Shown piece after piece: positions 1 to 37,358 of a DNA stretch of 37,358 bases (position 1 is its first letter; every line of letters starts with the position of its first letter). The stretch is taken from contig JARLHO010000070.1 in the NCBI GenBank assembly GCA_031292215.1, forward strand, positions 1 to 37,358, given 5' to 3'. This DNA is from Syntrophobacteraceae bacterium (GTDB lineage Bacteria; Desulfobacterota; Syntrophobacteria; Syntrophobacterales; Syntrophobacteraceae). The notes below the pieces were generated by a model, which ran no database searches, was not told the DNA's origin, and saw only the letters and a list, made by a program, of their open reading frames with translations. The position numbers and the translations under genes are program-made.

Positions 1-331
1 ACGCCCCCTGCCCATCCGACCCACAACCCCGTGTTCCCAGCCTTCGACATTGAAAGCTTCAGGACCCCTTCTTCAGCTCTTAGAGGGCACATCCGGGCTT
101 CATCATTTTTTGAGGAAACAGTATATCGAATATCCAGTTTGACACGGGCGTATTGACTTTGCGGTCTAATTGAAATAGTTACAATTATTTTGGGCCTTTT
201 TTAATCGGACCTGCTGTCTTTAAGAGTTCCCTCCGGGAAGTTTAAAAGATGCCGGCCTCGGCAGGCGATTGCGCTTAAAGTCCGGGCAAATCCACCCATC
301 CCCGGTCGCTTCAAAGGAGAAAGGACAAAAT
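1..331. other. Non-coding upstream region of the EF-G-like gene
   Basis: No open frame here looks like a gene. The stretch from about 110 to 200 is AT-rich compared with its surroundings and contains TTGACA (139-144) and TTGACT (153-158), but no well-spaced strong -10 box. It probably contains the promoter of the EF-G-like gene, which I cannot place exactly. A strong ribosome binding site (AAAGGAGAAAGG, about 313-324) precedes the ATG at 332. Confidence 0.4.
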
Positions 332-2422
332 ATGAAAGAGGACGTCGCAAAAGTTCGTACTTTCGCAATAATCTCGCACGGCGGTGCGGGTAAAACCTCC
401 CTGGCCGAAGCCATGATTTTCGATTCGGGCGCAACGACCAGGCTGGGCAAAGTGGACGAGAGCAGTTCGGTCCTGGACTTCGAACCTGAAGAGATAAAGC
501 GCAAGGCCACCATCAGCAGTTCGGTTTTTTCATTCGCCTGGAAAAAGCAGCCCTTCACCCTGATCGATACCCCCGGCGATTTCAACTTCATGGCCGAGAC
601 CAAAACCTCCATGCAGGGCGGGGACTCGGTAGTCGTGCTCGCCGACGCGGTTGACGGCGTGCGCGTGCAGACCGAAAAGGTCTGGGAATTCGCAACGGAA
701 TTTAATCAGCCCAAAATTGTGTTCATAAACAAAATGGACCGCGAGCGGGCCGATTTCGCCAAAACGGTTGAAGCCGTCCAACGCAATTTCGGCAAGAATT
801 GCGTGCCGTTCCAACTTCCGATAGGAGCTGCGGAAAGCTTTACGGGGGTTGTGGATATCCTTAGCGGCAAGGCATACGTATACGGCGGAGATGAGAGCGG
901 AAAGTTCGAAGTACAAGAGATGCCCGAAGACCTTTTGGAGTTGGCCGAGCGCTACAGGGAGGCCATCGTCGAACAGGTGGCCGAATCGAGCGACGAACTT
1001 TTGGAAAAATATCTCGAGGCCGGCGAGCTTTCCCCCGAGGAAATAGCGGAGGCGCTTCGGGGTGCGGTTATAGCCGGAAAACTTATCCCTGTCGTTTGCG
1101 GTTCGGGGTCTGCTAACATCGGCGTTCAGCCGCTGCTCGATCTTATCTGCGAGTGCAGCCCCTCGCCACTGGATCGCGGGGCGGTCACGGGCAGCACGCT
1201 AAAGGGGGATGCGCAAATCGCAAGAGAGCCCGACCCCGGCGCGCCCTTTAGCTCCATTGTAATCAAAACCGTTAGCGACCCGTATGCCGGAAGGCTCTCG
1301 ATCCTGCGCATTTTTTCGGGAACCCTTACCCCCGACTCAACGGTTTTTAACTCCACCAAAGGCGCCAAGGAGCGCTTCGGGCAACTCCTAAGGCTTAAGG
1401 GCAAAAGCCAGGAGCCGATAGAGTCGGCCGGTCCGGGCGATATCGTGGCTGTCGCCAAATTAAAGGAAACCGTTACGCTCGATACGCTTTGCGCGGAAAA
1501 GGATCCGATCGTCTTTGCGGCCATAGAACTGCTTCCCGCCATCTACTCGCTGGCCGTAGAGCCCAAGAGCAAAGGAGACGAGGAAAAGATTTTTTCTTCG
1601 CTTTCCCGCCTTATGGAAGAAGACCTTACCCTAAAGCTTCAACGAAACGACGAGACCCGCGAAATGATTCTCTCGGGAATGGGAGAAATTCATATCGAAG
1701 CCGTGGTGGACAAGCTCAAGCGCAAATTCGGCGTCGAGGTCAACCTCAAGTTGCCCCGGGTGTCGTATAAAGAGACGATCAAGGGCAAAACCCGCGTGCA
1801 GGGCAAGTACAAGAAACAGTCGGGCGGACGCGGCCAGTACGGCGACTGCTGGATCGACATAGAAACCCTGCCGCGAGGCGAGGGATTCCATTTCTACGAC
1901 AAGATCGTCGGCGGAGTGATCCCGAAGCAGTACATACCGGCGGTGGAAAAAGGAATCTCCGAAGCGCTCCACGAAGGGCCGATCGCCGGCTATCCAGTCG
2001 TGGACTTTAAGGTCGACTTGGTGGATGGTTCCTACCATACGGTGGATTCCTCGGAAATGGCCTTCAAGATCGCCGGGTCGATGGCGTTTAAAAAGGGTAT
2101 CCTGGACGCCAAACCCACCCTGCTCGAACCGGTCATGGAGATGGAAATCACCGTTCCAGACGATGCGATGGGAGATATCATAGGAGATCTCAACTCCAGG
2201 CGCGGAAGGGTGCTGGGGATGGATACCAAGGGGAATAAGCAGATAGTTAAAGCCCAAACGCCTCTTTCCGAAGTGCTAAAGTATGCTCCTGACCTTCGCT
2301 CGATGACTGCCGGCCGAGGCATGTTCACGATGCGGTTCTCCCACTATGAAGAAGTCCCCGGACCGCTTCAGGAAAAAATCATCGAGCTGGCCAAAAAGGA
2401 AAAGGAAGAGAAGGACAAATAG
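332..2422 (+). CDS. EF-G-like translational GTPase (elongation factor G paralogue)
   Basis: A 696-residue protein with the EF-G domain order. The GTPase domain has a P-loop (SHGGAGKTS, residues 15-23), DTPG (79-82) and NKMD (133-136). Domains II-V follow, including the domain IV stretch (GGRGQYGDCW) and the C-terminal EF-G fold. I chose ATG 332, not the in-frame ATG 269, because AAAGGAG lies just upstream of 332. The length matches EF-G (about 690-700). In switch II the residue after DTPG is Asp83, where canonical EF-G has the catalytic His (DTPGH), and the usual ERGITI stretch reads KRKATI. This fits the divergent EF-G-like group found beside the main fusA in many bacteria. No rpsL, rpsG or tuf genes are nearby, which also argues for a paralogue. 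It probably acts on ribosomes in the cytoplasm; the exact role is unknown. Confidence 0.9.
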   Translation: MKEDVAKVRTFAIISHGGAGKTSLAEAMIFDSGATTRLGKVDESSSVLDFEPEEIKRKATISSSVFSFAWKKQPFTLIDTPGDFNFMAETKTSMQGGDSVVVLADAVDGVRVQTEKVWEFATEFNQPKIVFINKMDRERADFAKTVEAVQRNFGKNCVPFQLPIGAAESFTGVVDILSGKAYVYGGDESGKFEVQEMPEDLLELAERYREAIVEQVAESSDELLEKYLEAGELSPEEIAEALRGAVIAGKLIPVVCGSGSANIGVQPLLDLICECSPSPLDRGAVTGSTLKGDAQIAREPDPGAPFSSIVIKTVSDPYAGRLSILRIFSGTLTPDSTVFNSTKGAKERFGQLLRLKGKSQEPIESAGPGDIVAVAKLKETVTLDTLCAEKDPIVFAAIELLPAIYSLAVEPKSKGDEEKIFSSLSRLMEEDLTLKLQRNDETREMILSGMGEIHIEAVVDKLKRKFGVEVNLKLPRVSYKETIKGKTRVQGKYKKQSGGRGQYGDCWIDIETLPRGEGFHFYDKIVGGVIPKQYIPAVEKGISEALHEGPIAGYPVVDFKVDLVDGSYHTVDSSEMAFKIAGSMAFKKGILDAKPTLLEPVMEMEITVPDDAMGDIIGDLNSRRGRVLGMDTKGNKQIVKAQTPLSEVLKYAPDLRSMTAGRGMFTMRFSHYEEVPGPLQEKIIELAKKEKEEKDK

Positions 2423-2426
2423 AGCC

Positions 2427-2640
2427 AAGCCCCTCCATGCGCGTCGTTGCAAGGGGGGCAGCAGAGTAAATCCCCCCTGCCCCCCTTTGAAAAAAGGGGG
2501 GTGATCGGGCCTAGCCCGTTGAACAAAGGGGGGGATCGGAACCAGCCTTTTGAAAAAAGGGGGTGATCGGGCCTAGCCCCCTACCCCCCTTTGTAGAAGT
2601 TTGTAAAAGGGGGGTGGTCGAGCAAAAAAGCTGCCGGCCG
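2427..2640. repeat. GC-rich dispersed repeat, several tandem-like units (empty-site copy)
   Basis: Units of the form 'gtaaatcccccc..cccccctttgaaaaaaggggggtgatcggg' recur three times here. Each unit is a near-palindrome of a C-run and a G-run around TTTGAAAA and can fold as a hairpin. The first unit (2463-2520) contains CTTTGAAAA once (2485-2493). It is the unoccupied form of the site at 11017-11249, where the same nine bases flank a 215-bp element on both sides. There is no coding content. Confidence 0.8.
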
Positions 2641-2679
2641 GGGGGGAAAAGTTTTATAGTATTGCGAGCGATGGGACAG

Positions 2680-2712
2680 TGCGCCTTCACGGGGCGCAGA
2701 CTCTTTTTTTAA
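2680..2712 (+). terminator. Possible intrinsic terminator or attenuator before the Uma2-type gene
   Basis: The stem TGCGCC/GGCGCA (2680-2698, loop about six bases) is followed within four bases by a T-rich tract (2702-2710). It ends about 14 bp before the start of the next gene and just before its AAAAGGAG site, so it could end read-through from the left or act as an attenuator. The short stem limits confidence. Confidence 0.4.
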
Positions 2713-2724
2713 AAGGAGACACAG

Positions 2725-3213
2725 ATGGAATGGCGTGAAGTCGTAAACCATCCCAGTCTCAAAAATCTCCCTTTTAAGATCGAAACCAATGAGTGGGGTA
2801 AGATTATGATGGCCCCGGCCTCCTACGCTCATGGCGTGTATCAGGGACGCATATATGGATGGTTCGAACGTCACGCAGGAGGGGGCATGCCGTCCACCGA
2901 ATGCCCCGTTGAAACTTCCAAAGGCGTACGAGTCGCCGACGTTGCCTGGGCCGGCACAGCGTTTCTCAAAAAGCACGGAGTCAGGAAATTATCGCTTCCC
3001 GAGTCCCCTGAAGTCATCGTTGAAATAGAGTCGCCCTCAAACTCCGTTGCCGAGTTAGAGGAAAAAAGGCAGCTTTATTTCGAAAAAGGGGCCAAGGAAT
3101 TTTGGCTTTGCGATGAAGACGGCCATGTGCGCTTTTTCAACCCTTCCGGGGAATTGGATAAAAGCGAGCTCTTCGGGCAATTTCCCGGCCACATCGAAAT
3201 CAAGGTCGTGTGA
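2725..3213 (+). CDS. Uma2-family (DUF820) putative endonuclease
   Basis: A 162-residue protein of the Uma2/DUF820 family, which has a PD-(D/E)XK restriction-like fold. The visible motif is VADVAWAG (about residues 70-77), then PEVIVEIESPSNS with EKRQLYFEKGAKEFWLCD (about residues 93-130), which carry the expected acidic and Lys residues. Start ATG 2725 has AAAAGGAG eight bases upstream. Family length is usually 160-200, so it looks complete. Members occur in large numbers in cyanobacteria and Desulfobacterota, often near repeats and mobile DNA, as here. The biological role is not established. It is followed after 21 bp by a molybdopterin gene that may share its transcript. Confidence 0.85.
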   Translation: MEWREVVNHPSLKNLPFKIETNEWGKIMMAPASYAHGVYQGRIYGWFERHAGGGMPSTECPVETSKGVRVADVAWAGTAFLKKHGVRKLSLPESPEVIVEIESPSNSVAELEEKRQLYFEKGAKEFWLCDEDGHVRFFNPSGELDKSELFGQFPGHIEIKVV

Positions 3214-3234
3214 GCCGGATTTAGAAAGAGTGTA

Positions 3235-3732
3235 ATGTTTTCAAGAAAAACAGCAATTGTTACGATGAGCGACCTGGGGTCGCAGGGACTTCGCGAAGAC
3301 CGCTCCGGGGAGGCTCTGGCCCAAAGACTTGGCGCCGAAGGCTACGAGATATTCTCAACGGGCATTATTGCCGATGACTACGAACGGATAAAAGAAACCC
3401 TGGTCACATTGTGCGACATCGAGGGCGCGGCCCTTATCGTTACGACCGGCGGGACAGGGGTTTCGCCTCGAGACGTAACTCCCGAGGCCACCCTTTCGGT
3501 AATCGAAAAGGCCGTGCCGGGTCTTGCCGAGGCCATGCGGGCAAAAAGCATGCAAAAGACCCCCCATGCGATGCTGTCGCGAGCCGTTGCGGGAATACGG
3601 GGCAAAACCCTCATCGTAAATCTTCCCGGAAGCCCCAAGGGGGCAATCGAAAACCTCGAGGCCATCCTTGCGGCTCTGCCTCACGCACTCGACAAAATAC
3701 AGGGAGACCCATCGGATTGCGCGCAGGGCTAA
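3235..3732 (+). CDS. mog: Molybdopterin adenylyltransferase / MoaB-MogA family protein
   Basis: A 165-residue protein of the MogA/MoaB family, which activates molybdopterin by adenylylation before metal insertion in molybdenum/tungsten cofactor synthesis. The signature TTGGTGVSPRDVTPEA is present at about residues 75-90, and the C-terminal LPGSPKGAIENLEAI stretch is typical. It starts at ATG 3235, 21 bp after the Uma2-type gene, with a modest AAAGAG site. Its stop codon overlaps the end of the convergent gene on the other strand. The split between MogA (adenylyltransferase) and MoaB cannot be made from sequence alone. No other cofactor genes are nearby. Confidence 0.88.
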   Translation: MFSRKTAIVTMSDLGSQGLREDRSGEALAQRLGAEGYEIFSTGIIADDYERIKETLVTLCDIEGAALIVTTGGTGVSPRDVTPEATLSVIEKAVPGLAEAMRAKSMQKTPHAMLSRAVAGIRGKTLIVNLPGSPKGAIENLEAILAALPHALDKIQGDPSDCAQG

Positions 3733-4070
3733 GCCGTTTTTGCCGCAATCGCATTCTTTTTTAGGCGATAGGCCTCATCGATGGCGTCTATGCGCTCCTG
3801 CAAAGCGAGCACTTGAGCTTCGGCTTCTTCCACTATCTTTAGCTGCTGGAGAATCACCATCGACTTGGTAATTTCGCTCTCCCCCCGCCTGTAGAGGGCA
3901 TAGAACTCCATGCCAAGCCTGGAAGTCCTGAAGTCGAGCTCTTTTTTGGCCTTGCGGAGCTTGAACCCCAAGACCCGTTTTTGCACAAAAGCCACCTTCC
4001 ACGCCCAGGCGAGTTTGATTCCCTTTACGACCGCTCCCGACGCTTTCCCAACGAAGTCATTTTGCTCCAC
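3729..4070 (-). CDS. Small coiled-coil protein of unknown function
   Basis: About 113 residues, rich in Lys, Glu, Ala and Leu, with long helical stretches (KIVEEAEAQVLALQERIDAI region) that suggest a coiled coil. There is no signal peptide and no domain I recognise. I chose GTG 4070 because GAAGGAG lies six bases upstream. The in-frame ATG at 4097 lies deeper inside the preceding gene and has no such site. With the GTG start, the gene overlaps the end of the Mut7-C gene by 14 bp, which indicates translational coupling. It converges with the MogA-like gene, and the two stop codons overlap. Confidence 0.65.
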   Translation of the reverse strand: MEQNDFVGKASGAVVKGIKLAWAWKVAFVQKRVLGFKLRKAKKELDFRTSRLGMEFYALYRRGESEITKSMVILQQLKIVEEAEAQVLALQERIDAIDEAYRLKKNAIAAKTA

Positions 4071-4554
4071 ATTGTTCTCCTTCGCTCCCCAGCCCAACCC
4101 AGCCGGTCAACGATTCAAGTTTTGCGATCATTTTCCGCCTGTGGCTTCCCGGCCAGTACACCCTTGCGCAGTCCGGGCACCTGCAAAAATCAATAGCCGT
4201 TTCGAACACATAATCGGCCACAGCGCCAAAGACAGCCTCCCTCGCCACGGGAACCAGGCGGGCGTTACACAGGGTGCACCGCGAAAACGGCCGCACCTCC
4301 TCCCTGGTTATGCTAACCAGGGATATCACTTCCAGCAACTGTTCGAAGGAACGATCGCTTCGAATGAATGCCACACCATCGATATCCCGGAATTTGCGAC
4401 TGCGGGTAACCGGAATACATCCTTCGGAAATCAAAGATTCTACTACCTCCCGGCCAGACAGAACTACCGACCGGGCGTTTAACCCGAGCACTCGAAGCCA
4501 CCTGGCCAACCTGCCAACCATGATGTCGGCGGCAAAGCGTTTTCCCCCGCTCAT
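4057..4554 (-). CDS. Mut7-C RNase-domain protein with zinc ribbon
   Basis: A 165-residue protein of the Mut7-C (DUF82) family, which has a PIN-like RNase fold. The N-terminus (FAADIMVGRLARWLRVLGL, residues 7-25) carries the conserved Asp and the GRLARWLR motif. The C-terminal half has two CxxC pairs (C93/C96 and C126/C129) followed by the family ending YWPGSHRRKM. The domain is taken from the C-terminus of animal Mut7 exonucleases; the bacterial role is not well defined. The start overlaps the end of the upstream lipoprotein gene by four bases (ATGA type), so this is a coupled operon. Confidence 0.85.
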   Translation of the reverse strand: MSGGKRFAADIMVGRLARWLRVLGLNARSVVLSGREVVESLISEGCIPVTRSRKFRDIDGVAFIRSDRSFEQLLEVISLVSITREEVRPFSRCTLCNARLVPVAREAVFGAVADYVFETAIDFCRCPDCARVYWPGSHRRKMIAKLESLTGWVGLGSEGEQCGAK

Positions 4555-5351
4555 TTTTCCCTGTCCAGGTCAACCCGGCGCATTCCGGGCAAAACCGGCA
4601 AGCGAAACACCGAGGGATTAAACTCCCGAGCGGTCCGCATCTGTTCCACGCGGACCACCATGCTCCATCCCTTCGAGGCTATGCGAATCGTTTGAGGCGT
4701 AGACTCACCGGCAAGCCGGACGGGAGGATCGTAGGAGACCTGGCCTTCGAACCGGGCGCTCCCGATAAACATGCGAGTCAGGGCCCCGGATACAATCTGC
4801 CACTCGAGGTATCCCCCCGGGCCCTTCGATATCAGTCGCAGCATGGGGCCCTCAGCTCGGCTCTGGATATTTGGCAAAAGCTTCGGGGGAAGGGAAGCGG
4901 TCAGCAAGTGGCAAAACAGATCGACCGGGACGCCCTCACCTAGAAACCGGCGCGCCAGGGTCTCGGGCCGACTGGCGGTAAAGATCGTGTTCTGGGAGGG
5001 AATCAGGAGAAACGGGCCCGTTGGGGCGGAAACGAAAAGAGCCGCAGTCATTCCGATCGGGGTAAAGGTTTCAAACCGTATGAGATCGGGGGCGCCGACC
5101 AGGACAATCGCGCGCGAGCTAAAACTTGCGTTCTTGCCGTTGACCTCGATCCGCAATTTAGACTCAAAATCGCGCCAAAAATCCGAGCGCTCTTTCATTG
5201 CGGCGATTTCAGCGGAAGCCGATGGGGGCGCGAAAACGGGTCCGGAAGGCTTTGCGCCGGGAAAGGGCGTTTGCACGCAGCCGGTTGCGACAGCGAGCAG
5301 CAGCGCCATTGAGAGAAAAATCGTCGACAGGCGCGCGCGAGATGAAATCAT
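4551..5351 (-). CDS. Outer-membrane lipoprotein, DUF4292/LolB-like
   Basis: A 266-residue lipoprotein. The signal peptide ends at a lipobox with Cys25 (AVATGC). The rest is beta-rich with the pattern of DUF4292/LolB-like proteins: 'FESKLRIEVNGKNASFSSRAIVLVGAPDLIRFET' is split over strands, followed by a long half-barrel region. LolB-like proteins bind lipid or lipoprotein at the outer membrane; the function here is inferred. The gene lies 62 bp downstream of a TPR lipoprotein and overlaps the Mut7-C gene by four bases. TPR-lipoprotein plus LolB-like pairs are common in Desulfobacterota and may act together in envelope assembly. Confidence 0.7.
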   Translation of the reverse strand: MISSRARLSTIFLSMALLLAVATGCVQTPFPGAKPSGPVFAPPSASAEIAAMKERSDFWRDFESKLRIEVNGKNASFSSRAIVLVGAPDLIRFETFTPIGMTAALFVSAPTGPFLLIPSQNTIFTASRPETLARRFLGEGVPVDLFCHLLTASLPPKLLPNIQSRAEGPMLRLISKGPGGYLEWQIVSGALTRMFIGSARFEGQVSYDPPVRLAGESTPQTIRIASKGWSMVVRVEQMRTAREFNPSVFRLPVLPGMRRVDLDREK

Positions 5352-5413
5352 TTTCCGACAGGCTCCCTTAGAGAGGGTGGGTGAGAGGCGCCAGCCGCGC
5401 GATACCCGCCGCG

Positions 5414-7111
5414 CTACCTGTTGGCGTCGAGTTTTGTCCTGCTATCCTTTGCCCCCGACCGCTTGAACAAGATAGCCTTGCGGAAGGCTTCGTTGGCCAG
5501 GGCCTTTTTCCCGAGCTTCCTGTAGACATCGCCCAGATGCTCCTGGATGACCGGATCTTGGGGCACGTGCTTTACCGCCTCAAGAAGTGCGTCAAGGGCT
5601 TTCTTGCGTTTTCCCATTTTGAAATAGACCCAGCCAAGGCTATCCATTATATAGCCATCATCGGGGGAAATACTAAGGGCCTGGAGGATCAATTCCCTGG
5701 CTTCCAGAAGGTGTATCCCCCGGTCAGCGTAGGAGTAGCCTATAAAATTCAGGGCATCGGCGTTTTTGGGCTGGGCAGCGAGGATTTCGCGCATTACCGC
5801 GACAGCTTTCTCGTCTTTTCCCATCTTCGAGAGGACTACGCCTTTTCGAAAGAGCAGCCCGGGGTTTGCGGGCAGAACTTTCAGGCCGCGATTAAGGGCT
5901 TCCAGAGCATCGTCGTTTCGGCCGGTATCCTCATAAACTTTTGCCAGGTTGATGTATAGATCGCTTGCCGCGGGGTTTATGGCGATAGCCCCGTTTAGCA
6001 CTCCGGCGCTATGTTTATAATCTTTTAGTTTCGCATAAACCATGGCCAGGCGCGACTGCGCAGCATTCCAAATCTGGCTTGACGAGGGGATGGCGGACAA
6101 GTTGCGAATCGCACCTGAGAAGTCGAGCCTTTCCTCGTCTGCAAGCGCCAGGTAGTAGAGTGCCTGATCGTATGTGGGATTAGCTTTGAGCAGGAGCCGA
6201 AAATCGTCCGCGGCATCCTTAAAGTCTTTCTGCCGAATGTGGATAATCCCGATCTTCAGGCGGCTTTCCATGTCCTTGGGGTCGATTGCGAGCAAACGGT
6301 CGAACTGCCGGATCGCATCGTCTCCCTTATCCTGGCGCATATAAAGGTTTCCAAGCCTTGAAAGCGCCTGCGGGTTGGCCGGATTGGCGCCCAGCATTTC
6401 GAGATAGGTCTTTTCGGCCTCCCGCGGGTGATCGCTTACTTCATAGATGTAGGCCAGGTCGAGCAATCCATCCTCAAAACCGGGCTCTTTGGCAAGCAAC
6501 TGCTTTAGTATCTGCTCTGCCTGGTCATAATATTTCATATCCAGGAAAATCCGCGCCTTGTAGTAGAGAGGCAAAGGATTGTCGGGCACGATTTCCTGGA
6601 GTCGGTCAAAAGTGTCGATAGCCTCATTGAAGCGACCCTGCTGCGCGTACAAAACGCCCAGCAGCAAATAGGCCTCGGAGGCCGAAGGGTCGAGCTCAAC
6701 GGCCCGCCGGTAGGCCTTGGCGCCATCGTCTAAACGGCCCTTTCTCACATAGACCTGGCCCAGCAACAGAAAGGTCCTCGATCGATCCGGGGAGGTCCGG
6801 ATCGCTTGTTCAAGCAGTTTGAGCGCCGGGTCGAGCTTGTTTTGGCGCAAATAGAGCGAAGCCAGTTCGGTTTGGAGCACCGGCGAGCAGGGGTCGATCT
6901 TTAGCGCCTTGCCGTAAGCTTCTATTGCTTTATCGTAGTGTTTTTCGTTAACATATTGCTGAGCGGCCAAATACTCGTAGTAGGCTTGGGCCCGCACGTC
7001 CAGAGGGGCCTGCGCCACGGGGGCCGACAAGGGCGTTCGCAGCAGAGCCTGGCTGCAACCGGAGAGAAGAACCACGGATAAAAGACAAACGAGCAAGCGC
7101 GTAGAAGTCAT
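5414..7111 (-). CDS. TPR-repeat lipoprotein
   Basis: A 565-residue protein with a lipoprotein signal (LLSGC, Cys19) followed by about a dozen or more tetratricopeptide repeats running nearly to the C-terminus. Repeats such as 'YDKAIEAYGKALKIDP', 'DDGAKAYRRAVELDP' and 'DDALEALNRGLKVLP' show the TPR consensus. It probably sits at the outer membrane facing the periplasm as a protein-interaction scaffold. The last repeats (YIMDSLGWVYFKMGK, VIQEHLGDVYRKLGK) match a type common in Desulfobacterota envelope proteins. It is the first gene of the minus-strand operon that continues with the LolB-like lipoprotein. The upstream 158 bp are shared with the divergent MEMO gene. Confidence 0.85.
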   Translation of the reverse strand: MTSTRLLVCLLSVVLLSGCSQALLRTPLSAPVAQAPLDVRAQAYYEYLAAQQYVNEKHYDKAIEAYGKALKIDPCSPVLQTELASLYLRQNKLDPALKLLEQAIRTSPDRSRTFLLLGQVYVRKGRLDDGAKAYRRAVELDPSASEAYLLLGVLYAQQGRFNEAIDTFDRLQEIVPDNPLPLYYKARIFLDMKYYDQAEQILKQLLAKEPGFEDGLLDLAYIYEVSDHPREAEKTYLEMLGANPANPQALSRLGNLYMRQDKGDDAIRQFDRLLAIDPKDMESRLKIGIIHIRQKDFKDAADDFRLLLKANPTYDQALYYLALADEERLDFSGAIRNLSAIPSSSQIWNAAQSRLAMVYAKLKDYKHSAGVLNGAIAINPAASDLYINLAKVYEDTGRNDDALEALNRGLKVLPANPGLLFRKGVVLSKMGKDEKAVAVMREILAAQPKNADALNFIGYSYADRGIHLLEARELILQALSISPDDGYIMDSLGWVYFKMGKRKKALDALLEAVKHVPQDPVIQEHLGDVYRKLGKKALANEAFRKAILFKRSGAKDSRTKLDANR

Positions 7112-7269
7112 TGAAGAGACGAAGCCCTCCTGTTAGAACGAGCGGATAAAAGCAGCATGAGCATAACTTTTCGGGATTAACACGATTATGGTTTTTCAGT
7201 CAATGAAATCCAGCTTCCCGGCTGGAGAAAGCGCTCCCATTTGAACATCCTTGCAAGGAATTATCAAGC

Positions 7270-8514
7270 ATGACAAAAGAGTTGCGCCCAAAACTCCGTT
7301 ATGGACTCGAAGCCCTCCCGGTCCAACATTCCGGGGAGAAGATGTTTGTTCTTCGCGATCGCATCGGATTCTCGTCCGAGAGTCTTGTCTTTTCACCTGC
7401 GGCGATCCACATTTTGGCCAACATGAACGGCAGAAATTCCCTGCGCGATCTTCAGGCCGATTTCATGAAAAAGAGCGGCCAGTCGATCCAGACGCAAGAT
7501 TTGCAGGAGCTGGTAAATACGCTCGATGAGCATCTTTTCCTGGACAGCGATCGATTTCGGCGGGTCGCGGAAAAAGAGATCTCCGATTTTGTCGGCAACC
7601 CGGTTAGAGACATGCAGCATGCCGGGTCGAGCTACCCGGAGGACGCAGAAAAGCTTCGAGAAAAACTGCGCTCCTTTTTCAGCCCGCAAAACGGGGGGCC
7701 CGGCTATCCCGCGGCCTCAGGGGGACGGAGCGGGAAAGTGGCGGGCCTTGTCGCCCCCCACATCGATCTCAACGCAGGCGGGGGCTGTTTTGCCCATGCC
7801 TATAAAGCGGCGGCCCAATCCCTGGTCCCGGACACCTGGATAGTGCTTGGAACCGGCCATGAGCCGATGGAAAACTGCTTCGCCCTGACCGTTAAGGATT
7901 TCCAAACACCGCTTGGCACAGTCAAGTGCGATAAAAAAATCTGCGAGGAACTCCTGCGTCGAACACCTTTTGACCTGCTCGCAAACCAATATAATCATCG
8001 CAGGGAACATACCATAGAATTCCAGGCGGTATTTCTTTCTTTTCTGCAGCCGGGAGCGCGCATCGTTCCCCTCCTCTGTTCGTTTGGCGAAGAGGAGTGG
8101 AGCGCGCGCGGCAAAATGGTCGACGACTTCGCCCGGCTCCTGGCCGAGATCGTGTTTGAAAACAACTCGCATTCGGCCGGACTTATTGCAAGCGTCGACT
8201 TCGCCCACGTCGGCCCACGCTACGGAGACCGGTTCAGGCCGCAGCCAAAAGCGATCGAGGAAAATCTTTGGCAGGACACCTCTTTATTGAAACTGCTCGA
8301 GCAGTGCCGCGCACAGGATTTCCTGGACATCATCAACCGGGACCAAAACAGCAGGAATATATGCGGGGTCGCTCCCCTGTACACGATGGCGAAGGCATTC
8401 GAAGGGCGCGCGGAAGGTAAAACGCTTAGCCAGTCCCATGCGGTCGTAGACGACCAGGGCTCTTTTGTAACCTTTGCGAGCATGGCCTTCTACGCGGAAA
8501 CGGTCGGAAACTGA
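7270..8514 (+). CDS. amrB: MEMO-type AmmeMemoRadiSam system protein B with N-terminal PqqD-like domain
   Basis: A 414-residue protein. Residues about 113-410 form a MEMO domain: RDMQHAGSSYP (113-123), APHIDLNAGG with His164, GTGHEP with His197, REHTIEFQ with His247, and SVDFAHVGPRYGD with His313. The His residues match the family's metal/active-site positions. Residues about 25-95 (FVLRDRIGFSSES ... DEHLFLDS) look like a PqqD-type small winged-helix domain, which in peptide-modifying enzymes binds substrate peptides; this part is an inference. MEMO proteins often occur with AMMECR1 and radical-SAM partners (the AmmeMemoRadiSam system), but AMMECR1 is not in this window. The stop overlaps the start of mtaB (TGATG), so the two are coupled. 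ATG 7270 follows AAGGAA. Confidence 0.82.
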   Translation: MTKELRPKLRYGLEALPVQHSGEKMFVLRDRIGFSSESLVFSPAAIHILANMNGRNSLRDLQADFMKKSGQSIQTQDLQELVNTLDEHLFLDSDRFRRVAEKEISDFVGNPVRDMQHAGSSYPEDAEKLREKLRSFFSPQNGGPGYPAASGGRSGKVAGLVAPHIDLNAGGGCFAHAYKAAAQSLVPDTWIVLGTGHEPMENCFALTVKDFQTPLGTVKCDKKICEELLRRTPFDLLANQYNHRREHTIEFQAVFLSFLQPGARIVPLLCSFGEEEWSARGKMVDDFARLLAEIVFENNSHSAGLIASVDFAHVGPRYGDRFRPQPKAIEENLWQDTSLLKLLEQCRAQDFLDIINRDQNSRNICGVAPLYTMAKAFEGRAEGKTLSQSHAVVDDQGSFVTFASMAFYAETVGN

Positions 8515-9908
8515 TGGAACAAGAAAACCGGGGGCCTGCGTTCGCCATTGAAACACTGGGCTGCAAGGTCAACCAGTATGAGAGCTCTTATTTTTTCGAA
8601 GTTTTAGAGCAGGCGGGCTACCGGCCGGTTTCCTTTCGCGAGCGCGCCGACATCTATATCATACACAGTTGCGCGGTGACCGCCAAAGCGGGGGCGCAGA
8701 CGCGCCAACTGCTGCGAAGGGCTCGGCGCGCCAATCCGGACGCAAGGATTGTTGTCGCCGGCTGCTACGCCCAACTGGAGGCAGACCGGATAGCGCGCGA
8801 GGAACTTGCGACCCACATTCTTGGAAATCCCGATAAATTTGCGCTAATCGACTGGCTTAACCGTCCAGGAAGCTTCGAGCGGCCTTGCATGGCAATAGAG
8901 CCCGCATCCGGCGCCCACCCCTTCCCGATGGCCGATAAGGCCCGCTCCGGCAATGGCAAGCCTGCGGGCGGGCCGGTGGGATTTGAAATTTCGCCCGTTT
9001 CGCGCATGCATACGGGGCGAGCCAGGGCAGTGGTAAAAATCCAGGACGGCTGCGATTGCTTTTGTTCCTACTGCGTGGTTCCCCTTGTCCGGGGCAGAAG
9101 CCGAAGCCTTGCACCGGCGTTTGTCCTGGCCCAACTGCGGGATCTGCTCAAGGCGGGCTACCGGGAGATAGTGGTTACCGGGATCCATCTCGGGAAGTGG
9201 GGAAAAGATCTTTTGCCGGCGCAAAGCCTTACGGATTTACTCGAAGAGATTGCCTCCAGCTCCCTGCGGCCACCTCGGCTGAGGCTTAGCTCAATCGAGC
9301 CCGAGGAGTTCGACTCCCGGCTGCTGGAGCTCGTATCCGCGGCGCCGTGGATTTGCCGCCACTTCCATATACCGCTTCAGAGCGCAGACCCCGAAATCCT
9401 TTCGCGAATGGGCCGTTCGTATAGTCCCGGCTATTACGAGGACCTGGTCTTACGCCTTCACGCGGCGTTTCCCGAGGCGGCGATCGGCGCCGATGTGATT
9501 GCGGGGTTTCCGGGGGAATCCGAAAAGCAGTTTGAAAATACGCGCAAGTTTATCGAGAAACTGCCGTTAAGCTATCTGCATGTATTTCCCTTTTCGCCGC
9601 GCCCGGGGGCTGCGGCAGCCGAGTTTTCCGACCGCGTACACCCGGATGCGATCAAGCGGCGCGCAGCACTCCTCCAGTCGCTTGGCAGGCAGAAGAGGCG
9701 GACATTCCGGCAGAGTCTCATCGGGCAACGGCTCGAAGTACTCGCGCAAGCCGAGGAGCGGCCCGGCCTGTGGGAGGGGATTTCCGGAAACTACGTCAAG
9801 GTATTTTTCCGTCCGCGCAAACCCCTTTGCCATGGAGAACCCGTGGTGGTAGAGGTAAACGGGTTCCGGGGGGAAGATCTTGAAGGAACGGTCGTCGCGG
9901 GGGAATAG
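8514..9908 (+). CDS. mtaB: tRNA t6A37 methylthiotransferase MtaB (radical SAM)
   Basis: A 464-residue methylthiotransferase that converts t6A37 to ms2t6A37 in tRNAs. It has three domains. The N-terminal UPF0004 domain has three cluster Cys (ETLGCKVNQYES, HSCAVTAKAG, AGCYAQLE). The radical SAM domain has CDCFCSYC (the CxxxCxxC motif plus one extra Cys). The C-terminal part is a TRAM-like domain (from about QRLEVLAQAEE). 'LGCKVNQYES' and the absence of a MiaB-style N-terminus point to the MtaB branch, not MiaB or RimO. Length is slightly above the usual 430-450; a Gly/Pro/Ala-rich insert (EPASGAHPFPMADKARSG region) before the radical SAM domain accounts for this. The start codon overlaps the MEMO stop. 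Confidence 0.92.
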   Translation: MEQENRGPAFAIETLGCKVNQYESSYFFEVLEQAGYRPVSFRERADIYIIHSCAVTAKAGAQTRQLLRRARRANPDARIVVAGCYAQLEADRIAREELATHILGNPDKFALIDWLNRPGSFERPCMAIEPASGAHPFPMADKARSGNGKPAGGPVGFEISPVSRMHTGRARAVVKIQDGCDCFCSYCVVPLVRGRSRSLAPAFVLAQLRDLLKAGYREIVVTGIHLGKWGKDLLPAQSLTDLLEEIASSSLRPPRLRLSSIEPEEFDSRLLELVSAAPWICRHFHIPLQSADPEILSRMGRSYSPGYYEDLVLRLHAAFPEAAIGADVIAGFPGESEKQFENTRKFIEKLPLSYLHVFPFSPRPGAAAAEFSDRVHPDAIKRRAALLQSLGRQKRRTFRQSLIGQRLEVLAQAEERPGLWEGISGNYVKVFFRPRKPLCHGEPVVVEVNGFRGEDLEGTVVAGE

Positions 9909-9999
9909 AGCGCAGGATTTTTCGTTTGCCAAGGCAGCCCGTTTTTTGTAAAAGCTGCCCCTAAGGCAAGGCAAGGGGGCCACTAAAGGGGGGCCATCG

Positions 10000-10824
10000 A
10001 TGAAGATATCGGGTTTTACTATAGTTAAAAATGCCATTCGCCTCGAGTATCCCGTGGTCGAGTCGATCCAATCCATCCTTCCGATAGTCGATGAGTACGT
10101 CGTTTTGGTGGGAAAATCCGAAGACGGCACACTCGACATGATTCGGGCCATCGGCAGCGACAAGGTGCGCATCGTCGAAAATGAATGGCGCGACGACTTC
10201 AAGTGGGAAGGTGAAATATTTAGCCACCTGACAAACATCGCGATGAACGAATGCAAAGGCGACTGGGCTTTCAGTCTCCAGGCCGATGAAGTCATTCATG
10301 AAAAAGACCTCCAGGGGCTAAAGCAACTGGTCGAGGAATGTGACAAAAAACCGCTGGTAAAGGCGATAAGTCTACGATTCATCCATTTCTACGGAGACTA
10401 TTGGACCTATAACCCGTACAGCCACAGGAAAGCCTGCCGCATAATACGAAATAGCGGCGAGGTGAGAAACATTGGCGATGGTGTGGCGTTTGCACTCATT
10501 GGCGCCCCGAGGCGGATTCTCGAGGGTCCGAAGGAACATTATGTAAAGAGCAACATTCCCATCTACCACTACACGTCGGTAAAGGACACCGCAAAGCTCG
10601 TGGAAAAGGCAAATCTCCTACGGGTCCACTACCGCGGGGACAAGGCCCAGCTCTCCGATACGTTCCATTACGACCTGACCATGATGAAACGCTTCCGGAA
10701 GTCCCATCCCAAGGTGATGGAAAAACGGATCGCGGAGTTTCGCTCGCCTCTTCCGCCGTATCGCAGCCGCTGGCTAAAACCCGGGTTCTATTCCTATCTG
10801 CTAAAACACGGGTATAAGGGATAG
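10000..10824 (+). CDS. Family 2-like glycosyltransferase
   Basis: A 274-residue cytoplasmic glycosyltransferase. The GT-A start is MKISGFTIVKNA, followed by DEYVVLVGKSEDGT (the sugar-nucleotide region) and WAFSLQADEVIHEKDL, where QADE stands at the DXD position of GT2 enzymes. The C-terminal half carries aromatic-rich stretches (HFYGDYWTYNPYSHRKACR) as in uncharacterised GT2-like enzymes that decorate surface glycans. It starts at ATG 10000 with AAAGGGGGG upstream. No other glycan genes lie nearby, so substrate and product are unknown. It is followed directly by a repeat cluster. Confidence 0.8.
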   Translation: MKISGFTIVKNAIRLEYPVVESIQSILPIVDEYVVLVGKSEDGTLDMIRAIGSDKVRIVENEWRDDFKWEGEIFSHLTNIAMNECKGDWAFSLQADEVIHEKDLQGLKQLVEECDKKPLVKAISLRFIHFYGDYWTYNPYSHRKACRIIRNSGEVRNIGDGVAFALIGAPRRILEGPKEHYVKSNIPIYHYTSVKDTAKLVEKANLLRVHYRGDKAQLSDTFHYDLTMMKRFRKSHPKVMEKRIAEFRSPLPPYRSRWLKPGFYSYLLKHGYKG

Positions 10825-10888
10825 GAATGGTGAATTGGTGAATTGGTGAATGGGTGAGTGGTAGGCACGACGGCGCATCTTACTTTTA

Positions 10889-11025
10889 CCCACGCCCGCT
10901 TACCCCCTGGCGGGAAACTCCCAAGAAGGGGCTTGGCTCTGATCTCACTTGTCCGCGACCCCCTTTGCAAAAATACGTCACTGCAGGCGGCGGGAGTGTA
11001 AATCCCCCCGGCCCCCCTTTGAAAA
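10889..11025. repeat. Degenerate inverted fragment of the 215-bp element plus left arm of host repeat
   Basis: Positions 10889-10973 read as a decayed inverted copy of the right end of the 215-bp element (ACCCACGCCCGCTTACCCC, then ACTCCCAAGAAGGGGCTTGG). Positions 10995-11025 are the left half of a host repeat unit (gtaaatccccccggccccc...tttgaaaa), cut at CTTTGAAAA by the element insertion. No gene is present between 10825 and 11377. Confidence 0.7.
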
Positions 11026-11240
11026 CTGACAATTACCCACACATGCGCCCACCTATCTCCTTTTGCCAAGTTGCAAATAAGGGGGGCGAGCGAGCCCAGC
11101 CGGTCCATGCGCGTCATTGCAAGCGGCTGGAGAGTAAATCCCCCCAACCCCCTTTGCAAAAAAGGGGGCGATCGGGCCAAGCCCCTTTCTTGGGAGTCTC
11201 CGCTAAGGGGTAAGTGGGCGCGTGTGTGGGTAATTGTAAG
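11026..11240. mobile_element. MITE-like element, full copy 1 (215 bp)
   Basis: The ends are CTGACAATTACCCACACAT... and its inverted partner ...GGGTAATTGTAAG. The first 30 bases of each end match at 27 positions. Exact 9-bp direct repeats CTTTGAAAA flank it (11017-11025 and 11241-11249), as expected of a target-site duplication. The interior has no open frame of note but contains a GC-rich hairpin-forming unit related to the host repeats. It must depend on a transposase elsewhere. Confidence 0.85.
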
Positions 11241-11330
11241 CTTTGAAAAAAAGGGGGGCGATCGAGCCTTGCCCCTTCCATGGGGGGGCAGTGCAAGGGG
11301 GGGGGTAAGTGGCCGCCTGAGCCCACCATC
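11241..11330. repeat. Right half of the interrupted host repeat
   Basis: ctttgaaaaaaaggggggcgatcgagcc continues the repeat split by the 215-bp element. Joined to 10995-11025 it restores a unit like that at 2463-2520. G-runs continue to about 11305. No coding content is visible. Confidence 0.7.
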
Positions 11331-11377
11331 CAGCCCGGGACAGCCCTAATCGGATTGACCAGTGAAAGGGACGAGGC

Positions 11378-13029
11378 TCACCGGTTGAAATGATCCTGGT
11401 AGAGAACGCGCATAGCTCTTTTTAAGATCTTGCCGCCGGGCGTTTTGGGCAGCTCGGTGCAGAAGAGCACTGCCTTGGGAACTTTAAACGGCGCGAGTTC
11501 TTTTTTACAAAGGTCTACGATCTCCTGTTCGCCGATCTTTTGTCCGGATTTGGGGACCACAACGGCTGTTACCGCTTCCACCCACCTCGGATGGCCCAGG
11601 CCGATCACCGCGACCTCCTGCACGCGGGCATCCCTGTAAATGGCTTCCTCGACCTCGCGGGTGGAAACGTTTTCCCCCCCGGTCTTTATCATGTCCTTTT
11701 TGCGGTCAACAACGCTCAGATAGCGGTCCTCATCGAGGACCCCAACGTCCCCGGAATGAAACCATCCGCCCCGCATCACCTCTTCGGTCTTCTCGGGCTC
11801 CTTGAAATACATCATCATGGCGTGGGCTCCCTTGCCGCAGATCTCAGCCGGGCAGCCGGCCGTTTCAACGGCTTGGCCCATCGCATCTTCCAAGCGCGTT
11901 TCCATGTTTAGCCCCCCCATGCCCGCCGCCCCCAGTTTCTTCAGGGCGTCTTTGGCCTTGAGGATGGTGTGATAGGGCGCAAGCTCGGTCTGACCGTAGA
12001 AGTTGTAAATTTGGGCGTCCGGAAATTTTTCCAGAAGTTCCTTTAAGATTTCGACGGGCATAATGGAAGCGCCGTAATAGCACTTTCTAAGACTGGTGAG
12101 ATCGTATTTGGCAAAATCCGGATGCCTCAACATGCCGATCCATACGGTTGGCGGGGCAAAGAACATCGTCGCCCTGTGTGCAGCAATGTTTTCTAGAATC
12201 GTAGTCAAATCCGGCGTGGTAAGCACGTTCGTGCCGCCGAGCCAGAAAATGGGAGTCATGAAAACGTCTCGCTGAGCGCAACGATAGATCGGGAGGGCGT
12301 TTACGGTAAGATCGTCTTCGGTGAACCCGCCGTCCACGATTGCTCCCATGTACTGGGCCATGAGCGCCTGATTGTTAAGGATAACGCCCTTGGGAAGCGA
12401 TTCGGCGCCGCTCGTATAAGTCATCTGACAGGGGTCTTCAATGCGCAGGCAAACGTCGGGCTCTTCCGGCGAACTGTTTTTATACCAGGCCTCAAAATCC
12501 CGGAACCGGTCGTGCTCCGGCGGTTTGCCGCTTCCCCGGTCGGACCAGATGAGGGTTTTTACTCCCGGCATTTCGTCCAGCACCTCTTTTACCAGGTCGT
12601 AGAGGGCATCTTCGACTATTAGAACTTTGCTTTCGGAATGGTTGCCGCAATAGGCGATGTCTTTGCCACGCAGCATGTAATTTAGCGCGAGGTAGACAGC
12701 GCCCGCCTTGCAGCAGCCAAACCATGTCAAAACGTGGTGGAGGTATTGTGGGCAAGGATCGCCACGCGGTCAAAGCGCGCAACGCCAAGGCCCAGGATGC
12801 TGTTTGCGACCCTGTTGCAGTCGTCTTCGAGGGCGGCGTAGGTGAGGGTCCGGTCGCCGAACACAACCGCAGGCTTATCCGGAAAGCGGTAGCGGCTGCG
12901 GCGCAAAATGTCCGCTATCACCCAGCGGTTTACCCGGTTGTACCGGTTAAGGAGAAATTCAACGTTTTCCCTGTTGATTGTTTGGTATCTGGACCTGTCC
13001 GGTTCGCTCAAAAGTTTCCAATCGACCAT
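11378..13029 (-). pseudogene. Long-/medium-chain acyl-CoA ligase (AMP-forming), single-base frameshift
   Basis: The reading frame is split in two: residues 1-100 (13029 to about 12740) and the remaining 450 residues (to 11378). Together they make one ANL-superfamily acyl-CoA synthetase of about 550 residues. Adding one base near 12740 (minus strand CTCCACCACG to CTCCCACCACG) restores '...ILAHNTSHHVLTWFGCC...' and gives exactly 551 codons including stop, so nothing else is missing. Later motifs are intact: YTSGAESLPKGV (A3, with Ala in place of the usual Thr), YNFYGQTE (A5), GWFHSGD and DRKKDMIKTGGENVS (A7-A8), and KTPGGKILK with the catalytic Lys (A10). A good GAGGAG site precedes ATG 13029. 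It would activate fatty or aromatic acids with ATP and CoA. Either a recent pseudogene or a sequence error. Confidence 0.85.
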
Positions 13030-13172
13030 GGAACACTCCTCGAAGGTGATGACTGGTGATCAGTGTAAAGCGGAGGGCGTTAATGGCGGGGGGGCTTACC
13101 CCCATTACCTGTTGACTTAAACATCGTTTAAGCCTTGCCCCCCCGCCTGCCCGATTGACTGTCGTTTGAAAG

Positions 13173-15865
<2,693 letters not shown>

Positions 15866-16176
15866 AGCGTCTCCTCGCTTTTGCCGGGATAAAGACGTAG
15901 AACAAATCACTCTTTATAGAGATTCATTATCAAATGCAAAAAAGACGACATCGCTTGCCCTCGAAAAGGTAATGACACCATGGACCTTTCGCAATACCCG
16001 GGAAGTAAAAAGATGCAATAACGATCAAAAGGCTTTTCCGGCGCGGGTTGCAAAGGCTTTTTAAACCCTGGCAAACAGGTCTTGCGGATGCTATTTTAGC
16101 GGAACGGGAGAATTTTTCCGGGCAGGTTTTTCAACGGCGATCAATTTCCGGCGCTAAGCGCCCGGGCGGACCACTC
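15866..16176. other. Divergent intergenic region between perR and the ICMT-like gene
   Basis: 311 bp that must hold promoters for both directions. Near its left end lies the candidate PerR/Fur box given separately. Short open frames here have no domain or ribosome site that supports them. The right part is GC-rich with no clear promoter for the ICMT-like gene. Confidence 0.5.
15913..15939 (-). promoter_or_regulatory. Candidate perR promoter with Fur/PerR-like operator
   Basis: On the minus strand: TTGCAT (15939-15934), 15-bp spacer, then TATAAA (15918-15913). The spacer contains TTGATAATGAATC, whose GATAATGA (15931-15924) is one full Fur/PerR half-site; the second half is degenerate. Its position over the promoter, 48 bp before the perR start, fits autorepression. 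The -35 box and the second half-site are weak. Confidence 0.45.
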
Positions 16177-16851
16177 ATGACTCTTGCAACCAAAGTGATT
16201 GTACTGGAGAGTATCGAGTTCCCGGTGATAGCTCTGGGGCTTTTCCTGCCTGCTGGAACGATCGCCTGGACGGCGGGCTGGGTCTTTTTGGGACTGCTGT
16301 TTGTAACGGGCGTTCCCATGACCTGGTGGCTTTTAAAATACAACCGGGGCCTGATCGAGGAAAGAATGCGGTTTCGACCCGAATTTTTTTGGGACAAGAT
16401 ATTTGCGGGCGCAACCCTTGTTTTCACCCTTTTGTGGCTCGTCGCGATGCCGCTCGACGCGGTGCGCTTTCACTGGTCGAGCGTCCCGGCGGCGATCCAA
16501 ACCTGCGGCGCCGCAGTGCAACTTATCTCGCTTTTCATCTCGTATGCCGCAATGCTAAAAAACCCGTACGCCTCGGGAGTAGTAAAAGTGCAGAAGGACC
16601 GAGGCCATAGCGTCGTATCAACGGGCCCCTACCGCTACGTGCGCCATCCCATGTACACCGGCGCGTGCCTCTTTTTTCCGGGAATGGCCCTTTTGCTGGG
16701 CTCCTGGCTCGGGGTCCTCTGTACGCCGGTTTTCGCGGGGCTTCTGGCCTTCCGGGCCGTGCGGGAGGAACGCGTTCTCATGGAAGAGCTGGACGGCTAC
16801 ACCGCTTATATGGGCAAGGTGAAATATCGGTTCTTTCCAATGGTTTGGTAG
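16177..16851 (+). CDS. Isoprenylcysteine carboxyl methyltransferase (ICMT)-family membrane protein
   Basis: A 224-residue membrane protein with about five hydrophobic segments and the ICMT/PEMT-type methyl-donor motif GPYRYVRHPMYTG (about residues 148-160), followed by a Glu-containing cytoplasmic tail (EERVLMEELDGYTAYMGKVKYRFFP). Family members use S-adenosylmethionine to methylate lipid-linked or small hydrophobic substrates; prokaryotic substrates are mostly unknown. I chose ATG 16177 because the first membrane segment follows directly; an in-frame ATG at 16048 would add a non-hydrophobic leader. The ribosome site is weak (GGGCGGA). It stands alone between perR and the HDOD gene. Confidence 0.78.
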   Translation: MTLATKVIVLESIEFPVIALGLFLPAGTIAWTAGWVFLGLLFVTGVPMTWWLLKYNRGLIEERMRFRPEFFWDKIFAGATLVFTLLWLVAMPLDAVRFHWSSVPAAIQTCGAAVQLISLFISYAAMLKNPYASGVVKVQKDRGHSVVSTGPYRYVRHPMYTGACLFFPGMALLLGSWLGVLCTPVFAGLLAFRAVREERVLMEELDGYTAYMGKVKYRFFPMVW

Positions 16852-16967
16852 CGGTTGTGCCTTTTTGAAAGGCGGCTTTACGAGGCGCTCCGATTGATTA
16901 CTCTTATGTCCCCTCGCATATATTCCGAGTTCTTATTTGAAGTGTTGGGCGCCAGACGGGTCGAGCG

Positions 16968-18167
16968 GTGGGGGTTAAACGGGATGAGTTAAAGAGCATG
17001 CAAGAAGCGGCGGCCGAAAAAATACTAAAAAAACTCCAATCGGGCTACTGCCTTCCGCCCCTGTCCGCGGTCGCTCTTTCGCTCTTGGAACTGGCTTCCG
17101 ACGAAAACGCCACAAACGCTCAACTGGTCGGGCTCATAGAAAAAGACCCCTCGCTGATCGTTCGGGTCCTCACTTTGGCAAACAGCAGTTTCTGTAGCGA
17201 GGGCGCCCCCGCGACCACCCTTTCGAGAGCGGTGTTAAAGCTTGGGAGCGAGCAAGTACGGCTCATGGCTTTGTCCATTTCCCTTCGAGGGGCGTTCCCC
17301 TTCGGGAAGGTCGAACAGTTCGATTACGAGCTTTTCTGGCGGGTGTCACTCTATCGAGGGCTGATCGCCAAGGGGCTGGCCCAAAGGTCGGGGGCAGCCA
17401 ATCCCGAGGAGGCTTTCCTGTGCGGCCTGACGATGGAAATCGGCATGCCCATCCTGTTCGATTTGCTAATCAAGGGACAACCCGAGCAGTTCGACCTGTG
17501 TTTTGAACCCCTCGAGGAGGTTCTGGAGAAGGAAAGGCATTGCCTTGGAATCGACCATCGCATGACGGGCGCGGCCGCCCTGGCTCATTGGAGGTTTGCG
17601 GAGCAAATCATCGAGTGCCAAAGCGCGGGGGAAGCCGAGGGCGCCGGCCAAGGCCGATCGGCCCTGCCGGCTCTTTGCCGGCTGGCAAGACTTTTTTCAC
17701 GGATTCTGCTTCGCGCGCCCGTGGGATTTAGGCCTTTTTACGCCGAAGCCTACAGACTCCTGGGACTGGACCATGAGGACGTCCACGAGATCCTTCTTTC
17801 CACATTCAGCGAGGTCGAAGAGGCCGCAAAGAGCCTAAGAGTCGAAGTTGACAAGGATAAGGACATTCTGACGGTGATGGAAAGAGCCAACGGGGCCCTG
17901 GCGCAGATTTCGAGCAAGATTTACCGCACCCGCGACTCCCGAAAGACGCTGCCAACCTTCGATTCTCTGTGCCAGGGAGAAAAGACAGTGACCGAAACCC
18001 TCCAGGCCGTGGCGCACGAAGTGAGAAATCCTCTAACAGCGGTCGGGGGTTTTGCGAGACGACTGGCGGCATCTCTTGACCCCGGCTCTCAAGCGGGCAA
18101 GTACGCCCGGGTGATCCTCGAAGAAGCCCAAAGGCTGGAAAAGGCCCTCTCGGGCATGACCGCCTAG
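16968..18167 (+). CDS. HDOD-domain signalling protein with C-terminal DHp (HisKA) domain and no ATPase
   Basis: Up to 399 residues. Residues about 25-230 form an HDOD domain (LPPLSAVALSLLELASDENATNAQLVGLIEKDPSLIVRVLTLANS, in family order). A linker with coiled-coil character follows (about 270-320). The last 60 residues are a HisKA dimerisation/phosphoacceptor segment with the H-box AHEVRNPLTAVGGFARRL (His350). The protein stops at 18167, before any HATPase domain, and no ATPase frame follows. It could be a phosphotransfer protein fed by another kinase. The start is uncertain: GTG 16968 or ATG 16998; neither has a strong ribosome site. The next gene is convergent, so this is a single-gene unit. 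Confidence 0.82.
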   Translation: MGVKRDELKSMQEAAAEKILKKLQSGYCLPPLSAVALSLLELASDENATNAQLVGLIEKDPSLIVRVLTLANSSFCSEGAPATTLSRAVLKLGSEQVRLMALSISLRGAFPFGKVEQFDYELFWRVSLYRGLIAKGLAQRSGAANPEEAFLCGLTMEIGMPILFDLLIKGQPEQFDLCFEPLEEVLEKERHCLGIDHRMTGAAALAHWRFAEQIIECQSAGEAEGAGQGRSALPALCRLARLFSRILLRAPVGFRPFYAEAYRLLGLDHEDVHEILLSTFSEVEEAAKSLRVEVDKDKDILTVMERANGALAQISSKIYRTRDSRKTLPTFDSLCQGEKTVTETLQAVAHEVRNPLTAVGGFARRLAASLDPGSQAGKYARVILEEAQRLEKALSGMTA

Positions 18168-18398
18168 CCGCAAAGCAAGGCGCGCAGTGTCTTTCATGCC
18201 GCCCGTCAGCAACCGGGGGGCTCTTGCGCCGCCTCTGGACGTTCCCGCGATATGGGCAGATTCGCCGCGGCGGTCGTGTCATCGGCCGCAAATGTGCCTG
18301 TTCCGGGCGGGGCGGCAGGGCTAGTTGTAGCCCGATGTTCCCGGAGGATGACCCAGGCCCCTTTCGGGGGTCGCCCAACCGCCTTGGGGGGATGGATT

Positions 18399-19244
18399 TT
18401 ACCTGCGAGTCGGAAAAGGGGTTGGGCGGTCCGGGAGAAGACGGCGGCGCCAGCTCTCGATGGCCTGGAGGATATAGGCCTGGTGGGGTTTTCGTCCTCC
18501 CAGTCCTTTCCTTCCGAAATGAAAATTGACCTCGATAAACACCGGGGCGCCTTCGTCTGGAAACATCAGGTCAAAGCCCGCGATGTCGATTCCCGCAAGT
18601 CCGGAAAATGCCAGGACTGCGGCAACCCCTTTTTGCTGCAGCTCCGGCCAGCCCTCATGGTCAAGTTCTCCCCCCCGGCAGACATTATTGTAGAACCGGC
18701 CGCCGCCCACGCGAAAATAGCTCACCGCATGGTCTCCATAGATCACGACCCGAAGGTCTTTTCCTCCGTGGCGCACCCATTTTTGGATAAGGAGTGGATC
18801 GTTTTTCGGGAGCTTACGAAGACGCCCGGCTATTTGCGTTGGCTCGTAGACCGGAAAAACCGTCTCGCCCCCCCCGCCCATGTCCCCTTTTAGCACGAAG
18901 GGATAGCCCCAGGGAGAGCCGTTGGCGTTCAGGAAGTCATGGAGATGCTCGGGGGAATCGAAAACGAGGGTTTCCGGGTGGCGCACTCCCAGCTTTTTAA
19001 AGAGGTAGGCCTGTTTTGTCTTGCCCCGGGAATGGAACTGGACATCCAGGCGAGGGAACCAGTTTGTGGCATGGCGGGTTATGGACTGGTACCGCCAGGG
19101 AGAAACGTGTGCGGGCAGCAACACGCCTGCGGCCTTTCTTAGAAGCTCGATTGTCCCCGGGTCTTCGAGTCCGGCAAGCGGCGGGAGGTTTTCTTCCATT
19201 TCGATTTCGGGTCGGAAGGAGACAAAATATGTGGGATCAGGCAC
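18399..19244 (-). CDS. ATP-grasp (RimK-like) ligase
   Basis: A 281-residue ATP-grasp enzyme. Visible are a pre-ATP-grasp region with SRGKTKQAYLFKKLGVRHPET, the ATP-binding YPFVLKGDMGGGGETVF (Lys plus Gly-rich loop, residues about 113-130), LLIQKWVRHGGKDLRVVIYGD, and FDLMF...VFIEVNFHFGRKGLGG with the Mg-binding Glu/Asn. Family members form acid-amine or acid-thiol bonds using ATP; the substrate is unknown. Start GTG 19244 has AGGAAAGGA upstream; no ATG fits as well. It converges with the HDOD gene across 231 bp of non-coding sequence. The stretch 19245-19424 upstream of it has no gene. Confidence 0.83.
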   Translation of the reverse strand: MPDPTYFVSFRPEIEMEENLPPLAGLEDPGTIELLRKAAGVLLPAHVSPWRYQSITRHATNWFPRLDVQFHSRGKTKQAYLFKKLGVRHPETLVFDSPEHLHDFLNANGSPWGYPFVLKGDMGGGGETVFPVYEPTQIAGRLRKLPKNDPLLIQKWVRHGGKDLRVVIYGDHAVSYFRVGGGRFYNNVCRGGELDHEGWPELQQKGVAAVLAFSGLAGIDIAGFDLMFPDEGAPVFIEVNFHFGRKGLGGRKPHQAYILQAIESWRRRLLPDRPTPFPTRR

Positions 19245-19424
19245 AATCCTTTCCTTTCAAGGCGACAAGGACCATTTAAACACCCTGAAGAGTGTGTGGA
19301 CTATTCAAGGTATCACTCTAATGGTCGCAAGGTCAACACATCCGGATCATTTCCGTTTGGCCGGCTCGCCCGGGCAGGATTATTTTCTCAAAAAAATTCA
19401 TTACAGCAAAGGGCGTCGCGCCGG

Positions 19425-20036
19425 GGTGAGTAGGCCGGGGGAATCCCACCCCCAGCCTCTCGCAGAACTTACAATTACCCACACATGCGCCCACCTATCT
19501 CCTTTTGCAAAGTTGCAAATAAGGGGGGCGAGCGAGCCCAGCCGGTCCATGCGCGTCATGGCAAGCGGCTGGAGAGTAAATCCCCCCAACCCCTTGCAAA
19601 AAAGGGGGGTCGATCAGGCCAAGCCCCTTTCTTGGGAGTCTCCGCTAAGGGGTAAGTGGGCGTATGTGTGGGTAATTGTCAGCTCTCAGAAGGGTGCGGG
19701 AGCCTCTCGACTCACACCGCTCCCATCAAGCAAACGAGGTCATCGTCCTTTTCCAGTGAACAAACAGATGCGGCTCCCTTTTCGCAACGGCTGCCGGGAA
19801 GTTCGCAGCTCGGGTCTTTTGACCCAGGCAATCAACGTAAGGTCGAAATGCCTCAAGACCGGCTCTATGGCCGACCCATGAAATTCGCCCATAGTAATTC
19901 AGCCAACCCCGAAGCATGGGATTGAACATCCGGGCGATCTGCGTCAGCCCAAGGTCCGCTCGGTTGCGAACGTTCCATTGGCGCGTGGTTTGCCCCATGG
20001 CCGCGAGAGCCTTCGAACTTACCGCCGGCGTAGCCC
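19425..20036 (-). pseudogene. Decayed group II intron 3' end: maturase C-terminus, domains V and VI
   Basis: Reading the minus strand from 20036 to 19726, the frame gives the C-terminal maturase part of a group II intron reverse transcriptase: TPAVSSKALAAM, LGLTQIARMFNPMLRGWLNYYGR and KREPHLFVHWKR are family signatures. The RT core is missing. After the stop, 19716-19683 resembles intron domain V (GAGCGGTGTGAGTCGAGAG...), and 19467-19425 resembles domain VI ending near CCTACTCACC. Between these two lies a 215-bp inserted element (19468-19682). The left edge of the remnant at about 20036 abuts a different decayed gene, so a deletion or rearrangement truncated it. It cannot splice or code for a maturase now. 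Confidence 0.78.
19468..19682. mobile_element. MITE-like element, full copy 2 (215 bp), inserted in the intron remnant
   Basis: Same 215-bp length and about 95% identical to copy 1 by eye. The ends are CTTACAATTACCCACACAT... and ...GGGTAATTGTCAG. The flanking nonamers are CTCGCAGAA (59-67 of 194xx) and CTCTCAGAA (19683-19691), one mismatch apart, as expected from an old target duplication. Removing the element rejoins group II intron domain V and VI sequence, which shows insertion into DNA that was contiguous before. Confidence 0.85.
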
Positions 20037-20041
20037 ACCTG

Positions 20042-20470
20042 CACCACTGCGAGTATCGAACCATATCGATTACAGCGGCCTGTGGATCGATCCTTGAGAT
20101 GTAGCGGATGCTTCTGGGACAACTGGGTGTGAAGACCTCAAGTTCGTCACGGGCTTTTCTTTTGGGGCGCATAAGACACGAGATATGCGCCCTGGTGTGC
20201 GAAAAGAAGATGAAAATCGTGCCCATAGTCGATGAAGCCTCGCTTTTAAGGCTCGAAGTCTTTTCCGAACTCCACACCATGTGTCAGTTCGAACTCGATT
20301 CCAAGCCGTGGCTGCCCGTCATCCTGGCGGGTCAGTCACACCTTATCGATAAGCCGATGTATCCCGGTTCGCGCCCCCTGGCCTCAAGAATCGTTGCCAG
20401 GTCCCACCTTGAGGGCGCAGATCGCAGACAAAATGGAAGTCTATCTTGCCAATTTTCACCAAGAAAAAGA
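20042..20470 (+). pseudogene. Decayed ExeA/TniB-like AAA+ ATPase
   Basis: In one frame, HHCEYRTISITAACGSILEM is followed by a TAG (20102-20104), then MLLGQLGVKTSSSSRAFL, KKMKIVPIVDEASLLRLEVF (Walker B type IVDEA), SKPWLPVILAGQS, and SRPLASRIVARSHLEGADR. The order matches ExeA/TniB-like transposition ATPases. The N-terminus with the Walker A loop is absent: the homologous region begins at about 20042, next to the group II intron fragment. Near 20425 the frame shifts (DKMEVYLANFH appears in another frame). It is an inactive remnant of a mobile element, and its partner transposase is not visible. Confidence 0.7.
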
Positions 20471-21085
20471 TCGAAACGACTTTTACAAAAATATGCAGGT
20501 CTTATATCTTCCTGGACAGCAGCGCTGTCATTGTTTCTCTTAATTCCACTCTTCCCGTTGGCGACTCCTTGATCTTTGCAACGAAATCAAAAGAGGCACA
20601 ATTGACGGAATTATAGAGGAAGAGGACTCCGATCTCGCGATAGCAGCGCTAACGGGCAAGTTTACGATGACCGGACTTCAATCGCCCCCTATGGCCGCCC
20701 CCCTGGAACGATTCGAAGCAGCCGATTGCGATCCACGAGTTTGTCGAGTCGATTCTGACCGAAGGCGGCCATCCGATTGAGGGCGACCGCGCCTACGGCG
20801 CACAAAATCCGGACGGCGTCTGCACCTGCACGCATGGAGACTAAGGCTCGGGGAAGCTCCTGAGCCTAAAGACTCCAATCCCGGGCGGCTGGCCCGATGT
20901 GTCCGAGATGGATTGCTCCCTGCGAGGATATTTGCTGCGGCAAAGAGCTGTCTACAGGCTTGGGCGGTTGAGTAAGGCTTGACCACTTTTATAAGCTGCG
21001 AGCGTAATTTTGTTTGACGCATGACAATGTTAGTGGTATCTAACTTTCGTCCTTGACTCCCGCCTCCCCGTAAATAAACAAGGCT
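20471..21085. other. Unassigned decayed sequence
   Basis: No intact gene. Short coding-like runs appear in several plus frames, for example a stretch around 20510-20590 (FLDSSAVIVSLNSTLPVGDSL), one around 20580-20680 (GTIDGIIEEEDSDLAIAAL) and one around 20715-20845 (IAIHEFVESILTEGGHPIEG) that ends at a TAA. I do not recognise these. The pattern of frame changes suggests remnants of one or more genes decaying together with the neighbouring mobile DNA. Confidence 0.4.
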
Positions 21086-21418
21086 TTTACCCCGGCTGTC
21101 TCATCGGTTGCGCTTTGAGGGTTAAAGGCCGCGCAGAGCTTGGTCGGCGCATGAGGGACATGGGACTTTCCCCCGGCGTCGGTCTCCGGGTGGAGGGTCG
21201 GCGACTTTATGCTGACACTTCGAAACAACGAAGCCGACCGTATCGAGGTCGGGGCCGATAACTTCATCGCTCTGGCTGGAAATCCCAACTCGGGGAAGAC
21301 CTCGCCTTTCAACGCGGGAGGCGCCCCGGCGTATTGCGGATGTATTTGCGCCGCATGCTGCGGCGCAAAGGGTGGAAAAGGCCCGGCGCGCAACGGTGAA
21401 GCCGCGTTAAACAATTGA
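21085..21418 (+). pseudogene. feoA-feoB remnant with internal deletions
   Basis: From about 21085, one frame gives a FeoA core (VKGRAELGRRMRDMGLSPG, RVEGR). It then jumps frame to LTLRNNEADRIEV, the normal FeoA ending, so about 15 residues are missing between them. FeoB follows at once: FIALAGNPNSGKTSPFNA is the G1 region of the FeoB GTPase. It joins directly to a Cys-rich tail (YCGCICAACCGAKGGK) and a stop at 21416-21418, so almost the whole of FeoB is deleted. The tail resembles the Cys-rich ends or small partner proteins of Feo systems; that part is an inference. No ferrous iron transport can come from this locus. Confidence 0.72.
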
Positions 21419-21455
21419 GAGGCCCTAAACGGGTTCTCATCTCGAAGGAAAGAGC

Positions 21456-22853
21456 ATGCACTGCCTCCGAGCTCTACTGCTGCTGACCCTGGCTGCCATA
21501 TTTTTCCCGTGGCCCCTTTCGGTTGTCGTCCAAACGGCCAGGGCAGATGCTCCCGATTCTATCCGGGGGCGGACGAATCTTTTGGGCGATATGGGGGGGG
21601 TACGGTCGTTGCTTGCCAAGCGGGGGATCGACCTGGGTCTTTCGGAGACGGGTGAAGTGGTTGGAAACGTGACCGGGGGCGTACGCCGGGGCGCGGAGTA
21701 CGATGGAATAACGACGATGACCCTGACCCTTGATACGGGCAAGGCCTTCGGCTGGCCGGGAGGGACTTTTTTTGTGAGCGGGCTCCAGATTCACGGGAGA
21801 AATTTTAGCAAAGACAACCTGGGGAGCCTGCAGACATCGAGCAATATCGAGGCGGACCGGGCGACGCGGTTATGGGAGCTTTGGTTTCAGCAGACGTTTT
21901 GGAACGGAAGCGGCAGTGTTAGAATGGGCTTACAGGACGTAAGCGAGGAGTTTCTCGGCAGCAGGTGTTGCGCCTTATTTCCGAACTCGGCCATGGGATG
22001 GCCGGCGCTGCCTTCAAACGACCTGTATGCCGGCGGCCCCGTCTACCCGCTCGCCTCGTCGGGGGTGCGGCTGGCCCTGGAGGGGGGATCGCTATCGTTT
22101 CGGGGAGGCGTGTTCGACGACAATCCGCCAGGAGGCCCGTTTAACGACGATTCACAACTGCGGGACGAGGAGGCTTCGGGTACGCGGTTCAATTTTACCA
22201 CCGGCGCTTTTTTTATCGACGAACTCGCCTATTCTGTCGACCTGCTTCGGGACGGGGCCGGTGGCCGCAAAAGCAGGCTGCCGGGTGAGTACAAAATCGG
22301 AGGGTGGTACGACACGGCGCGGTTTGCCGACCAGCGGTTCGATACGAGGGGGCTTTCGCTGGCAGGTCCTTCGAGCAACGGAATCGCGCGCATGCTTCGC
22401 TCCAATTTCAGCATTTATGGAATTGCGGACCAGACGGTGTGGCACCAGTCCGGAGGGCCTCGTTCGGTATCCCTTTTTACCCACATCATGGGCGCGCCTT
22501 CCGACCGCAACCTGGTGGACTGGAGCCTCACCGCCGGCGCGGATGCGTTTGCGCCGCTGCCGGGACGCGACAACGACACATTTGCTATCGGCTACGGTTT
22601 TGCGCACGTAAGTGAAAGCGCGGCAGAACTTGACAGGGACAGGGGATTTTTCACCGGCGCCGCGTATCCCGTCCGCGGCTTCGAGCATTACTTCGAAGCA
22701 ACCTATAAGTATCGAGCCGCGCCGTGGCTGGACATCCAACCCGACCTGCAGTACATCCTCGATCCCGGGGGCTCGATTCCCGATCCGCTCCATCCTGCGC
22801 GGAAAGTCGGAAACGAGTTGATTATCGGGGTCAGAACAATGGTCAAGTTTTAG
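21456..22853 (+). CDS. OprB-family carbohydrate-selective porin
   Basis: A 465-residue outer-membrane beta-barrel with a signal peptide (residues 1-31, ending VVQTARA). The OprB pattern is visible: NLLGDMGGVRSLLAKRGIDLGLSETGEVVGN near the start, the barrel-strand alternation, FAIGYGFAHVSE, and a C-terminal ending with Phe (RTMVKF), which helps insertion by the BAM complex. OprB proteins let sugars and other small solutes through; the substrate here is unknown. ATG 21456 follows AAGGAAAG. It lies 37 bp after the feo remnant, so it may once have belonged to that locus. It converges with the efflux operon. Confidence 0.9.
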   Translation: MHCLRALLLLTLAAIFFPWPLSVVVQTARADAPDSIRGRTNLLGDMGGVRSLLAKRGIDLGLSETGEVVGNVTGGVRRGAEYDGITTMTLTLDTGKAFGWPGGTFFVSGLQIHGRNFSKDNLGSLQTSSNIEADRATRLWELWFQQTFWNGSGSVRMGLQDVSEEFLGSRCCALFPNSAMGWPALPSNDLYAGGPVYPLASSGVRLALEGGSLSFRGGVFDDNPPGGPFNDDSQLRDEEASGTRFNFTTGAFFIDELAYSVDLLRDGAGGRKSRLPGEYKIGGWYDTARFADQRFDTRGLSLAGPSSNGIARMLRSNFSIYGIADQTVWHQSGGPRSVSLFTHIMGAPSDRNLVDWSLTAGADAFAPLPGRDNDTFAIGYGFAHVSESAAELDRDRGFFTGAAYPVRGFEHYFEATYKYRAAPWLDIQPDLQYILDPGGSIPDPLHPARKVGNELIIGVRTMVKF

Positions 22854-23052
22854 GCGGCCCTGCGCTTTTTTCCTGCCTTTTGAAACACTGCGACAGAACG
22901 GCCAAATTTTACCCGAATGCACCTGCGCCAAACGATTTAAAATAAGAAAAAGGCCGTAGTCCGAAGATGCGTATCGAGGTATTTCCGGGGGGACCCCGCC
23001 TGTTGGAAAAAGGTATCGCGCTCGCCCGGCGCGGGCTGGGTACAAAGCCTCT

Positions 23053-26000
23053 CTACGGGCGCTCGGGCAGGAGCCTCCGATGCATCCCAATCAGCAGAGA
23101 GTAGACTACGGGCGTGACTATAAGGGACAACAAGAGGGAAATGAACAAAGCGCCAATGACTGCGACCCCCAAAGGCTTTAGCATCTGCGCGCCCGTTCCA
23201 ACGCCATAGGCCAGGGGCAACATGCCAAGGGCCGCGGCAAGCGAGGTCATCAGCACGGGGCGTAACCGGCGCTGGCCGGCCTGGACCAGCGCCTCGATTA
23301 GTTCCAGCCCCTGCCCCTGCAATTGCTCAAAATAGTCCATCACCAGGATGCCGTTTTTGGCTACGATGCCCACGCCGATGATGGCGCCAAGAAAAGAGAC
23401 GATGTTCAGGGAAACCCCGGTGCCCCAGAGGGCGGCCACCGTGCCAAACAACGCCAGGACAGCGCCAAAAACGATCGAGATCGGTTCATAGAAGGATCGA
23501 AAGGTAATCAACAGCACGGTAAACACCAGTAAAATGGCGGCCAAAAGCACTACGAGGAGATTACGAAAAGACTCCCGCTGTTGCTTATAGAGGCCGCCGT
23601 ATTCGACCGAACCGGGCGGCAGCCATTTGTCGCGGCCAAGTCTTGCCTTGATTTCGCGCATCGCCGCGCCAAGATCTACGCCTTCGAGTCGCGCGTAGAC
23701 AATATCGTCCTGGCGCAAATCCTGCCGGTTCAATTCCACCTGATCGGGCGCGAGATGGACTGCCGCGACCTGGTCGAGGCGAACCAGCGCGCCCCCGGGT
23801 GTACGGAGCTCCACATTGGACAGTTGGGCGATGGTATCCACGCTTTCGGGATCGGAGACAACGCGGATGTTCACGGTGCGGTCGCCTTCGAGCAGGTAGG
23901 AGGAGATCTTGCCAAGAAGGGCGGTGTGCACGGCATCGGCAATGCTTTCTACCGTCAGGCCATACCTCTTTGCCTCGGCTGGACGCACCCGGAAATCGAT
24001 CGATGGCCCCGTGGCCTTGAGGCCATCGAAGGTGTCAACTACTCCGGGGATTTTGCTGATCTGGGCGCTCACCAGCCTTGCGGCATTTTTTAGCCATGCG
24101 AGATCGGGGGAGAACAAATAGATTTCAACCGGATTGGGCGCCATCTGCAAATCGCCCATCAAATCGTTTAGGTAGCCGTGAAAATCCCAACGGATCATCG
24201 GAAAGCGCCGATTGAACTTGTGGCGCATCGCCGCGAGGATCTCTTCGGTGGAGTGTTTGCGATCGGCTTTGAGTTTAATCAGATAATCGCCAACGTTTGG
24301 CTCGGTTATAAACGGCCCCAATTGGGTCCCGAGCCGGCGGGAATAGCCTTCCACGTCGGGGTTGGCGCGGATGAATTTTTCCGCTTCGTCTAGAACCCGC
24401 GAGGTTTCGGCAAGGCTTGTGCCCGGCTGGGCCTTAAAATCCATAACGAACCCGCCTTCATCGAAATGGGGAAGAAATTCCGTTTGGAGGCGCCCAAACA
24501 TGAACACGCCGGCAACAAGTATCAATATGCACACCAGCATGGTCGGCCAGGCGTTTCGCAGCGCCCAGCGCAGGGCTGCTTCATAAGCCCGAAGGATGGG
24601 CTTTAGAAAAAAGCCGGCTCGATCGGGCCTGGAGCGGCCACCGATGAGCCATGCGGCCAGAGACGGCGTAAGGGTCAGCGCCAAAGCCAGGGACACCAAA
24701 AGAGATACAACCATCGTAAGCCCCAACGCGCGAAAAAAGACGCCCGCCATTCCGCCCAGCCAGGCCAGCGGCAGGAACACGACTACCGGGGTCAAGGTCG
24801 AACTGAGAAGAGCGGCAAAAATTTCCCCCATGGCTTCGTGAATGGAGCTCAGTTGGGAGCCGCCCGCGGCCAGTCGATGGCACATCGCTTCCACTACGAC
24901 AACGGCGTCGTCGATAATCAGCCCGATCGAGGCCGCAACGCCCCCCAGGGTCATCATGTTAAAACTCATGTTCGCCAGGCGCATCACGACAAAGGTGATC
25001 AGCACCGAAACCGGAATGGTTACGATGGCCGTAAGGACGCTTCCCCAGTTTTTGAGGAAAAGATAGAGGATACAAGCGGAGAGGAGGATACCGAAAATGA
25101 TGGCATCGCGCACGCTGCCCACCGAGTCGCTCACAAATTTTGACTGGTCGTAGAAAAAGCCCGGGCGCATGTCCGGGGGCAGTGTCTTGCGCAGTGTCTG
25201 GAGGTCCTGTTTGAGCATCGAGGCAATTTGGAGAAGACTCGAGCCCGGCTGGCTCTCGATATTAAACAATACGGCCCGGCGCCCCTGCGCGGTGATGCTC
25301 GTGTATGCCGGGGCAGGCCGGCGCTCGACGCTCGCAACGTCTCTTACAAAAACCGGATGTCCGTTTTTAACCGTTACGGCCACCGCTCCGATGTCTGCCG
25401 CAGAGGTTATCCGGCCGTCCACGGTCGCCAGGTAGAGGTGATAATTTTGGGCAATCATGCCGGCGGCGGCGATGAGGTTATTTTTCGCAAAAGCATCGGT
25501 TACGTCGGACAGGGCCAGTCCGGCCGCCTGCAATTTCAGAGGGTCTACCGTGACGTGGTATTCGGGCACGCGGCCCCCGAGGATTTCCACCTTGGCCACA
25601 CCCGGGATTTGCAGAAAAAGCGGTTTGATTTTATAGACGGCGGTGTTCCATAAATCCATCTGGCTGCGCGTGGAACTGGTCAAACTGATGCCGATTATCG
25701 GGTAGCTGAGGGTAAAGGCGACCCGAGACACTTCGGTGGTGGCAGTGGCCGGCAGGTCGCTTCGAATTTCCGAGAGGCGCCCCATCACGTAGACCTCGGC
25801 GCGCTCCATGTTCGTGCCCCAGTTAAAAACCACGTTGACGATCGCCGAGCCGCGCGAGGTGGAGGAAACCACAGACTTGACACCGGGAATGGACTTCATC
25901 GACTCTTCGATGGGGCGCGCGATGATGGCCATCATTTCGCTCGCCGGCATGATGCCGTTATTTATCATTACGACGATGCGCGGAAATGGCGTCTCCGGAA

Positions 26001-26127
26001 ATACCGAGGAGGGCGTGTGCAGGGCACAAAAAATTCCGGCCAGGCAGAGAACAGCCGCAATAAACGTTATGGACAACGCGTGGCGAGTGGCAAAGCGCCC
26101 GACTCGCAAGGGGCTGGTCGAACTCAT
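23053..26127 (-). CDS. RND efflux pump inner-membrane permease
   Basis: A 1024-residue RND permease with the standard layout: a first membrane helix (about 15-35), a large periplasmic loop, helices 2-6 (about 340-480), a second loop, and helices 8-12. Helix 4 carries Asp406-Asp407 (GLIIDDAVVVVEA), the proton-relay pair of the HAE1 (drug) type; metal-exporting HME pumps have D...E in this place. A C-terminal GVGTGAQMLKPLGVAVIGALF matches the family. It is the last gene of a coupled operon (TolC, adaptor, pump), overlapping the adaptor stop by four bases. The substrate is unknown; the neighbouring CusRS-like regulators suggest metal or envelope stress, while the Asp pair suggests organic compounds. 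Confidence 0.92.
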   Translation of the reverse strand: MSSTSPLRVGRFATRHALSITFIAAVLCLAGIFCALHTPSSVFPETPFPRIVVMINNGIMPASEMMAIIARPIEESMKSIPGVKSVVSSTSRGSAIVNVVFNWGTNMERAEVYVMGRLSEIRSDLPATATTEVSRVAFTLSYPIIGISLTSSTRSQMDLWNTAVYKIKPLFLQIPGVAKVEILGGRVPEYHVTVDPLKLQAAGLALSDVTDAFAKNNLIAAAGMIAQNYHLYLATVDGRITSAADIGAVAVTVKNGHPVFVRDVASVERRPAPAYTSITAQGRRAVLFNIESQPGSSLLQIASMLKQDLQTLRKTLPPDMRPGFFYDQSKFVSDSVGSVRDAIIFGILLSACILYLFLKNWGSVLTAIVTIPVSVLITFVVMRLANMSFNMMTLGGVAASIGLIIDDAVVVVEAMCHRLAAGGSQLSSIHEAMGEIFAALLSSTLTPVVVFLPLAWLGGMAGVFFRALGLTMVVSLLVSLALALTLTPSLAAWLIGGRSRPDRAGFFLKPILRAYEAALRWALRNAWPTMLVCILILVAGVFMFGRLQTEFLPHFDEGGFVMDFKAQPGTSLAETSRVLDEAEKFIRANPDVEGYSRRLGTQLGPFITEPNVGDYLIKLKADRKHSTEEILAAMRHKFNRRFPMIRWDFHGYLNDLMGDLQMAPNPVEIYLFSPDLAWLKNAARLVSAQISKIPGVVDTFDGLKATGPSIDFRVRPAEAKRYGLTVESIADAVHTALLGKISSYLLEGDRTVNIRVVSDPESVDTIAQLSNVELRTPGGALVRLDQVAAVHLAPDQVELNRQDLRQDDIVYARLEGVDLGAAMREIKARLGRDKWLPPGSVEYGGLYKQQRESFRNLLVVLLAAILLVFTVLLITFRSFYEPISIVFGAVLALFGTVAALWGTGVSLNIVSFLGAIIGVGIVAKNGILVMDYFEQLQGQGLELIEALVQAGQRRLRPVLMTSLAAALGMLPLAYGVGTGAQMLKPLGVAVIGALFISLLLSLIVTPVVYSLLIGMHRRLLPERP

Positions 26128-27134
26128 GGATTCACCACCTGGATTTTCGTTTTTTTCGGCAACCCGTATGCGCCAACAGTCACCACGGTGTCACCGGCTT
26201 TTAGGCCCGCTGCCTTTACCTCCACCCAGCCGTTATCGGCAAACCCCGTGCGGACCGGGATTTGGACGGCCTCACTCCCTCGGACAAACGAGATGACGCT
26301 TTGCCCCTTTTCGTCGGTTACAACGCTTGCCTGCGGGGCGGCTAGGCAGTTTGCGCAAGTCGCGGTAACGATTCGAAGCGCAACAAACCGGCCCGGCCGA
26401 AATCCGCTTTTGGCCGGAAGCCGCGCCCACGCGGCCACCGTCCCGTTGGTCGAATCGACTGCCGGGCTCACAAACGAAAGCTTCGCTCGCGCGGGCGGCG
26501 CGGTCAGCACCTGGACCGGTTCACCGGGCGTTAATTGATCCGAAACCGATTCGGGTACGGAGGTTTTGACCACGAGCCGATTTAAATCCATCACCTCGGC
26601 CACCATGGTCTTCCCATCCACCGCCTGGCCGGGCTTAGCGTTAAGGCTTACGACCGTCCCGGAAAGCGGCGAGACGACCTGGAGCAAAGCCAGTTGAGCC
26701 CGGGCGCTTTGCAGATTTTTAAGCGAGGTGTTGTGTTCGGCGTACAATTTTTTTTGCCGCTCGATTTCCTGCTGGGCAAAAGCTGCGGTGACCGAGGCGG
26801 AATTTAGGGTCATGATAAGCTCGCCCCGGCGCACACGCCCTCCTTCGGCCACATTTACCCCGGCCACGACCCCGGCGGTTGGCGCGGCGAGCGGGGCATC
26901 GGCTGCGGGTTGGGTGGCCGTTGCGGGCGCCGGGCCGACCGAGCCGTATCCGGTGACGTAGCGGTGGAGCGTCATGAGGCGGAGCTTGCCGATTTGGACG
27001 CTGACAACGGTCGGCAGGCTTTCCGCCTTATTTTTGGTGACCGTATCGGTTGAGCGGGGGGTTAGCAGCCAATAGAGGCCCAGTGCGGCGAAAAGTAAGA
27101 CGATAAGGCCAAAAGTTGCTCGCAGTGGTTTCAT
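26124..27134 (-). CDS. RND efflux periplasmic adaptor (membrane fusion protein)
   Basis: A 336-residue adaptor that links the inner-membrane pump to the TolC channel. One N-terminal membrane anchor (about residues 8-25) is followed by the split lipoyl half-motifs (PLAAPTAGVVAGVNVAEGGRVRRGE and VVSPLSGTVVSLNAKPGQAVDG), a short helical hairpin between them (AFAQQEIERQKKLYAEHNTS), and beta-barrel and membrane-proximal domains. The hairpin is short for a drug-type adaptor. Overlaps of four bases with both neighbouring genes show translational coupling. Confidence 0.9.
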   Translation of the reverse strand: MKPLRATFGLIVLLFAALGLYWLLTPRSTDTVTKNKAESLPTVVSVQIGKLRLMTLHRYVTGYGSVGPAPATATQPAADAPLAAPTAGVVAGVNVAEGGRVRRGELIMTLNSASVTAAFAQQEIERQKKLYAEHNTSLKNLQSARAQLALLQVVSPLSGTVVSLNAKPGQAVDGKTMVAEVMDLNRLVVKTSVPESVSDQLTPGEPVQVLTAPPARAKLSFVSPAVDSTNGTVAAWARLPAKSGFRPGRFVALRIVTATCANCLAAPQASVVTDEKGQSVISFVRGSEAVQIPVRTGFADNGWVEVKAAGLKAGDTVVTVGAYGLPKKTKIQVVNP

Positions 27135-28558
27135 TTTTTCAAATCTTCGTTTGGAGTGGGTACGGTTTGGGCAGCCGCAAGCTTTGACGGCGAGAGGGTG
27201 AGCGGGCTTTGCACCGCGTCTTCGAGCCGGCCAAGAGCTTGCTGGGCCTGGATCAAGGCATTCAGGCGGTCCATGGCCCCGGCGCTATAGGCCACTTCGG
27301 CATTGGCCAAACTAAGCGGTTCGATCTCTCCGGCTCGGACCTGCGCGCGAACCGAGACCAGTCTGCGCCGCAGGTTTTTTAGCAGCCCCTCGGCGGTTTC
27401 CACCTCGGAAAGGGCCGAGCAATAGCCGGCCAACGCGGAGTCAATCGAGGTCAGGGCCGCGGTCTGGACGGTTAGAAAATGGGCGGCGGCCAGCTTGCGG
27501 TTGGCCTTGGCTTGAGCGATCTGCCCCTCGTTCCGGTTTAAAACCGGCAAGGTCAGGGTGAGGCCCAGACTCCACTGGTTATCGCCTGCGTTACCGTTAT
27601 TCCAGGCATAACCCGGCCCGATATGGATGTCGGGATACTGGGTGGCGATCTGGAGCTGGAGCGCGGACTGGCTGACGGCATAATCGGCGAGAGCGCTTCG
27701 AACGTCGGCGCGATTTAGCAATGCCCACCGCTGGACTCGGGGTCTAGTCAGTTGGCGGGGAAAAGTCTTAAACCCGGCAAAGGAGAGGCTAATGTTTTCG
27801 AGCGCGCGCACGGATACGCCCAGCGTCCCCGCCAGGGCCACGCGCGCCTGAAGAACCCGGCCGGCGGCGGCCTGCCCGGCAAGGATCGTTTTGTCCAAAT
27901 CGATTCGGGCCCGGGTGACTTCGTAGCTGGATAGATACCCGGCAGAGACCTGGCCTTCGAGCATCCGAACGACCTTTTTTCGAGCCTTTATCTCCCGGGC
28001 GAGAAGCGATGCTTGCCGCCTTGCCGCGTAGAGTTCCAAAAGAGCGGCGCGCACCCCGGAGCGCACCCCCCAGAGGGCGCCGCAAAGATTCCACCGCGCG
28101 ACCAAGTCCAACTGCCGCGCCTGCTGGAGACGATAGCCGCGCTTTCCGGCGGTTTCGATCGGCCAGTCCAGGCTGACCGGCACAATCCACGGGCTAAAAT
28201 TTCCGGGAATGGCGGAATCGTATGCCGGATTTACGGAGATGGAGGGATTGGGGCGCTCCCCGGCGGTGATCCGGGCGGCGTTGGCCGCCAGCAATTGAGC
28301 GCGGGCCTCGGCCAGCGAGGGTTGATAATAAAATGCCGCAAGAGTTAGAGGTTTTAGAGTCCACGCACGACCAGGGATTGGCGCGGGGACGCGATTTTTT
28401 TCCAAAAACGCGCACAACCCCGGACCGTTTAGCGAACGGTCGGAAAACGCCGCAACGGTTTTCTCCGGCGAAAGGGGTCGCGGATGGAACGTGGCGCAGC
28501 CTCCAAGCGCTAAGGGAATGGAAACCATGACAGATACAAACAAGCTTTTACAACTCAT
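27131..28558 (-). CDS. TolC-family outer-membrane efflux protein (lipoprotein)
   Basis: A 475-residue outer-membrane factor with a lipoprotein signal (LALGGC, Cys21). It shows the duplicated outer membrane efflux protein domain of long helices (NRADVRSALADYAVSQSALQLQIATQYPDIHIG; FLTVQTAALTSIDSALAGYCSALSEVETAE, in order) that forms the TolC barrel and periplasmic tunnel. I used ATG 28558 with GGGCGGGG upstream; an internal ATG at 28528 is possible. It is the first gene of the efflux operon. A candidate promoter (CTTGGT, 16 bp, TATAAC on the minus strand) lies in the 137 bp upstream. Confidence 0.9.
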   Translation of the reverse strand: MSCKSLFVSVMVSIPLALGGCATFHPRPLSPEKTVAAFSDRSLNGPGLCAFLEKNRVPAPIPGRAWTLKPLTLAAFYYQPSLAEARAQLLAANAARITAGERPNPSISVNPAYDSAIPGNFSPWIVPVSLDWPIETAGKRGYRLQQARQLDLVARWNLCGALWGVRSGVRAALLELYAARRQASLLAREIKARKKVVRMLEGQVSAGYLSSYEVTRARIDLDKTILAGQAAAGRVLQARVALAGTLGVSVRALENISLSFAGFKTFPRQLTRPRVQRWALLNRADVRSALADYAVSQSALQLQIATQYPDIHIGPGYAWNNGNAGDNQWSLGLTLTLPVLNRNEGQIAQAKANRKLAAAHFLTVQTAALTSIDSALAGYCSALSEVETAEGLLKNLRRRLVSVRAQVRAGEIEPLSLANAEVAYSAGAMDRLNALIQAQQALGRLEDAVQSPLTLSPSKLAAAQTVPTPNEDLKK

Positions 28559-28643
28559 CGCCCCGCCCGAAGGGAGGCTCGCATACGTTATACAAAGCCG
28601 CTCCCTCTACCAAGATAAAAAAATCCAGGGTCTTCCAACCGCA

Positions 28644-28687
28644 GGCCCCGCGGCGGCAATCCAGGATGAACCCGGCGCCGCAGGGCC
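28644..28687 (-). terminator. Hairpin between the small secreted gene and the efflux operon
   Basis: A 12-bp stem (28644-28655 with 28676-28687), with one G-U pair in minus-strand RNA. The loop is about 20 bases. It starts nine bases after the stop of the small gene. A run of seven T follows about 20 bases later on the minus strand, so it is not a clean intrinsic terminator. It may still separate or process the two transcripts. Confidence 0.4.
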
Positions 28688-28695
28688 GGCTTCTT

Positions 28696-28989
28696 TCAGT
28701 CTCGATCGTCCCAATTCTCATGATGGCGGTGACGATAACAGTGGCGCTCATAACTCCGATAATAGGAGTGGCGGTAATAGCTCCCGCCGTACCCGCCATA
28801 GTATCCATACACCCTGACCGGGGCCGGGGCGACATAATATCGGTACACCGGAGGCGCCGAATAATAATAACCTCCACAGGTCGGGCATGCTCCATAGATA
28901 CCGACGGAAAAGCCCACGCCAGCCATGGAGGCAGTGGGCGCGATGAAAAGAACCGATAAAAACAAAACAGCCAAAAGCGTCTTTTTCAT
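28696..28989 (-). CDS. Small secreted Tyr/Gly/His-rich protein
   Basis: A 97-residue protein with a clear signal peptide (MKKTLLAVLFLSVLFIAP, cut near residue 23 after SMA). The mature part is low complexity: Tyr and Gly rich (YYGGYGGSYY), then His/Arg rich (HCYRHRHHENW), with a CPTCGG motif near its start. AGGGGG precedes ATG 28989. I do not know a family for it. The His cluster and the Cys pair could bind metal in the periplasm; this is an inference. It sits between the two-component genes and the efflux operon on the same strand, 151 bp from the former and 137 bp from the latter. Confidence 0.72.
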   Translation of the reverse strand: MKKTLLAVLFLSVLFIAPTASMAGVGFSVGIYGACPTCGGYYYSAPPVYRYYVAPAPVRVYGYYGGYGGSYYRHSYYRSYERHCYRHRHHENWDDRD

Positions 28990-29019
28990 TTTTCCCCCTT
29001 AAAAACAGCCCTCATCGAG

Positions 29020-29120
29020 TTTGTGTCAGCAAAAGGTCATTTCTTATACGCTCCATGTCCGCTCCTGTCAGCGAACCGAAAGGAAAATACCACAACCAAC
29101 CTGACAGGAAGCTGACGAGG
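29020..29120 (-). promoter_or_regulatory. Candidate response-regulator binding region (repeated GTCAG half-sites)
   Basis: Four half-sites lie in 92 bp: GTCAG at 29025 and 29067 and, in reverse, CTGAC at 29101 and 29112. The last two are 11 bp apart, the direct-repeat spacing used by OmpR-family regulators, and CCTGTCAG (29064-29071) with CTGACAGG (29101-29108) makes an inverted pair. The region lies upstream of the small secreted gene and next to the two-component genes. A TATAAG (minus strand, about 29043-29048) could be the -10 box. Binding is an inference. Confidence 0.45.
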
Positions 29121-29140
29121 CGCCGTTCTTTTACCAGACT

Positions 29141-30595
29141 CTACTTCGGGAAATTTAGCGTAACGGTCGTGCCCTGGTTCACTTCACTTCGTATGGTCGC
29201 TCTACCGCAGTGCAATTTCATTATGGACCACACGATGGCAAGCCCCAGTCCGGCGCCGCTCGTTTTTAGCGAGCGAGCGGGGTCCACCCGGTAAAAGCGG
29301 TCGAAGATTTTCGACTGATGCTCGGCCGCGATCCCACGTCCGGTATCCGTTACCGTCAGGTTCACGGATTGATCGGGCAGCCTTTCCGCCTCCATTACGA
29401 CGCGTCCACCCCGCGGAGTGTGCTGAAGAGCGTTGGCGAGAAGATTGGCGATCACCCTCTGTAAAAGAACCGGTTCGGCATTAACCACCGTAGTGGCCCG
29501 GCAAATCACCTCGACTCCCGATTCTTCAGCAACCGCATCATATAATTCCCGAATGTTTTCCATTTCACTGTAGACGTCCACGGGCAGGCGCTCGATCGGG
29601 ATCTCCCGATTCTCCGCCCGAGCCAGAAAAAGAAGGGTCTCGATCATCCGGGACAGGTTCGCATATTCCTCGAGGGCGGCTTCGAGCACCTGTCGATATT
29701 CCTCGGGGGTCCTATCTTTGGAGAGAGTGACTTCCGCGGCGCCCATGAGGCCATTTACAGGCGTGCGCAGCTCGTGAGCGATATCGGCCGAGAATCGGGA
29801 AAGTCTGCTAAACGATTCCTCGAGCCGGTCAAGCATTCCGTCGAAAGCGGCCGCCAGAGCGCCCAATTCCTTTGGCCATGGCGTCAGTCCGATCCTTTCG
29901 TGGAGCTGTTGGGCGGAGATTCTGCGGACAGTTTTAATTATATCGTTTAGGGGCCGGATCCCTCTTCGGACGACGAAGACACAGATACCGATCGAGAATA
30001 TCACCCCGACAAAAAGAACAATCACCATTCTTTTCCGGTAGCTGAGCAGGATTGCTTTCTCGTAGGAGACATCCATGGCCACCTGGATCAGATATCTTTT
30101 ACCGGCGCCGTTGCCCGCCCGGGCCGCTTCAAGCAGAAAATCCCCTCCCGCGGCGGGTTTGCATCGGATCCCTTCGCCCGATTTTTGGCGGACACCAAGT
30201 GGCCGGGGGAAGAGCTCGGGAGGAAGCACATGCTTCATACGCTTTGTCTCGACCAATATATTCCCGTGGTTATCGAGAACTCTAGCGAAGTACATTGCAG
30301 ATTGTTGCGCCGAGGCTCCCCACAGGACCTCTTCTGCGACCTCCTCCTCCAGCACCTTCACGTTATTGGAATTAGCAGCTATAATTGTTTTTAAATGTGC
30401 AATTTTATTAGCGAGAAAGTCATTGTCTTCCCGTGAAATATTTTTGTGCATCGATATGTACAGATACAGCGTGGCGACACAAAGGATAATGACAAAAGAT
30501 AAGGTTATGAGGAAAGTAAGCCTGCCGACAAGCGACCAGGGGCCGAATCCACAAGTTGCCTTTTTTGACGGGATTTCACCTTTGCTCAAGGACAT
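29141..30595 (-). CDS. Membrane sensor histidine kinase, CusS-like
   Basis: A 484-residue sensor kinase. Two membrane helices (about 25-48 and 189-209) enclose a periplasmic sensor of about 140 residues. A HAMP domain, the DHp domain with His274 (ADIAHELRTPVNG), and the HATPase domain with N-box (VIANLLANALQHTP), DTGRGI and GAGLGLAI follow. The layout and size match the heavy-metal sensor group (CusS/CzcS), although the periplasmic part has few His or Met residues. Its start lies inside the end of the regulator gene (20-bp overlap), a typical coupled pair. The periplasmic signal is unknown. Confidence 0.9.
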   Translation of the reverse strand: MSLSKGEIPSKKATCGFGPWSLVGRLTFLITLSFVIILCVATLYLYISMHKNISREDNDFLANKIAHLKTIIAANSNNVKVLEEEVAEEVLWGASAQQSAMYFARVLDNHGNILVETKRMKHVLPPELFPRPLGVRQKSGEGIRCKPAAGGDFLLEAARAGNGAGKRYLIQVAMDVSYEKAILLSYRKRMVIVLFVGVIFSIGICVFVVRRGIRPLNDIIKTVRRISAQQLHERIGLTPWPKELGALAAAFDGMLDRLEESFSRLSRFSADIAHELRTPVNGLMGAAEVTLSKDRTPEEYRQVLEAALEEYANLSRMIETLLFLARAENREIPIERLPVDVYSEMENIRELYDAVAEESGVEVICRATTVVNAEPVLLQRVIANLLANALQHTPRGGRVVMEAERLPDQSVNLTVTDTGRGIAAEHQSKIFDRFYRVDPARSLKTSGAGLGLAIVWSIMKLHCGRATIRSEVNQGTTVTLNFPK

Positions 30596-31247
30596 AGCCT
30601 ACCCCGCGCACCGTATGAATAAGACTCACCGCGAAGGGGTCGTCGACCTTTTTGCGTAGTCGCCCGACAGCTACTTCGACCGGATTGGAATCGCTGTCAA
30701 ACAGTATGCCCCAGACCTGTCCGGCGATGTAGTTTTTGGAGAGCACTTCCGTCGTCCGTCGCGCGAGCAACTCCAAGAGGAGAAACTCCTTGGGTGTAAG
30801 ATCGAGGGGGCGCCCGCTTCTTGTGGCCTTATGCCGTGTAATGTCGATCTCCAGATCGGCCACGCAAAAGACATCCGACTGCCTGAGGGGAGCACGCCGC
30901 AATAGAGAGCGGATACGGGCGAGCAGTTCGGAAAAGGCAAAGGGTTTCACCAGGTAATCATCAGCCCCGAGATCGAGCCCTTTTATGCGATCGCAAACCG
31001 CGTCCCGCGCGGTAAGGAAAATAACGGGGGTCTCCTTGTTTTGGCTGCGCAAATCTTTTACGATCGACCAGCCGCTTTTGCGCGGCAACATCACATCGAG
31101 TATAACCAGGTCGTAGGGTTCGGTCGTCGCCAAATGGAGACCCTCTTCACCATTTTCGGCGACATCGACGATGAAGCCTTTCTCAGCCAGCCCTTTGCTG
31201 ACATAGCTCGATGTCATTTTATTATCTTCTACGATCAGAATGCGCAT
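30576..31247 (-). CDS. OmpR-family response regulator, CusR-like
   Basis: A 223-residue regulator. The receiver domain has phospho-acceptor Asp51 (LVILDVMLP), Thr/Ser in IFLTARD and Lys101 (LVKPF); the C-terminal OmpR-type winged helix ends with VSLIHTVRGVGYVLE. ATG 31247 has GGAG upstream and starts the conserved MRILIVEDNK; longer in-frame starts add a non-homologous leader. It overlaps the sensor gene by 20 bp. It probably controls the adjacent small secreted gene and efflux operon, through GTCAG sites near 29020-29120. Confidence 0.92.
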   Translation of the reverse strand: MRILIVEDNKMTSSYVSKGLAEKGFIVDVAENGEEGLHLATTEPYDLVILDVMLPRKSGWSIVKDLRSQNKETPVIFLTARDAVCDRIKGLDLGADDYLVKPFAFSELLARIRSLLRRAPLRQSDVFCVADLEIDITRHKATRSGRPLDLTPKEFLLLELLARRTTEVLSKNYIAGQVWGILFDSDSNPVEVAVGRLRKKVDDPFAVSLIHTVRGVGYVLEQR

Positions 31248-31333
31248 GTGCTCCGCCGTTGCCTTTGCTGTCCGTTCCCCTGCCACAAAGCACGGCAACG
31301 GGATTTATACCAGGTTGGGTTCAAGATTTGGCT

Positions 31334-31360
31334 GATGGGTTGCGCTTTGTTTCCGTGTCA
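31334..31360. repeat. Dispersed repeat arm (GATGGGTTGCGC type)
   Basis: GGCTGATGGGTTGCGCT here matches the left arm of the 317-bp inverted-repeat structure at 36767, also in a non-coding gap. It lies in the 120 bp between the ABC permease stop and the regulator start. Only one arm is visible here. Confidence 0.5.
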
Positions 31361-31367
31361 TTTCTCG

Positions 31368-32165
31368 TCAAGTTTCGCTCTTTAGCCTGCGCAGTGTCAA
31401 TTGCTCGGCGGCCGAAAATGCGTGCGAGCGAACAAAAAGCGTGCAGAGCAGCGAGGTAATCCCCGCAGTGGCAAAAAGCATGGTGACGACGGTAAACTGG
31501 TAGATGGCGGCCACTACCGGGTTGCCTCCGGCAATGACCATACCGGCCATGAGGCCCGGAATCCACACGATCCCAAGGGAGCGCAGATTGTTGAGGTTGG
31601 GGATGAGGCTGGCCCGCGCGGCGGCCCGGGCATAAGGGGCTACCGCGGCGGCCGGGGAGGCGCCAAGGGCCAGCGCGGCTTCGATTTGCCCCGGATGCGC
31701 TTCGACTTCGGCCCGGAAGCGCTCCAGAGCAAGAGCGGCCGTATTCATGGCGTTGGCGATTATCATGCTGCCAACGGGCACAACCGTTGCGGGAGCGGCA
31801 TCGATTACGCCCAGCGCGACCATGATGGCGATAACCAGCCCGGCTCCGATCAACACCGCCGGAACGCTCACCTGCAGGATGCCGGGGATATTTTTAGTCC
31901 TTCGGGCGGCGATAACCGCTGCGGCCACCATCATGGCCGACAGCACGAGGGCGCTTAGCCACCGCGCGCTTCCCAAAACCAGTGTCAGCAGCAAGCCGGC
32001 CAGGACAATCTGGCCTATTCCCCGCACGAGCGCGGTTCTGGTTTCGGCCAGCAAACCAATACCGGCCCGGCGTGCAAGCAAGGCTACCGCAAGGGCCAGG
32101 GCGACAGCGCCTGCGGCCTGCGCCGAGCGGGCAGCAAAAGTCTCAATGAGAAGCTGAGCGTGCAT
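31368..32165 (-). CDS. fetB: ABC transporter permease, FetB-like (UPF0014)
   Basis: A 265-residue permease with about seven membrane segments and the UPF0014/FetB signature: PVGSMIIANAMNTAALALERF (about residues 127-147), GQIEAALALGASPAAA, and LRSLGIVWIPGLMAGMVIAGGNPVVAAIYQF. In E. coli the FetAB pair exports iron and helps against oxidative stress; that is an assignment by family only. I chose ATG 32165 because GGAGGTG precedes it; the gene then overlaps the ATPase gene by 23 bp. It is the second gene of a two-gene operon. Confidence 0.87.
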   Translation of the reverse strand: MHAQLLIETFAARSAQAAGAVALALAVALLARRAGIGLLAETRTALVRGIGQIVLAGLLLTLVLGSARWLSALVLSAMMVAAAVIAARRTKNIPGILQVSVPAVLIGAGLVIAIMVALGVIDAAPATVVPVGSMIIANAMNTAALALERFRAEVEAHPGQIEAALALGASPAAAVAPYARAAARASLIPNLNNLRSLGIVWIPGLMAGMVIAGGNPVVAAIYQFTVVTMLFATAGITSLLCTLFVRSHAFSAAEQLTLRRLKSET

Positions 32166-32901
32166 CGAGCACCTCCGGGGGCAAGCCATCCAAAACCAGC
32201 CGGCCCGAATCGATATGGAGCGCGCGGCAAGAGATCCTGGCGGCCTGCGCCAGATCATGGGTGACCATGAGGGCGGTCAAAAGGCGATCGGTTATGATCC
32301 TTGCCAGCAATTCCTCGATCTCGCCTTCAGCGCCTTGGTCAAGCGAGGAGGTCGGCTCATCCAGGAGCAGCACATCGGGTTTATTGGCAAGCGTTCGAGC
32401 CAGTGAGACGCGCTGGGCCTCGCCCCCGGAAAGGTTGGCCACATCGCGCCCGCCAAACCCCTTTAGCCCAACCTGTTCCAGCAGGTCCTCAATTTCTGCG
32501 GCCAAGAGGTCTTCGCCGCGCCGGCGAGGTCCAAAGCGCAGGTTCTCGGCTACCGAGCCCGGAAACAAATAAGCCGACTGCATCATCATGCCCACCCTGC
32601 GCCGCAGTTCCCGCGGGGGAAACCGGTGGTACTCACGGCCGTCAAAATAGACCGAGCCCCCGGTGGGCTCATCGAGCCTGTTTAGCAGGCGAAGAAAAGA
32701 CGATTTGCCCGCCCCGCTCGGCCCAACGATCGCCACCAACTCGCCCCGCTTGATCTTAACGCTAACGGCGTTCACCAGCACTTTCCCCGCGACCTCGCGA
32801 GTAAGGTCCCTGGTTTCAAGAAATGCATCGGTGTCAGGCTGTGGGGCAGAACCTGCGGAAACGGTGGGGCTGTCGAAATCTTTGCGATCGCGGATCGTCA
32901 T
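32143..32901 (-). CDS. fetA: ABC transporter ATP-binding protein, FetA-like
   Basis: A 252-residue ATPase with Walker A (GPSGAGKSS), Q-loop region (GMMMQSAYLFPG), signature (LSGGEAQRVSLART), Walker B (VLLLDEPTSSLD) and H-loop (MVTHD). The first 25 residues are a low-conservation leader. Partner of the permease, with a 23-bp overlap. The assignment to FetA rests on the UPF0014 partner. The ribosome site before ATG 32901 is weak, so a start at a later codon is possible. Confidence 0.87.
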   Translation of the reverse strand: MTIRDRKDFDSPTVSAGSAPQPDTDAFLETRDLTREVAGKVLVNAVSVKIKRGELVAIVGPSGAGKSSFLRLLNRLDEPTGGSVYFDGREYHRFPPRELRRRVGMMMQSAYLFPGSVAENLRFGPRRRGEDLLAAEIEDLLEQVGLKGFGGRDVANLSGGEAQRVSLARTLANKPDVLLLDEPTSSLDQGAEGEIEELLARIITDRLLTALMVTHDLAQAARISCRALHIDSGRLVLDGLPPEVLDARSASH

Positions 32902-33215
32902 CTCAAGTTATCTCGTTTACTAATGATTTTCGCGCCATTAGCCGGCCGGGCGACCCGGAATAAAAATAAGCAAGGGAGCGGGCCGCGCTACTGCTTTGCA
33001 CATGAATTATAAGAAAATACACTATTGTCCGGTAACTTTTGAATCGGCAGCTATAAACGTTCGATTTCCAATGCTCTTTGGCAAAGTTTCCCGTTTTCGA
33101 TTTGAATTTGGGTAGTGCTGTGTGCACGGCATTCATGGATTAGGTCTGAAACTCGGGCCAAAATGTTGTGCCGGTTTTTGCAGGGTGGGCACAGCCTTAT
33201 CTTGCCTACCTTTTC

Positions 33216-33242
33216 GGTGGGCACAGTGAAACTGTGCCCACC
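33216..33242. repeat. REP-like palindrome
   Basis: GGTGGGCACAGT, GAA, ACTGTGCCCACC: a perfect 12-bp stem with a three-base loop. One arm recurs just to the left (gggtgggcacag, 33183-33194) with diverged surroundings. The form matches dispersed palindromic repeats between genes. There is no T-run, so it is not a simple terminator. Confidence 0.7.
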
Positions 33243-33614
33243 CACATTCGCCGCCGCTTTTGAAATTAACCGGACAGCAGTGAAGAAAATACTTGAAAAT
33301 AGTAATGCATTTGTAATCGTTTTTATAGTAATATGTGAGCAGTCAGGGGAAACAAGCTTATGCGGACCGTTGGTGAAAGGCCAGGACAATCCGGCGGCAA
33401 CCGGAGCGCCGCGTAAACTTTGTTTTCGAGACACAATCCAGCATATTGGTTTCATTCACGTCTAGTTTAGATATACATGTTTCCTGTAAGAGATCTAATA
33501 CTGAATTCTGCCCGAGGTGGACAATTTTGCAGTCATTTTGGCAAAGATCAAACCCGGCAATGGTTATCGCACTTTTGGCGCTTAAGTTGTTGCATTATTC
33601 GCGTTTAAAGATGG

Positions 33615-33664
33615 GGCGCCAGTCTCCGCCTGCCTTGCGACTCTTTGGCAGGTTGGCTGGCGCC
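33615..33664 (+). promoter_or_regulatory. Two-part hairpin in the 5' leader of the zinc-ribbon gene
   Basis: The outer stem GGCGCCAG (33615-33622) pairs with CTGGCGCC (33657-33664); the inner stem CCTGCC (33629-33634) pairs with GGCAGG (33647-33652). It ends about six bases before the ribosome binding site (GGGAGG) and 20 bases before the start, so folding could affect translation or mRNA stability. No known riboswitch was recognised. Confidence 0.5.
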
Positions 33665-33684
33665 AACCAGGGGAGGACCTGTCA

Positions 33685-33918
33685 ATGGCTTTTTGCCCGA
33701 GATGTGGAGGCGAGTTAAAAAGTATTCACCGTTTGCGAATGGACCGTGCCCTCAGTTTTTTCTACCCGGTGCGCCGGTTCCGTTGCAGTAGTTCGGGATG
33801 CGATTTCGAAGGCCGCCTGGCAGACCGTGACAGAGTCAAAAAGAGGATGCTGATATTGGTCGTCCCGATGTCAATTATCCTGACAGTTCTTATACGTTGG
33901 TTCGTGGCGCATGAGTAG
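33685..33918 (+). CDS. Small zinc-ribbon membrane protein
   Basis: A 77-residue protein. CPRCGG (residues 4-9) and RCSSSGCDFEG (about 33-43) give four Cys for a zinc ribbon, and residues about 52-72 form one membrane helix (LILVVPMSIILTVLIRWF). GGGGAGG lies upstream of ATG 33685. It looks complete and real, but has no family name I can give. It stands alone, 85 bp before the barrel-protein gene. Confidence 0.75.
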   Translation: MAFCPRCGGELKSIHRLRMDRALSFFYPVRRFRCSSSGCDFEGRLADRDRVKKRMLILVVPMSIILTVLIRWFVAHE

Positions 33919-34003
33919 TGGTTGACGACAAAGGCGGTGGCATCCCCTTCCGAGTAATTGTATTTCCCGAATAGTCGGTTGTCGAAATGATCGCAGGAGA
34001 GCC

Positions 34004-34850
34004 ATGCGCCGCGCAACCTCATTACTCCTGTTTTTTTTCATTTTCCTCTTTTTTTTTTGCTCCATGGACTCCGACTTTGGCCGGGCCTCCCTTTAGAACC
34101 GACGACCCCCAACCCGTCGACTATCGGCACTGGGAATTCTACCTTGCGTCCCAGTATCAAAAAAATACGGGGGGCGTTAGCGCCACCGCCCCTCACGTTG
34201 AAATCAACTACGGGGTCCGCCCCGATTTTCAGCTCCATCTCATTTTGCCCATGGAGTACGCAAAACCGCGGGGTCAGCCATCTCATTACGGATACTCGGA
34301 TACCGAACTCGGGCTGAAGTGGCGATTCTACAGCGAGAAACGGAAAAAATTCATGGCCGGGAGCTTTCCCCTTGTGGAAATCCCTACGGGAGAGGAATCA
34401 AGGGGTCTTGGAAACGGCGCCCCCCAGGTATTTATCCCACTATGGCTGCAAAAAGAATGGGGACCGTGGCTTTCCAATGTCGGGGGCGGCTACTGGTTTA
34501 ATTCCGGCGCCGGCCACAGGGACTTCCAGTTCCTGGGGGCAATGGTTCAGCGAGACGTAAACAGGTATTGGACTCTTGGCGCGGAAATTTTCTACCAGAC
34601 CCCGAGCGATAGTAGCGGCGCGCATGAAGTCGGGTTTAACGCAGGCGGCTTCCTCAAGCTGACTAAGAATCAGCAGATATTGTTTACCGCAGGGAGCGAT
34701 ATCCATGGTCCCAACAGCTTTTTCTATTACCTCGCTTATTACTTAACTTTTGGACCCGGGGAGGAAAAAGGGGGGTTGCGGACGCCAGGATTTCAAAAAG
34801 GGTGGCCACACTCATCGCCGGTAGACATCGCGAGGTTGGAGCGAGAATAA
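34004..34850 (+). pseudogene. Outer-membrane barrel protein (transporter-like) with frameshift in the signal-peptide T-run
   Basis: ATG 34004 has AGGAG upstream and starts a signal peptide (MRRATSLLLFFFIFLFFF), but its frame ends at a TAG soon after. The rest of the protein (PWTPTLAGPPFRTDDPQPVDYRHWEFYLA ... in order, to 34850) lies in another frame. A run of ten T at 34049-34058 joins them; nine T would give one protein with a signal peptide cut near TLA/GPP and about 281 residues. The mature part has alternating beta-strand character and resembles the 'transporter' outer-membrane family (MetA-pathway/phenol-degradation type). The alternative start at 33987 stays in the downstream frame but lacks a ribosome site. 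Could be phase-variable, slippage-rescued, a recent pseudogene or a sequencing error. Confidence 0.75.
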
Positions 34851-34892
34851 AACTTGAATTTCCGCCCAAGCAAAGAGGCAAGGGCCAGAAGC

Positions 34893-34912
34893 GCGGGGAG
34901 CTGTGCCCCCGC
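34893..34912 (+). terminator. Possible hairpin after the barrel-protein gene
   Basis: GCGGGG (34893-34898) pairs with CCCCGC (34907-34912), about 43 bases after the barrel stop. No T-run follows, so it is a weak terminator candidate and may simply be a repeat fragment. Confidence 0.3.
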
Positions 34913-35044
34913 ACCCCCACGGGTTTCGGGTCCCACCCATCCCGGGCCTGATACCAGATTGCGTTAAAGACCGCCCTTGCCGCCCCGGGCAGATGAGTTT
35001 AGACTACGGCACGGGTGGATGAACCCGATCGCAAGGAGTGGCCA

Positions 35045-36670
35045 ATGCCAGCAGACGTAGTAAAACTCGATGACAGGCGGCTAAGAAAAACCGGGGCCGC
35101 ACAGCTTGCCCGGGAGCTCATGGGCCTTCCCGCCAAACGGCGCCTGGAGCTTATTTTGGAAAGGCCCGACGCCCAATCGGTTACGAGGGCTCTGGAGGCA
35201 AACGATTTTTTCCACACGATCCAGGAAATCGGCCCCGACGACAGTCTATCGCTTCTTGCCCTGGCCAGCATCGAGCAGGTCAATCACCTCTTTGACATCG
35301 AGTGGTGGCGAAGGGACAGCCTGGAGCCCGCCAAAGCCCTTGCCTGGCTCGAGCGGCTAACCGGCGCGGGCGAAGAAAAGCTTTTCGAATGGATTTCCAA
35401 GGCCGACTACGAGCTGTTGGTAACTCTTTTCAAGCAATGGATATCGGTCGATACCGCCCCCGAGGACATCGACATGATCGAGGCCGCCGAGAGCCTGCCG
35501 CCAATGAGCCTGGACAACTTTTACTTCTGGGAATCGCGATACCCGCAGTTCGACGACCTTATCACCCAGATGCTCACGATTATCTTTGAGACCAACTACG
35601 TTTTTTTTAAAGAACTCCTAAACAGCGTCATTTACGCACCGGCCCCGGAGGTCGAGGAAAGCGCCCTGCGCTTCCATCGCGCAAGGCTCGAAGACCACGG
35701 TATTCCCGATTTCTACGACGCCCTGGAGATCTATCGGGTGATCGGAGCAGGCGAATTCACAGAAAAGATCGTGTTTGCCCAAGGTGAGGCTGCGCCTGCG
35801 GCCCCTACTTTCGCCCTTGCCCTTTTGCCCCCGCAGGACCTTTTCGCAAAGACCCTCGCAAGGCTAGAGGACCCGGATCTGGTCGAAACCCTTCAGGCCG
35901 AGACCGCCGCCCTGGCAAACAAGGTCATCATTGCCGATCAGATTGCCCCCGATGATGCACGGGCGCTTCGGCGGGCCGTGGACAAAACGCTTGCCTACAT
36001 CAACCTGGGGCTCGAACTGCGCTCGGGGGCAAACCTGGAGAAGGCCTCACAAATTGTTGGCAACAATTTCCTGGAGCATCTTTTCAGGCTTGCCCAGGCC
36101 GAGGTGGCACGGGTGCGGGGACGGCTAAGGAAAACGGTTGCGGGGGGGATAAAGCACCTCGACGGCGAGTGGCACGAGGGGGCCGAGGAGCTTTTGGCCA
36201 CTACCCCGAAAATCTTTCGGAGCGGGCGAACCTCGTATGATTTTTTCCGGACCCCTTCGGACCTGGCAAGGGCCAGTCATTTTGTTGACGTTATCATCGC
36301 GGCCGGCGACCTGTACAAGCGGCTGACCGGGAACACGAGGGAACCCGGCACGGCATCGGGGGAGGATGTAACGGTTGGGATGGTTGTACTGACCGCTGCG
36401 GCCAACCTGCTGCTATCGGGCAAATGGAGCGCGCAACCTCTGCGGCAGCCCTCCTGGCCCGAGATTTTTTCTTCCGTACACCCTCGCACAATCCGCGGAG
36501 CGGTGACCAAGGGGATCGAGGGCACGGTTAGCGAGGCCAAAAGAAGATCTCTTGTCCTGACCTATCTTGACCCCATTTTGCGGGACTACGAACTGGAAAT
36601 GGGTGCGTTTTCCCTTAAAGGCCCGCCGGACCCGCAGCTTGTCAGGTTTTTTGTTTTCACTGAAGAGTGA
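35045..36670 (+). CDS. DUF6178-family protein
   Basis: A 541-residue soluble protein, all helical by composition, of the DUF6178 family known mainly from Desulfobacterota. The N-terminal region (AQLARELMGLPAKRRLELILERPDAQ) and the middle (FFHTIQEIGPDDSLSLLALASIEQVNHLFDIEWWRRDSLEPAKALAWLERL) carry the family pattern. There are no Cys clusters, no signal peptide and no catalytic motif I recognise. I chose ATG 35045 because AAGGAG precedes it; an in-frame ATG at 35015 lacks such a site. The function is not known and the neighbours (barrel protein, repeats) do not help. Confidence 0.82.
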   Translation: MPADVVKLDDRRLRKTGAAQLARELMGLPAKRRLELILERPDAQSVTRALEANDFFHTIQEIGPDDSLSLLALASIEQVNHLFDIEWWRRDSLEPAKALAWLERLTGAGEEKLFEWISKADYELLVTLFKQWISVDTAPEDIDMIEAAESLPPMSLDNFYFWESRYPQFDDLITQMLTIIFETNYVFFKELLNSVIYAPAPEVEESALRFHRARLEDHGIPDFYDALEIYRVIGAGEFTEKIVFAQGEAAPAAPTFALALLPPQDLFAKTLARLEDPDLVETLQAETAALANKVIIADQIAPDDARALRRAVDKTLAYINLGLELRSGANLEKASQIVGNNFLEHLFRLAQAEVARVRGRLRKTVAGGIKHLDGEWHEGAEELLATTPKIFRSGRTSYDFFRTPSDLARASHFVDVIIAAGDLYKRLTGNTREPGTASGEDVTVGMVVLTAAANLLLSGKWSAQPLRQPSWPEIFSSVHPRTIRGAVTKGIEGTVSEAKRRSLVLTYLDPILRDYELEMGAFSLKGPPDPQLVRFFVFTEE

Positions 36671-36766
36671 AGAGTCAATAGCGAAGAGTTACTAAGACCT
36701 GCATAAATAACCGAACATTTTTGACTTCGCGTCGGTGTGAAATAAATTTGCATTCGAGATTGAGCT

Positions 36767-37083
36767 GATGGGTTGCGCTGGGAGACTGTGTCGCACCTGG
36801 CCGCCCGGGTAGAGGCAAAGGGCAGATATCTTGAAAATCCCCCCAACCCCTTGCAAAAAAGGGGGGCGATCAGGCCAAGCCCCTTTCTTGGGAGTCTCCG
36901 CTAAGGGGTAAGTGGGCGCATGTGCGGGTAATTGTCAGCTTTGAAAAAAAGGGGGCCATTGAGCCCAGCCCCTTTCTAAGTTACTGCTCATGCGCTTAGG
37001 GCAAACAATATTCAAGCGCCCCGGCGCCCTATAGCTCAGTTTGCGAATTTTTCTTACGACACAGTCTCTTGGCTCCACCCATC
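36767..37083. mobile_element. 317-bp segment bounded by 27-bp imperfect inverted repeats
   Basis: Left arm 36767-36793 (GATGGGTTGCGC ... AGACTGTGTCG) and right arm 37057-37083 (its inverted partner) match at 22 of 27 positions. The interior holds a 215-bp-element fragment, with no open frame of note. The arm is also related to the sequence at 31334. It may be a second small non-autonomous element or a split dispersed repeat. Confidence 0.5.
36835..36938. mobile_element. MITE-like element, truncated copy (right half)
   Basis: It matches the right half of the 215-bp element and ends with GGGTAATTGTCAG at 36938. The next bases are CTTTGAAAAAAAGGGGG, the same host-repeat sequence as to the right of copy 1, so this is a fragment of an already occupied repeat, not an independent insertion. 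Confidence 0.75.
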
Positions 37084-37358
37084 CTACGGTTCACCACATC
37101 CGGCTGGAAAGCAGAATGGATGAAACGCAGTGAAACCCGTTCTCGTGCTGACTGTGTCTACGGACGTGGCGGCCCGTCTTGAACGCAACTCTTTGCGGGT
37201 GCATTCTCACGGGATAAGGCCCAGGGTGATTCTGTCCTGAGATAAAACAATAATAATATCGACATGATATCCAATTATCTGGTCAAAAGCTTTTCTCCCG
37301 TGTATATAAAGGACATCCAAGACATTTCACGGGGAGGGGGAATCCACTTTGGACCTGA

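What the first reader, a model, noticed from the sequence alone, without database searches (positions are those of the whole stretch)
34004..34120. Ten-T run puts the barrel protein's signal peptide out of frame: slippage or phase variation candidate
A good ribosome site and signal peptide lie in one frame and the long intact barrel sequence lies in another, joined by a homopolymer of ten T (34049-34058). A change to nine T restores a complete secreted protein. The downstream frame is otherwise undamaged over about 260 codons, which argues for a recent change, a switch, or a read error. Long T or A runs are known sites for polymerase slippage, and surface proteins are frequent targets of phase variation.
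Basis: partly seen in the sequence, partly recalled or inferred. Interest (0 to 1): 0.6.

Follow-up and report, generated by a model that had tools for sequence, protein, structure and literature searches.

The report
One-base T-run frameshift, outer-membrane channel gene
In this uncultured bacterium's draft genome, one extra T in a run of ten separates the export signal of an ordinary outer-membrane channel from the rest of the protein; this looks like a common one-base slip (real, or introduced in sequencing) and not like an evolved on/off switch.

Summary
T10 lies at 34049-34058. A Shine-Dalgarno/ATG (34004) signal-peptide frame ends 30 codons later at a TAG (34094). An undamaged barrel frame runs to 34850. 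A change of one in the T-run would join them, but so would a change in the neighbouring T8 (34031-34038).

The barrel is a COG4313/PF13557-type 12-strand channel. Of 32 relatives, 30 keep a hydrophobic leader in frame with the barrel (29 behind a nearby in-frame start). None has a run of 8 or more in the leader, so the tract is not a conserved switch.

The same draft genome holds eight Pfam-supported genes with in-frame T/A runs of 9-10, including a T10 leader. A frameshift scan of 400 kb of other contigs, 80% sensitive, gave no clear case. Yet this 37-kb contig has a second one-base frameshift, in an acyl-CoA synthetase, outside any homopolymer. Two barrel relatives in other drafts are also broken at non-slippery sites.

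Verdict: an ordinary single-base indel in an incidental slippery T-run of an accessory gene. If real, it is probably leaky through RNA-polymerase slippage. A read or PCR error cannot be excluded. Dedicated phase variation or programmed slippage is not supported.

The parts
33995..33999 (+). Shine-Dalgarno AGGAG for the ATG at 34004
   Evidence: sequence; duplex energy -7.4 kcal/mol
34004..34096 (+). 30-codon signal-peptide ORF, out of frame with the barrel, ending TAG 34094-34096
   Evidence: (frame 2)
34031..34038 (+). T8 run, an alternative site for the same one-base shift
34049..34058 (+). T10 run, the most likely site of the frame change
33987..34850 (+). open frame carrying the barrel; its ATG has no Shine-Dalgarno and its n-region no Lys/Arg
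34077..34850 (+). mature part, COG4313/PF13557-like outer-membrane channel: 12 long strands plus a low-confidence C-terminal tail
   Evidence: AlphaFold2 pLDDT 82.7, pTM 0.79; Foldseek hits FapF 5o68 and COG4313 channel 4rl8; PF13557 matched by 13 of 17 aligned sequences, not by this one

Best explanation
The gene encodes an ordinary Sec-exported outer-membrane channel whose leader is Phe-rich and therefore T-rich. In the assembled strain a poly-T tract in that leader is one base out of register (T10; T9 or T12 would be in frame, and the T8 could also be the changed tract). Most ribosomes starting at 34004 would make a 30-residue dead-end peptide. Inferred: the change is a recent replication-slippage indel in an accessory gene. 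Inferred from published E. coli work: RNA polymerase would itself slip on ten T in a fraction of transcripts, so the gene would be leaky and not null, and the same tract could revert readily. The tract is incidental and is not an evolved switch.
For: Shown: the T10, SD, leader and stop, and an undamaged barrel. Of 32 relatives, 30 carry a hydrophobic leader in the barrel frame; the congeneric copies read MPRIAVGLPAFFFVLYFFLFPA|LAGPP (L002) and VRRIPP...PFPA|MAGPP (L015). Codon-position differences from L002 are 0.25/0.18/0.58, as expected for long purifying selection. The gene is accessory: close copies in 1 of 10 congeners and 11 of 394 other genomes of the phylum, and it is not next to DUF6178 in the congeneric loci compared. 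The homopolymer behaves normally elsewhere: eight Pfam-supported genes with T/A9-10 tracts are in frame, one being an AsmA-type leader with T10. In 400 kb of other contigs no clear mid-gene frameshift was seen by a scan that finds 80% of simulated ones, so the assembly is not generally full of indels. Literature: E. coli RNAP slips on seven or more T, with about 10% deletion-type rescue at T8 (PMC6260861); A/T runs of nine are commonly avoided as slippage-prone (PMC1088944); indel formation and bypass rise together with run length (PMC3812077).
Against: No reads, transcripts or second strain were available, so the T10 itself is not independently confirmed. A second one-base frameshift in the same 37-kb contig, in an acyl-CoA synthetase and outside any homopolymer, raises the chance that this contig carries assembly errors. 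Transcriptome-wide data find deletions rarely tied to homopolymers in E. coli (PMC5574713), which weakens the leakiness step because the rescue here needs one U fewer (or two more).
Confidence: 0.5

Rival explanations
1. Consensus, PCR or read error: the real genome has an in-frame tract and the gene is ordinary and intact.
For: The acyl-CoA synthetase in the same contig has another one-base frameshift in a non-slippery place. Two of 32 barrel relatives in other draft genomes are also shifted at non-slippery places (L012, L157). Two contigs of this genome hold poly-G/poly-C junk, so base-level artefacts exist. Singleton frameshifts with BLAST support are usually taken as sequencing errors (PMC3711429).
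Against: The other T/A9-10 tracts in Pfam-supported genes are in frame (8 of 8). A scan of 400 kb of other contigs found no clear frameshift at 80% sensitivity.
Confidence: 0.35
2. Phase variation by slipped-strand mispairing: the T-run is a maintained switch for a surface protein.
For: A long T-run near the 5' end of a surface-protein gene, where one step toggles the frame. Poly-T tracts of variable length are known in Neisseria (PMC5084427).
Against: No relative has a run of 8 or more in the leader (longest T7). The genome's other long intragenic A/T tracts are in ordinary genes such as ligase D, MTHFR, ComEC and a penicillin-binding protein. The hydrophobic Phe codons explain the run without selection.
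Confidence: 0.07
3. Programmed recoding: transcriptional slippage (as in tssM) or +1 ribosomal slippage on UUU UGC sets a fixed ratio of exported channel to short peptide.
For: The run is long enough for RNAP slippage (PMC1088944, PMC6260861). Citrobacter tssM is rescued at about 20-25% through an A11 tract (PMC4256274).
Against: The tract and the split frame are found in no relative. The upstream product is only a 30-residue leader, with no plausible role of its own. No stop codon sits directly at the shift site and no internal SD stimulator is evident in the sequence.
Confidence: 0.04
4. The annotated frame is right as it stands: translation starts at ATG 33987 and the leader MIAGEPCAAQPHYSCFFSFSSFFFAPWTPT works.
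For: The frame is open from 33987 and contains a hydrophobic stretch.
Against: No SD (-2.4 against -7.4 kcal/mol), no Lys/Arg before the hydrophobic core, and a strong SD-ATG in another frame lies just downstream.
Confidence: 0.04

Closest known systems
COG4313 / PF13557 (Phenol_MetA_deg) outer-membrane channels; Pput2725 (PDB 4rl8, PMC4493636) and FapF (5o68)
   Same: Predicted 12-strand barrel, Foldseek E about 1e-9 to 1e-10, TM about 0.7; 13 of 17 aligned sequences match PF13557.
   Different: The window protein itself gives no Pfam match; about 15-18% identity to the solved structures; leader out of frame.
Transcriptional-slippage rescue of an interrupted gene (Citrobacter rodentium tssM, A11; PMC4256274)
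   Same: One-base-off frame at a run of ten or more A/T.
   Different: There the split and both products are functional and shown in RNA and protein; here the tract is unique to one draft genome and nothing is measured.
Homopolymer phase variation of surface proteins in Neisseria (PMC5084427, PMC3786947)
   Same: Homopolymer near the start of a surface-protein gene.
   Different: There tract polymorphism is shown across strains and by deep sequencing; here there is no conservation and no polymorphism data.

Membership tests
COG4313/PF13557 outer-membrane channel | 12-strand barrel fold | tested here: met
COG4313/PF13557 outer-membrane channel | match to the Pfam model | tested here: inconclusive
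   window protein no match at E<=1; 13 of 17 aligned sequences match
COG4313/PF13557 outer-membrane channel | Sec signal peptide in frame with the barrel | tested here: not met
   out of frame in the sequence as given; in frame in 30 of 32 relatives
SSR phase-variable locus | simple repeat whose length sets the reading frame | tested here: met
   T10
SSR phase-variable locus | tract kept in related genes | tested here: not met
   longest leader run 7 in 32 relatives
SSR phase-variable locus | length polymorphism in a population | not testable with these tools
   no reads, one genome per species
Programmed transcriptional slippage | A/T run of nine or more | tested here: met
   T10; threshold from PMC1088944
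Programmed transcriptional slippage | conserved split frame or slippery site among homologues | tested here: not met
   the two other frameshifted relatives break at different, non-slippery places
Programmed transcriptional slippage | heterogeneous transcripts | not testable with these tools
   no RNA data
Pseudogene | disabling lesion in an otherwise homologous gene | tested here: met
Pseudogene | further decay in the body of the gene | tested here: not met
   no other stop or shift over 257 codons

The most novel reading that the evidence does not exclude
A T-tract switch, or leaky RNA-polymerase slippage used as a rheostat, controls export of a COG4313-type channel in an uncultured environmental bacterium.
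Probability: 0.06. Interest if true: 0.45.

Novelty: already known. Interest (0 to 1): 0.13.

Why it matters
Mostly as a caution. Phe-rich signal peptides create long T-runs that slip in replication, transcription or sequencing, so a split leader in a draft genome is weak evidence for phase variation. If the T10 were shown to be real and variable, it would give a simple test of slippage-tuned porin export in an environmental, uncultured lineage.

Tried and rejected
Coding-potential frame calls around each long A/T run and ORF-spanning rules were too coarse, and were replaced by Pfam-supported controls and a simulated-deletion-calibrated scan. A first Viterbi frameshift finder returned nothing, not even the known acyl-CoA synthetase case, because a cheap gene boundary always won; it was dropped. 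Apparent frameshift candidates in other contigs were natural gene junctions on inspection. The TGA flagged in congener copy L011 is caused by an N gap, not a lesion. The idea that the C-terminal tail past the last strand is a second frameshift was rejected because congener L002 also has a tail. A cytosolic barrel starting at TTG 34077 was rejected: no SD and no export.

Full report
What is there. The sequence matches the description. AGGAG (33995-33999) precedes ATG 34004, which opens MRRATSLLLFFFIFLFFFCSMDSDFGRASL*, 30 codons ending at TAG 34094-34096. Ten T occupy 34049-34058. The barrel frame, one base out from that leader, is open from an ATG at 33987 to the stop ending at 34850. With one T fewer, or two more, the leader would run on as ...FFFAPWTPT|LAGPPFRTDDP. 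A T8 at 34031-34038 lies in the same leader and could equally be the tract that changed.

Which start is right. The hydrophobic appearance of the leader is not informative by itself, because T-rich DNA gives Phe, Leu and Ser in every frame. The case for ATG 34004 is its SD (-7.4 kcal/mol against -2.4 for ATG 33987), the early Arg-Arg, and the 24-residue distance to LAGPP, close to the 18-38 residues in relatives. The alternative start at 33987 has no SD and no basic n-region.

What the protein is. An AlphaFold2 model built from a 17-sequence alignment (pLDDT 82.7, pTM 0.79) has 12 long strands and a disordered tail. Foldseek finds FapF (5o68, E 2.6e-10) and the COG4313 channel Pput2725 (4rl8, E 3.7e-9) (PMC4493636). 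Thirteen of the 17 aligned sequences match PF13557, although this protein itself does not. It is an ordinary outer-membrane channel.

Relatives. Close copies are scattered: 1 of 10 congeneric genomes carries them (G003, with several copies, one of them lacking about 100 internal residues), and 11 of 394 other genomes sampled in the phylum; others come from MAGs labelled Syntrophaceae, Fibrobacteres, Ignavibacteriae, Zixiibacteriota and Verrucomicrobiota. In the congeneric DUF6178 loci the barrel is not the neighbour. Of 32 relatives, 30 have a hydrophobic leader in the barrel frame (29 with an in-frame start 12-45 codons upstream; L151 has its nearest ATG 56 codons upstream). The two exceptions, L012 (G025) and L157 (G319), are broken by single-base shifts at other, non-slippery places. 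No relative has a run of 8 or more in its leader; the longest is T7 in L002 and L153. The tract is therefore not a conserved feature. Codon-position differences from L002 (0.25, 0.18, 0.58) show long-term purifying selection on the barrel, which says nothing about the most recent past.

Is the assembly to blame? The window is a whole contig of a 177-contig draft genome (4.89 Mb, 96.9% complete). Two contigs hold poly-G/poly-C junk, so artefacts exist. On the other hand, other long A/T tracts in good genes are in frame: an AsmA-family leader with T10, ligase D, ComEC, a CHASE histidine kinase, a CheB-CheR protein, FTCD, MTHFR and a penicillin-binding protein. A coding-frame scan that recovers 96 of 120 simulated one-base deletions (with the weak-SD filter) produced, in 400 kb of other contigs, only junctions that look like natural gene ends on inspection. 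In the window it did flag one true case: an AMP-binding acyl-CoA synthetase on the minus strand, split near 12744, with PF00501 positions 2-56 in one frame and 62-384 in the next. Its congeners have intact frames and the alignment shows one base missing in a sequence that is not a homopolymer. Two one-base frameshifts in 37 kb against none evident in 400 kb suggests either local low-quality sequence in this contig or true gene decay; reads are needed to tell.

Mechanism. If the T10 is real, slippage by DNA polymerase in a Phe-codon T-run is the simplest cause. Published work predicts leakiness: E. coli RNAP slips on seven or more T, with about 10% deletion-type rescue at T8 in a GFP reporter (PMC6260861); runs of nine A/T are commonly selected against in coding regions (PMC1088944); indels at repeats and their bypass are correlated (PMC3812077). 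A caution is that, transcriptome-wide, deletions are seldom tied to homopolymers in E. coli (PMC5574713). The leaky-expression step is inference and was not measured here.

Against a switch. Phase-variable loci are recognised by length polymorphism among strains, and programmed slippage by a conserved site (classification scheme in PMC3711429; tssM example PMC4256274). Conservation was tested and not met; polymorphism could not be tested. A frameshift that belongs to no cluster of homologous frameshifts is, in that scheme, usually an indel or a sequencing error.

Verdict. The explanation is an ordinary one-base indel in an incidental slippery tract (about 0.5 real, about 0.35 read or PCR error). 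A dedicated switch or programmed slippage together hold about 0.1.

Noticed in passing
window 13029-11378, minus strand, break near 12744: An acyl-CoA synthetase (PF00501) gene is split by a one-base frameshift in a non-homopolymer context; congeners G001 and G005 have it intact.
   Followed up: yes
L012 (G025) and L157 (G319): Two relatives of the barrel gene in other draft genomes carry single-base frameshifts early in the mature part, at non-slippery positions.
   Followed up: partly
G000 contigs C126 (about 6138-6171) and C170 (about 94-111): Long alternating poly-G, poly-C and poly-T junk, apparently sequencing or assembly artefact.
   Followed up: no
L014/L015 (G003:C123): A congeneric copy of the barrel has an in-frame internal deletion of about 100 residues between residues 33 and 136.
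   Followed up: partly
window 19726-20572: Overlapping open frames on both strands resembling remnants of mobile elements: a group II intron maturase C-terminus by eye (minus strand) and an AAA_22 fragment (plus strand).
   Followed up: no
window 35015-36670: DUF6178 (PF19676) protein of unknown function, present in all 11 genomes of the genus searched.
   Followed up: no
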